From assembly GCA_023381355.1 (NCBI GenBank), contig JAMCUL010000014.1:1-64000 (forward strand): a stretch of 64,000 bases of DNA. Direction: 5' to 3'. The notes beneath the pieces were generated by a model. It was not told the DNA's origin, ran no database searches, and worked only from the letters and a program-made list of their open reading frames with translations. The translations under genes and the position numbers were made by a program. The stretch is from Thermoplasmatota archaeon (GTDB taxonomy: Archaea > Thermoplasmatota > Thermoplasmata > Thermoplasmatales > Thermoplasmataceae). Positions 1 to 64,000 of the stretch are shown here, one piece after another (positions within the stretch are counted from its first letter, which is position 1; the number at the start of each line of letters is the position of its first letter).

Positions 1-2
1 CG

Positions 3-146
3 AACACTGGAACTGTTTCCATAATGCCATATATTCCAGTTCTGAGTAATAATCCTGCATGGGTTGCAACGGCATATGCTCTTACCAGTGAGGCACACAG
101 TCTGGCAAATAAAATAGGTTGGAATTCATGGGGGACTGTTTCCTGA
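3..146 (+). CDS. C-terminal end of an unknown protein (partial)
   Basis: The window opens inside a reading frame that runs 47 codons to a TGA at 144-146; the start lies upstream of the window. The visible tail is small-residue-rich and ends in G-W-N-S-W-G-T-V-S. No family is recognised. The stop overlaps the ribosome binding site of the next gene, so the two are probably one transcript. A near copy of the bases around the W-N-S-W codons recurs at 507-518 before the second small membrane gene, suggesting this end was once duplicated. Confidence 0.5.
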   Translation, partial: NTGTVSIMPYIPVLSNNPAWVATAYALTSEAHSLANKIGWNSWGTVS

Positions 147-155
147 GGTGATAGA

Positions 156-503
156 TTGAATATAACTTTATTAAATTTTATTTACGTAATCGCTCCAGTC
201 ACACTTTCGATTATGAGTATATTGGGTGTTAAATTGACCTTAAGGGATAAAGAACGTCTTATGAAAAATCCAGAATATTCAAACGTAATTCCTTCCAGAT
301 ATGAAACAATAAGATATCGTGCAATTTGGGGAATCTCTATTATATCCATAATAGGCTATTCGATATTAGAAGTCATGAATTTTATACCTGATTTCACGCA
401 TTCAAATGAGGAGTATTATTTATATCTAATCATAATTTCTTATTCAGCAGGACTTATTATTCTATCCCCCCGTGAGAAACTTAAAATAAAATGGAAACAA
501 TAA
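156..503 (+). CDS. Small membrane protein, about three TM helices
   Basis: An unrecognised 115-residue protein. Hydrophobic stretches near residues 5-25, 53-75 and 88-103 predict three membrane helices, with basic segments between helices 1 and 2 and at the C-terminus (K-I-K-W-K-Q). The start is TTG, supported by a strong Shine-Dalgarno match, GAGGTGAT at 145-152, four bases upstream. It follows the partial gene closely and precedes a protein of similar size and topology at 544-888, so the two may be diverged tandem paralogues. Function unknown. Confidence 0.6.
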   Translation: MNITLLNFIYVIAPVTLSIMSILGVKLTLRDKERLMKNPEYSNVIPSRYETIRYRAIWGISIISIIGYSILEVMNFIPDFTHSNEEYYLYLIIISYSAGLIILSPREKLKIKWKQ

Positions 504-543
504 GGATGGAATTCATGGAATACAGCAAGTGAGGGTTATAAAA

Positions 544-888
544 ATGTCGTTCACTACATCCTTAGATCAAAACCTTATGCCACTTATCGCCATAGAAGGC
601 ATTCTATTTGGTCTTCTGGGCTTGAGAAAAAAGCAAAAGGATCTCAGGAATTTTCAGTCACACCTCAATAAAATAATCTACGCACTTTACAGAATAATAG
701 GTTATTCAGGATTGGCTATATCAATCAGTCTTATTGCGCTTGAAGATATATACAATTTTAACTCTCAGTACCTATTTAAGCTACAATATACCTATGTGCT
801 GCCGGCGTTCGCAATTTGGATTGTCATTTTCACCTTAAATGAGCTTACCCGGCCAAAGGAAAATGTTTCAGCCGAAAAAATCAGTTAA
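544..888 (+). CDS. Small membrane protein, possible paralogue of the preceding gene
   Basis: A 114-residue protein of unknown function with hydrophobic segments near residues 10-25, 45-65 and 80-100 and charged ends. I chose the ATG at 544, which has GAGG at 531-534 upstream; a GTG at 529 would add five residues. The order of helices and basic loop resembles the preceding gene, and both are preceded by the motif TGGAATTCATGG. Identity is too low by eye to prove homology. The downstream open frame at 839-1036 looks like chance. Confidence 0.55.
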   Translation: MSFTTSLDQNLMPLIAIEGILFGLLGLRKKQKDLRNFQSHLNKIIYALYRIIGYSGLAISISLIALEDIYNFNSQYLFKLQYTYVLPAFAIWIVIFTLNELTRPKENVSAEKIS

Positions 889-1142
889 ATGTTTTCAATT
901 TGGGATCTTAATTATTTATCCAGGCACGTTCACAAAAGTCTTTTTCGAATATTTCTTGATGATATTATTAAGTTTTTTCGTCAAGATAAAGTGCATCAGA
1001 AGCTTTGGAAATTGGTATACTAGATATAAATTGTAATTTAACTTTTAAGAAAATACAATGTAGTTGATGGTCTGCCCCCTTAAATAGTAAGACAAGGTTG
1101 TCCTATAGTAACAGATATATATATTAATTGAAGAATTGAAGG

Positions 1143-1451
1143 GTGTATGGGAGAACAGTGACAGAACGGCGAAGATGGAAGGCGGAAGAGAAGCTTGCCA
1201 TCATAAAGGAGCTAAAGGATAATGGCAGGATTGTTGAGACATGCAGGAAACACTCCATAGATCCTAGAATGTACTACAGATGGAAGGAATCCTATGATTC
1301 CTTTGGCCTGGATGGCCTGAAATCAAACCACAGGAGAATGGAACCAGGAAGGAGTAAGATCATGAAGGAGAATGAGAAGCTGAAGAGGCTTCTTGCTGAA
1401 AAGGAGCTGGAGAATGCACTGCTGAGTGATGCTTTAAAAAAAAGACGGTGA
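1143..1451 (+). CDS. IS3-family transposase OrfA
   Basis: A 102-residue DNA-binding subunit of an IS3-family transposase. The N-terminal half is a helix-turn-helix of the Tnp_1 type (about residues 15-60, with the W-K-A-E-E-K and Y-Y-R-W-K-E motifs). The C-terminal half (about 70-100) is a charged, leucine-containing coiled coil as used for OrfA/OrfB multimerisation. The start is probably GTG at 1143. Eight A residues at 1436-1443 just before the stop resemble the slippery sites used by IS3 elements for frameshifting, but here the -1 frame closes within five codons. OrfB starts separately at 1459 and is truncated. Confidence 0.8.
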   Translation: MYGRTVTERRRWKAEEKLAIIKELKDNGRIVETCRKHSIDPRMYYRWKESYDSFGLDGLKSNHRRMEPGRSKIMKENEKLKRLLAEKELENALLSDALKKRR

Positions 1452-1458
1452 GGAAATA

Positions 1459-1530
1459 ATGAACATGGCTAATGAATACATAGACATGGGATTAAGGGTG
1501 AGTGATGTTGCTGTAAACGCAGGTTCATAA
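1459..1530 (+). pseudogene. IS3-family transposase OrfB, N-terminal stub
   Basis: Only 23 codons remain (M-N-M-A-N-E-Y-I-D-M-G-L...), matching the opening of IS3 OrfB proteins up to the point where an S-R-S-x-Y-Y motif is expected. A stop arises at the junction with the IS21-like end. The DDE catalytic domain is absent. The stub lies eight bases after orfA. Confidence 0.6.
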
Positions 1531-1531
1531 T

Positions 1532-1873
1532 TGTGCATTTTCGCCGGAATAAAATGACCCCTATCGCTGGTTTGATTTTGACCCATGTCCATGCTATGAC
1601 AGTGGTCTGAGTTATATCATCTGGACTTGGAGAATGATACGCAATATGAGAGAGAAAGGAATGAGCATTAAGTCAATAGCCAGAGAACTGAATATATCCA
1701 GGAACAGTGTTAGGAAATATATGAAATCAGAACCATTGGTCAAAATGAACAGGAAGAGAAAATCAAAGCTTGATCCATACAGGGACACGATCAATAGTGA
1801 TTTCAAGAGATAGCCAGAATACAGTATTATTGCTGTATATGATTATATTATTTGCAAGGTCCACGGTTCCTGA
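1532..1873 (+). mobile_element. IS21-like insertion sequence remnant, inserted in the IS3-like element
   Basis: The left terminus appears to start at 1532 with TGTGCATTTTCGCCGG. Two TGACCC repeats follow (1555-1560 and about 1580), a layout typical of IS21-family ends. An istA fragment follows at 1634. No istB and no right end are recognisable, and 1874-2130 contains only scrambled sequence, so the true right boundary is unknown. Confidence 0.6.
1634..1873 (+). pseudogene. istA: IS21 IstA transposase fragment with in-frame stop
   Basis: The frame begins M-I-R-N-M-R-E-K-G-M-S-I-K-S-I and continues with the R-E-L-N-I-S-R-N-S-V-R-K-Y helix-turn-helix that opens IS21 IstA proteins. A TAG at 1811-1813 stops it after 59 codons. 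The same frame continues with P-E-Y-S-I-I-A-V-Y-D-Y, as expected for IstA, to a second stop at 1871-1873. About 80 of the usual 400-500 residues remain and the catalytic domain is missing. Confidence 0.75.
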
Positions 1874-2130
1874 CCCCTTTGCAAAGATCTTTTCTAAAGC
1901 TTTTGCCAAATTGGGGCTACGATGATGAATGAATAAACATTCAGATGATCAGAGTGGTGACTTTTTGAAAGAAAGGCTGATGCTGCTTGTTACCAGATCG
2001 AAAATATGAGAAGATGACACATGCAAAAATGTTTCTGAACGATTGAAAATGCTGAAATAATTTCGACCGTAAGGTGAAGACTGCCATGTTAGGATCAAAC
2101 AGTTTTAATTTGATTTATTGATAAAGCTTC
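1874..2130. other. Decayed spacer beside the insertion sequences
   Basis: No intact gene. Short open stretches (for example around 1963-2008) interrupted by stops suggest further transposon debris, but no family can be assigned. Confidence 0.4.
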
Positions 2131-2454
2131 ATGGAAAGGGGAAAGGGATACAATAAAAATGAAATAGAGCGAATTCTCACCGATCTAAATATGACCGGAT
2201 TTCAAAAGAAGGTATTGATGTATGTTTATGAAATCCCAAAGGGCGAAACAAGAACTTACAAACAGGTTGCAGAGGCAATAGGTCATGGTGGGGCCTACCG
2301 TGCCGTTGGAACAGTTCTTAAAAATAATCCTCTTGCACCAATAATTCCCTGCCATAGAGTAATTAAGAGTAACGGTGAATTGGGAAATTATTCCGGAGAT
2401 GGTGGAACTGCCCGGAAAGAATCACTACTGCGTAAGGAAGGTGCAATAAAATAA
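2131..2454 (+). CDS. ogt: O6-alkylguanine-DNA alkyltransferase, DNA-binding/catalytic domain only
   Basis: A suicide enzyme that removes O6-alkyl groups from guanine by transferring them to its own cysteine. The active-site motif P-C-H-R-V is present at about residues 70-74, preceded by the helix-turn-helix with the arginine finger (G-G-A-Y-R-A-V-G) and followed by N-G-E-L-G-N-Y-S-G. Because the cysteine is retained it should be a true methyltransferase, not an alkyltransferase-like protein. At 107 residues it lacks the N-terminal domain of full-length Ogt/Ada-C proteins. It starts at the first ATG after a broken transposon region and stands alone. Confidence 0.88.
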   Translation: MERGKGYNKNEIERILTDLNMTGFQKKVLMYVYEIPKGETRTYKQVAEAIGHGGAYRAVGTVLKNNPLAPIIPCHRVIKSNGELGNYSGDGGTARKESLLRKEGAIK

Positions 2455-2495
2455 AGGGATGATCTGTTGCATAATGGGAATTCAGAGATTTATTA

Positions 2496-3497
2496 TCATT
2501 CGAGATAAACGATCCTCGATCCAAGATTCTCTATCTTGAATCTGTGTCTGACCAGGCCACTCATTGCCTGTTCTATGCTGTTGTGTTTCTCTAGGGGTGC
2601 TGAGAAGATAAGGAATCCTCCTCCCCCCGCTCCCATTAATTTTCCTCCTTCTGCACCTGCTTCAATGGCCTTATTATAATACTTATCAATAATACCATCA
2701 GTGATGCCCGATGTCAGTCTTCTCTTTATGAGCCAATTCTCGTTCATTAACTCACCAAGACGATCAAATTTTCTTTCTTTTAATGAATTATAAGTTTCGT
2801 ATGCTATATCCCTCATCCTGTTATATTCATTAGCCATCTCTGGAATATGTTTAGATTGACTCTTATGTATATTCGTAGACATTCTTTCAACTCCTGTGTA
2901 AAATATCATGAGTCTTTCATTGAGTCTCTCCAAATCCTCGCCACGAAGTGGTATTCTGGATAGATTTACCTCTTCATCCTGTAAAAATTCCATTAACTGA
3001 ATTCCACCAAAGGCTGCAATATACTGATCCTGTTTCCCGCCGGGTTCCCCAAGGATGTTTCTCTCAATCTTAACAGATTCCTCTGCAATGGTCCTTGGAG
3101 ATACCGTTTCACCTATCCAGGTATGGAGTGCATTGAGCAACCCAACAAGAAATGAACTGCTTGAACCAAGACCAGTTCCACCGGCAGGGATTTCGGTGAT
3201 GCTGATTATCTGAATTCCGGATTCTATCCCCAAAAGCTTAAGGGCTTCCCTGACAGTTGGATGCTGAATATCATTAACATTTTTTATTGCATTTTCTGTT
3301 CTTGAATAACTTACCCTGATTTCGTCAGGCCTGAAGTTCTTGGCTATTGTGACATAAATATATCTATCCACTGTAGCGGAAATTACTGCCCCAGGACCAT
3401 AATTTCTATAGTACTCGGGCAAATCAGTGCCTCCGCCTGTAAAAGTAATTCTCAATGGGGTTCTGGAGGTAACAATTCTAAAACCTGCATCATTCAT
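2496..3497 (-). CDS. hddA: D-glycero-D-manno-heptose 7-phosphate kinase (GHMP family)
   Basis: A 333-residue GHMP-superfamily sugar kinase. Motif 1 is near residue 15 (P-L-R-I-T-F-T-G-G-G-T-D-L), the phosphate-binding motif 2 near 105-118 (G-G-T-G-L-G-S-S-S-S-F), and motif 3 near 290 (M-G-A-G-G-G-G-F-L). The R-I-T-F-x-G-G-G-T-D-L opening is typical of HddA, which phosphorylates C1 of D-glycero-D-manno-heptose 7-phosphate. It lies 8 bases downstream of the phosphoheptose isomerase gene on the same strand, which supports this substrate over fucose or galactose. Confidence 0.85.
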   Translation of the reverse strand: MNDAGFRIVTSRTPLRITFTGGGTDLPEYYRNYGPGAVISATVDRYIYVTIAKNFRPDEIRVSYSRTENAIKNVNDIQHPTVREALKLLGIESGIQIISITEIPAGGTGLGSSSSFLVGLLNALHTWIGETVSPRTIAEESVKIERNILGEPGGKQDQYIAAFGGIQLMEFLQDEEVNLSRIPLRGEDLERLNERLMIFYTGVERMSTNIHKSQSKHIPEMANEYNRMRDIAYETYNSLKERKFDRLGELMNENWLIKRRLTSGITDGIIDKYYNKAIEAGAEGGKLMGAGGGGFLIFSAPLEKHNSIEQAMSGLVRHRFKIENLGSRIVYLE

Positions 3498-3505
3498 AAG
3501 ATCAC

Positions 3506-4069
3506 TTATATACTGTCCTCTACAATTTTGGATACTATATGACCAATGGCTATTGTTGATTCCTGTATATATGATGTCCTGTTACTGGAGATCTTTATCA
3601 AATTTTCATCGTTTATAAGTTCATTCAACTTCCCACCTTTGGAACCAGTGATTCCGAATAAAGTGCATCCAATTCTTTTTGCAGCCTCAACTGCCCTGAC
3701 CACATTTTCAGAATTTCCACTGGTGCTCAGCGCTATGATTAGATCGCCTGGTTTGGCAAAAGCCTCAACCTGCCTTGAAAAAGTATCCCCATAGCTGTAA
3801 TCATTGCCTATGGCAGTAATAGACGACGAATTACCATGGAGTATCATTGCTGGAAGAGGTTTCCTTTCCTTTTCGAATCTCCCTACAAACTCAGCAGCGA
3901 TATGTTGTGCATCTGCTGCACTGCCCCCATTTCCAAAGAGTATGATCTTGTGACCAGTTTTAAAGGCATGAGATATGGAATCTCCGAGATAGAGTATCTT
4001 TCCTGGATCCAGTTGATCACGTACTTTGGAGCCCTCATCAAGATATTTCTTAATACCTTCAATATCCAT
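3506..4069 (-). CDS. gmhA: Sedoheptulose-7-phosphate isomerase
   Basis: A 187-residue SIS-domain isomerase converting sedoheptulose 7-phosphate to D-glycero-D-manno-heptose 7-phosphate. Diagnostic segments are F-G-N-G-G-S-A-A-D-A-Q-H-I-A-A-E-F-V-G-R (about 45-64), S-T-S-G-N-S-E-N-V (about 115), and Q-E-x-x-I-A-I-G-H near the C-terminus (E and H are the usual catalytic pair). Length fits GmhA. It is first in an operon with the heptose kinase and divergent from the secreted protein gene at 4247, with about 177 bases between them. Confidence 0.92.
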   Translation of the reverse strand: MDIEGIKKYLDEGSKVRDQLDPGKILYLGDSISHAFKTGHKIILFGNGGSAADAQHIAAEFVGRFEKERKPLPAMILHGNSSSITAIGNDYSYGDTFSRQVEAFAKPGDLIIALSTSGNSENVVRAVEAAKRIGCTLFGITGSKGGKLNELINDENLIKISSNRTSYIQESTIAIGHIVSKIVEDSI

Positions 4070-4212
4070 GAACCAATATTGGCAACTAAAATATTACTAT
4101 TGCTAATCAAATTGAAATGTAATGATGAGGAAAAAATCTTTATGACAAAACTGACTTTCAATGCTCCGCACAGGTATAATCAAAATTTAGCTTACCATGA
4201 ACTGATACTGGT

Positions 4213-4222
4213 AAAATTTAAG
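4213..4222 (+). promoter_or_regulatory. TATA-box candidate for the secreted protein gene
   Basis: AAAATTTAAG lies about 28 bases before the ATG at 4247, the distance expected for a leaderless archaeal transcript. Found by eye only. Confidence 0.4.
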
Positions 4223-4246
4223 TGTTTATGTATGATTTATAATTCA

Positions 4247-6061
4247 ATGAATAAAATCCATTTAAGCCAAAGGCAGAAAATGGTTATAGCAATCTCAAGT
4301 GTCACAATGATGATATTGATCTCCTTTGCAGGGTTTGAAGTATATTCCTCCCATGGTTATGTGGGAACTTTCACAGTAGGGCCCAAAATAAATATAGCTT
4401 TGTCACAGAATCTTAGTTTCAATGGAACCACCAATGTGACTGAGAATGTTCAGATCATGGGAGTAAATCCATCATATTTTCCATCTAAAAATACCCCAAT
4501 AGTTGCTAATTACTCCCTTCCTCAACAGGGATATATTACTCTTTTTAACATGACTCTATTCCCGAAAAACGATCAGAGATCATTTTCAGGTTTCATGAAT
4601 TTCAGCAGATTTTCTGCAATTATGATGGGATGGCAGAGATATTACGAAGAAGAAGGATATTATCCAGGAACAAATGGCCAGGAGGTATCATTGCAGGTTG
4701 AGGCAACACTCTCCATACTTTACAATGGAAATCTCTCTGTATACTCATATTATAACAATATGCCCTTCAATCCCCTTTCTTCTAACGTAAGCATATATAA
4801 TGTTTTAATCGGCCCTTTTAATCCCAACCACAATCTGAATCACTGGTTCGATAACACAGGAATCGGTTTACCATCGTACTCATTGCTTTCATATATACCA
4901 TATTGCTTCAATTTAACACCATCCTATAACATGGCAAAACCAACCTATGTTACAAACATAAATCCATCTGTCCAGAACTACAATGCATATGCAAAAGCAT
5001 CCCCCAATACAATTGCACCGCCACCATGTTACATTGGAACGAAATACATAGGAACCAGTGTAAATGTTGTTCAAGGGCCCTTTCCTCTATTCAGTATTCA
5101 TGACAATGCAACCTTTAATATGACCAATAATCCATTGTACATCACAGCGTTTGTTGACTATTCCGGGGTAACCCTCTGCATGACCTCAGATCAGACAGGT
5201 GTAACTGCAGAAGGAAGTATAACGGATCAGATGTCCACAAATCCATCATGGGGAGGGAATGGCACACTCGTCGCAAATGGTGGGGGAGCCATTCTAATGC
5301 AAGCTTATCCTCTAAACTCCATATATGGTCAACCAAATGGAACTATAATGCGAACAGGGATAAATGAAACAACCGCTATGGTATACATATCAAATGCGAC
5401 CTTTACTGTGACACATTACAACATATATTGCTCATGGAAGAATGGCCAGGGTCAATGCTTCGATAAATACCTTGGAAATGCAACCTCAATAGCGCTGACA
5501 TCTATATACTCAAAAAACGATAATTTCGAGGTAGGATATGGATATGTTCCCATAGAGTATTATTATATCCTTCAAAATGCCACGAATGGCGAGATGAAGA
5601 CCAATATTGGATCGCTGGCTCCCGCGAGAGGAATATCTGAAAGAACCATAATGGGAAAGACAACTGGCTATTCCAGTGCGGCCTCTGAGATGACAAAGGT
5701 AACCTCAGCATTGAAGACGTTTCCCGCAGGACTTGGTGTTGCACTGGCATTCATAACCTTTGAATCAGCACTAAATGGCGCTGACGGAGATGCATCGGAA
5801 CCTGCAATTGTAGATGTGGCCCTTGCAACACTTGATTCTGTTATGCAACTCTCCGTTACTTTACTTACGGATTTCTCATCCATTTCTTTCTCCACAGATT
5901 CGTATTTTCCTGCTAACCTGTATTTCATAACGAGTGGAGAGCTTGACCCCAGCTACTCATACAGCCTCGTTGATTACCAATCCTTTAACCCTATCACATT
6001 CAATGCTAACGGAGAAACATACTCGTTTAATGGCCCTTCCAATTTTGTGGTGGCCTCGTAA
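4247..6061 (+). CDS. Large secreted or membrane-anchored protein, sequon-rich
   Basis: A 604-residue protein of unknown function. Residues about 9-30 form a hydrophobic helix (V-I-A-I-S-S-V-T-M-M-I-L-I-S-F) after a basic start, so it is exported or anchored outside. The rest is polar, rich in Asn, Ser, Thr and Tyr, with at least fifteen N-x-S/T glycosylation sequons and a few cysteines that could form disulfides. A more hydrophobic, Ala-rich segment lies near residues 490-550. I chose the ATG at 4247 because the frame before it is not protein-like; 4232 is an alternative. It resembles the large surface glycoproteins of Thermoplasmatales in composition, not in any motif I can name. It diverges from the heptose operon. 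Confidence 0.75.
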   Translation: MNKIHLSQRQKMVIAISSVTMMILISFAGFEVYSSHGYVGTFTVGPKINIALSQNLSFNGTTNVTENVQIMGVNPSYFPSKNTPIVANYSLPQQGYITLFNMTLFPKNDQRSFSGFMNFSRFSAIMMGWQRYYEEEGYYPGTNGQEVSLQVEATLSILYNGNLSVYSYYNNMPFNPLSSNVSIYNVLIGPFNPNHNLNHWFDNTGIGLPSYSLLSYIPYCFNLTPSYNMAKPTYVTNINPSVQNYNAYAKASPNTIAPPPCYIGTKYIGTSVNVVQGPFPLFSIHDNATFNMTNNPLYITAFVDYSGVTLCMTSDQTGVTAEGSITDQMSTNPSWGGNGTLVANGGGAILMQAYPLNSIYGQPNGTIMRTGINETTAMVYISNATFTVTHYNIYCSWKNGQGQCFDKYLGNATSIALTSIYSKNDNFEVGYGYVPIEYYYILQNATNGEMKTNIGSLAPARGISERTIMGKTTGYSSAASEMTKVTSALKTFPAGLGVALAFITFESALNGADGDASEPAIVDVALATLDSVMQLSVTLLTDFSSISFSTDSYFPANLYFITSGELDPSYSYSLVDYQSFNPITFNANGETYSFNGPSNFVVAS

Positions 6062-6904
6062 AATTTTTTATTATTTCACTTTCAAGCCTTTAATCTTCTT
6101 TATTATTAGGATATATCATCTCGTGTGTAAACTCAAACTTTAGACACTTTCTGTTGATTAATTCCCTTGGCCCGAGACAGGAATATCCTATTGCATTTCA
6201 TTCTTGCTGAACCTCTTCCATAAATTTCCTGTTCATCTCTCCACATAATATATATCGTGGGACTTGACAATCCCACATTTTTAAAAACTACATAAATTTC
6301 ATTTGAATTTCTTTTCCTCTAAGATCTCAAACTAAAATCTTCATACTGACTATTTCTCCTAAATCGAGTTGAATGATTCTATGTATGCATTCCCTTAAAT
6401 TAGGATGATCTACTCCCTTATGATGTATAGTCATCAATAACAGGAATTTCTCTTATCAAAGGCTATAATAATTGTTTATTCAGATCCCTATCATTGCAAT
6501 GTTACACAATCCAATAGCCTCCGATTTCCCTTTTGTAGAGTCGATAATTGCGAGAAGATATGCGGTCATTGATTCTGATGGATACATGCATTCCTAATGC
6601 AGTACCCCCCAATGATCCTCTAACAATACATCGAAAACTGACTACACAACTCCTGTAAAAGGTTATCTGTTATTTTATGATTTTAACATAACCTAAAACA
6701 AAGTATTCCATGTGGAGAACAAAACACTGCGATCTACACCCATCATCGTGCTCAAGACATATCAGAGAATCTTTTCATCTGGATCAAGGACAACACAGAT
6801 CTCAAACCACTATAATGTAACATTATAGAGATCCACAGTGTATTTTATATCGGCATTGATGAGCATGGAGAATATTCATATTATCCTATCCCCAATATTG
6901 TAGG
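6062..6904. other. Gene-poor, AT-rich spacer with inverted repeats
   Basis: No convincing gene in 843 bases. It holds a 6-bp stem (6257-6262 with 6271-6276) followed by a T-run, a perfect 9-bp dyad at 6810-6828, and short coding-like stretches broken by stops around 6705-6900. This looks like degraded mobile or accessory DNA. Confidence 0.5.
6257..6281 (+). terminator. Stem-loop followed by T-run
   Basis: GTGGGA and TCCCAC form a 6-bp stem with an 8-base loop, followed directly by ATTTTT. It could end transcription of the secreted protein gene about 200 bases upstream, or be a transposon-end hairpin. Archaeal terminators often need only the T-run, so the stem may be incidental. Confidence 0.3.
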
Positions 6905-6922
6905 TTGAACCGTAAAATTCAA

Positions 6923-7213
6923 ATGCCAATTAAGGGATTGTGCATTGATTCATATGGAAAGGAGTCAATAAGGTCAAATATAAACCTCGATAAGATATGG
7001 ATGAAGGATGCGGAATGGAAAGGAACCACAATTGGACTGCCGCTCAATAATGAAAAAGCCATAATTCTCGCCAGGGGACTTCTGGAGGCAGTAGAATCTT
7101 CAGAAGACTCAATAACTCACATGACCATATTTCCCAGAAGGAAACATCCTACGATCACAATTTCCTTTGATCAGAGTGATACTTTACGAGAAACTCCGTA
7201 TGAAGAGCAATAA
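6923..7213 (+). CDS. Hypothetical protein
   Basis: About 96 residues, no recognised family, soluble in composition. A mixed alpha/beta pattern is likely (helix around A-I-I-L-A-R-G-L-L-E-A-V, then strands M-T-I-F and T-I-T-I-S-F). The ATG at 6923 is the plainest start; a TTG at 6905 would add six residues. It is flanked by a decayed region upstream and a small membrane protein gene downstream. Codon use looks normal for the window, which favours a real gene, but no partner suggests a role. Confidence 0.5.
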   Translation: MPIKGLCIDSYGKESIRSNINLDKIWMKDAEWKGTTIGLPLNNEKAIILARGLLEAVESSEDSITHMTIFPRRKHPTITISFDQSDTLRETPYEEQ

Positions 7214-7283
7214 TTTTCCACACAAACCAAAAAACCCTTTAATGTGAAAACCTATTCCTTCAGGAAGCAGGAAAGTTGAAATT

Positions 7284-7508
7284 ATGACAAATAGTATAAT
7301 TCTGCCACAATGGAGAAGAAGGCTTTTGGAACGACATCTGCTCACGGTACTCATATTGATTGAGCTCATTTTAAGCATGATATTCATCTCAATTGGATAT
7401 GCTAAAACGAACCTATACTTCAGAGGGGTGGGAGTAGGCCTACTAATTGCTTGGGTAACAAGCGCCGTAGCCTATTTTCTTAAAAGAATAAACGACAAGA
7501 AGATGTAG
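7284..7508 (+). CDS. Small two-helix membrane protein
   Basis: A 74-residue protein with two predicted membrane helices (about 19-38 and 48-66) joined by a short polar loop and ending in a basic tail, K-R-I-N-D-K-K-M. Function unknown. The many basic residues before helix 1 (W-R-R-R-L-L-E-R-H) suggest a cytoplasmic N-terminus. A TATA-like stretch near 7236-7242 may be its promoter. Confidence 0.5.
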   Translation: MTNSIILPQWRRRLLERHLLTVLILIELILSMIFISIGYAKTNLYFRGVGVGLLIAWVTSAVAYFLKRINDKKM

Positions 7509-7921
7509 AAAAGTAATTGAATTATCTAAACATCCCAATATTTTTCGTAGAAATATAGCGAAATCTAAGAAAAAGATAGTCGTATCATACCATAGTGCGC
7601 CAGAAATTACCCCTATCACACATAGCTTTAACGTTGATGGTTTAGTAAGAAAATTTAACTTATGACGATTGAGAGAAAGTGAGATGATCGGAACAACTGA
7701 GTCGATTTGGAAAAATTCGTTTATATCGAATTAATGTAATTTAATACATGGAATATTTTCGCCAAAACAACTTCAAATCCTAAACAGAGCGATAGTTATC
7801 CTTATGGTAATTGGAATTATAGATAAAATATGGATAAAATATTAAGCGTGTGAATAAGGTAATGGATAATTTGCAAAACTTTGATCAGTTAGTTTAATTT
7901 CCCACCAATACATAATAAATA
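7509..7921. other. Spacer without a recognisable gene
   Basis: About 410 AT-rich bases upstream of gmhB. The only structure noticed is a short inverted repeat, AATTCG (7714-7719) with CGAATT (7727-7732). No tRNA or known RNA motif was seen. Confidence 0.4.
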
Positions 7922-8371
7922 GTGAAAAATAAAGCCTTATTTGTTGACAGAGATGGAACAATCAACAGGGACTGTCCATACTGCAAGGATCCATCGCAGA
8001 TTGTCCTTTATGATGATGCTGTAGAAATAATGAAGGATTTCCAGAACAAGGGATACCTGATAATAATAATCACCAATCAATCAGGTATAAATAGAGGGTA
8101 TTTCACGATTGACGAGTTCATGAATTTTCAGGATGTATTGCTGGGAATGCTGCTTGAACGGGGTGTCAAAGTGGTAGATACGTTTTATTGCCCTCACCGG
8201 CCTGATGAAAACTGTAAATGCAGGAAGCCGAAAACAGGAATGATCGAGGATGCAGTTAAAAAATATGACATAAACCTCAGTGAGTCGGTTATCCTGGGGG
8301 ACAGGGACGATATGGAAGGGGAAATTGGGAGGAGGCTTGGCATGAGATATGTTATCCTGCATCGCGTATAG
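7922..8371 (+). CDS. gmhB: D-glycero-D-manno-heptose 1,7-bisphosphate 7-phosphatase
   Basis: A 149-residue HAD-superfamily phosphatase with the catalytic D-x-D at residues 9-11 (F-V-D-R-D-G-T), the T-N-Q-S-G motif near 57, the GmhB-type zinc loop C-P-H-R-P-D-E-N-C-K-C near 93-103, and the acidic motif G-D-R-D-D near 131. It removes the 7-phosphate from heptose 1,7-bisphosphate, the step after the kinase at 2496-3497. The start is GTG. Bacterial homologues are usually 175-190 residues. The frame continues 25 codons beyond the TAG stop to a TGA at 8447-8449, so the gene may be slightly truncated. Confidence 0.88.
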   Translation: MKNKALFVDRDGTINRDCPYCKDPSQIVLYDDAVEIMKDFQNKGYLIIIITNQSGINRGYFTIDEFMNFQDVLLGMLLERGVKVVDTFYCPHRPDENCKCRKPKTGMIEDAVKKYDINLSESVILGDRDDMEGEIGRRLGMRYVILHRV

Positions 8372-8478
8372 TATTATTTCAAGGCAGGAATGTCATATGA
8401 AGAAAGCAGGAAACAGGTGGAAAGAAACGATAAGATAAAATACACTTGAATGCACATTAAAATATTGATGAATGAATA

Positions 8479-8488
8479 AACTTATAAA
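8479..8488 (+). promoter_or_regulatory. TATA-box candidate
   Basis: ACTTATAAAG lies about 26 bases before the ATG at 8510, consistent with a leaderless transcript. Confidence 0.45.
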
Positions 8489-8509
8489 GGGAATGCCATT
8501 CTCTCGCTA

Positions 8510-8884
8510 ATGTCTGAAATAGGAACGATAAGATATCTGCTTGCGCTGATTGGAGGCGTGATTTCTCTCTTGAGTGGGATTCTTGTGCTGGTATTCAGCC
8601 TGATAGGAGCCACAATTTCCGCGTTTGTCATTTTCTCTCCAATAAGTTTTGCTGGCCTTGCAGGAACTGTAGGCTTTTTCATCCTGATTGTATACGCTCT
8701 TGTAATACTCATTCTTTCATACGCAATCATCAACTATTCCGGTGAGCTCAAAAGCAGCAGGAAGAACAAGACTACGTATGGGATACTGATTCTTCTCTTC
8801 AGTATTGTGTTATTTTTCATAGGGGCAGGTTTCGCTATTGGACCCATCCTGTCTGGAATTGGAGGATTACTCATAATCCTCTGA
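8510..8884 (+). CDS. Four-helix membrane protein (DUF4064-like)
   Basis: A 124-residue, very hydrophobic protein with four predicted helices (about 8-30, 36-58, 60-75 and 88-122), glycine-rich in the first and last. Size and topology resemble the DUF4064 group of small membrane proteins, but this is resemblance, not a motif match. A positively charged loop, K-S-S-R-K-N-K, separates helices 3 and 4. It is convergent with the regulator gene at 8889, with four bases between the stops. Confidence 0.65.
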   Translation: MSEIGTIRYLLALIGGVISLLSGILVLVFSLIGATISAFVIFSPISFAGLAGTVGFFILIVYALVILILSYAIINYSGELKSSRKNKTTYGILILLFSIVLFFIGAGFAIGPILSGIGGLLIIL

Positions 8885-8888
8885 AAAA

Positions 8889-9290
8889 TTAGTTTGAAGA
8901 AATATATTCCTTTCTCGAGTTGAGCTCAGAAAGGAGATCGCTAAGAAGTTTTTTCATGCCCTGACTTAATGATTCGATTTTCTTCATTATGAGATCCGAC
9001 AACTTATCTATGGACAGCAAGCTGTATACAAAGTAATAACCACCCTCCTTAAGCGTTCTAACGTCCCTTACGGCTAGCCCTGAATTGACAAGTTTCTGAA
9101 GTGACCTGTAAACAGTACTGGATTCCTTCCCTGTAAGGAAGGACAGATCAGCAACCGTCTTCCACCTTCCCTCATCGAGAGAATAAAAAATAATTACTTC
9201 AGTTGGTCCGAGGGAAAATAGAGTCTCCAAAAGATCAGAACAGCAGGCTATTTCCGAACTGATCTTGGAAGAAAGGTTATCCTTGGACAT
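8889..9290 (-). CDS. Winged-helix transcriptional regulator (TrmB/MarR-like)
   Basis: A 133-residue predicted DNA-binding protein. Residues about 25-85 form a winged helix (L-G-P-T-E-V-I-I-F-Y-S-L, then T-V-Y-R-S-L-Q-K-L-V-N-S-G-L as recognition helix), followed by a C-terminal helix likely for dimerisation. The fold matches archaeal COG3355-type regulators. It is divergent from trxA, and the 106 bases between hold a perfect 7-bp inverted repeat beside the trxA TATA box. A plausible reading is that it regulates itself and the thioredoxin operon. No cysteine in the wing suggests direct thiol sensing, although C17 and C18 lie near the N-terminus. Confidence 0.8.
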   Translation of the reverse strand: MSKDNLSSKISSEIACCSDLLETLFSLGPTEVIIFYSLDEGRWKTVADLSFLTGKESSTVYRSLQKLVNSGLAVRDVRTLKEGGYYFVYSLLSIDKLSDLIMKKIESLSQGMKKLLSDLLSELNSRKEYISSN

Positions 9291-9318
9291 ATGGTGATAT
9301 TATTATTCCATACTTAAC

Positions 9319-9343
9319 GGTTTTGCTTGATATTGTCAAAACC
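9319..9343. promoter_or_regulatory. Operator-like inverted repeat upstream of trxA
   Basis: GGTTTTG (9319-9325) and CAAAACC (9337-9343) are perfect inverted arms with an 11-base spacer, directly upstream of the TATA-like ATAAAATACTTAA at 9345-9357. The position fits a binding site for a dimeric winged-helix protein such as the divergently encoded regulator. Confidence 0.5.
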
Positions 9344-9396
9344 ATAAAATACTTAAACTGGATTTCAATATCCATTTGAGTCTTGGAGTGATTCAA

Positions 9397-9804
9397 ATGG
9401 ATGACGACGTTGAACTGGAAAGAATCCGGAAACAGATGATGGCCAGGATTCAGAACGAAAGTGTTAAAAAAGAGGTAAAAAATATGAAACCGATAGAATT
9501 AACTGATGGCACGTTTGCAGACGCTGTGAAAAAGGAAAAGATACTCGTTGTAGATTTCTGGGCATCATGGTGTGCACCATGCAGATTTCTCTCACCAATA
9601 ATCGAAGAACTGGCGAAGGATTACGCTGGCAAGATCACATTTGGGAAGGTTGATGTCGATGCGAACCCCAAGGTGAGCGCATCCTTCAACATAAGCAGCA
9701 TTCCTACCGTCATGATGTTCAAGGATGGTAAGGTTGCTGATGTGAGTATAGGAGCTGTGCCAAAGCAGATGCTCGAGACAAAACTTAAAAGGCTGATGAA
9801 CTGA
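9397..9804 (+). CDS. trxA: Thioredoxin
   Basis: A 135-residue cytoplasmic thioredoxin. The redox motif W-C-A-P-C is at residues 58-62, with the conserved D-F-W-A-S before it and the cis-proline in S-I-P-T-V-M-M-F. An N-terminal extension of about 32 charged residues precedes the fold, longer than in bacterial TrxA. I chose the ATG at 9397 because GGAGTGAT at 9384-9391 is a strong ribosome binding site; a TTG at 9376 would add seven residues. It is the first gene of an operon with thioredoxin reductase (one base apart) and a Rieske protein. Confidence 0.93.
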   Translation: MDDDVELERIRKQMMARIQNESVKKEVKNMKPIELTDGTFADAVKKEKILVVDFWASWCAPCRFLSPIIEELAKDYAGKITFGKVDVDANPKVSASFNISSIPTVMMFKDGKVADVSIGAVPKQMLETKLKRLMN

Positions 9805-9805
9805 T

Positions 9806-10783
9806 ATGAAGTATGATGTGATAGTTATTGGTGGGGCTTTTGCAGGGTTAACTGCTGCCCTTTATTCTTCACGGCAGGGCATGAAGACTCTGGTCCTGAC
9901 AAAAGATATTGGTGGACAGGGTCTTCTAACCAACGATATACAGAATTATCCGGGCTTCACATCGATTTCAGGGTTTGATCTGGCCAATAAGTTTCAGGAA
10001 CAGGCTTCCCTTTATGGAACAGAATTTATCTATGACGAGATTACTGGAATAGAAGATAAGGAAGGGGAATTCATCGTAAAAACCAGGGAGGAAGCTCATG
10101 AGGCTGACTCAGTTGTCCTTGCTTTCGGCAAGACTCCCCGTGATCTTGGTTCTCCAGGCGAAGAGAAGTACAAGGGAAGGGGCGTTTCATATTGCTCAAT
10201 ATGCGATGGTCCTCTTTACCGGAACAAGGATGTAATGGTGGCAGGTGCAGGGGATCATGCACTTCAGGCAGCGCTTTATCTTGCGACGGTCGCCTCTAAG
10301 GTTTATGTCCCTGAGAAAGGGAACAGGATCTCGGGCTCTGAGGACATGATAAACGATGCAAGGGCCCTTCCGAATATCGAGTTCATATATGAGTCAGATG
10401 TTGCGGAGATTAAGGGAGAGAAAACTGTACAGTCTGTATCACTGAAGACAAAATCCGGTTCAATTTCCGAAATACCCGTTAGGGCAGTATTTGTTGAGAT
10501 GGGATACGTGGCCAAAACATCAATGTTAAAGGGTTTTGTTGATATGAATAAGGATGGAGAAGTTCTTATTGATATGAGTGGTGCTACCAGTCACCCTGGG
10601 GTCTTTGCGGCCGGAGATGTAACAAACATACCTTACAAGCAGGCGATCATATCGGCGGGTCAGGGATCAGTAGCTGCCCTGTCCGCTATCAACTATATAC
10701 ACAGGAAGCGCGGAAAGGGTGCAATGAAGTCAGACTGGAAGTATATTCCCGCAGCCAGGAAAGAGGAAAAAATAAACCTATGA
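9806..10783 (+). CDS. trxB: Thioredoxin reductase-like FAD protein, NADPH motif degenerate
   Basis: A 325-residue low-molecular-weight TrxR-type flavoprotein. The FAD dinucleotide fold is at residues 8-15 (I-G-G-A-F-A-G-L), the redox pair C-S-I-C at 130-133, and the second FAD motif G-V-F-A-A-G-D-V near 268. The pyridine-nucleotide domain has G-A-G-D-H-A at 147-152, but the H-R-R-x-x-F-R-A segment that grips the NADPH 2'-phosphate is replaced by Y-V-P-E-K-G-N-R-I-S-G. The Thermoplasma acidophilum enzyme is reported not to use NADPH or NADH, and this sequence agrees. The downstream Rieske gene overlaps it by four bases, so the electron donor may be a protein. Confidence 0.9.
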   Translation: MKYDVIVIGGAFAGLTAALYSSRQGMKTLVLTKDIGGQGLLTNDIQNYPGFTSISGFDLANKFQEQASLYGTEFIYDEITGIEDKEGEFIVKTREEAHEADSVVLAFGKTPRDLGSPGEEKYKGRGVSYCSICDGPLYRNKDVMVAGAGDHALQAALYLATVASKVYVPEKGNRISGSEDMINDARALPNIEFIYESDVAEIKGEKTVQSVSLKTKSGSISEIPVRAVFVEMGYVAKTSMLKGFVDMNKDGEVLIDMSGATSHPGVFAAGDVTNIPYKQAIISAGQGSVAALSAINYIHRKRGKGAMKSDWKYIPAARKEEKINL

Positions 10784-11112
10784 GAATCCGTATAGATCCT
10801 CAAAATTTTGATTCAAAGGGACGCCAGCGAATAAAGGTTGATTCTTTCGATTTAACTGTCTTAAAAAAGGATAATGACTATTTTGCCTTTGATTCCAAAT
10901 GCCCTCATAAAGGTGGGCCCTTATTTTTGGGCAAGCCTATTGGTGAAAATGGCATTATGTGTCCTTCACATCACATCATTTTTGATATTCGCTCAGGCGA
11001 GGTCATTGAAAACCCCATACCGGAAAGCATGTCAGATTACAGAATCTGTGGTATGCTCAGGACTTTTAATATCGAAACGAATGATGGAAAAATGAATGTA
11101 ATTGTGGACTGA
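10780..11112 (+). CDS. Rieske [2Fe-2S] protein, small soluble type
   Basis: A 110-residue ferredoxin-like Rieske protein. The cluster ligands are C41-x-H43 (C-P-H-K-G-G-P-L) and C61-x-x-H64 (C-P-S-H-H), followed by F-D-I-R-S-G-E. There is no signal peptide or membrane helix, so it is cytoplasmic. The size matches ferredoxin components of dioxygenases or NirD-like proteins, but no oxygenase or reductase partner is nearby except TrxB, whose stop it overlaps (ATGA). Translational coupling with TrxB implies a shared function, perhaps electron transfer to or from the reductase. Confidence 0.9.
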   Translation: MRIRIDPQNFDSKGRQRIKVDSFDLTVLKKDNDYFAFDSKCPHKGGPLFLGKPIGENGIMCPSHHIIFDIRSGEVIENPIPESMSDYRICGMLRTFNIETNDGKMNVIVD

Positions 11113-11203
11113 CATGGATAGGTTGATCAAATGAAAACCGAATTCTTAGAAATTCTTTTATAAATTTTTATTGATTTAAATTTCTGTAACAGTTGAGAAA
11201 GCA

Positions 11204-12355
11204 TCAGATCTTGAATTTCTTCCTGTTCTTCCTCCACCAGATTCTGTCAAGATAACTATTCACTATTTCATCCTGGAATTCCTTTTCCTGAAGATTACTA
11301 AAGATCTGTTCAGACAGATCGTGTTTTCCAAGTTTATAAAGACAGATTGCTTCATGGAGGGCAGCCTCCTCATCCTCCTCTATTTCCTGCGCTTTTCTGA
11401 AGGATTCAGCTGCTTTCTCGAAATCATCCATAGATTCCAGAACCTTTCCCTTTATAATGTATGCCTCTTTTTCATCATCATCAAGGGCGATTGCACTTTC
11501 AATTCTCTCAATAGCCAAATCATATTTTTCCCTATCAAGATAGAATTCAGCAAGATCCATCAACGGCTCAGCATCGTCACCTGATATCTCCACTGCCTTT
11601 TCGTAATATTTTTCGGCAAGCTTCTCGTCATCGAGCTCATCAAGGAGAGAGGCGAGGTCAGAATAGAAAGCTGGTTGTTCCTTATCCACATCTATGCATT
11701 GCATTATGTAATTGAAGGCATCCGGTACTTTGTTCAGTGCAAGTGAATCCCTGAATAGCATATAAAGAGCCTCAAGGTTTTCAGGGTCAGCCCTGGCAAG
11801 CTCCTTCAGGATCTTAATACTCTCCTCTATCTTTCCTTCCTCCTCAAGTATCCTGCAGAAATTGAGGGCATATTCAGGGTTCTTGTCCATCTTGTAAGCA
11901 GTCTCGGCCTCTATGAGTGCCTTCTTTGGCTCTCCCATATTCTGGTAAATGTTGCTCTTTATGTAATGTGCCTCAACCATGTCATGGTTCTTGAGAACAT
12001 CATTCACTATGGTAAGACTGTTCTTCATGTCGCCAAGAGCCATGAGTATTGAGGCATACTGCAATGCGAACTCAGGTTTTTCCTTGTCTATGGAATATGC
12101 CTTTTCCGAATGTTTCCTTGCCTTCTCGAGTTCACCAATCTCCACGTATGCTTCAGATGCAAGTGAATAAGCATCAGACCTGCTGGAATCAAGTTCAATT
12201 GCCCTTAGAAAATATTCCAGGCTCTTTTCGTATTCTCCGCCTGCGAGCAGTTCGAATCCCTTGCCGATTTCATCCTCGTAACTTGTCAATTTATATCGGT
12301 ACTTAATTTGGGATCTGTTCTTATACCTTTTCAACTGCCGCTCGTGATTCGACAC
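11204..12355 (-). CDS. TPR-repeat protein
   Basis: A 383-residue soluble protein made almost wholly of tetratricopeptide repeats; about nine or ten 34-residue units run from residue 30 to 365 (for example G-E-Y-E-K-S-L-E-Y-F-L-R-A-I-E-L-D). The first 25 residues are basic and the last 12 are again basic (W-W-R-K-N-R-K-K-F-K-I). TPR arrays are scaffolds for protein complexes; the partner is not evident. It is convergent with the Rieske gene and divergent from cysteine synthase. Confidence 0.85.
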   Translation of the reverse strand: MSNHERQLKRYKNRSQIKYRYKLTSYEDEIGKGFELLAGGEYEKSLEYFLRAIELDSSRSDAYSLASEAYVEIGELEKARKHSEKAYSIDKEKPEFALQYASILMALGDMKNSLTIVNDVLKNHDMVEAHYIKSNIYQNMGEPKKALIEAETAYKMDKNPEYALNFCRILEEEGKIEESIKILKELARADPENLEALYMLFRDSLALNKVPDAFNYIMQCIDVDKEQPAFYSDLASLLDELDDEKLAEKYYEKAVEISGDDAEPLMDLAEFYLDREKYDLAIERIESAIALDDDEKEAYIIKGKVLESMDDFEKAAESFRKAQEIEEDEEAALHEAICLYKLGKHDLSEQIFSNLQEKEFQDEIVNSYLDRIWWRKNRKKFKI

Positions 12356-12460
12356 TTTATCTTCAAATCATTCATGCGTAGGAGGACAAACAGCTGAATA
12401 TTTAATTACGGGTTACAGTGGACCCTGTGGTGAAACTGATTTAAACACCGGCATAATACA

Positions 12461-13477
12461 GTGCCAATGGAGACATTTCCGGACATGGATATCTGCATGG
12501 AGATCCGTGATAGGTTTTATTCAATGGGCTATGGTAAAACACCTCTTGCACGGATACCTCTTGAAAACGGCTCAGAGGTTCTGGCAAAACTTGAATGGTT
12601 CAACCCATCCGGTTCAATAAAGTCAAGAGCTGCATTCTTCATGGTCATGGAACGCCTGTTGAAGGACGATTCAAACAGGAACAGGATATTTGTTGAGGGT
12701 ACATCCGGGAATACCGGTATCGCCGTTGCTGAGGTGTGCGCTACGCTTGGGATCAGGTCAAGGATAATCATACCGCCCGGAACAATGCCTGAAACTGTGG
12801 CAAAGCTAAGGGAAACCGGCACAGAACTCATTATAACGGATGAAGAAAGCGGGGTGACCAGCACAGATAAGGCCATCGAGATGGCAATTTCTATGAGCAG
12901 GAATGACCCTGAAAAATATGTAAGCCTGCATCAGCATGCCAATCCTATGAACTGGAAGGCACATCTATTTACGACAGGGCCTGAAATCAAGAAAGCGCTG
13001 GGAACATCAGTAGATTTTGTCGCTGTTGCGATGGGTACCGGCGGATCTGTAATTGGGTTGAGCAGGTATTTCAGGGAAAGTGATGGCAGTGAAAACATAA
13101 TGCTACAGGCAGATGACACTTCGTATATACAGGGAATCAGGAATTATAACAAGGCCAGGGACAAGAAGATCATTTCTGAGAATCTCAGCTGGATCGACTC
13201 TGTGCAAACCGTGAGCGCAGTGGACGCATCTGAAGGAGTCAGGGAACTGATCCATGATTACGGAATCATGCCCGGTTTTTCCTCAGGATCAAATTTCTCT
13301 GCAGCAAGACGAATCGCTTTAAACTATCCCGGATCCCGTGTGTTGACAGTGTTTCCGGATAGCGCCGAGAAGTATGTGGCCCTGTATGAGAAACTTGGAA
13401 TATGCAGTAAAGACGTACTGATGAACAGGGATTTTAGGGAAATAAAATCCATACGCGGTACAGCAAGAATTATTTAG
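12461..13477 (+). CDS. cysK: Cysteine synthase family PLP enzyme
   Basis: A 338-residue fold-type II PLP enzyme. The lysine that binds PLP is K54 in N-P-S-G-S-I-K-S-R-A, and the phosphate-binding loop is G-T-S-G-N-T-G at 80-86. A second glycine loop (G-T-G-G-S-V-I-G) near 192 also fits. It should make cysteine from an activated serine and sulfide. Whether the acceptor is O-acetylserine or O-phosphoserine cannot be told from sequence. Starts at GTG 12461 or ATG 12467 are both about 20-28 bases from a TATA-like GATTTAAAC. A rhodanese lies 3 kb away. Confidence 0.85.
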   Translation: MPMETFPDMDICMEIRDRFYSMGYGKTPLARIPLENGSEVLAKLEWFNPSGSIKSRAAFFMVMERLLKDDSNRNRIFVEGTSGNTGIAVAEVCATLGIRSRIIIPPGTMPETVAKLRETGTELIITDEESGVTSTDKAIEMAISMSRNDPEKYVSLHQHANPMNWKAHLFTTGPEIKKALGTSVDFVAVAMGTGGSVIGLSRYFRESDGSENIMLQADDTSYIQGIRNYNKARDKKIISENLSWIDSVQTVSAVDASEGVRELIHDYGIMPGFSSGSNFSAARRIALNYPGSRVLTVFPDSAEKYVALYEKLGICSKDVLMNRDFREIKSIRGTARII

Positions 13478-13478
13478 G

Positions 13479-14222
13479 TCAAATGTACCTGTTGAACTCC
13501 GGCTTCCTCTTTTCAAGGAATGCCTTTGTCCCCTCCTTCTGATTCTCATTGTTGAACAGGTTTGCAAAATACTCCTTCTCAAGTTCGAAACCAGAGTCGG
13601 GCTGTTTCCTTATGAGTTCCTTGATGCTGGTCAGTGCCTCGAAGGGAAGAGCCTCGTACTCCTTCGCTACTTCCATTGCCCTTCCAAGGTAATCATCCGA
13701 GATCTCATTTATCAGGTGAAGTCCAAGAGCATCCTGGGCGTTAATCCTCCTTCCCCTGGAAATCATGTCAAAAGCCATTGTCTCACCCAGGAGTCGCAGG
13801 AGTCTCTGCGTTCCTCCAAACCCGGGGAGCACGCCCAGAGTGATCTCGGGGAGACCAAACTGTGAGGAGGGATGTGCAATCCTGTAATCGCAGGCAAGGG
13901 ACAGTTCAAATCCTCCACCAAGGGCAAAACCATGTATCGCTGCAATTACGGGCATCTTCCTTGTCTGAATGAAATTCATTACATCATGGCCCTTCATGGC
14001 AAACTCATACGCACTCCTGGGATTCAAACCCTGGAAGATGGTGATATCAGCACCAGCGCTGAACGCCCTGTTATTGCCATATATGATGCCAATCTTCCTC
14101 TCATCCTTCAGTGCCTCACCTATCTCCTCCAGTGTCTCTATATCAAGCGGGTTCATGGTTTTAGTCCTGTCAATCATCATCCTGATGATCCTCCCGCTTT
14201 CCTCTGTCCTGATGTTTTTCAT
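13479..14222 (-). CDS. Enoyl-CoA hydratase/isomerase
   Basis: A 247-residue crotonase-family enzyme, the usual length. The CoA-binding and oxyanion-hole segments are present: N-N-R-A-F-S-A-G-A-D-I (about 49-59) and H-G-F-A-L-G-G-G-F-E-L (about 95-105), and G-L-P-E-I-T-L-G-V-L-P-G-F-G-G-T-Q-R supplies the catalytic glutamate region. It hydrates 2-enoyl-CoA in beta-oxidation. Last gene of the thiolase operon; its start overlaps the dehydrogenase stop by four bases. Confidence 0.92.
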   Translation of the reverse strand: MKNIRTEESGRIIRMMIDRTKTMNPLDIETLEEIGEALKDERKIGIIYGNNRAFSAGADITIFQGLNPRSAYEFAMKGHDVMNFIQTRKMPVIAAIHGFALGGGFELSLACDYRIAHPSSQFGLPEITLGVLPGFGGTQRLLRLLGETMAFDMISRGRRINAQDALGLHLINEISDDYLGRAMEVAKEYEALPFEALTSIKELIRKQPDSGFELEKEYFANLFNNENQKEGTKAFLEKRKPEFNRYI

Positions 14223-15067
14223 CTCCTCACCTCATAACTGTAAAATCCCTGGCCGGTCTTCCTTCCAAGTTTTCCTGAATCCACCATATTCTTGAGGGTG
14301 ACTGGAGGCTTGAATGCCGGGTTTCCGAAATCCCTGTACAGGACCTCCATTATATCATAGCAGACATCAAGCCCTATGAAATCCGCAAGTTCAATCGGGC
14401 CCATTGGATGGTTCATACCAAGCCTGAATGTCTTATCAATATCGGCCGGGGATGCAATACCCTGCTCGTATGTCAGGATCGCCTCCCGTATGAGTGGCAT
14501 CAGAATCCTGTTGGATATGAACCCTGGGAAATTCCTGGAAAATACAGGATCCTTTCCAACATCCTTCAGTATCTCAGTGATATGTTCGATCACAGTGCTG
14601 GAGGTGAATTCTGAGGGAACAATCTCCACAAGAGACATTACCGGGACAGGATTGAAGAAATGAATTCCGAGGAATCTCTCGGGGTGCCTGACAGCCCGTG
14701 ATAGTACATCTATGGAAATAGAGGAAGTATTGGAACCGATGACTGTACTGTCGCCAACTATGGAGGAAATCCTTGCCAGAGTATCCTTCTTTATGTCAAG
14801 CCTCTCAAAGACGGCCTCTATTACTATATCGCAGTTCTTCAACCTCTCCATGTCATTCAGGAATTCAATCCTTGCAACAATAGCGTCCGGTTCATCCTTC
14901 ATCTTCCCCTTGCCTGCAAGTCTCTGAAGCGATGACTGGATGTCCTTCCTGGCGAAGCTCAGAGCGTCTGCGGACACATCAATAAGCGTGACGCTGTGTC
15001 CAGCCTGGGCAAAGATTTGCCCTATTCCTCTCCCCATAGTCCCTGCACCAACAACTCCAATCTTCAT
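14219..15067 (-). CDS. 3-hydroxyacyl-CoA dehydrogenase
   Basis: A 282-residue single-function dehydrogenase oxidising 3-hydroxyacyl-CoA to 3-ketoacyl-CoA. The NAD fold opens at G-V-V-G-A-G-T-M-G-R-G (residues 4-14). G-I-H-F-F-N-P-V-P-V-M (about 140) carries the catalytic histidine, and the C-terminal domain has N-H-P-M-G-P-I-E-L-A-D. I start at ATG 15067, which overlaps the thiolase stop by four bases; an upstream extension is not protein-like. It is the standalone (3-hydroxybutyryl-CoA dehydrogenase-like) form, not fused to a hydratase. Confidence 0.93.
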   Translation of the reverse strand: MKIGVVGAGTMGRGIGQIFAQAGHSVTLIDVSADALSFARKDIQSSLQRLAGKGKMKDEPDAIVARIEFLNDMERLKNCDIVIEAVFERLDIKKDTLARISSIVGDSTVIGSNTSSISIDVLSRAVRHPERFLGIHFFNPVPVMSLVEIVPSEFTSSTVIEHITEILKDVGKDPVFSRNFPGFISNRILMPLIREAILTYEQGIASPADIDKTFRLGMNHPMGPIELADFIGLDVCYDIMEVLYRDFGNPAFKPPVTLKNMVDSGKLGRKTGQGFYSYEVRR

Positions 15068-16236
15068 GATATGACCTCCACTGACATTGTATGTCCCCCT
15101 CCTCCGCCATGGCACAGCGTGGCCAGGCCTTTTTCCATCTTATTGTTCCTCAGGGCATTTATGAGAGTAACAACAATCCTTGAACCACTGTCGCCAAGGG
15201 GGTGACCGAGTGCAATTGCACCTCCATAAATATTGAGTTTTTCCTCATCAATGCCAAGCTCGTCCCTGACTATTATTGATGCGGCAGAAAAAGCTTCATT
15301 GTGTTCAAAAAGATCAAACGAGCCAATAGAGATTCCCTTCCGTTCCAGCAATCTCTTTGTTGCAGGAATAGGAGCCTCAACAAAGTCCCTTGGATCCAGT
15401 GATGCGGATTCAAATCCTGTTATTCTTGCAATCGGCTTGAGATCATGCTCCTTAACGCCGCGTCCGGATGCAAGAAGCAGGGCAGATGCACCATCAGATA
15501 TCTGAGATGAGTTTCCGGCAGTGTGAAGTCCGTCTTCATTGAACGCAGGCTTCAATCTGGAAAGCGTTTCAATATCAGTCTTCCTGATGCCTTCATCAGT
15601 CGCCAGTTCGCCAAGTCTTGCAATCTCCCTTGAATAGAACCCTTTCTCTGTTGCCTCATAAGCCCTTCTCTGGCTCTCAATTGAGAAATCATCAAGCATC
15701 TTCCTTGTCAGGCTATACTTCACTGCTGTCTTGTCTGCATAATAACCCATGGAATATCCATAGAAAGCATCCTTCAATCCGTCATTATACAATGAATCAA
15801 GGAAATTCTCTGCATGGTTAAACATATTTTTCACACCCCACCTGAAGGAACTGGAGACAAGATAAGGTGTAGTGCTCATGCTCTCTGTTCCACCAGCAAC
15901 AATTACGTCCTTTTCACCAAGCATGATTTCCCTGGACGCATTTTCTATGGCAAGCATGCCTGAGGCACAGACAACGTTAACTGTATTTTTGGTTACCGTG
16001 TCAGGGAGACCTGCGAGATGGGCACACTGTCCAGCAAGGTTCTGGCCATTCCCGGCCTGAATAACATTCCCATAGATTACCTCCTGAACATGAACAGGAT
16101 CTATTTTAGCCTGATCAACCACAGCCTTAATCGCCACGCCGCCAAGCTCGGCAGCCTTAATGTTTTTCAGGGACCTGCCAAACTTCCCGATAGGGGTTCT
16201 GAGGGCAGAAATAACATACACATCATTATCCGGCAT
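15064..16236 (-). CDS. Acetyl-CoA acyltransferase (thiolase)
   Basis: A 390-residue thiolase of normal length. The acyl-accepting cysteine is C90 in N-V-V-C-A-S-G-M. The other catalytic motifs are present: H-N-E-A-F, G-H-P-L-G-D-S-G-S-R and C-H-G-G-G-G-G near the C-terminus. It cleaves 3-ketoacyl-CoA with CoA, or condenses two acetyl-CoA. The ATG at 16236 matches the family start. The second and third genes of the operon overlap by four bases each, so the three enzymes are made together; the rhodanese gene 43 bases upstream may share the transcript. Confidence 0.93.
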   Translation of the reverse strand: MPDNDVYVISALRTPIGKFGRSLKNIKAAELGGVAIKAVVDQAKIDPVHVQEVIYGNVIQAGNGQNLAGQCAHLAGLPDTVTKNTVNVVCASGMLAIENASREIMLGEKDVIVAGGTESMSTTPYLVSSSFRWGVKNMFNHAENFLDSLYNDGLKDAFYGYSMGYYADKTAVKYSLTRKMLDDFSIESQRRAYEATEKGFYSREIARLGELATDEGIRKTDIETLSRLKPAFNEDGLHTAGNSSQISDGASALLLASGRGVKEHDLKPIARITGFESASLDPRDFVEAPIPATKRLLERKGISIGSFDLFEHNEAFSAASIIVRDELGIDEEKLNIYGGAIALGHPLGDSGSRIVVTLINALRNNKMEKGLATLCHGGGGGHTMSVEVIS

Positions 16237-16279
16237 AAATCCATGATATGTTTCTATCTTATATTTTTTCAATCTTTTA

Positions 16280-17092
16280 TTAACTGACGTCTTTTTCGAC
16301 AGGATTTTCAGTGTAGGAGATCCAGTCACTGTAGCTTCCGGCATACAGGACAGGATGCATCCCCAGTGAATCCATTGCGAAGAAATTAACGCATGAGGTA
16401 ACACCAGAACCACAGTACATAACAGGCCTTCTGTCAATTCCTTTCAGTATCCTCCTGAGTTCATCATCTTCCCTGAATCTGGCACCATCAACAAGATCAA
16501 GATAAGGTATATTTATTGACCCGGGAATTCTCCCCGGAATCCTGTCTATGGGTTCACTCTCTCCCCTGAACCTGTAATTCTCCCGTGCATCCACGAGCTC
16601 AATTTCATTACGATGTGCCCATATGAATCCGTGATCTGCAACGAGGTCATCCCTGTATTTCGGGTGTATAACTCCATTCAGGTTTTTATCCCTGACTCCC
16701 TTTTCTACCGGGCCACCTGATGAGATCCAGTCGTCAATCCCCCCGTTAAGGATATAACAGTTATCGTGCCCGATATATTTTAACAGGAACCACATCCTTG
16801 CAGCTCCTGAGAGGTTATCATCATAACAGACAACCATGGTTTCATCATTTATTCCGGTTCCCTCGATCTTCATTATAAAATCCTGAAAATCTGGGAGTGG
16901 ATGCCTTCCGCCATGCTCCCCTACACCGGAGGCCATGTCCTCATTCAGGTCGAAGAAAAATGCACCGGGAATATGGCCGGAACGGTATTGCTCAAACCCC
17001 CAACCTGGCTCGGTAAGACGGTACCTGCAATCATAAATTACAGCACTGCCAACAATCTTTCTCAGTTCACCGGGAGAAATAAGATGGTTCAT
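16280..17092 (-). CDS. Thiosulfate/3-mercaptopyruvate sulfurtransferase (tandem rhodanese)
   Basis: A 270-residue two-domain rhodanese. The N-terminal domain (about 1-125) is inactive-type, and the C-terminal domain carries the active-site loop C-G-S-G-V-T-S-C at 227-234 with C227 as sulfur carrier. C-G-S-G-V-T resembles mercaptopyruvate sulfurtransferases more than the C-R-K-G-V-T of thiosulfate enzymes. It transfers sulfane sulfur, for example to thiols or cyanide, and may link to cysteine metabolism. Confidence 0.9.
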   Translation of the reverse strand: MNHLISPGELRKIVGSAVIYDCRYRLTEPGWGFEQYRSGHIPGAFFFDLNEDMASGVGEHGGRHPLPDFQDFIMKIEGTGINDETMVVCYDDNLSGAARMWFLLKYIGHDNCYILNGGIDDWISSGGPVEKGVRDKNLNGVIHPKYRDDLVADHGFIWAHRNEIELVDARENYRFRGESEPIDRIPGRIPGSINIPYLDLVDGARFREDDELRRILKGIDRRPVMYCGSGVTSCVNFFAMDSLGMHPVLYAGSYSDWISYTENPVEKDVS

Positions 17093-17149
17093 CCTGAAAC
17101 CATGCCCAGATTCTATTTAACCCTTTGAGAGAATATAAAAAAGGTCATG

Positions 17150-18106
17150 CTAGCGGGTCATTGAGAAGAATTTCTGGGCATCCTCCGTAACACGAACAAC
17201 ATTGTAGCCATCCCTACCTGTTGCAATCCTGTTGTCAAGACCGATTACTGCCTTGTTGAATTCAAGAAGTTCTTCCCTGTACATATTTCCTTCAAGAAAC
17301 TTCTCCCGTTCTTCCCCATCTACGTACGTTGTTGAATTTACCTCAGTCGAGAAGAAGTTCCTGACTTCATACCTGTGAGACCCGGTAATCACAGTAAGAT
17401 CATTTGGGGCATTTTCCATCTCCCTTGAACTTATTGCATAACCCATGGCCCGATCGAACTGCATGTTGATCATCATGGTGGTGTCTATCAGGTTTGTTTC
17501 AGGAAACCTGAAGCCGGTGACCTTTCTTGGAAACTTACCGTAAAGGTTGAGAAGGGTATCAATCACATGAACTCCAGTACCCATGACAGAGCCACCACCA
17601 GACTTATCAGGTTCATTCCACCAGCTTGGATCCGCAGACGAATCCTGGCGTGCAGACCTGTGAGCCCATGTGCCGCCAATGAATCTTATCTCGCCCCTGT
17701 CATTGCCCATGATCTTCTCAAGTGAAACAAGTGCCGGATGAAACCTGAGATGAAAACCGATGGCAAGCTTAAGCCGCATATCGCGTGAGGTTTCGATAAG
17801 CTCCCTTGCCTCGGATGACCGTAGAGTCATCTGCTTCTCAACAAGCACGTTCTTACCATGATTCAATGCCTTCAGGGCATGTTCATAATGGAGAAAATTC
17901 GGTGAAGCTATGTAAACAGAATCTATGTCTTCGTGAAGCATCTCGTCAATGCTCCTGTAGTACCTGGTTGAGAATCTTTCAGCGATACTCTCCCCCTTGA
18001 CTGTGTCTCTGGTGGTGATTCCACCCAGTTCAATACCTGTTTCAGCCAGAGCGGGCATAACACGGTTTACAGCGTGGTTACCCAGCCCAATAATACCAAT
18101 TTTCAT
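17150..18106 (-). CDS. Gfo/Idh/MocA-family NAD(P)-dependent oxidoreductase
   Basis: A 318-residue sugar or polyol dehydrogenase of the Gfo/Idh/MocA family. The Rossmann motif G-I-I-G-L-G-N-H is at residues 3-10, the catalytic E-K-x in V-L-V-E-K-Q-M (about 92), and the substrate-binding G-F-H-L-R-F-H-P segment near 117. The sheet-rich C-terminal domain follows. The substrate is unknown; no sugar transporter or isomerase lies next to it. It is separated from both neighbours by about 50-150 bases. Confidence 0.88.
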   Translation of the reverse strand: MKIGIIGLGNHAVNRVMPALAETGIELGGITTRDTVKGESIAERFSTRYYRSIDEMLHEDIDSVYIASPNFLHYEHALKALNHGKNVLVEKQMTLRSSEARELIETSRDMRLKLAIGFHLRFHPALVSLEKIMGNDRGEIRFIGGTWAHRSARQDSSADPSWWNEPDKSGGGSVMGTGVHVIDTLLNLYGKFPRKVTGFRFPETNLIDTTMMINMQFDRAMGYAISSREMENAPNDLTVITGSHRYEVRNFFSTEVNSTTYVDGEEREKFLEGNMYREELLEFNKAVIGLDNRIATGRDGYNVVRVTEDAQKFFSMTR

Positions 18107-18256
18107 ATCCTCATATATGCACAGGGATTAAAAACTTCACTTTTTTGCTGCATCAGGCCATGAGTCTGTTTCCCACGCATATAAAGATCAGGAATGGAAC
18201 TGGTGCCCCATACAATCCCGCAGACCTGAAAACTGGCGAATTTATGCATACCCGGA

Positions 18257-20080
18257 TTAACGAATGCCGTTATTGCTTGCCCTGCTGGATTCCTTTAACC
18301 TCCTGATCTCCCTGTTATAAGCGTCCGCTATCTCTGAAAGGCTGATGGTTCCAGAAACGCTTCTAGATTCTGGTGCCTCTATCACAACAAGTTTACCGGT
18401 AGGCTCGAGGATCAATCTGTTCAGGGCCGTATGCAATGAATCATTCTTTGTTATTGTCGGGATATTAGTCATCATTATGCTCTCTACCGGGTCATTCAGG
18501 TTAACCGGGGATGGGACATTTTCAATCGAGAGATATCCCTCAAGAACCCCATCATCTTCAACGACTATTCCCTTTGTCCTGCTCTCCCGCAATTTATTGA
18601 GACCCTCCTTTACAGTGGAATTCCTGCTTATTGAGAAATAGTCCTTCCTCATTGCCGTATATACGGGTATTTCATCAAGTATGGGCTTCTTATACTCGTC
18701 AGCATGGGCAGGGGACTGGGACCTGTCAAGAACCTGGGAACGATAAATTGTGCTGTTTCCACTAACAAAATAGCTGATGGTAGTGGCGAGCATCAGAGGT
18801 ATAAATAAGGCATAGGAACCGGTCATCTCTGTTCCCATAATTATGATGGCAATCGGTGCCTTAGAGGCACCACCGAACATGGAAATCATTGAAACAATGA
18901 CAACTTCATCAACGCTGATAAATGGAAATAGTATATGGATGGGAATTCCCATGGCCGCACCGAAAAAAGCTCCCGAAACCATTCCTGGGGCAAACACCCC
19001 TCCTGATCCCTCTGAGCCTATAGACAGTCCGGTTGCGACCACTTTCAAGACGAAAAGAGCGGTAAAGACCATTATAATATCCAGATCATTGCTTCCGAAA
19101 AGCCCTAAGTTTCCATCAATAATCTGCTGTACCCATCCATAGCCCAACCCGAGAACTTCAGGGAACACCATGGCAATACCACCAACCAAGGCACCCCCAA
19201 CTGCAGGCTTTATATATGGGCTTATCCGCTTTGCCTTTTCGAAAATTCTTGTGATCCCGTAAAATACATTGATGTAAAACAGGGCGGCAAGACCGGAAAT
19301 TACTCCTATAAGCAGGTAGATAAGGAGGGATTCAGGATGGTAAAAACCAATCACTGTTCCTGATGGGATTGTGAAAATGGTCCTGTATCCCGTATAATAG
19401 CCGAATATAGAATATCCCACAACGGATGCAATTGTTGATGGTATGAGGGCTTCAACCTCAAAATCCCGCTTATAAAGGATCTCTGTGCTCAGGATTGCTC
19501 CACCAAGTGGGGCAAGGAATATGCTCCCTATCCCTGCACCTATTCCTGAGGCAACTGCTATCCTCCTATCATGCTCGTTGAGATGGAAGATATCTGCAAT
19601 GAAGGATCCAAATCCTGCAGCAATCTGTGCTGTCGGCCCCTCCCTTCCGGCACTTCCTCCTGAACCAATGGTCAGGGCAGACGCCACTGTCTTTACCACT
19701 GGTATCCTCCTCCTGATCTTTCCTCCCCTGTTATGGAAGGCATCTATGGCGGCATCAGTTCCGTGGCCCTTTGCCTCAGGTGCTGTCTTGTTAAGGAGGA
19801 CCGCCACCAGGAGACCTCCAATTACCAGTGATACGGGAAACATCCATGAAAGGTATGAGCTGAAGTGATAGAATGAGGTGCCAGATACAATGCCAGATCT
19901 TGGTGGACTGAATCCGGTGAGTCCAGTCAGCAAATATTCGGTTACAAAATTTATCATGATGTAAAGAACTATCGCCCCTAAACCCGCAATAACCCCTATC
20001 AATGATCCGATAAGGCCCCACTTACCTGTGTTTGTAGACATGATCCTGTTGTAAACATTGCGAGCCACTGCGAGATTCAT
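18257..20080 (-). CDS. ClC-family chloride channel/antiporter with C-terminal CBS pair
   Basis: A 607-residue protein. Residues about 20-440 are the ClC membrane domain with G-S-G-G-S-A-G-R-E-G-P near 137-147 (the gating glutamate is present) and G-S-E-G-S-G-G-V-F-A-P-G near 355. Residues about 470-590 hold two CBS domains that usually bind adenine nucleotides and gate the channel. The gating glutamate suggests H+/Cl- exchange, useful for charge balance in an acidophile. A TATA-like AAATATAAT lies about 35 bases upstream of the start. Confidence 0.92.
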   Translation of the reverse strand: MNLAVARNVYNRIMSTNTGKWGLIGSLIGVIAGLGAIVLYIMINFVTEYLLTGLTGFSPPRSGIVSGTSFYHFSSYLSWMFPVSLVIGGLLVAVLLNKTAPEAKGHGTDAAIDAFHNRGGKIRRRIPVVKTVASALTIGSGGSAGREGPTAQIAAGFGSFIADIFHLNEHDRRIAVASGIGAGIGSIFLAPLGGAILSTEILYKRDFEVEALIPSTIASVVGYSIFGYYTGYRTIFTIPSGTVIGFYHPESLLIYLLIGVISGLAALFYINVFYGITRIFEKAKRISPYIKPAVGGALVGGIAMVFPEVLGLGYGWVQQIIDGNLGLFGSNDLDIIMVFTALFVLKVVATGLSIGSEGSGGVFAPGMVSGAFFGAAMGIPIHILFPFISVDEVVIVSMISMFGGASKAPIAIIIMGTEMTGSYALFIPLMLATTISYFVSGNSTIYRSQVLDRSQSPAHADEYKKPILDEIPVYTAMRKDYFSISRNSTVKEGLNKLRESRTKGIVVEDDGVLEGYLSIENVPSPVNLNDPVESIMMTNIPTITKNDSLHTALNRLILEPTGKLVVIEAPESRSVSGTISLSEIADAYNREIRRLKESSRASNNGIR

Positions 20081-20209
20081 GTTTAAGTCTGGCCTGATAT
20101 TTAGAGGCTCTAAATATAATTATTGATTAAGATATGCTGATTCTCTGGTTGTCTGAAAACCCCGGTCTTTATGTGGAAAATATATTCCAATTTCTTCAGG
20201 AGTATTTGA

Positions 20210-20755
20210 GTGGTGAATCATGTGCCATCAAAGATAAAATACAACCTGAATCTACAGTTTATGGACAAGAACATTGCAAGGAAGGCCATAACAATAGTTT
20301 CACTTGAAAGGAGGGACAGGGCAAATATCTCACGGGACGACATTGTCAACATACTTGTCTTCAAGAGGAAAATGATCAGGGAAGAATCTGCTGATAAATT
20401 CATCAACGAATGTTTGCGGGATGGCCTGATATCTAAAAATGGGGAGAGATTCCAGATAAATTTCAATGTTGCTGGGGTTCAGATTCCGATTGACTTTTCA
20501 TTCACAGAAGAAGATCTTTTTCAGGAGGGTGGGGAAGAACCATCACTTCTTGACAGGCTTCTCGAGATCGCGGTTCTATCGGGAAAAATGACAAAAAAAG
20601 ATGCCCTTGCAAACATGAAGAATTACCTGGAAGGCCTGAAGTACGTTGACAATAATGTAAAATTGCTTACCATGCTTAATGATAATTTCGTAAATACAAA
20701 AGATATCAGGAAGGAAATCGAGAGGAACCTGAAAGATATTATTCTTCGCCCTTAA
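20210..20755 (+). CDS. DUF2240-like archaeal protein
   Basis: A 181-residue soluble protein with an N-terminal winged-helix-like segment (I-S-R-D-D-I-V-N-I-L-V, then A-D-K-F-I-N-E-C-L-R-D-G-L-I) and a helical C-terminal half with a hydrophobic repeat near 125-160. This arrangement fits the archaeal DUF2240 family, whose role is unknown. The start is GTG with CAGGAG at 20197-20202 upstream; ATG 20261 is an alternative. Its 3' end overlaps the convergent TPR-like gene by 17 bases. Confidence 0.65.
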   Translation: MVNHVPSKIKYNLNLQFMDKNIARKAITIVSLERRDRANISRDDIVNILVFKRKMIREESADKFINECLRDGLISKNGERFQINFNVAGVQIPIDFSFTEEDLFQEGGEEPSLLDRLLEIAVLSGKMTKKDALANMKNYLEGLKYVDNNVKLLTMLNDNFVNTKDIRKEIERNLKDIILRP

Positions 20756-21500
20756 ATTTCTTTGCAAGTTCCATTGCCCTTGGGATATCCTCACTTTCCA
20801 TTGCAAGGTCAATTGAGACATCATAGAGGTAGGATACAATATCCCTGAAAGCCTCTTTGTCCTTCTTCGTCTTAAGGGCAGATATTATTTTTTCAGCCTT
20901 CTGCAAATTTTCCTCGGCCTCACTGTTAGCCTTGTAAATGTCTTCCCGATCCCTGAATATTTTTATTCTTGCAACACAAGCCTCAAAATAATTCTCCCAG
21001 TCAGATATCTTTTCAGCCTCATCCATTATGGATTTGTACATTGCTAGAGCATCTTCCTCCTTTTCTTTATCCTCTGAAAGCATGTCTGCCATTGCACACT
21101 TGAGGGAGAGTGTCAGATTTTTATCACCCAGATCCGATGCTACCTCCAGTGCCTCCTTCAGTGTGGTTGCAGCCACTTTGCTGTCTCCTGATTCATCCTG
21201 TAGATAGGCAAGATTCATCATTTCTAGTGCAAGGATTTCCGGCTGGTCCAGGCCCTTTCTGACATTAAGAGAATCGATAAGGAACCTGACTGCATTGTTG
21301 GTCTTTACGCCTTCGAGCCCATAATATGCCTGTGACATCTTGCTCAGGATATCTGCCTGTTCCTCGCTGTTAGCTTTTGCCTTGGTTGATATCTCGTTCA
21401 GCATTTTTATGGCATCAAGGTATTTTCCCCTGCTCATGAGCTTGTCAACATTCTTGAATATATTCTCTAAATCTTTGTCTTCCATTTCCTCACTTTCCAC
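20739..21500 (-). CDS. TPR-like helical protein
   Basis: A 253-residue acidic, all-helical protein. Paired helices with Ala/Leu/Tyr spacing (for example K-Y-L-D-A-I-K-M-L-N-E-I, then A-T-T-L-K-E-A-L-E-V-A) suggest six or so degenerate TPR repeats. The function is unknown. Its start overlaps the end of the HMG-CoA reductase gene by 11 bases, so it is probably translated from the same message. Confidence 0.7.
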   Translation of the reverse strand: MESEEMEDKDLENIFKNVDKLMSRGKYLDAIKMLNEISTKAKANSEEQADILSKMSQAYYGLEGVKTNNAVRFLIDSLNVRKGLDQPEILALEMMNLAYLQDESGDSKVAATTLKEALEVASDLGDKNLTLSLKCAMADMLSEDKEKEEDALAMYKSIMDEAEKISDWENYFEACVARIKIFRDREDIYKANSEAEENLQKAEKIISALKTKKDKEAFRDIVSYLYDVSIDLAMESEDIPRAMELAKKFKGEE

Positions 21501-22752
21501 CAGTTTTTAACAATTCCATCGCATGGCTATATGAAATATTCCCGTCAGCAATCATCTGATTGGATATAATGTCTATGAGCTCTCCCTTCGCACCAGCACT
21601 GATTGCTATATTCCTCGAATGAAGCCTCATATGGCCCCGCTGTATGCCTTCATCACTGAGTGCCCTCATTGCGGCAAAATTCTGCGCCAGTCCGACTGAA
21701 GCAACAACTTCCTGGAATTCCATGGCACTTCCAACATTAAGGATCTTCATCGATAATTTCGCCTTATCCACGGCCGATGTTGCTCCCCCAACTGTCCCTA
21801 GTGCAAGGGGAATCTCGATGCTTCCAGCAATGTTTCCTTCACTGTCCCTTGAATATCTCGTCAAGGAGGTATACCTTCCACCAAGCGATGCGTACGCATG
21901 TGCGTTTGCCTCTGCCTGCCTCCAGTCATTCAGGGTGGCCAGGAGAACTGCATCGATCCCGTTCATTATTCCCTTATTATGGGTTGTGGCCCTGAAAACA
22001 TCTGTCCTGGCCATTTCGTAGGCATCAATGAACCTCCTTGCAACCCTTTCTCCACCCATAGCATCCAGATCAAAAGTAGCACTCACACGTGTAACGCGAA
22101 GAGGTGTCAGGTTGCTCAGTATCCTAAGGACAACTTCCCCCCCTGTAATTTCTTCAATAAGTGGCGAAATTCTTTCAGCCATACCGTTTATCACATTCGC
22201 ACCCATGGCGTCAAGTACATCTACTTTCAAATGAATAATTAAACCTTTTCCGTATTCAAGATTTCGGACTTCAAGGTCGATTGCCCCACGATTCCGTTCC
22301 CTCAGTGTGTTGCTTACTGTGTTAGCCAAGTCCAGTATTTTCTTCTTATCCCTCAATATCTTTATCTTAGCCAGTTCAGGGTTATCAGTTCCTATGATTT
22401 GTATCTGGCCAAACATAATATTCTCGGTGCTAACAGCAGTGAATCCTCCCCTGATCCTCGCAATTCTGGCAGCATTGGAACAGGCAGCTATAACAGATGG
22501 CTCCTCGATTGCCATTGGAATAAGGTATTCCCTGTCATTTATAAGAAAATTTGTTGCCAGCCCTACAGGTATTTCCATGTTCATGAAAAAATTCTCTACC
22601 ATCCTGCCTGCAGTCTCGTCGGCCAGTGACCCAACATTACTTAACTTCCCTCTTTCATCTTCATTAAGATCCAGGAGATCGGACAGGAACCTGCGCCTAT
22701 CCTCAGGAGTCCATTTCCGAAATTCCGGGATTCTGGAATTTACTCTCTTCAT
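21490..22752 (-). CDS. mvaA: HMG-CoA reductase, class II
   Basis: A 420-residue enzyme that makes mevalonate for archaeal isoprenoid lipids. Class II features are E83-E84-P-S-V at 83-87, D-A-M-G-A-N at 181-186, K260 in N-K-G-I-M-N-G, and D276 in L-N-D-W-R. The catalytic histidine is expected in M-R-L-H-S-R-N-I-A near 385. Class II enzymes are otherwise mainly bacterial; their presence in Thermoplasmatales is known and usually explained by lateral transfer. Here the enzyme is presumably biosynthetic because mevalonate is required for the membrane. It overlaps the TPR-like gene downstream. Confidence 0.93.
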   Translation of the reverse strand: MKRVNSRIPEFRKWTPEDRRRFLSDLLDLNEDERGKLSNVGSLADETAGRMVENFFMNMEIPVGLATNFLINDREYLIPMAIEEPSVIAACSNAARIARIRGGFTAVSTENIMFGQIQIIGTDNPELAKIKILRDKKKILDLANTVSNTLRERNRGAIDLEVRNLEYGKGLIIHLKVDVLDAMGANVINGMAERISPLIEEITGGEVVLRILSNLTPLRVTRVSATFDLDAMGGERVARRFIDAYEMARTDVFRATTHNKGIMNGIDAVLLATLNDWRQAEANAHAYASLGGRYTSLTRYSRDSEGNIAGSIEIPLALGTVGGATSAVDKAKLSMKILNVGSAMEFQEVVASVGLAQNFAAMRALSDEGIQRGHMRLHSRNIAISAGAKGELIDIISNQMIADGNISYSHAMELLKTGGK

Positions 22753-22940
22753 CTGATCTGCCCTTAATGTAATATTCGAATTATATCTTTTACCTTGTCA
22801 TGATCAACTTGATTGATCTTCCTGATGTATGAAATGTCTCAGTATGGATTGCCAGGCTGATATGAATTCCCCGGTAAAACGGGTTGAACTGGGGAGGTTG
22901 TTGGATGTGGGGAAGGTCTTGGTATCAACCATACACACAT
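22753..22940. other. Short spacer, nothing recognised
   Basis: 188 bases between HMG-CoA reductase and the MFS gene. No open frame and no convincing RNA motif. Confidence 0.3.
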
Positions 22941-24197
22941 TCAGGCCGTTATCTGAGATTCCAGCCTTGATGAAAATGGATACACCAGTAAATTGAGGAG
23001 GATTGACAGGATCATGAATGGAATCATCAACTCAAATGAAAGTCTGTATGAGTAATTCATGTACTTGGACAGGAGGGTAAAGATGAGTATTCCGACCGCA
23101 CCACCTGCAGTGTTACCGACACCCCATGTCCAGGTGTTTGCCCTTGTTGAAAGCTCCCGGGGAATTTTCTGCCCTACGAAGCCGAGGATTGATGGGAAGC
23201 CCGTGAATGCTGCAAAAGCATAAATTGAAAACAGGATCAGTGCATCGATATACTGAAGATCAAGGATTATGAACGGGATGAAAGATACCAGCGAAATAAG
23301 TCCCGCAATAAGAAGGGTAGAGTTTCCACCTATCCTCTTGGTAATATAGCCGAATATTGGCTGACCGACTATTGGAGTTATCAGAGCAATTGAGAGGAAA
23401 TAAGCAGACAGTACGGCATTTTTATACACTGAATCAAGAAACGAAAATATGTATAAGGCAACAGACATCTGGAATATTGATCTTGTAACAAGTGTCAGCG
23501 TTAAGACAATAAGGAATCCACTCACGCCCGGAAATGATCTGATCTTCCTGGCCTTCTGCTTCTTTTCTTCAAACGATTGCTGGGACAGAATTACCTTCTC
23601 TGGCTTCCTGAGCGACCTCGATGACACATAAACCAGTAATGCAATCACAAAATACGCAGAAGCAAGAAACAACAGGCCTTCAAACGCTCCATAAATTGCG
23701 ATCAACAGTATGGCCACCGAGATTATGAGTGCCCTTCCTGCACTTCCCATTGAACCATTTATGCCAAGGAACACCGACGAATCCTTTCCCCTGAGTGAAT
23801 AACGAAGTATATCTGCACCGAGAGGGTGGTAAAAAGCCTGGCCAGATCCTAATGTAAATGCCCCGAGGATCACAAAAATGTACCGGTCAGTGACAGAAGA
23901 ACTCAGGGAGGGAATGAAGGGAATGGAAAAGAATAGAATCGATACCGCAAGGAGGAGTATTCCGATTCCCATCAATTCTGGATCACGATCATTTCCATCG
24001 GAAATCCTGCCGATTGGGATGCTCAGGATGCCCGCGATGAAGGTGTAAATAACTGCAAAATAACCAAGGAATAAGGCATTTATTCCTATATCAGGCGCCT
24101 CAAAGTATACAATCAATGTTGAGAAAAGAAAGAATACTCCATCATTTGAAAAGTGAGCAAATGAAGTGCTCATCAATGCCTTCAAATCATTACGCAT
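22941..24197 (-). CDS. Major facilitator superfamily transporter
   Basis: A 418-residue integral membrane protein with about twelve predicted helices in two halves, split by a basic cytoplasmic loop near 205-215 (S-F-E-E-K-K-Q-K-A-R-K). The MFS motif A-like G-R-I-S-D-G-N-D-R-D follows helix 2, and G-Y-I-T-K-R-I-G-G-N lies in the second half. The overall look resembles the fosmidomycin-resistance (Fsr) and drug-efflux groups, but the substrate cannot be assigned. Transcribed alone. Confidence 0.82.
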   Translation of the reverse strand: MRNDLKALMSTSFAHFSNDGVFFLFSTLIVYFEAPDIGINALFLGYFAVIYTFIAGILSIPIGRISDGNDRDPELMGIGILLLAVSILFFSIPFIPSLSSSVTDRYIFVILGAFTLGSGQAFYHPLGADILRYSLRGKDSSVFLGINGSMGSAGRALIISVAILLIAIYGAFEGLLFLASAYFVIALLVYVSSRSLRKPEKVILSQQSFEEKKQKARKIRSFPGVSGFLIVLTLTLVTRSIFQMSVALYIFSFLDSVYKNAVLSAYFLSIALITPIVGQPIFGYITKRIGGNSTLLIAGLISLVSFIPFIILDLQYIDALILFSIYAFAAFTGFPSILGFVGQKIPRELSTRANTWTWGVGNTAGGAVGILIFTLLSKYMNYSYRLSFELMIPFMILSILLNLLVYPFSSRLESQITA

Positions 24198-24241
24198 TAT
24201 GGGGTATTCCAGGAGAAGATAAATACCATTCCGGGAATGCC

Positions 24242-24292
24242 AATTTGTAAACCGGGGCGATGTTTCTTTCCGGAATAAAAATTTATAAACCG
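24242..24292. repeat. Near-identical 13-bp direct repeat upstream of the MFS gene
   Basis: AATTTGTAAACCG (24242-24254) and AATTTATAAACCG (24280-24292) differ at one base and are 38 bases apart start to start. They flank the likely MFS promoter region and could be regulator sites; the second copy also contains a TATA-like core. Confidence 0.35.
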
Positions 24293-24422
24293 TACACTGG
24301 ATCTCGCCTGTGTCAAAATTTAATTTAACGTAGTACTCTCAATATTTCCGTTCCTCAGTTCTCATGTGAAAAGGAATGCACTGAATTTCAATTTCAAATT
24401 TTAAGGCTGATCGTTGTCACAT

Positions 24423-24439
24423 AAAAAATATATTATATC
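24423..24439 (+). promoter_or_regulatory. TATA-box region for the 53-residue protein and tRNA-Ser
   Basis: AAAAAATATATTATATC ends about 20 bases before the ATG at 24459, giving a leaderless start. No other TATA-like sequence lies before the tRNA at 24628. Confidence 0.5.
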
Positions 24440-24458
24440 CCGTTTCGTTACAGGGTTG

Positions 24459-24620
24459 ATGGCAACGCAGCTCGCAGAGGTAGAGATTACAAAGGACGGG
24501 GATATATACTTGGCTAGGATCATCCTTCCAAGCGGTGAGGTGGTAAATCTTGAGAACGAGGATTTTGAAGAAGTCCTTGAACAGGTTGCCAACGACTTGC
24601 AGGAAAGGTTCTCAGACTAA
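24459..24620 (+). CDS. Small acidic protein of 53 residues
   Basis: Starts M-A-T-Q-L-A-E-V-E-I and is predicted to form beta strands (about 5-28) followed by an acidic helix (F-E-E-V-L-E-Q-V-A-N-D-L-Q). No family is recognised. I use the ATG at 24459, placed at leaderless distance from a strong TATA box; a TTG at 24414 would lie inside that promoter. The stop codon is only seven bases before tRNA-Ser, so it appears to be co-transcribed with the tRNA. Confidence 0.7.
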   Translation: MATQLAEVEITKDGDIYLARIILPSGEVVNLENEDFEEVLEQVANDLQERFSD

Positions 24621-24627
24621 ATGAAAT

Positions 24628-24710
24628 GCGAGGATGGCCCAGCGGTACGGCGGCAGCCTGCTAAGCTGTTTCTTGTTCAGAGAGCGTGGGTTCGAATCCC
24701 ACTCCTCGCG
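24628..24710 (+). tRNA. tRNA-Ser (GCU anticodon)
   Basis: An 83-base class II tRNA. The acceptor stem is GCGAGGA with TCCTCGC, the anticodon loop CTGCTAA gives anticodon GCT (codons AGC/AGU), a long variable arm follows, and the T-arm is GTGGG-TTCGAAT-CCCAC. The discriminator is G, as in serine tRNAs. No CCA is encoded and there is no intron. Confidence 0.95.
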
Positions 24711-24778
24711 TCTTACCAGATTTTTTATGTTTTAAGGTATTCTCGGGTTCATTCAGGGAAACAGGTGGTGAGGTATCT

Positions 24779-25318
24779 TCACGGTTCCCGTACTATGGGT
24801 TTAAAATTCTTCATCAGTTTCTTAATTTTTGGAGAAATGACGATCCTGCAATATGGTTCATTTGATTGCCTTTCATAGTACCTGATATGATAATCCTCAG
24901 CAGGGTAGAAATTCTTAAACATCTGTATCGATGTAACTATTGGTTCCTTGAATTTTCCTGATCCCTGGAGGCGTCTGATAAACTGGTTTACCTCAGTAAA
25001 CTGGGCATCATTGAAACTGATCACCGTGGAACGGTACTGGGTACCAACATCTGCACCCTGCCTGTCAGGAGTCGTTGGATCGTGGATCTCGAAAAAAATT
25101 TGGAGTATCTGGTTCAGAGATATCTTATTTTCGTCAAACCTCAATCTCACAACTTCAGCATGTCCTGTTGTTCCTGTGCAAACAGCCCTGTATGAAGGGT
25201 TATCAACAGATCCACCAGAATAACCGGGTGTCACTTCCAGGACCCCCTCAACTCTGGAGAAGACTGCCTCGGTACACCAGAAGCATCCACCACCAAGAAT
25301 AATCTCACTTTCCATCAT
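24779..25318 (-). CDS. msrA: Peptide methionine-S-sulfoxide reductase
   Basis: A 179-residue enzyme that repairs the S form of oxidised methionine. The catalytic cysteine lies in G-G-C-F-W-C-T-E near residue 10, with the family G-Y-S-G-G, G-H-A-E-V and Y-H-I-R-Y-Y motifs after it. No separate C-terminal recycling cysteine cluster is evident, so thioredoxin may act on C-x-x-C. The start (ATG ATG at 25318) overlaps the end of msrB, which makes an msrB-msrA operon. Confidence 0.94.
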
Positions 25319-25679
25319 GATCCTCCGGTTCAAATATAAGCGATATGGAGTTAACACAGTGCCTCGTATTCTTCGGTGTAAAATTCTCTCCTAGAAAAAC
25401 GTGACCCAGATGAGCTCCGCAGTTTGAGCATTGAATTTCTGTCCTGATTCCATCCTTATCTGGCACCCGGTTGACCCTTCCTGGTATTTCATCATCAAAG
25501 CTTGGCCATCCACACCCAGCGTCAAATTTAGACTCAGATCTGTACAATGGAGTTCCACATCTCTTGCAGGAATAGGTTCCAGCCCTGAAATGATTTTCAA
25601 ACTCTCCGCTAAATGGCATTTCAGTACCTTTATGGACTATAACTCTTTCCTCCTCACGCGATAGTTTTCTGTAAGTCAT
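25305..25679 (-). CDS. msrB: Peptide methionine-R-sulfoxide reductase
   Basis: A 124-residue enzyme for the R form. Zinc is held by C-K-R-C and C-S-N-C, the core motif is G-C-G-W-P-S-F, and the catalytic cysteine is in R-H-C-V-N-S near the C-terminus. I start at ATG 25679, preceded on the minus strand by AAGGAG; a 22-residue hydrophobic extension to 25745 is possible but looks like upstream AT-rich DNA. First gene of the msr operon. Confidence 0.94.
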
Positions 25680-25769
25680 ACTGGGTAATTTCTCCTTAAT
25701 TAATGAAAACTTATAAAACAATTTTTTAAGGATAGCAAAAATCACTTAAAATGGAACCGTGAGGAGGAT

Positions 25770-25958
25770 TCATATCTTTTCTACTACCTGATTTTTCATT
25801 TCCTCAAATCTAGGGTCGTTTTCACCAAGACTATGCTCCCTCTCTGCATGAATTCTCATGTGATGAAAAATATCCTCCTTGCTATCCGCTTCAATATGGA
25901 AACCACACTTGAATCCTGTGTTCTCACAGGTATACTTGAATTTTCCCATGATTATCAT
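25770..25958 (-). CDS. Small C/H metal-binding-type protein (DUF1059-like)
   Basis: A 62-residue protein with C-E-N-x-x-F-K-C and later H-H-M-R-I-H-A-E-R-E-H, the Cys/His pattern of the small DUF1059 family thought to bind metal. No function is known. Starts at 25958 or at the ATG at 25949 are both compatible with a TATA-like AAATATTTAAAC at 25978-25989. It stands alone between msr and the ABC genes. Confidence 0.6.
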   Translation of the reverse strand: MIIMGKFKYTCENTGFKCGFHIEADSKEDIFHHMRIHAEREHSLGENDPRFEEMKNQVVEKI

Positions 25959-26010
25959 GAATCTAATGTAAAAATAGTTTAAATATTTTGTTATGAATAT
26001 TACGGGACTT

Positions 26011-26901
26011 TTATTCTACAACTTCCAGGTACTTTTGCTCAATAGAATTTATTGGCTCCGCCCACTTGACCCTGATACCATTCTTAATTAGCAGGGAAAG
26101 GATCTGATCATTTTCCATCTTATCAGGCACCTTCACCGTGACTTCTTCCTCCTTGCCCTCAATAATGGAGACATTCTCTGATTCAAGGAAGGTGAGGTCT
26201 CCAGGAGAATAAAGGGAGATCTTCATCATCTTAGTATCCCTATCATTGAGCATTTCGACTTTCTTTTCTCCATTGTTTACGATTATCACTCTATTGGCTA
26301 TCTCCCTCGCCTCGGATATCAAATGGGTACTCAGCACAACGGTTCTTCTTTTCTTCTTGTTAAGATCTGTGATTATATTTACAAATTCCTTCATACCCTT
26401 AGGATCAAGCCCAAATGTGGGCTCATCAAGTATCAGGATTTCCGGATCCATGGCCATAGCGCAGGCAAGGGCAAGCCTCTGCTTCATGCCACGCGAGTAC
26501 TGCCCAGATTTCCTTTTCACAAATTCTGTCATCTTGAGTTCTGAGGTAAGTCTCTCCACCTCTGACGAGACAGTTTCCCTGTTTGCTCCCTTTACCTTAC
26601 ACACATAACTCAGGATCTCAACCCCGTTAAGATATGGGTAAAATTCCGGCAATTCGATCAATGGACCGACGGATGATAAAGCCCTCATAGGATCCTCGTC
26701 GACCCTGGTACCCCTTATCGACACATAACCGGAAGACGGGTGGACAACGTTCGTAGAAATTTTCAAGAATGTACTTTTTCCTGCACCGTTTGGCCCAAGG
26801 ATTACAAGGCAGTCTCCGGAATTTACCTTGAGTTCGAAGTGCTTCAGTGCCTCGAGTTTTCCGTAATGCTTGGAAAGGTTTGAAGCCTCAATTTCTATCA
26901 T
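26011..26901 (-). CDS. ABC transporter ATP-binding protein
   Basis: A 296-residue ABC ATPase: Walker A G-P-N-G-A-G-K-S-T near 37-45, signature Y-S-R-G-M-K-Q near 136-142, Walker B I-L-I-L-D-E-P-T-F-G-L-D-P near 157, and the switch histidine in L-S-T-H-L near 190. The C-terminal 80 residues are the regulatory tail common in ABC-2 exporters. It directly follows the permease gene, with no gap, so they form one exporter. Confidence 0.93.
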   Translation of the reverse strand: MIEIEASNLSKHYGKLEALKHFELKVNSGDCLVILGPNGAGKSTFLKISTNVVHPSSGYVSIRGTRVDEDPMRALSSVGPLIELPEFYPYLNGVEILSYVCKVKGANRETVSSEVERLTSELKMTEFVKRKSGQYSRGMKQRLALACAMAMDPEILILDEPTFGLDPKGMKEFVNIITDLNKKKRRTVVLSTHLISEAREIANRVIIVNNGEKKVEMLNDRDTKMMKISLYSPGDLTFLESENVSIIEGKEEEVTVKVPDKMENDQILSLLIKNGIRVKWAEPINSIEQKYLEVVE

Positions 26902-27738
26902 CTACTTCACCTCTTTTCTCTCAAACAGGATTACTGTAATCCCCATCGCTACAAGAAAATATAGGAACATGATGAGGGCATTGCTAATTATAGAATGGAT
27001 TCCTGCAGGAACTGGGCTGCTGGAGGTAAGGGTAATTCCGAATGAAAGATTGATAAAGACCCTGTAAGTAATTGAAGATGCCTGATTCAATAGATAATAA
27101 GGGACAGTCTTGAAGAGGAGCTCTATAATTATTGTTGCGGCGTAAAATACAAGAAGGTACGTTATCAGCACGGTGATATAGGCATATGTGTTCTTGTTGA
27201 AAATGCTGCTGATCATGAATGTAACTGCAGATATTGAAATGACAAAAAGGAACGTAAGCAGGATACTGTAAAATAACTGGATGACCAGAATCCCAAAAAG
27301 ATACTGGAAGACTCCGATTTCTATCAGGGAATAGGTAAGTACTATCACAAAGGTTACAGATATGGAAGCCAGGAATTTTCCAGTAAGAAGTATAATTCTC
27401 GGGATCGGAAGCGTGAAGATATGAAATGCAGTCTTGGTCTCAATTTCACTGGATATTGCTGGGGATCCAAAGAAAACAGAAGCAAATACAGGTAAAGATG
27501 ACAGAATAAAGCTCCAGAGGTAACCAAGCAGAAGTTCATTCTGGTTGCCACCAAGAAATTTTATGCCAGCACGTGTGGCAAAAGTAGAAAGATCATTCAA
27601 GTACCTGAATGAGAGATATATCAGGAGAATGGAAACTATAACTGATAGAAAAAACATTAGATAAAAGCTTCTTGATCGGTAATAATTCCTGAAATAGTAA
27701 AAATATGTATCCTTAAGAAGAATTAATCTGTTCACCAT
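26902..27738 (-). CDS. ABC-2 type permease
   Basis: A 278-residue membrane protein with six predicted helices (about 25-45, 68-90, 112-140, 145-172, 178-205 and 245-270). This matches ABC-2 exporters. The partner ATPase gene starts at the next base after its stop. The substrate is unknown; because the block also has surface proteins, it may export a lipid, drug or glycan, but this is inference. Confidence 0.85.
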   Translation of the reverse strand: MVNRLILLKDTYFYYFRNYYRSRSFYLMFFLSVIVSILLIYLSFRYLNDLSTFATRAGIKFLGGNQNELLLGYLWSFILSSLPVFASVFFGSPAISSEIETKTAFHIFTLPIPRIILLTGKFLASISVTFVIVLTYSLIEIGVFQYLFGILVIQLFYSILLTFLFVISISAVTFMISSIFNKNTYAYITVLITYLLVFYAATIIIELLFKTVPYYLLNQASSITYRVFINLSFGITLTSSSPVPAGIHSIISNALIMFLYFLVAMGITVILFERKEVK

Positions 27739-27843
27739 ATATGCCGAATATTCATAACATATTTAAGAGTAAGACAAAATGATTCTGGCATGAATATTAG
27801 ATATATATAAGCCGCAATTTAATATCCTCTCTTTAGAAAATGG

Positions 27844-28770
27844 TTACGATGGTGATACCATCAACATCTTCAGCAATGCGCTTATGCTTCCGTTCCTGAT
27901 ACCAAAATTAAACTCAAATGTTAACGTGTTCCCCGATTCGCTTGATGATACTACATACTTTCCAAATCTGTAATTTACTAACGATGAGATGTCGTGAAGG
28001 AGAGTCACATTTGAGATTGTGATTGATAAATTTGTAAATGAATTTGTAAGATTCCCGTATAAAGTAAAGTCCGTTGTGTTTAAATCTTTTGCAATGGCTG
28101 AAAAATTTTCGTTAGAATTGATTAAATTCTTTAACTGGGAACTGGTCGAATTTATTCTGGTCAGATCACTGAGATTTGCAAAAAATGAATAGTACTGGTA
28201 TCCGTGCATGTTTAGCCTTTGCCCAACACTTGAATACTTTCCATAATGATTTGCGGAAATAGAGTAATCCGTGCCGTTAAGATTTCCGAGAACCATGTAA
28301 GAACTGCCAATTGGTGAAGCATACAGGTCAATAGAACTTCCATTCGAGATTAAGCTAGTTAGATTCGCACCAAGCATGGTTCCCAGAGAGGAAGTAATAT
28401 TTGTAAGTCTGACACTGTATATGTTACTTCCCAGATAGCTTTTGTAAAATGTAATGTTGACACTATTTGAAATGGATTTTCCTCCATTTTGTCCCTGTCC
28501 TGATGAGTTTGAGGTTAAATTCTGGGCCCTGCTCGAAAAGGAATTAAGGCTGTAATTGAAGATCACTCCAGCGTATCCTACCCCGGCAAAGGCATAATAA
28601 TTGCTTGTATTATTCTGGAGATGTACCATGACAGTAGCATTTTCGGGGATATAATGAAGAACATTAGCAGTACCTGAGGCATTCAAATATGTATAAGCAT
28701 AATATGCAGATGGAACTCCCACGCCAATCACCACTGCAACAACTATTATAGTCTTAATTGTGGCAATCAT
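27844..28770 (-). CDS. Secreted or anchored sequon-rich protein
   Basis: A 308-residue protein of unknown function. A hydrophobic N-terminal helix (about 5-27, I-I-V-V-A-V-V-I-G-V-G-V) anchors or exports it, and the rest holds about twenty N-x-S/T sequons, an exceptional density. No cysteines are apparent outside. ATG 28788 would add six residues. The opening of the mature part, Y-I-P-E-N-A-T-V-M-V-H-L, is reminiscent of DUF3352-like secreted proteins but is not enough to assign it. Probably a heavily glycosylated surface protein. Confidence 0.7.
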   Translation of the reverse strand: MIATIKTIIVVAVVIGVGVPSAYYAYTYLNASGTANVLHYIPENATVMVHLQNNTSNYYAFAGVGYAGVIFNYSLNSFSSRAQNLTSNSSGQGQNGGKSISNSVNITFYKSYLGSNIYSVRLTNITSSLGTMLGANLTSLISNGSSIDLYASPIGSSYMVLGNLNGTDYSISANHYGKYSSVGQRLNMHGYQYYSFFANLSDLTRINSTSSQLKNLINSNENFSAIAKDLNTTDFTLYGNLTNSFTNLSITISNVTLLHDISSLVNYRFGKYVVSSSESGNTLTFEFNFGIRNGSISALLKMLMVSPS

Positions 28771-28927
28771 AAAATCACATACAAACATTGCAGGTCAATA
28801 TAAATATTTAAGTCAAAAAGATCAGAGAAATCCAATTTTCATAGGCGAAGTTAACTAAAACTTCATGAATTTACCCAAAAGGTAAGGAAGCAGGGCATAC
28901 CTTAATACAGTGACCCTAAATGACAAA

Positions 28928-28937
28928 TTAAATATGC
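28928..28937 (+). promoter_or_regulatory. TATA-box candidate for tRNA-Arg
   Basis: TTAAATATGC lies about 35 bases before the tRNA start at 28967, allowing a short 5' leader. Confidence 0.45.
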
Positions 28938-28966
28938 ATCTGGCAATTATGTTGCAAACTATGGAA

Positions 28967-29040
28967 GCCCGAATGGGGTAAGCTGGATATCCTGAAGGCC
29001 TGCGGAGCCTTAGATCCGGGTTCGAATCCCGGTTCGGGCG
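28967..29040 (+). tRNA. tRNA-Arg (GCG anticodon)
   Basis: A 74-base tRNA: acceptor GCCCGAA with TTCGGGC, anticodon stem AAGGC with GCCTT, loop CTGCGGA giving anticodon GCG (codons CGC/CGU), and T-arm CCGGG-TTCGAAT-CCCGG. Discriminator G; no intron and no encoded CCA. Confidence 0.95.
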
Positions 29041-29213
29041 TAAGGTAAACCCCAGGTCATATTTAATGTGCCTTTCATCCGAAATCCTCTGTGCAGTTGG
29101 AAATAATATTCCTAAAAATATTAATGTCTAGTGTGAAATACTTGTCAGAAGGTCAGGTACTGAAATAATAAAAGAATTCATCTGGAACGCCCAGATATTT
29201 GTTACAGTTGAAT

Positions 29214-30218
29214 TCACTGCAGTGCTTCAGTTAGAAACATTGCGTCAAGAATACCGTTAACATAATCAAAATCGTAATTTATCACTATTTCATACACTCC
29301 GGATATAGCAAAACTTTTATTGAGATAAATGAAGCTGCCATTTGATATCCCCTGCGAGGAAATGCGATTATAGAACGAATCACCAATTAGTGAAATGTTG
29401 GTTGGTTCAGATGTCAATAGGGTGATATTCAGGGAATAGCCTTTAGGTATGTGGAGAGAGAATGAAATATTCAACTGGTAATTCTTTCCAGAAGAAGAAT
29501 TGTTTTTAAGCTGATTAAAGGGAAAGTCAGCATGGGGAATCGTCAGATTGTAAAAGCTCCTCTCTTGCCTGGTGGACATTTTCGTCGCATTGAAAGATGT
29601 AGTGTTGTACTCAAAGTAACCTCCACTATTAGAGAATTCTATCTTAGCATTCCCGGCATTGGTTGAAACTCCACACTCCTCAAGAGATGTGAAATCACCA
29701 GAGGAATAATCAACAGAAATAGATTTGACTGGAGACTGAGCTATCACTGAATTTGTATTAATGTCGACCACAGAGACATAGGACAGATTAACACCAAACG
29801 GGGTGTATATCTTGAATCCAGTAGAGGCATTTGCCATTGTTATATTCTCTATATGATAAATACCGGTATTCACAACCTCTACTATTACTGGATACTGGTA
29901 GGAAAGAGTTTTTTGGTTGAACGACAGGATAACTGGAAGCGAATAGTTCTGTAACGTGAGGTCTAATTCTATACTGTTGATCTTTATATTTTCAGTAACC
30001 TGATCTATCAGGATCAGATACATGTTTCCTTTTCCATCGTTCTCCTGATTGGCAGTAATTTGCATCTCTGCTTTTACCGGATTTCCTGTCGGTACGTTCG
30101 TAAACAAGAACAGGCCTAACGTGCCCATCAGAATCACAGTGATTGCGATAAGCAGCAAAGTACCTACGAGTTCAGAAACTGCTGTATCATTTTCGTATAT
30201 CTCTTTCAACATGTGCAT
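29214..30218 (-). CDS. Archaeal type IV pilin-like surface protein
   Basis: A 334-residue protein with a short charged start (about 12 residues) followed by A-V-S-E-L-V-G-T-L-L-L-I-A-I-T-V-I, the archaeal pilin N-terminal signature cleaved by a PibD-type prepilin peptidase just before the hydrophobic helix. The remaining 290 residues are beta-rich with many N-x-S/T sequons. It is much larger than most pilins and no assembly ATPase or peptidase gene lies nearby, so it may use machinery encoded elsewhere or be a pilin-anchored adhesin. Confidence 0.8.
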   Translation of the reverse strand: MHMLKEIYENDTAVSELVGTLLLIAITVILMGTLGLFLFTNVPTGNPVKAEMQITANQENDGKGNMYLILIDQVTENIKINSIELDLTLQNYSLPVILSFNQKTLSYQYPVIVEVVNTGIYHIENITMANASTGFKIYTPFGVNLSYVSVVDINTNSVIAQSPVKSISVDYSSGDFTSLEECGVSTNAGNAKIEFSNSGGYFEYNTTSFNATKMSTRQERSFYNLTIPHADFPFNQLKNNSSSGKNYQLNISFSLHIPKGYSLNITLLTSEPTNISLIGDSFYNRISSQGISNGSFIYLNKSFAISGVYEIVINYDFDYVNGILDAMFLTEALQ

Positions 30219-30530
30219 AATTAATTCTTCTTAATTAAGGTAATGAATTGCAAGAACCAGCAATAGTGGAGGAACATCAATCAAGTAAGGCATTCCCACC
30301 GACAGGAATAACTATAGGTCGAAATGATTGAAGTAGGAGAGATATATCCATAAAATTTTTTCATGGAAAGCAAAAGTATGATATGCTTTTTTTGCCTTTA
30401 TTACAGTGCTTCCCGGCTGGATAATTTACGATGTCCTGATTATTGAAACGGGAGAACTCCGATGTAGATGATCTTGATGTATTTTTCTTCATAATCCCAA
30501 AAGGATAATATAGGCGAATTAATTCATTTA
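30219..30530. other. Spacer between the pilin-like and DUF929 genes
   Basis: 312 AT-rich bases separating divergent genes. No convincing gene; a short minus-strand frame at 30361-30546 has no protein-like features. Confidence 0.4.
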
Positions 30531-31418
30531 ATGTATCACATGTCAAGTAAACCTAAAAAAAATGAAGCAACAAACCCAGGGCATAAGTCCAATCTAATTC
30601 CGGGCATCGTTGTGATTCTGATCGGGGTCGTCCTTATTGTGGCTGTTTTATCGTTCAGTGGAATCCTGACTTTTTCCAATGCGCATGCAAATACATCAAG
30701 CTTCAATGCACCACAGTATGACACGTGGGGGAGCTTTGAGAAGGTCAGTACAAGTGATTATGCCCCTTCAGGTTCGACAAATATTTATTATGTTTCCTGG
30801 ATCGGATGCCCTATAGGAGCAGCTGATTCATGGGTCATATATGGAGCCCTGTCACAGTACTCAAATGTGAATTCCTATGTATATACCCATCATTCATCTC
30901 CAAATGAAGGTAGCTATGCCTGCATTCCTGGGCTTATATTTGACCAGAGTTTCAGTGTGAAGGCAAACAATATAAACATAAACATGGATCCAGTTTATCT
31001 TTATAACTGGACTCTGTTTGGGGAGGAAGGAAATAATTATAAGCTTCCAAACGGAACTGGAGTGCAGATTGAATCACCTAACTCTGCTCAGGACCCAACA
31101 CTGGTCAACTATGGACTCAGTGTAGCACAGGGCAAGCTTCCATCACCTATATATAACATCCTTAAGCAGTATGAGACCGTCTATCCGGCTACCGGCACAG
31201 GTGGCTCACCAGGAGCAGTATCAGCCGAACTGACCAGTGTCTACCACCTGACGACCATAATGATCATAACAGGAGCTAATGGTACATATATTTTCAATGG
31301 CCCATTTTTCAACCCACCATCCCTGGATCAATATTCACCTGTGCACATAGCAGATAATTTCCCAAAAATAGCCGAGATAAAGAACGCAGTTGGGTCATTG
31401 CTAACATACCTGGGATAG
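30531..31418 (+). CDS. DUF929-family membrane-anchored protein
   Basis: A 295-residue protein. After a basic N-terminus comes one membrane helix (about 25-47), then an outside domain containing I-Y-Y-V-S-W-I-G-C-P-I-G-A-A-D-S-W, the hallmark of the archaeal DUF929 family. That stretch resembles a thioredoxin-fold active site with a single cysteine, and the nearby Y-A-C-I could pair with it. Family function is unknown; it is found in acidophilic archaea. Sequons are present (N-W-T, N-G-T). A start at ATG 30540 is equally possible. Confidence 0.78.
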   Translation: MYHMSSKPKKNEATNPGHKSNLIPGIVVILIGVVLIVAVLSFSGILTFSNAHANTSSFNAPQYDTWGSFEKVSTSDYAPSGSTNIYYVSWIGCPIGAADSWVIYGALSQYSNVNSYVYTHHSSPNEGSYACIPGLIFDQSFSVKANNININMDPVYLYNWTLFGEEGNNYKLPNGTGVQIESPNSAQDPTLVNYGLSVAQGKLPSPIYNILKQYETVYPATGTGGSPGAVSAELTSVYHLTTIMIITGANGTYIFNGPFFNPPSLDQYSPVHIADNFPKIAEIKNAVGSLLTYLG

Positions 31419-31543
31419 ATTGGCAATACCCAAAATTTTTATAACGATAATAATTAAAGATATTCACAAAAATTTTTGTCATTGCTAAAACAAATATGGC
31501 GGGATAGAAATTACCTGAATCACCGAAGAAGGTGATTACCGTT

Positions 31544-32602
31544 TCATATTTTTATTCTCTCAACTTCAATAGCATCCCAGGTTGGGTATTCCTCAACTTC
31601 GTACATGTCATAGTGAAGATGTGCTTTCAGGTCTGGCAAAACCCACGGGGGAATCTCAACTCTTTTCTTACCATAATTCACATGCATCTGATCCCTGGGA
31701 ACACCAAGCAGTAAAAGATCTTTGTAAATGATGTCCGGTTCGCCACCCTCTACAACCCCCCTGATGATAGTGCCATCTCTTGTAACCGAATCAATGGGTC
31801 TTGCAATATTCTTTGCCCTTCTCTTGAGGCGGTTCTTAAGCTGAACGGAGTCCTTGAATGAGGCAGAACAGTAATGCACCGTGAATTCAGGGTTTTCCCT
31901 TACCATTTTTATTGCCATAGCCTGGCTTCCCTTAGCACCAGATTCAACATCATTCTTAACTGAATAATTCCTGCCAAGAAGGTTCTCAAAATTTGTTTCT
32001 GAAAACTCAAGTTCGTTAAGATTTATGAAATCAAGATCCATCCTTCTGGAGAAGTCAATAAGCGACCTCATGTCATCCTCTCTGTCTGGAAGGCTGGGAA
32101 CCTCTATCCCAACACTCATTCCACAATCCCTTGCCCACTTGATCCTCTGCTTGAATATGGATCTATCCATGACATTCCAGATTTCCTCCGGAGGATGAAA
32201 TCTTATCTCATCAAGTCCCGCTTTACCTACTGCGTCAATTGCCTCTTTCGATCCACTTATCGTATACAGGTGGATATGATGTGAATTTCCGAACTCTTCC
32301 TTAAGAATTCGGATGTAATCTGATGTTCTTTCATAGAATTTTAATGGATCGCCTCCCGTTATGCCGGTACCAGTCGCCTGAATCATATTTGCCTCATAAA
32401 TGGCATCTCTCATATTTCGCAATGGCATTTCGTCGGCAAACATGACATCCTTCATTTTCTTTGGCTCTGAAATCGGGCAATAGAAACATTTAGCGTCACA
32501 GATACCGGATACAAAAAGAACCATTTTCGCTCCCTTGGCACACATCTTGCACCCAGTGGGAAGATCGCCAGTGTAATATGATTTTCCGGGTAGAGATTTC
32601 AT
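31544..32602 (-). CDS. Radical SAM protein, COG2108-like
   Basis: A 352-residue radical SAM enzyme. The SAM iron-sulfur motif is C-D-A-K-C-F-Y-C (about 35-42), preceded by a second pair, G-C-K-M-C (about 18-22), that could hold another cluster or metal. G-I-T-G-G-D-P-L near 78-85 is the SAM-binding loop. The layout matches COG2108, archaeal relatives of pyruvate formate-lyase activating enzyme with no known substrate. It is followed upstream by a regulator and purB on the same strand, but the gap of about 45 bases leaves coupling uncertain. Confidence 0.85.
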   Translation of the reverse strand: MKSLPGKSYYTGDLPTGCKMCAKGAKMVLFVSGICDAKCFYCPISEPKKMKDVMFADEMPLRNMRDAIYEANMIQATGTGITGGDPLKFYERTSDYIRILKEEFGNSHHIHLYTISGSKEAIDAVGKAGLDEIRFHPPEEIWNVMDRSIFKQRIKWARDCGMSVGIEVPSLPDREDDMRSLIDFSRRMDLDFINLNELEFSETNFENLLGRNYSVKNDVESGAKGSQAMAIKMVRENPEFTVHYCSASFKDSVQLKNRLKRRAKNIARPIDSVTRDGTIIRGVVEGGEPDIIYKDLLLLGVPRDQMHVNYGKKRVEIPPWVLPDLKAHLHYDMYEVEEYPTWDAIEVERIKI

Positions 32603-32647
32603 TATTTCTGAATTGATAGCGAATATTTAAGGGATTGTTCCAGAAAA

Positions 32648-33223
32648 TTACAGATCCTCGAGAGTCTTCTGCTCTGTCTCTGAAATTTCCTCAATATGCT
32701 GGATATCGTTTGAAACCAGAATGAGATCCCGCATGAGGGAGAGAACAGCATTCTTGTCGTCGAATGATGGTTCTATGAGCCTTTCGTTCTCCGTGATATT
32801 GATTCCAAGCAAGCCAAGCTTCTGCACATACAGTTCCTTGCGCTTGCTGAAGGATTGCCTGTATGCCCTTGGGAGATCTGCATCACACAGCTCAATCTCC
32901 CTTATAAAGACAGGCCTGTTGAACAAATTGAAAAGCAGTAGAAGCGACATATCTCCAGAACGCTCTGGATATCGGAGTCGGACCGTTTTACCAATAAGTG
33001 AATATATTGAAACCACCTTTTTATCATCTATAGAATAAACCTTCGCAGGCCTGATATCCTTGAACTTGAGAAGCCCCATATCTACCATTGAACTCAGGTA
33101 CCCGGATAGGGTAAGCCTGTGCACCTTAAGATTTCTTGATTCGAGTTTATCCTTGATCCCTGAAATCGAGAGCTCGTCGTCTTTCAGTACCTCCATTATC
33201 TGTTTAGAAACACCGGTTATCAT
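32648..33223 (-). CDS. Predicted helix-turn-helix regulator
   Basis: A 191-residue protein whose first 75 residues form a winged helix (L-S-I-S-G-I-K-D-K-L, then L-T-L-S-G-Y-L-S-S-M-V-D-M-G-L-L). The rest is helical and acidic with no recognised ligand domain. Its start overlaps the end of purB by four bases, so it is translationally coupled to adenylosuccinate lyase and may sense a purine-related signal. That role is inference from the overlap. Confidence 0.7.
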   Translation of the reverse strand: MITGVSKQIMEVLKDDELSISGIKDKLESRNLKVHRLTLSGYLSSMVDMGLLKFKDIRPAKVYSIDDKKVVSIYSLIGKTVRLRYPERSGDMSLLLLFNLFNRPVFIREIELCDADLPRAYRQSFSKRKELYVQKLGLLGINITENERLIEPSFDDKNAVLSLMRDLILVSNDIQHIEEISETEQKTLEDL

Positions 33224-34569
33224 TTGAGTCCTTCCCTTTGTTTTAGTGCATTCTCTATGGCTTTATCACATATAAGATCAGATGAACCCAGAAAATTGTC
33301 AGGATTAACAATATTAAGTATTTGATCGTGAGAGAAATACTTACCAAACTCACCGCTCTCAAGAATGATAGCCAGATTGGAGTCCTCCTCATAGAACTTC
33401 ATCGAGATCCTTCTCACAATCTCGTGAGCAGCCTGACGATCAACCCCCTTCATGGTGAGTTCGGACGTCAGCCTTTCAGAAATACACAGCTGCGATTTAT
33501 CCAGATTTTCCTGCATAATACTAGCGTTTACCTTGAGGTTCTTAAGTATCCTGGTCATTTTGGTAATAATATAATCAGATAAGATGCACGAATATGGAAT
33601 AGTGAATCGCTCCAGGGCACTGTTAGTCAGATCCCTTTCATGCCAGGTGACAGCTGATTCACTTTCCGGTGTTACTAAAGATCTTATAAATCGTGAAAGG
33701 CTGCACACATTTTCGCTTTCTATGGGGTTCCTCTTTGACGGCATAGCCGAGGAACCAACCTGGGTTCGAGAGTCAAAGAATTCCATGACCTCATTTATCT
33801 CTGGTCGTTGTAAATTCCTTATTTCTGTACCGATCTTGTCAAGCGTGACCGAAATGCCTGAAAGGATCTGGAGAAACTCAATGTACCTGTCCCTGGCAAC
33901 AAGCTGTCCAGTAGCAACCTCGGATGAAAGCCCCAGGGAAGTCATGCATCTCAGTGAGACCTGCAGTCCCTTCCTTCCCATCGACGCCCCTGTACCCACT
34001 GGGCCAAGCGTCTTCCCAACAAGTATCCTCTTTTTCCCATCCTCGAGCCTCTGTAAATGACGGCTGAATTCCTCAAGCCATGTGGCTGCTTTGAGACCAA
34101 AGGTAATCGGGCTTGCGTGCTGACCATGTGTCCTGCCAAGCATGGGGGTTTTGGAGTATTTTCTGACCAGTGCAATCAGAATATCTTCCATGTCAAAAAT
34201 ATCACTGTAAATTATGTCATAAAAATCTTTTATTTGCAGGGCAGTAACGGTATCTATTATGTCATTTGATGTGAGACCGAAATGAAGAAAGGAGGATTCA
34301 CTGCCACTTTGCTCTGAAACTGTTCGGATAAATGCCATTATATCATGATGAGTTTCTTTCTCTATCTCAGACACCCTCCTGGCATCAACCCCATGTTCCA
34401 GAACGGAAAGAAGAGGGTCAAGATCAAGCTCCGGTACCACCCCTTCTGCTATCTGTGCTCTCAAGGCTTCAATCTCAACTTTCAGCATAAGGTTATACCT
34501 ATTCTGGATATCAAAAATACTCTTGACCTGATCCCTTCCATAACGTGAATCAATTGGGGAAACTATCAT
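33220..34569 (-). CDS. purB: Adenylosuccinate lyase
   Basis: A 449-residue enzyme of the fumarase/aspartase superfamily. The family signature S-S-A-M-P-S-K-R-N-P is near 268-277 and the catalytic histidine segment G-R-T-H-G-Q-H-A near 142. It makes AMP from adenylosuccinate and AICAR in purine synthesis. Full length. Other pur genes are not in the window. Confidence 0.95.
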   Translation of the reverse strand: MIVSPIDSRYGRDQVKSIFDIQNRYNLMLKVEIEALRAQIAEGVVPELDLDPLLSVLEHGVDARRVSEIEKETHHDIMAFIRTVSEQSGSESSFLHFGLTSNDIIDTVTALQIKDFYDIIYSDIFDMEDILIALVRKYSKTPMLGRTHGQHASPITFGLKAATWLEEFSRHLQRLEDGKKRILVGKTLGPVGTGASMGRKGLQVSLRCMTSLGLSSEVATGQLVARDRYIEFLQILSGISVTLDKIGTEIRNLQRPEINEVMEFFDSRTQVGSSAMPSKRNPIESENVCSLSRFIRSLVTPESESAVTWHERDLTNSALERFTIPYSCILSDYIITKMTRILKNLKVNASIMQENLDKSQLCISERLTSELTMKGVDRQAAHEIVRRISMKFYEEDSNLAIILESGEFGKYFSHDQILNIVNPDNFLGSSDLICDKAIENALKQREGLK

Positions 34570-34662
34570 CTGATCAGCTTATATGCACAGATTTTAAAAT
34601 CTTTATGATTCCTGTTACAATGAGAGATCGTGGAACATATCCTGGAAGAATTTCTGAGTCTC

Positions 34663-35295
34663 TCAGATATCAACAATAAAATATCCCGAACTTCCATTCC
34701 ACTCCTTTCTTGTGTCTTTTATATGCATATTTCTGTGAAGCCATCCTGTGACGAGACTTTCATATTCCCCTCCTTCTCCAGAGATGTTAATTTTATATTT
34801 CTTGTTCAACATTATCAACCTGTTGATTGCATCTTCATCAAGGATCTGCCCAAGATACTCTTCTCCAAGACCCTCCGCAGACACTGAACAGAATACAGCT
34901 CTGATCCCGGAATTTACAACTTCTCGAACCTCTCTTGGCTGGTCTACGAGCCACAGTGGTGTGTAGGAGATCAGGTTGTTAAGTGTGCACATTCGCTCGA
35001 TTCTTGTCTTCTGGAAATTTGAGGCAATTGCCCCGCTTATTATCATTCCAGCGCCATATTTTCTTGCAATCACTGGCACTTCCTCATAAAATCGGTCTTC
35101 CTCTATGTGAATATTTGGAATATCCAGGAGTGATGAGATGCCTGAAACAACACCTATATTTGGCACATGAAACATCTCCGAGTATTCATGGGGATCAACA
35201 GATACTGATAATAAAACATCGTGTCCCTGATCAAGAGCAAAAAGGGTTGCAAGAAACGAATCCTTACCTCCTGACAGCAGGGTGATTGCCTTCAT
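34663..35295 (-). CDS. dph6: Diphthine--ammonia ligase
   Basis: A 210-residue ATP-dependent amidase for the last step of diphthamide modification of elongation factor 2. It has the PP-loop L-S-G-G-K-D-S at residues 7-13 and the family-specific G-E-G-G-E-Y-E-S near 180. Length is typical for archaeal Dph6. The start is 44 bases from the divergent peroxiredoxin ATG. Confidence 0.92.
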
Positions 35296-35338
35296 GTTAA
35301 TCTTAAATAGTTTCTCTTTATATCAACTTGGTGATAAT

Positions 35339-35812
35339 ATGGTATTAAAAATAGGAGACAAAGCACCTGAATTTGAACTCGCTGACACTTCCAACAAGAT
35401 GGTTAAGCTGAGTGATTTTAAGGGTGAAAAGATCGTACTGGCATTCTTCCCGGGGGCATTTACGGGGGTATGTACAAAAGAAATGTGCACATTCAGGGAT
35501 TCCATGGCTGCATTTAACGATTTGAACGCAAAAGTCATAGGAATTAGTGTTGATACCCCATTCTCACTCAAGAAATTCCAGGATGAGAATAAATTGGCAT
35601 TTACACTCCTGAGCGACCATTCCAAGGACACGATCAGGAAATATGATATTGTCCATTCTAAATTCATAGGCATTCCGAATCTTGACGTGTCTAAGAGAAG
35701 TGTTTTCATTCTCGACAGGACAGGAAAAATTGCATACGTATGGGTTTCGGAAGATCCAGGCAAGGAACCAAATTATGATGAGATAAAGAAAAAGCTCAAG
35801 GAAATGAACTGA
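35339..35812 (+). CDS. Peroxiredoxin (AhpC/TSA, Bcp-like)
   Basis: A 157-residue thiol peroxidase. Peroxidatic C45 lies in F-T-G-V-C-T, with C50 five residues on, and a conserved threonine and arginine nearby. The C45/C50 spacing is the arrangement in Bcp-type atypical 2-Cys enzymes, reduced by thioredoxin. I start at ATG 35339 because upstream residues are not protein-like. Confidence 0.92.
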
Positions 35813-35909
35813 TTTCCTTTCAGTTTTTATAAGTTTAACCCATTAATTTTTATATTTAAAAGTGAACGTTTTGGCAGATATTTAATATTACTTTTTGTGT
35901 TACTCCCCT

Positions 35910-37511
35910 ATGACGTATGTAAAGTACGAACTCACGTTAGGCAACCTTTTGAGAAGTGCTGTTAAGAGAAATCCAAATCAGGTAATCGTAGACCCTGAAA
36001 AAGGAAAGTATACTTTTTCCCAGTTTGAGTCCCGTGTAAACTCCCTTGCAAGAGGGCTTGTCAATATAGGTGTAAATCCTCATGATCGTGTCGCTGTCCT
36101 TGACTGGGATACAAGGCAGTACCTTGAGAGCTTTTATGCGGTACCCATGGCTGGCGCCGTTCTGCATACAGTGAACATACGGTACCCTGTGGAGCTGATA
36201 TATTACACAATGCAGCATGCCGAAGATTCGTTTATAATCGTCAGGGATGAGATTGCAAAGATGTTCATCAATTACAAAGACCTATTCGGTTTTGTAAAAG
36301 GCTGGATAATATACTCATCATCTGAAACGAGGATCGATTTTCCATTCTCAAATGTATATTATTATGATGACTTAATCTCGGATGCCTCGAACTCACCACT
36401 TCCGGCAGTTGTTGAAGATGATATCGCAACGCTATTTTACACATCAGGATCAACTGGAATGCCCAAGGGTGTAACATTTTCCCATAGGGATGTGGTTCTG
36501 CACGCTTATGGATTGATTGCTACGCTGTCTGATGAACCCGCCTCACTCAACTCAAGAGACGTTATTATGCCGCTTGTTCCGATGTTTCATGTCCATGCAT
36601 GGGGGCTCCCACAGACATTTCTTATAAAGGGATGTAAATACGTTCTTGCGGGACGGTATAATCCTGCTCAATCACTGAAGTTAATCAGGGAGGAGGGCGT
36701 AACCACAACAGCAATGGTTCCCTCCATCCTTTATATGCTAATAAATGAAAAGGGAGCTGATGAAATACTCCCCCCAAGAAATCTCAAGGCTATCATAGGT
36801 GGTGGTGCACTATCTCAGGGCTTAAGAGATGCAGCGTCTAAACTGAATATCAAAACAATGGGTGCCTACGGAATGTCAGAAACTGCTCCCCTGCTTACGG
36901 CAGCTGTATACAATTTCGACACAGCTGATATGAGTGATGAACAGAGGGGTACTTACCAGATCAAGGCAGGACTCCCTGCAAGCATGGTTGAGGTGAGGAT
37001 CGTTGATAAAAACGGAAAGGAGATTCCGAGGGGAGTTGAAAAGATCGGTGAAATAACAGTGAGGGCACCATGGCTTACCAGGGAATATTACAAGGATCCT
37101 GAATCCACCAAGAAATTATGGCAGGAGGGATGGCTGCATACAGGAGACCTGGGTTACGTGGACAGCATGGGGTATCTAACAATAGTTGACAGGGAGAAAG
37201 ATTCGGTAAAGTCTGGTGGCGAATTCATTCCAACTCTGATTCTCGAGGATATTATCAGTCTTTATGGCAAAATAGGTGAAGTTGCAGTAATAGGGAGGAA
37301 GGATGATAAGTGGGGAGAACGGCCCATAGCAATATACACGTCAAAGGAGCCAGTCGATGTGGCTAATATAAAGGAATTCCTGCTTAAATTTGTTGAACAG
37401 AAAAGGATTGAAAAATTCTGGATTCCGGATGAATTCATAAGGGTAAATGAGTTTGAAAAAGGATCAACAGGAAAGATAGACAAGAAGATTCTCAGGCAGA
37501 AATACGCTTAA
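35910..37511 (+). CDS. AMP-forming acyl-CoA ligase
   Basis: A 533-residue member of the ANL superfamily. Motif A5-like Y-T-S-G-S-T-G-M-P-K-G is near 177-187, then Y-G-M-S-E-T-A-P near 325, W-L-H-T-G-D-L-G near 412, and the C-terminal lysine in S-T-G-K-I-D-K-K-I near 522. It activates a medium- or long-chain fatty acid to acyl-CoA, the entry step for the thiolase operon at 13479-16236. The ATG at 35910 is at leaderless distance from GATATTTAATATTA. Confidence 0.92.
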   Translation: MTYVKYELTLGNLLRSAVKRNPNQVIVDPEKGKYTFSQFESRVNSLARGLVNIGVNPHDRVAVLDWDTRQYLESFYAVPMAGAVLHTVNIRYPVELIYYTMQHAEDSFIIVRDEIAKMFINYKDLFGFVKGWIIYSSSETRIDFPFSNVYYYDDLISDASNSPLPAVVEDDIATLFYTSGSTGMPKGVTFSHRDVVLHAYGLIATLSDEPASLNSRDVIMPLVPMFHVHAWGLPQTFLIKGCKYVLAGRYNPAQSLKLIREEGVTTTAMVPSILYMLINEKGADEILPPRNLKAIIGGGALSQGLRDAASKLNIKTMGAYGMSETAPLLTAAVYNFDTADMSDEQRGTYQIKAGLPASMVEVRIVDKNGKEIPRGVEKIGEITVRAPWLTREYYKDPESTKKLWQEGWLHTGDLGYVDSMGYLTIVDREKDSVKSGGEFIPTLILEDIISLYGKIGEVAVIGRKDDKWGERPIAIYTSKEPVDVANIKEFLLKFVEQKRIEKFWIPDEFIRVNEFEKGSTGKIDKKILRQKYA

Positions 37512-37633
37512 AAAACCTGACTGATAAGAGCCCAACGCTATCTCTGGGTAATCTTATTTCAGGGTTGCTTTCTCCCTGATTTTTCGGTTTTTTCAACCAG
37601 TATAACTTAAATAATCAGATTTCATATTCCGTT

Positions 37634-38710
37634 ATGTATTCCGGGAATGAAGATCTATCTGACCTTTCAGATATTGGCCTTAAAGATGAAGAACTCGATA
37701 AAATACTTGACGAAAACAGGCTAAAAATCAGAATTATCGGTGTTGGCGGAGCTGGCTCCAACACCATCAACAAGATGTCAGAGAAGAATTTCGAGAGTGA
37801 TGTGGCAGATATAAGGACAATCGCTGTAAATACAGACGCTGTCCACTTGAAGGAAATCAGGGCTAATAAAAGGTTTGTCATTGGGAAAGCCCTTAGCAGA
37901 GGAAGGGGTGCGGGTGCTGATCCATCCAAGGGAGAGCAGGCAGCAAGAGAATCGGTAAACGAAATTGACAAGGCTCTTGAGGGCTCAAAGATCACGGTCA
38001 TTGTTGCAGGAATGGGGGGAGGTACCGGGACCGGTGCTGCGCCTTTTATTGCTTCGAGGTCGAAGAAGGCGGGTTCCCTCGCCATCGGAATCTGCTCCTG
38101 GCCATTGAAGGGTGAAGGGAAGGTAAGGGAGGAAAATGCGAGGCTCGGACTTACAAATTTCGTGAGGGCAGCTGACTCAGTTATACTCTTCCAGAACGAT
38201 GAAATTGTAAAACTTGTCCCGAATGACCGCGTGGATGCTGCTCTTGCATTTGCGGATTCCATAATGATGCAGGCCATAGAGGGAATAATTGATTCTGTCA
38301 CAAGAACAACTCAGGTAAATACAGAGATGTCTGATCTGGAGAAAGTCATGTCAAAGAAGGGAATAGGCACGTTCGGTGTTGGCGTGTCAGATTCCCCTGC
38401 AGGCCAGAGGGTACAGGAAGCTTTTGATCAGGCCATGAATTCGCCATTCAGCAACCTGAAGATGGAGCAGGCAAGAGCTATGCTCATCAGCATCACGGGT
38501 GGAGAGGACCTGAGAATGAATGAGCAGACAGAGGCCATGGAACTTGCAAGGCAGAAGATCGGGAGAGACGCAATCATAATTCCCAGGCTTGGAACCGATC
38601 GGAATCTTACTGGAAAGATAAAAATACTGGTGTTCGCCACGGGGATTCCTACCGGTTATGATAATCTTGTTGCTGATGATAGCGATTTTTCCGTAAATTC
38701 GATTGACTGA
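37634..38710 (+). CDS. ftsZ: Cell division GTPase FtsZ
   Basis: A 358-residue tubulin-like GTPase that forms the division ring. The tubulin signature G-G-G-T-G-T-G is at 128-134 and the P-loop region G-V-G-G-A-G-S-N near 36-43. An acidic N-terminal extension of about 30 residues and a very short C-terminal tail after the GTPase domain are notable. The catalytic T7 loop, usually N-x-D-x-x-D, reads N-T-E-M-S-D. It stands between acyl-CoA ligase and transketolase on its own. Confidence 0.95.
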   Translation: MYSGNEDLSDLSDIGLKDEELDKILDENRLKIRIIGVGGAGSNTINKMSEKNFESDVADIRTIAVNTDAVHLKEIRANKRFVIGKALSRGRGAGADPSKGEQAARESVNEIDKALEGSKITVIVAGMGGGTGTGAAPFIASRSKKAGSLAIGICSWPLKGEGKVREENARLGLTNFVRAADSVILFQNDEIVKLVPNDRVDAALAFADSIMMQAIEGIIDSVTRTTQVNTEMSDLEKVMSKKGIGTFGVGVSDSPAGQRVQEAFDQAMNSPFSNLKMEQARAMLISITGGEDLRMNEQTEAMELARQKIGRDAIIIPRLGTDRNLTGKIKILVFATGIPTGYDNLVADDSDFSVNSID

Positions 38711-38778
38711 TTTGTTTTGCTTAATCACAAAAACTTTTAATTGAAAATTAAATGAAGGTATATAGGGGAATATAGGTC

Positions 38779-39633
38779 ATGGTTGAAAATCAGGAAAAAC
38801 AGGATGACAGGAAGGGTCTGGACAATGAAACGCTCAGGAAGATTTCCCAGAGGGCCAGAAGCCTTATCATTAAGATGGTGTACAGTGCAAGAAGCGGCCA
38901 CCCCGGTGGTTCTCTTAGCATAATCGATATTCTAACTGAACTTTATTTCAACGAAATGAATATTGATCCAACTGACCAGAATCTTGCTTCCAGGGACCGC
39001 CTGGTAATGAGCAAGGGCCATGCCTCCCCTGCCCTTTACTCCATACTTGCTTTAAGAGGCTATTTTCCGCAGGAACTGCTGATGGATTTCAGGAAGATAA
39101 ATTCCAAGCTTGAGGGGCACGTACACAAAGGGGTTCCAGGGGTTGAAACTTCTACGGGTTCACTCGGGCAGGGGCTTGGGATAGGGGTTGGAATGGCACT
39201 TGCATCAAAGATAGACAACAATCCTTACAGAGTTTTTGTGATTCTTGGTGATGGCGAGATTGAGGAGGGAAATATATGGGAAAGCCTGATGGCTGGGAGC
39301 AAGTACAGGCTGAATAACCTGGTAGCCATCCTCGACAAGAACGGTGTGCAACTGGATGGTTTTACCCGGGATATAATGCCAATGGAACGGTTGAAGGACA
39401 GAATCGATTCCTTTGGATGGGCTACCTATGAGTTTAATGGGCACGATTTTAGCGAGATCAGGAAGGCAATGGACTTTGCCAGAGGCATTAAGGATAAGCC
39501 TGTATTCCTCATCGCGAAAACCGTTAAGGGAAAGGGAGTTAGTTATATGGAAAACAACAGTAAATATCACGGGTCTCCACCGGCTAATGAGGAGGAGTAT
39601 GAGCAGGCTCTTAAGGAGATTGATGCAGCATGA
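38779..39633 (+). CDS. Transketolase, N-terminal (thiamine pyrophosphate) subunit
   Basis: A 284-residue subunit of a split transketolase, common in archaea. The TPP-binding motif G-D-G-E-I-E-E-G-N near 156-164 and the H-P-G-G-S-L motif near 42 are present. It transfers two-carbon units in the non-oxidative pentose phosphate pathway. Its stop overlaps the C-terminal subunit start by four bases (ATGA). Confidence 0.94.
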   Translation: MVENQEKQDDRKGLDNETLRKISQRARSLIIKMVYSARSGHPGGSLSIIDILTELYFNEMNIDPTDQNLASRDRLVMSKGHASPALYSILALRGYFPQELLMDFRKINSKLEGHVHKGVPGVETSTGSLGQGLGIGVGMALASKIDNNPYRVFVILGDGEIEEGNIWESLMAGSKYRLNNLVAILDKNGVQLDGFTRDIMPMERLKDRIDSFGWATYEFNGHDFSEIRKAMDFARGIKDKPVFLIAKTVKGKGVSYMENNSKYHGSPPANEEEYEQALKEIDAA

Positions 39634-40589
39634 GGCCTTCAGAGAGCCTCAGGGAGGTCTATGGGAAGAAACTCCTTGAGTTAGGAGGACTTCATAATGA
39701 TATAGTTGTTCTTGATGCGGATCTTTCTTCTTCGACCAGGACATCAGACTTCGGGAAGAAGTATCCCGGTAGATTCTTTAACATGGGAATTTCAGAGCAG
39801 TCAATGGTAACCGCAGCTGCCGGGCTTGCACTTGCCGGTAAAAAGCCATTTGTGTCCACCTTCGCTGTCTTCCTGATGAGAACGTACGAACAGATCAGGC
39901 AATCAGTCTGCTATAATAACATAGATGTGAAATTTGTGGTTACTCATGCTGGAATTACTGTTGGAGAGGATGGTGCCACTCACCAGATTATAGAAGATGT
40001 TGGGATAATGAGTGGCCTTCCAAACATGAGGGTAATTGTCCCTGCAGATAGCATTGAAACCGCATCAGTAATAGATTATCTTGTAAAGAAAACTAAAACT
40101 CCATATTACGTCAGGCTAAGCCGTGAAAAGTTTCCTGTTGTGAATGACGATGATTATCAGTTCACGGAAGGCAAGAACACTGTTCTGAAGGATGGAACAG
40201 ATCTTACTATATTTTGTAATGGTTCGATGGTCGGTCTCTCACTTCAGGCAGCTGCCCAGCTGAAGGAACAGGCTATTGATGCTGCAGTTGTCAATGTCTC
40301 GTCCATAAAGCCAATTGACAGGGAGGGAATCATTCAGTACGGAAAGAGGACAGGACACGTAGTAACGGCTGAAGAACATTCAATATACAACGGTCTTGGG
40401 AGCAGGGTTGCAGAGGTTTTGTCAGAGGAATACCCGGTGCCTGTTGTCAGGGTTGGAATGAAGGACACATTCGGCAAATCTGGAAAATCATGGGAACTCT
40501 TTGATTATTTTCATATGGGTGTTAAGGATATAGTATCAGCAGGGATCAGAAGCTTTAGAGAGGTGAATAAATATGAAACTATTTCTTGA
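39630..40589 (+). CDS. Transketolase, C-terminal subunit
   Basis: A 319-residue partner containing the PYR and C-terminal transketolase domains, with F-N-M-G-I-S-E-Q-S near 52-60 (catalytic glutamate) and [14 protein letters not shown] near 112. It pairs with the N-terminal subunit, and its end overlaps the transaldolase start by 17 bases, giving a three-gene operon. Confidence 0.94.
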
Positions 40590-41244
40590 TACGGCAAACA
40601 TAGAGGAGATCAGGCAGGCAAGAGACTGGGGCCTTCTGGATGGAGTCACCACAAATCCTAGCCTTGTAGCAAAAGAAATGAGCAAGGGTCAGAATTTCAG
40701 GGACGTGATAAGTGAGATCATAAAAGAAACACCAGGCCCGGTTAGCGTTGAGGTAATTGCAAGCGACTATGAGAACATGCTGGCCCAGGCACTCAAGATA
40801 AGTGCGCTTGGGAACAATGCAGTTGTAAAGATCCCATTTACCCTTGAAGGGCTTAAAGTGACAAAGGTGCTGAAGGAAAAGCGCATACCTGTCAATTCAA
40901 CCCTGATCTTCAACGGAATTCAGGCACTGTTCGCTGCAAAGGCCGGTGCTGAGTATGTGTCTCCGTTCGTGGGGAGGCTTGATGACATTGGTGAAGACGG
41001 GATGGCAGTAATTGAACAGATAAAGACTGTGTATACAAACTACGATATCAAGACAAAAATACTGGTTGCATCCATCAGGAACCCGTTGCATGTGGTCAGA
41101 TCCATGATCATAGGCGCTGACGTTGTTACACTTCCATTTGATGTCCTCAAGAAGCTGCCTGAACACCCAAAGACATCTGAAGGGCTTTCAAAGTTTCTTT
41201 CAGACTGGGAAAAGACATTCGGCAGCATGGATTTCCCTCTCTGA
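40573..41244 (+). CDS. tal: Transaldolase (short form)
   Basis: A 223-residue short transaldolase/fructose-6-phosphate aldolase-type barrel enzyme. F-L-D-T-A-N opens the protein, T-T-N-P-S-L-V is near 26-32, and the Schiff-base lysine is in V-V-K-I-P-F-T near 84-90. Together with the two transketolase subunits it interconverts sugar phosphates and yields sedoheptulose 7-phosphate, the start of the heptose pathway. Confidence 0.93.
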
Positions 41245-41278
41245 ATAACGTTTTATATATTAGTCGGATTACAAAATA

Positions 41279-42235
41279 ATGCAATTTTTTATCTACCTCC
41301 TTTTCAACATCCTAATTGCTTCGGTCTTTCTCTCAATATACCTTTTAGGAGAAAGGAATCTGGGAAATTTTTCAGTTGTTGCCTCCCTCATCTTCTCTGT
41401 ACCATTTCTCCTCTTTTTTCCATATTCATTCTCAATGGCAGTAGAGATTCTGTCAACAATGGCAATGAATCTGCTGTACACTTCAAGATCATTTATTTAC
41501 ATTGGAAGTGTAGCTGTGGTCCTGCTCATTACGGTCACGCTTCATCTGAGTTCTAATGTTTCGGCAGGAATGGCACTTGCAATAGGTGTGGGAATTTCAA
41601 TATCTCTCCTCCTGAGCAACAACATGCGAAAGAATGCATTTGTAAATAACCAGCAGAGAGGGAATTTAAGCAATGTTGAGGTACGGAGGGACATTCTTCA
41701 GATATTATCCGGCATAGCCCTGATATTTGCATTCTTTGTACTTCCCCAAATCTACATAAAGGTCACGCTTGTATTCCTTGTTATTCTTGCTATATTCCTG
41801 CTCAATTTTTCCGGAATATACAGGGATTCAGGGCTTTCCAAGTTTATAATGAGCTTTGAACGAAAGAACGTACAGCCTGGGATTGGCTCGCTCTGGTATA
41901 TAGCGGGGGTTCTCCTACTGATGGGACTTACTGGTGGCACAGGTGCACTTCTCGTCGGTGTTTTCTGCATGGCCATTGGCGACAGCGTCGCAACGATCGT
42001 AGGCATGAACATCAGGACATTCCGGCTTCCCTATAACAGGAAAAAGAGTTTTGGCGGTTTTGCATCAATGCTTCTGGTAACATCACTTTTTGCCTATTTC
42101 TTCTTTGGAGCGTTTTACATCATTTATGCCATTATCGCCACGGTTGCAGAATCAGTATCCGGATATCCGGTTGACGACAACTTTTCAATACCTTTCAGCG
42201 TCATAGTACTGAGGTCGCTGGTTTTATTTATCTGA
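41279..42235 (+). CDS. Dolichol kinase-like membrane protein (COG0170)
   Basis: A 318-residue membrane protein with about nine helices. The C-terminal half carries the CTP-dependent lipid kinase motifs: E-V-R-R-D-I-L-Q near 137, A-I-G-D-S-V-A-T-I-V-G near 231-241, K-K-S-F-G-G-F near 257, and a late P-V-D-D-N-F-S-I-P near 300. This matches the SEC59/COG0170 family (dolichol, phytol and related prenol kinases). It may phosphorylate a dolichol carrier for glycosylation, or salvage a prenol. It is convergent with a GNAT gene, overlapping by 12 bases. Confidence 0.8.
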   Translation: MQFFIYLLFNILIASVFLSIYLLGERNLGNFSVVASLIFSVPFLLFFPYSFSMAVEILSTMAMNLLYTSRSFIYIGSVAVVLLITVTLHLSSNVSAGMALAIGVGISISLLLSNNMRKNAFVNNQQRGNLSNVEVRRDILQILSGIALIFAFFVLPQIYIKVTLVFLVILAIFLLNFSGIYRDSGLSKFIMSFERKNVQPGIGSLWYIAGVLLLMGLTGGTGALLVGVFCMAIGDSVATIVGMNIRTFRLPYNRKKSFGGFASMLLVTSLFAYFFFGAFYIIYAIIATVAESVSGYPVDDNFSIPFSVIVLRSLVLFI

Positions 42236-43213
42236 ATTCCTGAAGTCCTTCCAGTAGGTCGTATTCTCCCCACCCGAGATGATAAAACCGCAGTTGACAT
42301 AAAATTCCATTGCCTCTGCCGAGGTATTTACCCACAGCTGCACCTGTGTATGTCCAAGCAGTTTCAGGGATTCAACAGACCTGAGAAGAAGATATGACCC
42401 GATGCCTGTATGCCTTCTTGATACCTCTGTGAAGAAATCCACTATCAACGGTATTCCCCTGTATGAAATTTCATCTAAACCATCCGTAACAGTAATTGAG
42501 CCAAGAATACCTGACGAATTTACTGCAACAAGTGATGCAGAACCCAGGACTTTTCCGTAGTAGCCTGAGAGTAGTATACTGTAAGTCACATTTTTCCCGT
42601 CCTCCATTATGAGGAGGACCCGGTCCGGGCTGGTCGAATAAGATTCAAGCTGAGCCATGGAGACGGCCGAAGGATCAACTTCCGCGGAATGGAGCAGTTC
42701 AAGTTTGGATGAGATGCCGGAAGTATCAACGCGCTTCAATTTTTCTACAATTCTATCTATATCTCCGATCATCTTGACCCTGTTGCTACGTGTAAATCCA
42801 TGACTCTGAAGGGCTTCCTCGAGGAATGATGAATTGTACAGCCCATCAATTATCAGTAGCTTTCCCTCCCTGATGGTCTCATTTTCAAGCCATTCAATTA
42901 TCTTTTCCCCCCTTGGGAGGTTTGAAATAGAATCCTTGACAAATCCAACGGATGAAATTGCCCGATCTCTAATACCCATTGCAGGAAGGATATACCCATA
43001 GGCTTCCACTTTCCCGCTGGATAGTATGATCTTAGAAGGAATCCTGTTTGAATTCAGCATCGAGATAAGGGGTGCAAAAAGTGACCTGACATCGATTTCC
43101 GGGTACTCATCCTGTACGTTCTGAATCTGTTCCCTCAGTATGTTTTCCCATCTCAGGCCAACATTCTCATACTCTCTCATGGAAGACGAAATTTTCGAAG
43201 CATATTTAAACAA
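42224..43213 (-). CDS. GNAT-family acetyltransferase with N-terminal extension
   Basis: A 329-residue protein. The C-terminal part (about 225-325) has the acetyl-CoA-binding R-H-T-G-I-G-S-Y-L-L-L-R-S motif of GNAT enzymes, followed by strand and Y-V-N-C-G-F. The first 180 residues are also alpha/beta and may be a degenerate GNAT repeat. The substrate is unknown. The start is 18 bases from the divergent malic enzyme start. Confidence 0.75.
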   Translation of the reverse strand: MFKYASKISSSMREYENVGLRWENILREQIQNVQDEYPEIDVRSLFAPLISMLNSNRIPSKIILSSGKVEAYGYILPAMGIRDRAISSVGFVKDSISNLPRGEKIIEWLENETIREGKLLIIDGLYNSSFLEEALQSHGFTRSNRVKMIGDIDRIVEKLKRVDTSGISSKLELLHSAEVDPSAVSMAQLESYSTSPDRVLLIMEDGKNVTYSILLSGYYGKVLGSASLVAVNSSGILGSITVTDGLDEISYRGIPLIVDFFTEVSRRHTGIGSYLLLRSVESLKLLGHTQVQLWVNTSAEAMEFYVNCGFIISGGENTTYWKDFRNSDK

Positions 43214-43231
43214 TCTTATACTACACAGTCA

Positions 43232-44566
43232 ATGGATGATAACGAAAGGACTTCCAGGTTCAACAGGCTGGCTGTTGAATATTCCAGATTTTATAAAGGT
43301 AAGATCAGGACATTCCCTAACGTCCCAATAACTTCTATCAAGGATTTCTCATACTGGTATACACCTGGTGTGGCAGAAGTATCAAGAGTAATAAATAAGG
43401 ATCCGGACGAGTCCTTCAACCTGACAGGCCGATGGAACAGCGTTGGGATAGTTACTGATGGGACGCGTGTCCTGGGTATAGGAAATGTCGGTCCTGAGGC
43501 CGCAATGCCGGTAATGGAGGGGAAGGCCATGCTCTTCAACCTTCTTGGAGGCGTTAACGCCATTCCGTTGCCACTTAGAGTGAGTACGGGAGATGAGTTC
43601 ATAAATGTGGTCAAGGCCCTTGAGCCCTCTTTTGGAGGATTTAACCTTGAGGATATCGAGAGCCCGAAATGTTTCTTTGTGCTTCGAGACCTCCAGCAGC
43701 AGCTGAATGTTCCTGCATGGCACGATGACCAGCTTGGTACTGCCTGCATCATACTTGCCGGGCTCATAAATTCAATGCGAATTACAGGCAGGAGAATAGA
43801 AGATTCAACGGTTGCACTGGTTGGTTCAGGCGCAGCGAATATAGCAGCAGCAAACCTGATGCTGGAGGCAGGCTTTAAGGCAGGGAACATAATAATGGTT
43901 GATTCACATGGAATCATTCACCCCGAGAGGGAAGACCTGGATAAGATGATGATTTCAAATCCCTGGAAGTATGATCTTGCATTGAAGACAAACGCGGAAC
44001 GGAGGAAGGGGGATATAGGTGATGCAATGAAGGGTACAGATATAGTTGTATCTGCCTCGAAATCTCAGCCAGGTGTCATTAAGGGAGAATGGGTCAGGCT
44101 GATGAACAAGGATCCAGTTATTTTTGCACTTGCAAATCCCCTTCCGGAAATATGGCCGGAAGATGCTATTGAAAATGGGGCCGCAATAGTTGCGACAGGG
44201 AGAAGTGACTTCCCGAACCAGATCAATAACAGCCTTGTATTTCCAGGAATATTCAGGGGTGTACTTGATGCAAGATCGAAAGGCGTAAACTTCGGGATCA
44301 TGGTTAAGGCATCCTACGAAATAGCGAATTTTGTTTCAAGTCCAGAACCAGCAAAAATCGTTCCATCCATGGACGACTGGGAGCTTTATCCGCAAGTTGC
44401 CTCAGCAGTGGCCAGGGCAACTGTGGATCAGGGGCTTGCAAGAAAGATAGATAGCAGGGAAGGTTTTTTGAAGACTGCGCGTGAAATTATAACAACAAAC
44501 AGGGAAGCGATCGAGAAGAATATGAATCTGGGTTTGATAAGGAGACTGCCGGAGGTGAATTTATGA
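43232..44566 (+). CDS. NAD(P)-dependent malic enzyme
   Basis: A 444-residue enzyme for oxidative decarboxylation of malate to pyruvate. Y-T-P-G-V-A-E-V near 43 and W-H-D-D-Q-L-G-T-A near 163-171 are metal and substrate motifs; G-S-G-A-A-N-I-A-A-A near 196 is the nucleotide fold. No C-terminal phosphotransacetylase domain, so this is the short archaeal/bacterial type. Its stop overlaps the GNAT start downstream by four bases. Confidence 0.93.
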   Translation: MDDNERTSRFNRLAVEYSRFYKGKIRTFPNVPITSIKDFSYWYTPGVAEVSRVINKDPDESFNLTGRWNSVGIVTDGTRVLGIGNVGPEAAMPVMEGKAMLFNLLGGVNAIPLPLRVSTGDEFINVVKALEPSFGGFNLEDIESPKCFFVLRDLQQQLNVPAWHDDQLGTACIILAGLINSMRITGRRIEDSTVALVGSGAANIAAANLMLEAGFKAGNIIMVDSHGIIHPEREDLDKMMISNPWKYDLALKTNAERRKGDIGDAMKGTDIVVSASKSQPGVIKGEWVRLMNKDPVIFALANPLPEIWPEDAIENGAAIVATGRSDFPNQINNSLVFPGIFRGVLDARSKGVNFGIMVKASYEIANFVSSPEPAKIVPSMDDWELYPQVASAVARATVDQGLARKIDSREGFLKTAREIITTNREAIEKNMNLGLIRRLPEVNL

Positions 44567-45057
44567 AGAAAGAACAGATAATTGTTAGAACTGCTGAGGA
44601 GAAGGACATAGACGAGTTTATAACGCTGATCATGAGGATGAAGAGACTCAATGGTGAATTTGACTCTATGTTCAAGGCGAATGACGATAATATAGATGCG
44701 ATACGGAATTATTACCTGAACTGCATTAAAGATAAGGTTAATTTCATCACCTTTGTGGCGATTTCAGGGAACAGGATTGCGGGCCTGGTGAAGTCAGAGA
44801 TAAGGAACAGGGTATCTTATTACCCACCACAGGAATTGAGGATTGTAGACCTGTACATCATGCCTGAGTTCCGCCGAAAGAAGATCGGAAATCTGCTGTT
44901 GAATGCCATTTACGAGGAGATGAGGAAGAGGAAGATATCAATCATAACTGCCGAGTTTCCATCACTGAACATGATTGCACTTAATTTCTACAAAAAGATA
45001 GGATACAGGGAAATTACCAGCGTATACGGAAAGTTCATTGACGATAATAAGGAATAA
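44563..45057 (+). CDS. GNAT-family N-acetyltransferase
   Basis: A 164-residue single-domain acetyltransferase. The acetyl-CoA motif is P-E-F-R-R-K-K-I-G-N-L-L-L near 105-117, and N-F-Y-K-K-I-G-Y near 144 completes the fold. Co-translated with malic enzyme by a four-base overlap, but no functional link is obvious. Confidence 0.85.
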   Translation: MKKEQIIVRTAEEKDIDEFITLIMRMKRLNGEFDSMFKANDDNIDAIRNYYLNCIKDKVNFITFVAISGNRIAGLVKSEIRNRVSYYPPQELRIVDLYIMPEFRRKKIGNLLLNAIYEEMRKRKISIITAEFPSLNMIALNFYKKIGYREITSVYGKFIDDNKE

Positions 45058-45058
45058 T

Positions 45059-45997
45059 TCAGATGAATAATTTCCGTTGCTTCCACTTTTTTATTACCGG
45101 TATTGATGATATCCGGAGTTCATCTATCTTTAGATTCAGATCTTCGGCATTCCTGTCCTCTGCCAGAACCAGTGTATTTTCAGTTCGAGTAAACAGCCCT
45201 GTATGTAGGGCATAGTTTATTTCCTTCTCTGACCACAGGGAAAGATTAACCGGCTTTCCCTTCTTTGCCACATACTTATTCCTTATGTTCTTCAGCATCC
45301 TGTAATCCATATACGAAGCGAAATCACCTGTTCTGGAAAAATCTTCAAATGCGCTGCTGAGTGCATCAATAAGTCCCCTTATTGTAATTGTGCTGTCAAT
45401 GTTAACCCTTGCAGGGTATGACGAGGAGGGTATCACGATATCCCTGTTGATATAGAAATAATTGTAGTACATCCTGATGTCCTGGACCCTCCCGTAATTC
45501 GCAAGTGATATCTGGCTGTTCTTGGTCGGTGTAGACAATGGCTGAGAAGGAAATTCATTAAAGAACTCATCAGGAAATTTCAGGAGATTCTTAAGATCGT
45601 AGGAAAGCTCAATTATGTCTACAGGCCTGTCATTTTTTTCCACCTTTTCTTTCATCAACATATGATATGCAAGTTCCATGCCTTCCGTGACATTCAGTGT
45701 GTTCACCCTAACAACAGGAATATTTTCATCATCCCTGTTAAATGAGTCCTTTATAATCCTGTATTCCTGATCCTCATAAACCACATCGCACCCGATTGAT
45801 CTGAGATAATCTACCATACTTTCATCGTTCTTAAGATTGAAGTTCAGGATTACCTGTTTTATGTCTCTTGGAGTTATAAGGTTCTCCCTGAAGCTTGAAT
45901 CTGTAAAATATGATTCGCTCTGAGTAGTAAACTCCTGATCCCAGATTGAGCTAACGTCCTGGATGTATTTTGCAAGAAGTTCTTTTTCACTTACCAT
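45059..45997 (-). CDS. Conserved-looking hypothetical protein
   Basis: A 312-residue soluble, acidic protein with no recognised family. The middle (about 55-130) looks alpha/beta, and the second half helical (about 205-285). Nothing in the flanking genes suggests a role; it is convergent with the GNAT gene, one base apart. Confidence 0.7.
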   Translation of the reverse strand: MVSEKELLAKYIQDVSSIWDQEFTTQSESYFTDSSFRENLITPRDIKQVILNFNLKNDESMVDYLRSIGCDVVYEDQEYRIIKDSFNRDDENIPVVRVNTLNVTEGMELAYHMLMKEKVEKNDRPVDIIELSYDLKNLLKFPDEFFNEFPSQPLSTPTKNSQISLANYGRVQDIRMYYNYFYINRDIVIPSSSYPARVNIDSTITIRGLIDALSSAFEDFSRTGDFASYMDYRMLKNIRNKYVAKKGKPVNLSLWSEKEINYALHTGLFTRTENTLVLAEDRNAEDLNLKIDELRISSIPVIKKWKQRKLFI

Positions 45998-46091
45998 GAT
46001 TATGACATGTATTCCATGATTATAATTCTATAATACCCAATTCAGGGAAATTATTGCACAAAGAAATTTAAGGATAGATAAATACGGATTT

Positions 46092-46382
46092 ATGTACAGG
46101 ATATTTTCATATGATGGGAAATATGAATCCACGCTGGACAGGCTGATAAGCGATGACAGGGTACAGACATTGAGCGTCAGCAGAAGGGATGGCAGTGATT
46201 TCAATGTCGATGGGAAGATAGTTGTTATCGAGGGAAATCAGGACACAATGAATAGTGTGTTTGCCAGCGTTGACTTCTCCTTCCTTAACGAGATAAAAGG
46301 CGACAAAAAGGATTACATTTATAAAAAAATACAGGCGGAGGATGATGAAGCAGCAGGCGGCCTTGGCTTTATTTTCCAGTGA
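46092..46382 (+). CDS. Hypothetical protein
   Basis: A 96-residue soluble protein, no family recognised. It has a strand-rich start (Y-R-I-F-S-Y-D-G-K-Y) and ends with an acidic, glycine-rich tail. Transcribed between two minus-strand genes, with a likely promoter around 46065-46085 (AATTTAAGG). Confidence 0.6.
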   Translation: MYRIFSYDGKYESTLDRLISDDRVQTLSVSRRDGSDFNVDGKIVVIEGNQDTMNSVFASVDFSFLNEIKGDKKDYIYKKIQAEDDEAAGGLGFIFQ

Positions 46383-46409
46383 AAACATGGAGTAATGAGG
46401 CTCATTTCC

Positions 46410-49400
46410 TTACTCCCTGTCCATCAATTTTGATGGCCACCAGTTGTATTTTTTTATGGCAAGCATCACGGCTGGAATGAAGAAGGGCCAGCTGATAAAC
46501 GTATCTATAAGGACACCGAGGCCAACTCCAATGCCTATCTCCTGAATCAGTGGAATCGCACTGAAATATAGCGCTGCAAATGTGACAAAAAGTAGGGACC
46601 CAAGCAGCATTATAACCCCACCATTTTCAGAAACGCTTGTGATGAGAGCATCCCGCAGACCGGCTCCTTTCATGACTTCCTCTTTCACCCTCGTGATCAT
46701 GAATATATCGTAATCCAGTCCAACTGCCAGAAGGGTAATGAAAACGAATACTGGCATGAATATCACAACCGGAAATCCCTGCAAGTAGTGAAATATTACG
46801 TATGAAACAGATAGGGATACAAGTACTGCAGCAAGCACCATAAGTATCAGCCTGGCCGGGGTCAGTATGGAACTTATCTGGATAAGCAGGATAACAAAAA
46901 TTGTCACGGTGAGAATCGGTATGAGTTCAGAGAACGATGTCTGGGTGCTTGAAAGTGCATCTGAAAGTGACTGGGTCAGACCCCCAATTTCAACAGTGTA
47001 GGATGCGTTTGAAGCAGGCTTTACGTTCGCATAGAGATTCGTCACTGTAGAAATTGCCTTTGAACCCCATCCAAGGTTATAGGTCTGGAATACGATTTCA
47101 ACATACCTTGAATTCGTCGAACTTACAAAGGTAAGGGACTGGCTTGCATATGCATTTGTATTATTTCCGCTTATGGTTCCAGGCATCGCCCGGTAATATC
47201 CATAAGGCCTGCCGGGACCAAGTACCATTGAGATACCTTTTGTTTCCATCGTCCTGTTCTCTATACTGGAAACGATTGCCATTTCGGTGCTGTTCACATT
47301 TGTATTACTTCCATTATGTGTCAGGAGAGGTGAAGCAAGTCCAATCACCATGAAGTTCCTGTCAAAGAAATCGCCATTAAAACTGTCATTGACAACCTGG
47401 ATGGCTGAAATTGCCTGGCTCTGGGGAAGAAGCTTAAGCATATCTATTCCTGTTGGAGTTATTTCATATACTGTAATACCCACCAGGGCAAACATGAGAA
47501 ATATTGCAATCATGGCAGTCCTGTGGCCTGTTGAGAACCTCCCAACACTCCTCATTATGTGGTGATCGCCCTCCACAAATTTTCCATCGTCCGACTTCTT
47601 GAAGATCTTCCTTCCATACCTGTGGAGAATGGCAAGGAGAAATGTAGTAGCCAGCGCAAGCGTGACTGTCACACCGATTGCATTTGCAAGTCCAGCATCG
47701 CTGAAAAATGGTATATTGGCAAGCCAGAGAACAATCTCCGAAATAATCACGGTAAGGCCAGACGTGAAGACAGCATGTCCCGCCCACCTGGAAGATGTAA
47801 TGGTGGGATGTTCTGCTCCCTTTCTCAACTCCTTCCTGTACCTTGACATGAGATATACTGTATAGTCACTACTTAATCCCAGAATGAAGATGAATAAGAG
47901 TGTTGGCGTAATGAACGAAACACCGGTATGAAACACAAATGTGTATAGATACCCAACGATACCAAGAGCAATTATGGCAGATATAACAAAAATCATTATT
48001 GGAATGAATGCCGCCTTAACAGATCGAAAGAAAAGCCCAACCACCAGAATGGAAAGTCCCACACCGGCCCCAAGAGCCTTGACCAATCCTGACGTGATCT
48101 CGCCCTCCAGTTGCTTTGCAAATTCCTGGCTTCCGGCGATCAGGAAAGCTCCACCCGTAAACTTCTTTTCGTAGTTGGTAGCAATTTGAGTGATGTTTTT
48201 GGCGACCTGATCACTGTAATTCCCATTGAATGTGAAGATGAAGATGGCAGTGGAATTATTGAAACCCACAAAATTGTGGAGAAGATACGGTGTTGGCTGG
48301 ATCGGCATCTGGAATAGTGAATGGGATGTCATGTAAGAGCTTACAAGTAACGAAGGTGATGATGTATTATTCAGTCTGGAAAGATATGAAGAGAGAACAG
48401 AAGAGTCGATCTGAACAAGTGGATTATCATTAAACTGGTGAATTGCGGCGCGTGAAGTAAGGGATATAGATAGGTAAGTATCTTGAAGGAGACTCAGTGT
48501 ATCTGTTTGTCCGATCATTCCGTAGATTTCACTCAGGACTGCGTTAACACTTGTGTTGTCAAAATTCTGGATAAATCCTGAGAGGTTTGCAAGAGTACCT
48601 GTGTAATGAAGCAATCCAGTTGAGAGGTATATTGTCGAATTCATGGGTGATATGGTGAAAAGACTCAGGTTCTGATAACTGAGGAAGAATAAAACCTCCT
48701 TATCCATTGGGGCAAAAAGGGAGCTCGCTTGAAGATATGACTTAAATGTTGTGTTCAGTACTGCTGATGCACCCGAGTCCTGAAGATAAAGAGTTAGATT
48801 GGATGATGAGGAATAAGTCCTGTTAAACGTGTTTGAAAAAACATTTACAAAAACTGACGGGACCGATGATCCAAATAGGGCAGAGAGGTTTCTCGACTCC
48901 GCTGATGCATGGTTATATGCTATAAGCTCAGACTCAGTCAGGTTTTTGGAGTGAAAATAGGAATTCTGGAATGAATAATAATATACTGTTTCAAGGGAAA
49001 GGAATGCCTGTGATGTCACATTCGCTGAAATCACGGTACCACCAAGACCCTTTACCGTCTGGTAATTATGTTCAAGGAGTATCTTCATTCCATCAGAAAA
49101 TGAATTCATGGTCTGGAATTCAGTACCAACAATGCTTTCAATTCCAGTAAAATTACTGTCAGAAGATGCAGATTTATTTTCAGCATTTACAAAATCTACT
49201 AGATTTGAAAAATCCTGTGAACTTGAAACATTTGTGTTCTCGGAAACAACAATCAGTTCAGAGGTTGAACCAGTACTTCCGGTACCTGCAGAGGAATTAA
49301 AATATTCAGAAAGCTCGTTCGTTGCCTTTGAAGACATTGAATTAGATGAACCGAATCCGTTTTCTATGTTGAAGTTGGTATTAGAAAATACGAGCAACGC

Positions 49401-49502
49401 CCCATATCCCATCAGCAGAAGAAGAACAATCCAGAAAACTATTATCTTTCCACTATGCTTAGATACTTTTTCCCCTAACTTTTCGAAAACAGACTCGAAC
49501 AT
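46410..49502 (-). CDS. MMPL/RND-superfamily membrane protein
   Basis: A 1030-residue transporter with a single N-terminal helix (about 18-38), a large sequon-rich extracellular loop (about 40-460), five helices (about 470-650), a second large loop (about 690-840), and a final five-helix bundle (about 855-1015). The duplicated layout is typical of MMPL/SSD exporters. Motif-like S-S-D-Y-T-V-Y-L-M-S-R-Y near 548 and G-L-D-Y-D-I-F-M-I-T-R-V near 929 carry the aspartates of the proton relay. Likely exports a lipid or hydrophobic compound; the substrate is unknown. It stands alone. Confidence 0.9.
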   Translation of the reverse strand: MFESVFEKLGEKVSKHSGKIIVFWIVLLLLMGYGALLVFSNTNFNIENGFGSSNSMSSKATNELSEYFNSSAGTGSTGSTSELIVVSENTNVSSSQDFSNLVDFVNAENKSASSDSNFTGIESIVGTEFQTMNSFSDGMKILLEHNYQTVKGLGGTVISANVTSQAFLSLETVYYYSFQNSYFHSKNLTESELIAYNHASAESRNLSALFGSSVPSVFVNVFSNTFNRTYSSSSNLTLYLQDSGASAVLNTTFKSYLQASSLFAPMDKEVLFFLSYQNLSLFTISPMNSTIYLSTGLLHYTGTLANLSGFIQNFDNTSVNAVLSEIYGMIGQTDTLSLLQDTYLSISLTSRAAIHQFNDNPLVQIDSSVLSSYLSRLNNTSSPSLLVSSYMTSHSLFQMPIQPTPYLLHNFVGFNNSTAIFIFTFNGNYSDQVAKNITQIATNYEKKFTGGAFLIAGSQEFAKQLEGEITSGLVKALGAGVGLSILVVGLFFRSVKAAFIPIMIFVISAIIALGIVGYLYTFVFHTGVSFITPTLLFIFILGLSSDYTVYLMSRYRKELRKGAEHPTITSSRWAGHAVFTSGLTVIISEIVLWLANIPFFSDAGLANAIGVTVTLALATTFLLAILHRYGRKIFKKSDDGKFVEGDHHIMRSVGRFSTGHRTAMIAIFLMFALVGITVYEITPTGIDMLKLLPQSQAISAIQVVNDSFNGDFFDRNFMVIGLASPLLTHNGSNTNVNSTEMAIVSSIENRTMETKGISMVLGPGRPYGYYRAMPGTISGNNTNAYASQSLTFVSSTNSRYVEIVFQTYNLGWGSKAISTVTNLYANVKPASNASYTVEIGGLTQSLSDALSSTQTSFSELIPILTVTIFVILLIQISSILTPARLILMVLAAVLVSLSVSYVIFHYLQGFPVVIFMPVFVFITLLAVGLDYDIFMITRVKEEVMKGAGLRDALITSVSENGGVIMLLGSLLFVTFAALYFSAIPLIQEIGIGVGLGVLIDTFISWPFFIPAVMLAIKKYNWWPSKLMDRE

Positions 49503-49687
49503 TGAAACCTGATCGGATTATTGTATTAATCTCTTGTTAGTCAATCCGGTTAGTGAGCTTTCCATGTTTCAATAATCGAGGAAATGGATCCAGACATTTG
49601 TTCTCCAGCAATGCTGAAGCCGGTTGCCAGAATTCGGAGGAAGGGCGGGAGGCACATTAACCGGTATCCGAAATCTATCCCAAAATT

Positions 49688-49697
49688 CTTTAATAAG
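49688..49697 (+). promoter_or_regulatory. TATA-box candidate for tRNA-Leu
   Basis: CTTTAATAAG lies about 35 bases before the tRNA start at 49727. Confidence 0.45.
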
Positions 49698-49726
49698 CTA
49701 ATAATTACGCACTGATCAGTACAGCT

Positions 49727-49811
49727 GCGGAGGTTGTCGAGTATGGTCAAAGGCGATGGATTCAGGGTCCATTCCCGTAGGGGTTCGCCGGTTCGAATCC
49801 GGCCCTCCGCA
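49727..49811 (+). tRNA. tRNA-Leu (CAG anticodon)
   Basis: An 85-base class II tRNA: acceptor GCGGAGG with CCTCCGC, anticodon stem ATGGA with TCCAT, loop TTCAGGG giving anticodon CAG (codon CUG), a long variable arm, and T-arm GCCGG-TTCGAAT-CCGGC. Discriminator A, as expected for leucine. No intron and no encoded CCA. Confidence 0.95.
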
Positions 49812-50283
49812 TTTCGATATCATATTGAGACAGTTGCCCTGGTATGTTTAAGAATTTCCAATTGGTTGTGCAGCTGACCTTTGAAATCGGTTATTTATTT
49901 GCATTCACTTATCTCGTATGCTATGGAAATTATCAAAACATGTATTGCTCAACTATTGATCCCTTCCCCTTAAAACTGGACACATTTTGAAGTAAGATTG
50001 CGCTAGGCTATTAGCCTAAAATACAATTCCTCCTAATTGCCGGATCCTCATTCCATTGGTACTCTTTTGATTCTTTAGATGGATATCTGTTATAATTTCA
50101 GTGAGTATGATTATATCATTGCAAAGTGATAAGCGTCCCCAAATAAGCAAATTTTCGTCCTTTATCGCATTCTTCATGCCTGATTCGGAGGATAACCATG
50201 CTCAGGAATAAACTGTCCAGACTAATAAAGAGCACATAAGTCTGGAATTAAATCATTTAATAATTGTTGCATGATAGTCGGAT
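49812..50283. other. Gene-poor spacer with IS-end-like sequence
   Basis: About 470 bases after tRNA-Leu with no intact gene. CCCCTTAAAACTGGACACAT at about 49966-49985 resembles the terminal sequence of IS3-type elements, and the minus strand holds a broken transposase-like stretch. This looks like an old insertion next to the tRNA. Confidence 0.45.
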
Positions 50284-50802
50284 ATGGGTCTCAGGGACTC
50301 TTTAAAATTCAAGGGCTCCAATTCGACACAAATCCTGAGGGGTCAACATTTCACAACAGTATCGAAGACTGAGGATTTCCTTTCGAACAACCTGTCATTG
50401 AATGATTTTTTAAAACATGTTGGCTATACAATAAAGGTACATTTTCCACTGGAAGAAGAGATTCTCATACCTGATTTCAGGCCATATCTCAGGCAGTATA
50501 TGGAATTCGAGGAACCCATACGCATAATTACATCTGAACACAGGTCCATAAACGGGATATATATGGGCATTAATAGTCCCCGGTTATATGAGGTCCAGGA
50601 TGATCCCGCGATTTCAGAAGAAGAAAAAATCTCACAAACGGGTCATATAGCGAAAATCATGCTACAGCATATATAAAATGAGGAGAACGGCCTCTTCAAC
50701 CTGGTTGAACTCTATTTACCGGATGAACTCAAAACCCATGTTTTTGTGGATATCAAGTCAAGATTTTCAACCCTTGAAGCATCGTATAAAGAAGGGCCCT
50801 GA
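50284..50802 (+). pseudogene. Hemerythrin HHE-domain protein with in-frame stop
   Basis: The frame to the TAA at 50674-50676 gives 130 residues; the same frame then continues 41 codons to TGA at 50800-50802. Iron ligands visible are H22, H53 with E57/E58, H86 and H129. The expected last ligand is E133 in N-E-E-N-G-L-F, just after the stop (H129-x-x-x-E133), so the truncated product would lack a ligand. Intact proteins of this type are about 170-180 residues, matching the read-through length. It is a recent pseudogene, a read-through case or a sequencing error. Confidence 0.75.
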
Positions 50803-50844
50803 TCTTGAATTGCATCGTGAATCAGGCATGAAAGTACTGATCTA

Positions 50845-51159
50845 TTATTTTTCAGTTATCTTATCGGTATCCATTATCACCTGATGAATCGTAAGAAGGG
50901 ACTTCCCGTCAAACATTCCCTCAGGTATATCCCTCGAATGAGCCTTCTTGAAATCCTCAGAATTAACCCACGCACGGAAATCCTCCATACTTCTCCAGAA
51001 AGTCATTACGATATATTCGTTTCCCTCAACCGGCTTGAGAACCTTGTTGCTTATAAATCCCGGGAATCTGTCAACATCTCCATTCCTCTGGCTGAAGCGT
51101 TTCTCAAATTCGTCGCGGAATTTATCGTTAACTGGTATATGATTCTGAACGACAATCAT
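50845..51159 (-). CDS. IsdG/HmoA-like heme-degrading monooxygenase (ABM domain)
   Basis: A 104-residue antibiotic-biosynthesis-monooxygenase fold protein. Residues N6, W64 and H74 sit at the spacing of the catalytic Asn-Trp-His of IsdG-type heme oxygenases (N7, W67, H77 in Staphylococcus aureus), and G-F-I-S-N-K-V precedes. If so it breaks open heme to release iron. The match is positional, by eye; other ABM proteins act on quinones. It is convergent with the hemerythrin gene. Confidence 0.78.
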   Translation of the reverse strand: MIVVQNHIPVNDKFRDEFEKRFSQRNGDVDRFPGFISNKVLKPVEGNEYIVMTFWRSMEDFRAWVNSEDFKKAHSRDIPEGMFDGKSLLTIHQVIMDTDKITEK

Positions 51160-51302
51160 TCCTGCACATCTAAATCTAAATAATTAAATCTATCACTCAA
51201 AATTATCGAAAAAATTCAGATGGAGTAGGTAGTGAGACTCATGGGTTCAACCTGATCAATGAAAACCCTTTATAATCAGGGAAACATATTGTGATGTTTG
51301 AT

Positions 51303-51758
51303 ATGAAAACAGCTGTGTTTGAAACAACAATGGGAACGTTCAGGGTTCAGCTTGATGACGCTGAAATGCCGATCACGGCAGGCAACTTCATCAAGCTTGC
51401 AGAAAAAGGGTTTTACAACGGGACGATTTTTCATAGAGTGATCGATAATTTCATGGTTCAGGGTGGAGACCCAACAGGAACTGGAATGGGTGGACCAGGT
51501 TACACCATCAAAGATGAATTTTCCAGGGAGAACCATAACAGGAAGGGTACAATTTCCATGGCCAATGCAGGCCCGAACACCGGTGGGAGCCAGTTCTTCA
51601 TAAACCTTGTTGACAATCTGTACCTGGACGGCAAGCATCCCGTTTTTGGCCACGTTACAGAAGGAATGGATGTTGTGCAGAAAATGGGAAAGGCAAAGAC
51701 AAACAGGAACGACAGGCCACTTATAGATATAAAAATACTGAAATGCACGATTCAGTGA
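51303..51758 (+). CDS. Cyclophilin-type peptidyl-prolyl isomerase
   Basis: A 151-residue cytoplasmic prolyl isomerase. The active-site segment [15 protein letters not shown] near 44-58 contains the catalytic arginine, and G-S-Q-F-F-I near 95 and the late W-replacing region also fit. ATG 51303 matches the usual family start; GTG 51291 and ATG 51294 are possible. TATA-like CTTTATAATC is about 30 bases upstream. Confidence 0.93.
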
Positions 51759-52933
51759 GAACCTTCAAGCATATGCATTGCTGTTGAAATACATCTATCC
51801 CTCGCCTTATTCGTACTGATCCTTTCCTTTATCACGCCATCATTGATGAATTTAACCAGTATCGATTCCATTGGAATTCCATGGCAATCGTGGGATTCCC
51901 CAAAAGGAACGATTAGCACGGTCCCGCAATCCTGGCATTTAAGGACATCTTTCCTGCCGGAATACTTTCCCTTCTTCGAGATTGGCATTTCTCCCACCTG
52001 AACTATGTCCATTGCAAAATCTTGGGTTTTCCCTGATGCGATGGAAGTTCCTATCCCAAAGGAGTCAGCTCCAGCATCCTTCAGATCCCTTATCTGCTCC
52101 TTCTTGATCCCACCGGATACCATTATTTTTATATCCTTATGGCCGCGTAGATCAAGTTCCCACCTGATCTCCCTGACTATCGCAGGGAAATTCCCCCTTC
52201 TTGTTGAATGAGTATCCAACCTTATATAATCAATATCTGGAAACATATCAGCTGCTTCTATGGCCTTGATCTTTTCGTCCCCGAACGTATCTATCAGGAG
52301 CGTCCTGGAACCCTTTGGAAAATTGTCATCGATGAATTTCCATGCTCTTTCCTCACCAAGGAGGATTGCAATCGAGTGGGGCATCGTACCGACCGGAGAA
52401 AGCCCGATGGCTTCAGCACCCAGTATCCCGGATACTCCAGATGCACCGCCTATATATGCAGCCCTGTCAATCATCGGGGAAATGGCAGGATGCATTCTCC
52501 TTATGCCGAATGAGAAAAATTCCCTTGGATAACATTCAAGGAACACCCGGGTCGATTCTGTACTGATTCCTGTTGACTGGCAAAGCATTCCGAGAATCGC
52601 AGTTTCATATACCATCAGATCAGAATATTTTCCCTCCATTACCAGGAACGGTATCGGCCTCCCGAGATTGTCTCTTGAAGGTATGATCGATCCCTCAGGA
52701 ATTGCCCAGAGATCAATCGGCTTGCCCTCCATAAGGTTGAGGACCTCATCAAGCCCTGTAAACGTCACCCAGCTGTCACTGGAGGAGAGCGTGATCTCTA
52801 CAACAACCCTCTCCTCCGGACTTGTTTTCACAATACCTTCGCTCCTACTGAAATATACGTCGCTTGCTCTTCCTTCCAGTATATCTTTCTCTGTTGCTAT
52901 ATAGAATTTACTTTTCCACATAAAGCTCCTCAA
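51752..52933 (-). CDS. pncB: Nicotinate phosphoribosyltransferase, archaeal type
   Basis: A 393-residue enzyme that joins nicotinate to PRPP to give nicotinate mononucleotide in NAD salvage. S-D-V-Y-F near 24 and the G-T-M-P-H-S segment near 182 match the family; the C-terminus has a C-x-x-C and C-H zinc-ribbon-like part (C-Q-D-C-G and later C-H-G), a feature of the Thermoplasma acidophilum enzyme whose structure is known. It overlaps the upstream nicotinamidase gene by 26 bases (14 if it starts at ATG 52921). Confidence 0.92.
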
Positions 52934-53474
52934 ATTCCCACTGATTTATGATTGATACCCCGTAATTAGCGATCATTCTTTTCACTGCATCCTCATGATT
53001 CTTCTCATCTATGCTTGTACACAGATCCTTTACCAGTGTTATTTCGTAACCCCTGAAGAATGCACCGGAAACTGTATGCTGTACACATATATCTGTGCTG
53101 ATGCCACTTATATATAATTTTGTTACTTCCCGTGCCCTGAGATACCCATCAAGATCCGAGCCAAAAAAGGCATCATAATGTCTTTTCGGGATTATTCTTG
53201 TGGCATATTGTGCCAGGCCATCGTATAACTCAGATCCAGAGGTTCCATCCACGCAGTGTTCACCCCATATCCTGAATTCAGGATCATCAGTTATGTGGGC
53301 ATCTCTTGTCATTAGTATCTCCATTTTTCCACTCATTTTCTTAACTGTTTCCAATGTTGACATAGCCACTTGAACGGCCTTGCTGCTTCCAAATTTTCCA
53401 GTGACAAAATCACCCACAAGATCTACAATTATGTAGGCCTCACCTTTCCTTAAACCATGTAACATCTTCACCAC
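52908..53474 (-). CDS. pncA: Nicotinamidase
   Basis: A 188-residue isochorismatase-fold hydrolase converting nicotinamide to nicotinate. The catalytic triad is D18 (I-V-D-L-V-G-D-F, probable), K in P-K-R-H-Y-D-A-F-F-G near 97, and the cysteine in S-T-D-I-C-V-Q-H-T near 130. The overlap with nicotinate phosphoribosyltransferase makes the assignment firm. A start at 53465 is also possible. It overlaps the end of cysS by 35 bases. Confidence 0.92.
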   Translation of the reverse strand: MVKMLHGLRKGEAYIIVDLVGDFVTGKFGSSKAVQVAMSTLETVKKMSGKMEILMTRDAHITDDPEFRIWGEHCVDGTSGSELYDGLAQYATRIIPKRHYDAFFGSDLDGYLRAREVTKLYISGISTDICVQHTVSGAFFRGYEITLVKDLCTSIDEKNHEDAVKRMIANYGVSIINQWEFEELYVEK

Positions 53475-54804
53475 TATCCTCTACAATTATCCCGGACTCT
53501 GAGAGAGCTGACCGTATACTGTCGGATTCTCCATACATCTTCATCTGTTTCAGACGCTTCCTGAGCTCGAGAAGGGAAACAACGGTCCCGGGTTCGATGC
53601 TTATTGATTCATGATTCCTAATGACCCCTAGAACTTCCTGACCTACCATAAACATCTTATTTAAAATTCCAGCCTCATCCTCACTTATCTCCTCGTGCTT
53701 GAAGATTTCTGAAGACACCTCATAAAGAGTGACCAAAGCCATTCTGGTATTGAAATTATCATCCAGATATCCAAAAAATGTTTCTGCATAGTTTCTTGCA
53801 CCAATTTCCACTGCTCCATGCTTCATCGTTCTTATCCTGGTAAATGCCCTGTTCAGGTATGAAACATTCTGTGAAGCCTCATCCATCATTCCCCACGAGA
53901 AATCCATCTCTGATGAGTAGTTTGAGGAGAGAAACGCATACCTGATAGCCTCAACCGAATATTTATCCAGTATTTCACGGGCAGAAATACCGTTGTTCAG
54001 TGACTTTGACATCTTTTCTCCATTTATCCTGATTACCCCAGAATATGTCCATGCCTTGCAGATATTGGAGTTTCCCTTCATGCATCTCATAAGAGAGAGT
54101 TCTGATTCATTATGCGGGAACTTTAAGTCAGCTCCAGCCCCGTGTATATGGAAACTCGTCCCAAGATATCTCAGGATTATAGCACTATCTTCAACATGCC
54201 ATCCTGGCCTTCCATCGCCCCATGGTGATTTCCAGTAAGGTTCCCCAGGCTTCCTGAATTTCCAGAGAACAAAATCCCGGGGGTCCTCCTTCAGTTCCGA
54301 GACTTTTGCCCTCTTGCCTGAAACCTGGTTCTCAGGAACCTGTCTCGAAAGAACACCATAATTCCTGTCCATCCAGACCCGGAAATACATTCCATCTGGA
54401 AGCCTGTAAACAAATCCTCTTCTTTCCAGCACTCTTATCTGGTTGATAATATCCGGAACTGATCTTGTTGCTTTTGCATAAAAACTGACTGAATCTATCC
54501 CTGCTTTTCTCATGATATCCATATATTCTTTGGTATATTTTTCGGACAAACTCATGGGATCATCTCTTATTTCCAGCGCCCTGTTGATGATCTTGTCGTC
54601 TATGTCTGTAATATTCTGGATGTAGAGAACAGAGTAGCCGGAAAATTTCAGGTACTTGGCAAGCGCATCATATACAGTATAAGTCTTGAGGTGCCCAAGG
54701 TGCGGGGTATCATAGACTGTTGGACCGCATACATACATTTTTACTGTCCTGCTCTTGTCCTTGAAGGCAACAAAATTCCCTTTAAGCTCATCCCAGAGTT
54801 TCAT
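53440..54804 (-). CDS. cysS: Cysteinyl-tRNA synthetase
   Basis: A 454-residue class I aminoacyl-tRNA synthetase. HIGH-type H-L-G-H near 36-39, C-G-P-T-V-Y-D near 26 (zinc), and K-M-S-K-S near 265-269 are present. Full length for an archaeal CysRS. It is the first gene of a tight set with the two NAD-salvage genes. Confidence 0.95.
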
Positions 54805-54937
54805 GCATGAGTATTTGCATCTGAGTTAAAGATAGTTTCTATGTGCGTACGGATATTTCCGCAGCATCGATCCTTCAGTCCCGGTGGAGTGCTCCCGAGG
54901 TATAAACGTTTAAATAAATAATTCCCATGCATTATCA

Positions 54938-55483
54938 ATGACTGATTCTGGGGGAGAAGATATTCGCAGTACGGTTGAAGACAGCCGTTCTCTCTTGAAG
55001 AAGATTGAACTTGCAGTGCCCGGTTTCGCAGGTTACAGGGAAAAGGAAGACATACGAACTGCAGATGAACTCCTGCGAACCCAGATGGGAAAGATCGTGG
55101 AAAATGCATTGAATAATGTCATTACTGCAAGGCAAAGCCTTGTGAATTGCTTCAAGCTTGGACCGCTCAATCAGATAGGAACAGTCGTGGGGAATATTGA
55201 AACACTGCGAAATCTCATAATTGATGCTCAACAGGGGTATTCAGGAATTGCCCCGGACATACGTATAGGTGATTCTACCCTCGATAAACTTTATGAATAT
55301 GATTATGGTTTTGTTTCATCGGTAAAGAACCTTGAAAGAGAGTCCTCTCAAATGTCAGGAATTTGCGACATGAATGATAAAGAAATAACGGATATGTTCT
55401 CAAATATTAACGCCGCCGTAAATGACGTGAAAAACAAGTGGCAGTTGAGGATGGAAACCGTTGAAAATATTAGGGTGAGTTGA
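54938..55483 (+). CDS. Helical protein encoded ahead of the SPFH gene
   Basis: A 181-residue, mostly helical, acidic protein, no family recognised. Long amphipathic segments (about 10-65 and 120-175) suggest coiled coils, with no membrane helix. A TATA-like TTTAAATAA lies near 54910. Its stop overlaps the ATG of the SPFH gene by one base, so they are translationally coupled. It may play the role that PspA-type coiled-coil proteins play in bacterial SPFH operons, but it does not look like PspA. Confidence 0.65.
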   Translation: MTDSGGEDIRSTVEDSRSLLKKIELAVPGFAGYREKEDIRTADELLRTQMGKIVENALNNVITARQSLVNCFKLGPLNQIGTVVGNIETLRNLIIDAQQGYSGIAPDIRIGDSTLDKLYEYDYGFVSSVKNLERESSQMSGICDMNDKEITDMFSNINAAVNDVKNKWQLRMETVENIRVS

Positions 55484-56634
55484 TGTTTGGAAAGAAGTCA
55501 AAGGAAATTCCATATTCTGGTGGAAGTGTTGCAGGGTCGATAACGATTGCATGGGAGACACAGTTCAAGGAAGGGAATTCAATGTGGAAGGTCCCACGTC
55601 TCATAAGATTGAACGACAATATTGTTGTGCGGGAGGATGAGACGGCAGTTTTCTTCAGGGACGGAAAGGTGCTCACATATTTTGACAAGCCAGGACGATA
55701 TGCACTTACAGATTTCAACGCGCCTGTTGTTGGGGAGCTCCTGAAATTCTTCTCGGGCGTTCAGCAGCAGGCTGAGGTTTATTACCTGCAGAGAAGAGTC
55801 ATGGATGGAAAATATGGTAGCGAGACTCCCTACCAGTTTACTGATCCAACATTCGGGGTTGTTAACCTGAGAATCTTTGGAGAATACAGGTGGCAGATTT
55901 CTGACCCTGGGCAGTTCATAAACCAGTTCATTGGAACATTCAATGCTGCAACATCCGCGGATGTTGAATCAAGGCTTCGGGATCAGATCGTCTTATTAAT
56001 CTATACTGCGATTGGAAAGATCAAGGAGAGCGGATTAAAAATTACGGATCTCCCGGCAAATCTTCCGACGATTGAGCAGGCTGTCCTCGGGCTTGCACCC
56101 CAGAATTTCCAGCAGTATGGGATCAATATTGAGAAACTTCAGGGGATCAATATCTCGTTGCCTGATGATGTCCAGAAGGCAATCGACACGAGATCGGAAA
56201 TGTCTGTTCTCGGGGTGAATTATCTCCAGTACCAGGCTGGTCAGGCAATGGTTGACGCATCAAAGAATCCCAATGGATTTGCAGGCCTGGGAGCAGGCAT
56301 GGGTGTTGGAATGGGAGCGGGTGCAGGAATGGGATACGCAATGTCAGGGCCAATGATGCAGGGTACTCAGCAACAGACAAGGATATGCCCGAAATGCGGC
56401 TCCATCGTACCGGCCAATTCTGCCTTCTGCCCAAACTGCGGCAATGATATGCGTGAAAGTTCTGTTCAAACTGTGAAATGTCCCAAGTGTGGGGCAAATA
56501 TTCCGGCATCCTCCAAGTTCTGTCCGGAATGTGGTCAGCCCATGTCAGTTCCGACTACTGTGAAATGTCCCAAATGCGGAAAGGAGAGTCCGACTGGAAC
56601 AAAATTCTGCCCGGAATGTGGAGAAAAATTATAA
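55483..56634 (+). CDS. SPFH-domain protein with C-terminal zinc ribbons (YdjI/COG4260-like)
   Basis: A 383-residue protein. Residues about 20-250 are an SPFH/band-7-type domain (V-V-R-E-D-E-T-A-V-F-F-R-D-G-K, then G-E-Y-R-W-Q-I-S-D-P). A Gly/Met/Ala-rich linker (about 265-295) precedes three C-x-x-C pairs of zinc ribbons: C-P-K-C-G with C-P-N-C-G, C-P-K-C-G with C-P-E-C-G, and again C-P-K-C-G with C-P-E-C-G. No N-terminal membrane helix is clear, so membrane contact may be through partners. This matches COG4260, which includes Bacillus YdjI. The third gene starts 9 bases later. Confidence 0.85.
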   Translation: MFGKKSKEIPYSGGSVAGSITIAWETQFKEGNSMWKVPRLIRLNDNIVVREDETAVFFRDGKVLTYFDKPGRYALTDFNAPVVGELLKFFSGVQQQAEVYYLQRRVMDGKYGSETPYQFTDPTFGVVNLRIFGEYRWQISDPGQFINQFIGTFNAATSADVESRLRDQIVLLIYTAIGKIKESGLKITDLPANLPTIEQAVLGLAPQNFQQYGINIEKLQGINISLPDDVQKAIDTRSEMSVLGVNYLQYQAGQAMVDASKNPNGFAGLGAGMGVGMGAGAGMGYAMSGPMMQGTQQQTRICPKCGSIVPANSAFCPNCGNDMRESSVQTVKCPKCGANIPASSKFCPECGQPMSVPTTVKCPKCGKESPTGTKFCPECGEKL

Positions 56635-56643
56635 GGTGAAAAG

Positions 56644-57663
56644 ATGTACTGTATAAAATGTGGAAATGAGCTTCCAGATGATGCAAAGTTTTGCTCTAAG
56701 TGTGGTACCCCTGTTTCAGTGAACACCGGGTCGCAGCCTGCCCCGCAGAGTCAGGCGAATTCAGATGACAGGAAGGTTCTGGCATCTCCATCTGTTTCAG
56801 AACTGAAGTGCCCCGGATGCGGTGCCCCAATTAAGCCTGTCGAAGGGGAAACAGTTGTTACCTGCCAGTACTGTGGTACTAGTGTTAGCCTGGGCGTACA
56901 GGGATGGCAGAATGTGTCAAAGCACACAATGCTTCCTCTCACGCTTGAGGATACCGGCTCGTTGAGGGGCATGATCAGGAAGCACCTTGATCATGGCCTT
57001 CTCGGGAAACATGTATTCGAGGAATCGAAGGAGGAGGAACTTACACTTTCATATGTCCCGTACTGGGTAGTGCCCGTCTCAGCCACTACCAGTTTCAAGT
57101 TCCTGAGTGTTGCTTCAGAGGTTGGGAATCTTGCCCTTGATGCAGCAGTTATGGGAGCCATGGATGAGGGGATGAATCGTGGGGGCATGGGAGGCGGAAT
57201 GATTGATGGAATGATGATCGGAGGAATGATGGGTGGCGGGATGATGGGGGGAAACAACTCCATCAGGGGAGGAACCCTTTCCAACAATTACAATTTCCCG
57301 GTGGTGTCAATTAAGGGGAACGAGAAACTCCAACCTGTGAATTATAAACTCCCACTTGACAAGAGGGTTCCATTTGATCACGCGAAAATTGTATCAGGCA
57401 TAAAGGTCCTGAATGGCGATATTGATGAGGAAACTGCAAAGGCATTGAGTAAGACCTATGTCGCCAGGGAACAGGAGGCACTTGTAAGGCAGAAGCATCA
57501 TCACATCGAGAGCCTGAACACGCAATCTACTGTTGCAACTCCAGAGCTTGTGCACGTACCTGTCTGGATTGCAAAATATTCACACAAGAAAAATGAGTAC
57601 TTTATCGCAATCGACGCTTCCACAGGGGATATATTGAACAGCGATATTGAAAAAATTAAATAA
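56644..57663 (+). CDS. Zinc-ribbon protein with Gly/Met-rich middle
   Basis: A 339-residue protein with two N-terminal zinc ribbons (C-I-K-C-G with C-S-K-C-G, and C-P-G-C-G with C-Q-Y-C-G), a mid-part ending in Y-V-P-Y-W-V-V-P-V, a glycine/methionine-rich low-complexity segment at about 173-205, and a C-terminal part with V-H-V-P-V-W-I-A-K-Y and A-S-T-G-D-I-L, as in PepSY-like domains. No membrane helix is evident. It has a GGTGA ribosome binding site and is the third gene of the SPFH operon. Its stop abuts the convergent hydrolase stop. Confidence 0.8.
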   Translation: MYCIKCGNELPDDAKFCSKCGTPVSVNTGSQPAPQSQANSDDRKVLASPSVSELKCPGCGAPIKPVEGETVVTCQYCGTSVSLGVQGWQNVSKHTMLPLTLEDTGSLRGMIRKHLDHGLLGKHVFEESKEEELTLSYVPYWVVPVSATTSFKFLSVASEVGNLALDAAVMGAMDEGMNRGGMGGGMIDGMMIGGMMGGGMMGGNNSIRGGTLSNNYNFPVVSIKGNEKLQPVNYKLPLDKRVPFDHAKIVSGIKVLNGDIDEETAKALSKTYVAREQEALVRQKHHHIESLNTQSTVATPELVHVPVWIAKYSHKKNEYFIAIDASTGDILNSDIEKIK

Positions 57664-58275
57664 TCATCCTGAAGTAAGGAAATTCTCCAGTATGCTGAAG
57701 AATTCGCCAGTCCTGTCCAGATAAACCGGGTGGCCTGCACCCTTGACAATTTCTACCCTAGTTTTTCCATCTGGATGTATACTGTCTTTTACGTTTTGAT
57801 ATGGAGCCACATCATCATTTTCCCCCCAGATAAACAGTTTGGGAAGGTTTATTCTGTTCACGTCAATCTGGCTGAACCATGCCGGCCCAACTAATATGAG
57901 TTTTTCAAATCTTTCAGGATAAAGGGCCGAACTCAGGATGGCCATTCCTCCACCCATGGATGGGCCAAGAAGGATAGTTCTGTCTAACTTCAGTGCATTC
58001 ATCAGTTCCCTGACGAAATAGCGTGAATTGCTCACATCTCCCCGCTTGATGCTGAATTCAGGGATATCCTCTGATTGTCCGAAACCTGGATAATCTGGGG
58101 CAAATACAGAGTACCCAAGCCTGTTGAGCCTCGAAAATGCGCCTATGTCTTCCCAGTTCCTGGATGAAAATGCATAACCATGAAGCAGCACAATGTTATG
58201 CGCTGATCCAGCGGACTTTGAATGCCTGACAAAAACCCTACCACCGCTCAATTCAACAAAACTTCCATCTGCCAT
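57664..58275 (-). CDS. Alpha/beta hydrolase
   Basis: A 203-residue serine hydrolase. The nucleophile lies in G-P-S-M-G-G-G near 106, with the catalytic acid in W-G-E-N-D-D-V near 155 and the histidine in G-A-G-H-P-V near 181. H-G-Y-A-F-S-S is the oxyanion-hole region. The short length and order recall the ABHD14/CIB group. The substrate is unknown. Confidence 0.85.
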   Translation of the reverse strand: MADGSFVELSGGRVFVRHSKSAGSAHNIVLLHGYAFSSRNWEDIGAFSRLNRLGYSVFAPDYPGFGQSEDIPEFSIKRGDVSNSRYFVRELMNALKLDRTILLGPSMGGGMAILSSALYPERFEKLILVGPAWFSQIDVNRINLPKLFIWGENDDVAPYQNVKDSIHPDGKTRVEIVKGAGHPVYLDRTGEFFSILENFLTSG

Positions 58276-58852
58276 ATTTACTCACCACTGATTCTTCAGT
58301 GCTTTCAGTCGCATTATCTTTTCCTTAAATGTATTAGGTTAGTGTGAAATCCTGCGGGATTTGTCTCCTTTGTCTCCCCGCCAGGCCGGAGGCATTAACA
58401 GGCAGGCATCTTTGATCCCATCTTATCAACTCAGGGAAACTGCACATTTGCTTGAGGCGAATTCCATGAAAATTGAATTTTTCCCCCGGAAACAGTCTTC
58501 CTGGATCAATCAGAACAGTCAATTGAATAAATCTACCCTGATATGCACATATTCTTTCAAAGATCAGGTAAATTACTTTACCTTCTTTATGCCGAGGATT
58601 GACTCCCTCATGATCACTATCATTTTAGGCTGTTCTCTTCCCGTTTCACTTCAGGCTGGAATTTCTACAATCATCCTGCCATTTAACCTATGTTTCCTGA
58701 TGATTTTCCCCATGGCTTTATCGTTATTCCTTAAAATAGAGACACCACTTAATACCGGGAAGATCCAAGATGTCTGGATGTTCGAAACCCCGTGTAGATA
58801 AATAAAGTATCGTGTGAGAATAATATTTATTATATGTGCCCATCTTCTCATC
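58276..58852. other. Spacer with possible mobile-element debris
   Basis: About 580 bases without a supported gene. Open frames on both strands are low in protein-like features. The minus-strand stretch 58334-58450 reads like the C-terminal end of a transposon-encoded protein, but the match is too weak to name. Confidence 0.35.
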
Positions 58853-60160
58853 ATGAAACTTGTCATAATAGGCGGAGGCGCATCCGGTATGGCAGCAGCC
58901 TCAAAGGCCAAGAGGATCAGGAAAGACATGGAAGTAACCGTCATTGAGGGCGGCAATTTCGTCTCCTATGCAGAATGTGGCATACCTTATTACCTTGGAG
59001 GGTATTTTGATGATTACAACAGGCTCTTGCATTATCCCGTAGAGGAATTTACCAAAAAGAGGGGTATTGAGATAATTAATGGAAAAACTGTAACAGCGGT
59101 CAATCCTGATGAGCAGGTCATAGTTCTGGATGATGGTGGTAAAATGAAGTATGATTTCCTTGTTATAGCGTCCGGTGCCTCTGCGAAGGCACACCCATTT
59201 GGGAATGTTGACAACGTTTTTACCATCCGAACCCTTGACAGCGCAATTAAGATAAAGAAAAATATGAATGGCAGCGAAATCTGCATTATAGGCGATGGAG
59301 TTCTTGGCATGGAGTTGAGTTCTGAAATGTCAAGATCGGGAAAAAAGGTAACCCTGATTTCAAAGCATGACAGGCTTTTCCCGAAAATGGACGAAAATAT
59401 TACTGAGGATCTGATCAGGGACATGAAAAATCGTGTAAATGTTGTCCTTGGAGAAAATGTAACTGATCTCAAGAGGAACGGTGATAAGATTACGATACAA
59501 TTATCCAGGCAGACTGTTGAATGTGATGTGTGCATATACGCTGTGGGAATCCGACCAAACACTGAATTCCTGAAGGGTAGCGGCATAGCAATGAATGAGC
59601 AGGGCCTTGTAATTGCTGATCGGAACATGAAGACAAATTACAGTAACATTTATGCGGTTGGGGATTGTGCAACAAGTTACAACCGGATTACCGGGAAACA
59701 GGAATGGCATCCACTGGCCCAGGTGGCGAACAAGATGGGGCGTGTTGCCGGATCCTGTATAGGAGGGTCAATGATGGAATTCAAGGGTGCCCTCAATACA
59801 ACAGTTGTAAAGATTCTGGATTATGAGGTTGGATTTACCGGGATTGATGAGAAAATTGCCGTGCTTAACGGTTTCACACCAAAATCCGTTACGGTTAAAG
59901 CAGGAAGCAGGGCTGCGTATTATCCGGGAGGAGAGCCAATATACCTGAAGATAGTTTATGATGAACCCTCCATGAGAATACTCGGCGCACAGATATGTGG
60001 AAAGGATGGAGCTGCATGGAGATTGAATACCATTGAAACGGCCATATATGGAGGAATGACCATGGATGACCTGTTCTATAATGACCTGGGATACACGCCT
60101 CCATTTGGACCCGTCTGGGACCCAATTGTCATAGGGGCAAGCCTCTCCATGAGGGATTGA
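58853..60160 (+). CDS. CoA-disulfide reductase / NADH oxidase-type flavoprotein
   Basis: A 435-residue FAD-dependent enzyme. The FAD fold G-G-G-A-S-G-M-A is at residues 6-13, the single redox cysteine is in S-Y-A-E-C-G-I-P-Y near 40-48, and the pyridine-nucleotide fold G-D-G-V-L-G-M-E near 146. The lone cysteine is the hallmark of the CoA-disulfide reductase and NADH oxidase group. It may reduce CoA disulfide, oxygen or sulfur. The ATG at 58853 has a TATA-like AATATTTATTATA about 25 bases upstream. Confidence 0.9.
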   Translation: MKLVIIGGGASGMAAASKAKRIRKDMEVTVIEGGNFVSYAECGIPYYLGGYFDDYNRLLHYPVEEFTKKRGIEIINGKTVTAVNPDEQVIVLDDGGKMKYDFLVIASGASAKAHPFGNVDNVFTIRTLDSAIKIKKNMNGSEICIIGDGVLGMELSSEMSRSGKKVTLISKHDRLFPKMDENITEDLIRDMKNRVNVVLGENVTDLKRNGDKITIQLSRQTVECDVCIYAVGIRPNTEFLKGSGIAMNEQGLVIADRNMKTNYSNIYAVGDCATSYNRITGKQEWHPLAQVANKMGRVAGSCIGGSMMEFKGALNTTVVKILDYEVGFTGIDEKIAVLNGFTPKSVTVKAGSRAAYYPGGEPIYLKIVYDEPSMRILGAQICGKDGAAWRLNTIETAIYGGMTMDDLFYNDLGYTPPFGPVWDPIVIGASLSMRD

Positions 60161-60791
60161 CGTGGGAATACCAGTCTTCCCTCATGTTCACGGATAAAGT
60201 TGGAACAAAGTTCCCATGCAGGGAATTGACCCCAAGAAGGGCGCAGTTATTGAATGTCTTTGGCTTTATTGTGTGCATGCCAAGATAGATATCCAGGAAT
60301 GCCCACATCACCCCTCCATGTGTGATGACAAGTATCCTCTTCCCGGATCCTTCACGCATAATTTCCTCAAAAGTAGTATTAACCCTGTTACGGAAAATAT
60401 CTGATCTCTCGATATCAGGAAGATGGTCGATCCTGGTTGAAGTCGGAAAATCCATCTCCACATCATATTTTTCCCTTATGCCTGCACTGTCAAGACCTTC
60501 CAGTGCCTTCAGGTAACGCTCTGACAGCCCGGGGTTCAGGATAAACGCTGATGGATTGGCATGATCAAGTACAAGTTCAGCAGTATGTACGCATCTTCTA
60601 AGGGGACTCGAGAATACAACCTCCGGATCAATTATCCTGATCTTTTCCGCGACACTCCGTGCCTGTTCAATCCCTGTTGAATTGATATCTTCCTCATCGT
60701 CATTGTACCAGTATCCCTTCGCGTTCGGAGTTGTCTGGCCGTGCCTCAATATGAATAGGTTTCCGTAATTGATCAACAGGCGCCTAAACAT
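60129..60791 (-). CDS. Histidine phosphatase (phosphoglycerate mutase-like)
   Basis: A 220-residue branch-1 histidine phosphatase. The catalytic R-H-G-Q-T is near 16-20, the second arginine in S-S-P-L-R-R near 61, and the second histidine in I-T-H-G-G-V near 157. Substrate unknown: phosphoglycerate or another phosphoester. The 3' end overlaps the flavoprotein gene by 32 bases. Confidence 0.88.
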   Translation of the reverse strand: MFRRLLINYGNLFILRHGQTTPNAKGYWYNDDEEDINSTGIEQARSVAEKIRIIDPEVVFSSPLRRCVHTAELVLDHANPSAFILNPGLSERYLKALEGLDSAGIREKYDVEMDFPTSTRIDHLPDIERSDIFRNRVNTTFEEIMREGSGKRILVITHGGVMWAFLDIYLGMHTIKPKTFNNCALLGVNSLHGNFVPTLSVNMREDWYSHVNPSWRGLPL

Positions 60792-60817
60792 TCATGGCTT
60801 TTAACCCTTATTGACCA

Positions 60818-61192
60818 TTAAATATAGTTCCACAGCTTATCCTGCCAGAGATCGTACTCCTCCTTCAGCTCCTTCACAGGAATCTTCCTGAATCCAGGTT
60901 CCCTGGACTTCGCTTCGTACTCCTTCATCAGATCACTGTAGTCAAGATGAGCCAGCTCGTCGAATTTTCTCTTTATGTCATTTTCGTTACGGGGATGAAG
61001 CCGATTCAGCGTCTTACCGGTATATAGAACCTTGTAGAAAAGATTTTCACCGAGCGTTACATGGAAGATTCTCCACTCCACCTCAATCTGGGAACTGAAG
61101 AAGTTGCCTGTCAGATTGGCGAGAGCCTCAACCACTGATACATCCTCCCTTCCCCCGTTCAACTGAAATGAAATTTCAACACCTTTCTCCAT
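60818..61192 (-). CDS. Hypothetical protein
   Basis: A 124-residue soluble protein with no recognised family. It has a strand-rich first half (E-I-S-F-Q-L-N-G, then V-E-W-R-I-F-H-V-T-L) and a charged helical second half. It is 26 bases from the histidine phosphatase start and may be co-transcribed. Confidence 0.65.
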   Translation of the reverse strand: MEKGVEISFQLNGGREDVSVVEALANLTGNFFSSQIEVEWRIFHVTLGENLFYKVLYTGKTLNRLHPRNENDIKRKFDELAHLDYSDLMKEYEAKSREPGFRKIPVKELKEEYDLWQDKLWNYI

Positions 61193-61267
61193 AGATTCAC
61201 CAGAATGACATGGATAACATACTTAATAAATAGGCATCATAACAGGATACACAATGATGAACCCTGT

Positions 61268-61990
61268 TCAGCCAAACCTGCCTTCAAGATATTCGAAAGC
61301 CTCATTAATCTCCTGCATTTTCTTTTCCCTTTCGGGTCGTTCCTCACTCTTCCCTGAATCCGGGTGATATTTCTTCACCATACCCCGGTAAGCCTTTCTT
61401 ATGATCTCAAAATCCTCAGTTCTCTCCAGTCCCAATATCTCGAAATATTTCTCCTCCAGCGGGTTCCTTTCCATGCGTTTTGTCTCCTGCCTGACGGATT
61501 CCCAGAACTCTCTGTCTGTATTATCATAATTGAACGAGATGGACGATACATTCAGAGGCATTCCCAAATTCGCGGAAATTTCCCTGAATATCCTCTCCTT
61601 CTCCCTCCTTGTGGCTCTCCCCTGACTCCGTTCGACGCTGATATGAATATAGCCCATGCTGCCTGTTTTTCCCTCATAATAAATACAGAGCATGAAATCG
61701 CGCATGAAGGCCTGTCTCTGGAAGGAAATCAGGATCTGCCCGTAATTATTGAACACCCCACCTCTGTGTATTGTCTTCTTCAATAGGGTGATGCCAAACA
61801 CAGCTGCCCTTTCTATTCTTTTTCCATTGAAAACTACTGTGCTATCCTCTATCCAGTACATAAAAATGTTCTCGGTTATCCGGTTATCACGGAAATTGCT
61901 TGGATCAGTCTTTACAGTTATTCTATCCGAACTGATATCAATAGATTCCATCCTGCCAAACTGACTTAATGGTATCCATCTCGCTTCCAC
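61268..61990 (-). CDS. Protein with a C-terminal J-domain
   Basis: A 240-residue protein. A J-domain occupies residues about 179-240, with H-P-D at 209-211 and K-K-Y before it, so it can stimulate an Hsp70 partner. The first 170 residues are beta-rich with no recognised family. In most J-proteins the domain is at the N-terminus; here it is at the extreme C-terminus. No dnaK/dnaJ/grpE genes are nearby. Confidence 0.85.
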   Translation of the reverse strand: MEARWIPLSQFGRMESIDISSDRITVKTDPSNFRDNRITENIFMYWIEDSTVVFNGKRIERAAVFGITLLKKTIHRGGVFNNYGQILISFQRQAFMRDFMLCIYYEGKTGSMGYIHISVERSQGRATRREKERIFREISANLGMPLNVSSISFNYDNTDREFWESVRQETKRMERNPLEEKYFEILGLERTEDFEIIRKAYRGMVKKYHPDSGKSEERPEREKKMQEINEAFEYLEGRFG

Positions 61991-62129
61991 CTGTTCATAA
62001 TGAATGCATCCTTTAAAATAATATTCGATTCATGATTTACTGGTGAATTAATTATCCGGAAATGCAGCACGGTACAATTTCCCCCTGCTGGTAGCATAGA
62101 TTTAATATATGAAATACTGTAGGAGAAAT

Positions 62130-62648
62130 ATGCTGGTAAGAGATTTTGACAGATCACAGGAATACAGCACAACTACAGTCGCAATGGTTACTTCATCTTA
62201 TGATGGAATAATAAATGTAATGGCAGCAGAATGGACAATACGATCCTCCATAGATCCCTTCCTGATCTCACTGTACGTGGGTTATGAGAGGAAGACATAT
62301 GAAATGGTAAGAGCCAGTGGCGAATTCGGTCTCAGCTATTCATCCAGTGATCAGGCAGAGATTGTACATATATCCGGCAATTATTCCAGGAGGAGTCTCG
62401 ACAAGATTGGTACCGGCATGTTCCCACTTCTCCCGTCAAACAGAATAAAGGCCCCCCTGATTGCAGGCAGCATTTGTAACTTTGAATGCAGGGTAGTCGA
62501 TGAATTTCCATGTGGTGATCATGCCATTTTTGTTGGTGAGGTGCTTGAGGGTTATTATGATGATTCAAAGAGCCCTCTTGTATTTCACGGCGGTAAATTC
62601 TACAGGCTGGGTGACAGGATTCCAAAGAAAAGAACATCTGAGTATTAG
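62130..62648 (+). CDS. Flavin reductase-like FMN-binding protein
   Basis: A 172-residue protein resembling the flavin reductase-like domain: a T-T-V-A-M-V-T-S strand, N-V-M-A-A-E-W-T near 35, and S-L-Y-V-G-Y-E-R-K-T with G-E-F-G-L-S later. I start at ATG 62130, which has GTAGGAG immediately upstream; ATG 62109 would add seven residues. It may reduce flavin or act as a flavin-dependent oxidoreductase subunit. Confidence 0.8.
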   Translation: MLVRDFDRSQEYSTTTVAMVTSSYDGIINVMAAEWTIRSSIDPFLISLYVGYERKTYEMVRASGEFGLSYSSSDQAEIVHISGNYSRRSLDKIGTGMFPLLPSNRIKAPLIAGSICNFECRVVDEFPCGDHAIFVGEVLEGYYDDSKSPLVFHGGKFYRLGDRIPKKRTSEY

Positions 62649-62699
62649 TCTGAACAGTAAGAATCATCCTGTGACTGGCATGCCCAAAAGACGATAAAT

Positions 62700-63767
62700 A
62701 TGATGTTGAAATTCCAGTCAATGGGAGAACCTAATTTTCACCCATTGGAACTGTTTCCGGTAATAATCGGTACGATGAGCATTGCCCTTTCACTTTTCGT
62801 TATATCCCAGGTTTTCGGCATTGGAATATTGAACCTTTCAGCTGAACTTCTTTTCCTGATTGTTGCAGTGACATATGTGATTTCGCTTTCATGGTCCGTT
62901 TTCAATTATATCATTGGAAGGATTTCATGGAGAAATGATTTCAAAAATCCTGCCAGGCTGAGCATGATGTCATTTGCAGCGGTTATTTTTTATGCGTCCG
63001 GATTCTTTTACATCCAGTATTTTGGCCTCAATAATTCTGTTGCAGAGTTGTTGTCCACACTGTTCATTATTGTATGGTTTTTTGTTTTTACGCTTAATTT
63101 AAGGCTGGCTTACCTGATATACAATGGCCAGATAAGGATGTCTGATATAACATATCTGATAATAATACCCTCTATTGTTCTGGGGGCAGGAATAATCATC
63201 ACTTCGGTTCTTCTGCCTTACAGGTTCCTCTCTGAAGGGGTTAACATAAGTTTCTCCCTTTACATGCTTTCCCTAATTGGATTCGGCATCTCTGTCATTC
63301 AATTTTTCCTCCTATCCAGTATTTCTCTATTTTCCAACATACTTAACCAGTCTGGAATCCGTAAAGCAGGCACCACAATGATACCGCTTGGTGCTGCAAG
63401 CATCATCATCCTGAACTTAATCCTCTTCCCAACATTCAATGACCTGAAGATCCTCTACTTTCCCGAACGTTTTTCAATTGATCTTTCCATAGGGTTCTGG
63501 GGATTTGAAATTTTTGTAATGGTTACCGGTCTTCTGACTGCGTTTAAAACGATTGGAGGGAATCATGATATTTCCGTCTGGGCATATGTTTTCCCTGTTG
63601 GAATATCGATATTCAGTGATTATCTTCTATTTCTCTTCACCGGCTTTGCCATATTCAGGGTATCAATTATCGCAGTTTCAGCTGTACTTTTTGGGATGTA
63701 TTCATATTCCGTATATCACACGAGGAAATTTCTCAGATCAGCCAGGCTTGTTGCCGGAAAGATGTGA
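62700..63767 (+). CDS. SLAC1/TehA-like membrane protein
   Basis: A 355-residue membrane protein with about ten helices. F-P-V-I-I-G-T-M-S-I-A-L near 19-30 and a later V-W-A-Y-V-F-P-V-G-I near 300 resemble the opening and late helices of the tellurite-resistance/dicarboxylate (TDT, SLAC1) family. It may conduct anions or organic acids. The assignment rests on two motifs and the helix count. Confidence 0.6.
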   Translation: MMLKFQSMGEPNFHPLELFPVIIGTMSIALSLFVISQVFGIGILNLSAELLFLIVAVTYVISLSWSVFNYIIGRISWRNDFKNPARLSMMSFAAVIFYASGFFYIQYFGLNNSVAELLSTLFIIVWFFVFTLNLRLAYLIYNGQIRMSDITYLIIIPSIVLGAGIIITSVLLPYRFLSEGVNISFSLYMLSLIGFGISVIQFFLLSSISLFSNILNQSGIRKAGTTMIPLGAASIIILNLILFPTFNDLKILYFPERFSIDLSIGFWGFEIFVMVTGLLTAFKTIGGNHDISVWAYVFPVGISIFSDYLLFLFTGFAIFRVSIIAVSAVLFGMYSYSVYHTRKFLRSARLVAGKM

Positions 63768-63825
63768 AATGCTTATCCTAAGCTAAATAATATATATTTA
63801 AGTATTCAGAATCAATTGAGAAGCA

Positions 63826-64000
63826 ATGGGAAAACTTTCAGCATATATATTGGGTGTTTCATTTGCCCTCATTGTAAGCTTCTATTATGTTTATACTCTT
63901 TATTCTCCACTTCTTAACTGGTTGATGCCTGTGTTCGGAACGCCATTGATTTTCGTGGTCACTTTTCTATATATCCTTCTCGGAAATCCACTTAAAAATC
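63826..64000 (+). CDS. Small membrane protein, partial at window end
   Basis: The frame opens at ATG 63826 and runs off the window after 58 codons. Two hydrophobic segments are visible (about 6-24 and 34-54). TATA-like AATAATATATATTTAAG at 63785-63801 gives a leaderless start. No family can be assigned from this fragment. Confidence 0.6.
   Translation, partial: MGKLSAYILGVSFALIVSFYYVYTLYSPLLNWLMPVFGTPLIFVVTFLYILLGNPLKN

Follow-up and report, generated by a model that had tools for sequence, protein, structure and literature searches.

Which electron donor serves a thioredoxin reductase that has lost the NADPH 2'-phosphate motif and whose gene overlaps that of a small Rieske protein? This question is raised by a locus in a 64,000-nucleotide stretch of DNA from a Thermoplasmatales archaeon, the whole of which is referred to here as the window. 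Known thioredoxin reductases (TrxRs) take their electrons from NAD(P)H, F420 or ferredoxin, with one case of a hydrogenase, and it was originally predicted that here the Rieske protein could carry electrons to the reductase (TrxB). With somewhat less than even confidence, we favor the reading that TrxB is an FFTR-like reductase with the Rieske protein as its dedicated partner.

A tight operon and its putative regulator

The genes trxA, trxB and a soluble Rieske gene form a tight operon (Table 1), in which trxB ends and the Rieske gene begins within one ATGA, an overlap of 4 bp, as had been claimed for this locus. In the window genome (1.57 Mb, 90% complete), trxA is 94-97% identical to its nearest relatives, and its N-terminal extension of about 30 aa ahead of the thioredoxin domain (9397-9490) is found genus-wide. 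At one locus (L069, G049) trxA and trxB are spaced by 421 bp, compared with 0-1 bp in related genomes, possibly as the result of an insertion. Elsewhere the window genome encodes a second small Rieske ferredoxin as well as a Rieske protein of the bc1 type (G000:C23:62496-62735 and G000:C13:41721-41906; CQHLGC, CDCHGSTYD).

Table 1. Positions of the genes, motifs and candidate regulatory elements of the locus in the window.
Feature	Position	Strand	Remarks
Winged-helix regulator (ArsR/Lrs14/Sta1-like HTH), divergent	8889-9290	-	PF01022 2.8e-06 and NCBIfam Sta1 2.5e-09, both weak
Operator candidate, inverted repeat GGTTTTG-N11-CAAAACC	9319-9343		just upstream of CTTAAA (TATA-like) box
trxA	9397-9804	+	135 aa thioredoxin, WCAPC; TIGR01068 7.1e-35, over cut-off
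trxB	9806-10783	+	325 aa, low-Mr thioredoxin-reductase-type flavoprotein, DW-tail clade, without HRR
CSIC redox-active disulfide	10193-10204	+	residues 130-133; C130 and C133 invariant in 42 sequences
GAGDHA, retained GxGxxA dinucleotide-fold motif	10244-10261	+	
PEKGNRISG segment replacing NADPH 2'-phosphate motif HRRDxFRA	10310-10336	+	
SDWK tail	10730-10741	+	residues 309-312; W311 aligns with W315 of Gloeobacter FFTR
Soluble Rieske-type [2Fe-2S] gene	10780-11112	+	110 aa; Pfam PF00355 E=2.5e-12
Cluster ligands C41-P-H43 ... C61-P-S-H64	10900-10971	+	C-P-H-x17-C-P-S-H; invariant in 13 orthologues
NPIPESMSDY	11011-11040	+	lineage-specific conserved motif, candidate docking surface

The HTH gene adjoins trxA across much of the family, and its product carries a Cys-Cys pair near the N terminus, present as an ACC motif in every complete homologue of the window genus (g1) and with the second Cys widely kept. 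The inverted repeat probably represents an operator, as its perfect form was matched exactly once in each of 8 of the 12 genus genomes, in every case before trxA, with no control matches, and an intergenic alignment revealed near-perfect copies in three further genus genomes. The HTH protein probably regulates the trxA-trxB-Rieske operon, and a dedicated, thiol-responsive switch can reasonably be proposed from these sequence features.

Motifs, types and C-terminal tail of the reductase

The window TrxB retains the CxxC and FAD folds (CSIC and GGAFAG), and the position of HRRDGFRA in E. coli TrxB is occupied by PEKGNRISG, so that both of these elements of the original prediction were borne out. 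Two of the features used to recognize FFTR-type enzymes, CxxC with an FAD-binding motif and the absence of HRR, are found in this protein, which gives no match to the VxxxHRRDxxRA motif of canonical NADPH-dependent TrxRs (NTRs) and scores 308 bits with TIGR01292, under the 343-bit equivalog cut-off. Most likely, the window reductase no longer uses NADPH. The earlier description of TrxB as having no NADPH motif is correct for the 2'-phosphate segment but not for GxGxxA, which survives as GAGDHA, and NAD(P)H might therefore still be bound. An NADH-type Glu in PEKGN was rejected as a general rule, as nearly all relatives carry Gln. The AlphaFold monomer model of TrxB has a mean pLDDT of 90, with low confidence in the C-terminal tail.

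The order holds three TrxB types: type A, to which the window enzyme belongs, type B of Thermoplasma with an IEYMP or IAHSK segment, and type C with the canonical HRRxxFRA. Type A is without HRR in every genus examined, Rieske-linked or not, and since such TrxBs are without HRR throughout the family and in other archaea where no Rieske gene is linked to them, the loss of the motif predates the Rieske protein. The tie between the two that had been implied does not hold, and the Rieske protein was rejected as the cause of the loss. The original prediction also drew on an analogy with the Thermoplasma acidophilum TrxR as an NAD(P)H-independent enzyme. In the genome that we take to be that of T. 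acidophilum, type B alone was found in our search, and type B forms a separate, fully supported group in the tree (starred support of 100). Moreover, the T. acidophilum TrxR, initially regarded as NAD(P)H-independent, has since been reported to depend on NADH (Susanti et al. 2017, as cited in PMC6262447 and PMC6211008). The analogy is thus outdated and was rejected.

Type A TrxBs run beyond the usual TrxR end as a (S/T/A)DW(K/R) tail, in which D310 and W311 are invariant among 42 aligned sequences from Thermoplasmata, Nitrososphaeria, Thermoproteota, Marsarchaeota, a few DPANN archaea and bacteria. In a tree that took in neither FFTR sequences nor the atypical Desulfovibrio reductase TRi, the DW-tail sequences formed a single, mostly archaeal group (68 rows; SH-aLRT 93 by a quick method), and its immediate neighbours in the tree were without the tail. 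An HRR-like motif is absent in 95 of 99 scored DW-tail sequences, and GxGxxA is altered in 22. The four early-branching enzymes that retain HRR-like motifs indicate that the tail is older than, or independent of, the motif loss, and that the tail alone is no proof of ferredoxin use. Tandem trxB-like genes, one of them DW-tailed, occur in Doudnabacteria (two genes each in L161 and L165, three in L160) and might encode a heterodimer.

Local alignments to 5J60 end at chain residue 318 or 319 and set W311 of the window TrxB on residue 318, where the Trp of another DW-tail member and that of a tail-only profile also fall. The entry is the Gloeobacter FFTR (GvFFTR), which has 317 native residues (Table A1, PMC8469568), and from its chain of 320 aa we infer three extra residues, an offset by which residue 318 would correspond to W315. 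In GvFFTR, W315 of one protomer stacks on the FAD of its partner (PMC12796991), and the structure of the GvFFTR complex with ferredoxin (Fdx) has been solved (PMC8469568, PMC12796991). FFTRs are without the GxGxxA/G dinucleotide motif (PMC9025218); with its GAGDHA, the window TrxB is therefore not classed among the FFTRs but taken for an enzyme that may work like one.

The Rieske protein and its linkage to trxB

Among 117 genomes of the order, strong Rieske matches (E < 1e-20) were confined to the window genus and its sister genus g5. Wherever a trxB locus was read in these genera (10 g1 genomes besides that of the window and three of g5, one truncated at a contig end), the Rieske gene lies directly 3' of trxB, the two overlapping by 4 bp or standing a few bases apart. 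The linkage in close relatives, whose absence would have spoken against the original prediction, thus extends to 11 g1 and three g5 genomes. The HTH/trxA/trxB/Rieske block recurs in 13 further genomes from the two genera, so that the arrangement is not due to chance, and since the flanking genes in g5 differ from those in g1, the linkage is more than a common neighbourhood. HTH-trxA-trxB is the older part, and most of the family has it without the Rieske gene. In one g5 genome (L075, G069; 8801-11717) the block adjoins membrane hydrogenase/complex I-like genes, identified by eye only.

The TrxBs of g1 and g5 form one group in the tree (starred support of 96), and the sister genus g11 has types A and C and no Rieske. 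No second TrxR was found in 13 of the 14 Rieske-linked genomes as opposed to 11 of 50 other type-A genomes (a second one occurs in one, G050, on a 5.2-kb contig, and in 39, respectively), a contrast that counts as one evolutionary event and not many, as the genomes are related and several are incomplete; its Fisher p value therefore adds no independent support. The gain of the Rieske gene and the loss of other TrxRs fall on about the same branch, as one correlated event. The second TrxR of G050 (L104, G050:C8, 1987-2910) is a canonical HRK-type TrxB and is basal in type C; it might reflect contamination or late transfer.

A further linkage was found in Nitrososphaerales, where one contig (L148) carries a 117-aa Rieske gene and a DW-tail trxB in divergent orientation, about 50 bp apart, and four relatives at 84-89% TrxB identity share the arrangement (five genomes in total). 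This Rieske protein is only 29% identical to that of the window and closer to other Rieske groups, so that the second pairing arose separately. It is supportive, not decisive: each genome has a few Rieske genes and some 30 lineages were viewed, so that one such neighbour by chance is not very improbable (roughly estimated at 0.15). The same TrxB type occurs in many genera without a linked Rieske gene, which counts against the partnership.

The window Rieske protein has the CxH-x15-47-CxxH ligand pattern of Rieske-type ferredoxins. High-potential Rieske proteins are recognized by disulfide Cys, Ser and Tyr near the cluster (PMC12445004). None of the 13 orthologues has the disulfide Cys pair, and the Ser and Tyr positions are taken by I66 and F68, both invariant (C61-P-S-H-H-I-I-F), so that a low-potential cluster is predicted. 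N78, P79, P81, M84 and Y87, within the motif that may serve in docking, are likewise invariant in the 13 orthologues and absent in the other Rieske proteins compared. The AlphaFold model has a pLDDT of 95, and its best fold matches are Rieske ferredoxins of dioxygenases, including BphA3 of the BphA3-BphA4 pair (2YVJ); no oxygenase gene was seen beside the Rieske gene in the neighbourhoods examined. Amino-acid changes are far below the saturated silent changes, which indicates selection on the gene, with dS too saturated for exact ratios. The rate of evolution of the Rieske protein is three to five times that of trxB, which is odd for an obligatory partner of TrxB.

Other Thermoplasmatales Rieske proteins (32-36% identity) were rejected as orthologues, as they belong to a separate subfamily near CO/xanthine dehydrogenase-like genes. 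In a different genus of the family, members of such a small-Rieske subfamily (CPKHHAxFN, NINGFFKAMTRKEA) adjoin genes of this kind (L229, L230, L225 and relatives). Regular-expression matches for Rieske in L120, L144 (the second), L160 and L180 were judged to be false positives.

Electron donors and the direction of flow

Reported Rieske potentials range from about -173 to +312 mV (PMC9004368), while typical thioredoxins lie at about -290 mV and the FAD of GvFFTR at -448 mV (PMC12796991). Flow from a Rieske protein to TrxR would thus be uphill, by more than 100 mV at pH 7 and standard conditions, and flow from flavin to Rieske is thermodynamically downhill. As a 2e/2H+ couple, thioredoxin gains 59 mV in potential per pH unit as the pH falls, so that an acid cytoplasm would narrow the uphill gap for a Rieske donor without removing it. 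Of the proposal that the Rieske protein carries electrons to the reductase, the Fe-S partner is plausible, and strengthened by the Trp tail and the second linkage, but the direction is unfavorable. It is improbable, in our estimate, that the Rieske protein donates electrons to TrxB, itself supplied by a ferredoxin reductase or from elsewhere, and we give the same low standing to the stronger form, in which it would be the direct, main donor of the sole TrxR, the flow being made workable by an acidic cytoplasm and a cluster tuned to low potential. The linkage in g1, g5 and Nitrososphaerales speaks for a donor as it does for any partner, as do the gain of the Rieske gene on the lineage losing other TrxRs and the Fe-S nature of the FFTR donor; apart from the energetics, however, flavoproteins of the same superfamily that are paired with Rieske ferredoxins, such as BphA4 with BphA3, send their electrons from flavin to Rieske. 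A literature search for a Rieske-thioredoxin reductase pair returned nothing relevant.

The downhill direction from flavin to Rieske favors a somewhat less improbable reading, in which TrxB would act in reverse or sideways as a Rieske-ferredoxin reductase and pass electrons through the Rieske protein to an unlinked oxygenase or other acceptor. The fold matches and the cluster surroundings agree with it, whereas the lack of a linked oxygenase gene and the presence of trxA in the same operon, which points to thioredoxin reduction, do not. Rather unlikely, though the most serious competitor, is the use of NADH (or of both pyridine nucleotides) by TrxB through GxGxxA, the Rieske protein being a stress protein under shared regulation that takes no direct part in reducing thioredoxin. 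The retained GAGDHA and the fast evolution of the Rieske protein are in line with this reading, but GxGxxA is altered in part of the DW-tail group, and the Rieske linkage is strict across two genera and recurs elsewhere. Likewise, the Glu in the window motif VYVPEKG, a residue frequent in NAD-binding folds, is Gln in nearly all relatives, and the T. acidophilum TrxR, also without HRR yet reported to be NADH-dependent, comes from another clade and has no DW tail. A supply of thioredoxin by F420 or by an Fe-S ferredoxin:thioredoxin reductase (FTR) can almost be discounted: an F420-dependent TrxR exists in M. jannaschii (PMC6262447), but F420 ligase (PF01996; controls positive) and FTR beta (PF02943) were both absent from the 12 genus genomes.

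4Fe-4S ferredoxin-like domains are present in the genus, including in short open frames, and a ferredoxin donor is thus available in principle. In the reading that we prefer, the FFTR-like reductase with a dedicated Rieske partner, a probably thiol-sensing, dedicated regulator would control trxA, the DW-tail TrxB and the Rieske ferredoxin as a self-contained thioredoxin operon. TrxB is the only TrxR found in nearly all genomes of the g1/g5 lineage, and the Rieske protein would be its dedicated Fe-S partner in one-electron exchange at the flavin; a low-potential 4Fe-4S ferredoxin is the likelier basic donor of TrxB, in FFTR-like fashion. If TrxB and the Rieske protein are partners, the role of acceptor or relay has about an even chance and that of donor a smaller one, the rest falling to a role outside electron transfer; the likelihoods given for the alternatives overlap that of the preferred reading where only the direction differs.

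A 2020 review of archaeal redox systems mentions FFTRs only for certain bacteria and, once, for a methanogen. If the preferred reading is true, the DW-tail clade would extend FFTR-like reduction of thioredoxin, driven by Fe-S proteins, to many archaea, among them Thermoplasmata, Nitrososphaeria, Thermoproteota and Marsarchaeota, and the Rieske operon offers a concrete three-protein system in which the question of the donor of DW-tail enzymes is directly testable. A Rieske protein acting as direct main donor would, if true, be a thioredoxin donor route so far undescribed.

Among known systems, FFTRs are without HRR as the window TrxB is, and the tail Trp of GvFFTR aligns with W311; ferredoxin use by the window enzyme is a prediction. 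The window enzyme is only 34% identical, however, keeps GxGxxA and has as its operon partner a Rieske protein and not a plant-type ferredoxin. The T. acidophilum TrxR (3CTY) has the TrxR fold, lacks HRR and comes from the same order, but it stands in its own starred clade at about 34% identity, without DW tail or Rieske linkage and with the NADH dependence noted above. In Desulfovibrio TRi (TQGK motif), HRR is similarly replaced by a Gln/Lys/Gly-rich segment, and the enzyme is NAD(P)H-independent with a donor unidentified in the literature; it differs in belonging to an anaerobe bacterial group, in its degenerate GxGxxA and in that no Rieske partner has been described. Finally, BphA4-BphA3 of biphenyl dioxygenase (2YVJ) likewise combines a Pyr_redox_2 flavoprotein with a Rieske ferredoxin that is soluble and folded like that of the window, whereas BphA4 takes NADH, has no CxxC relay and passes electrons from flavin via Rieske to the oxygenase.
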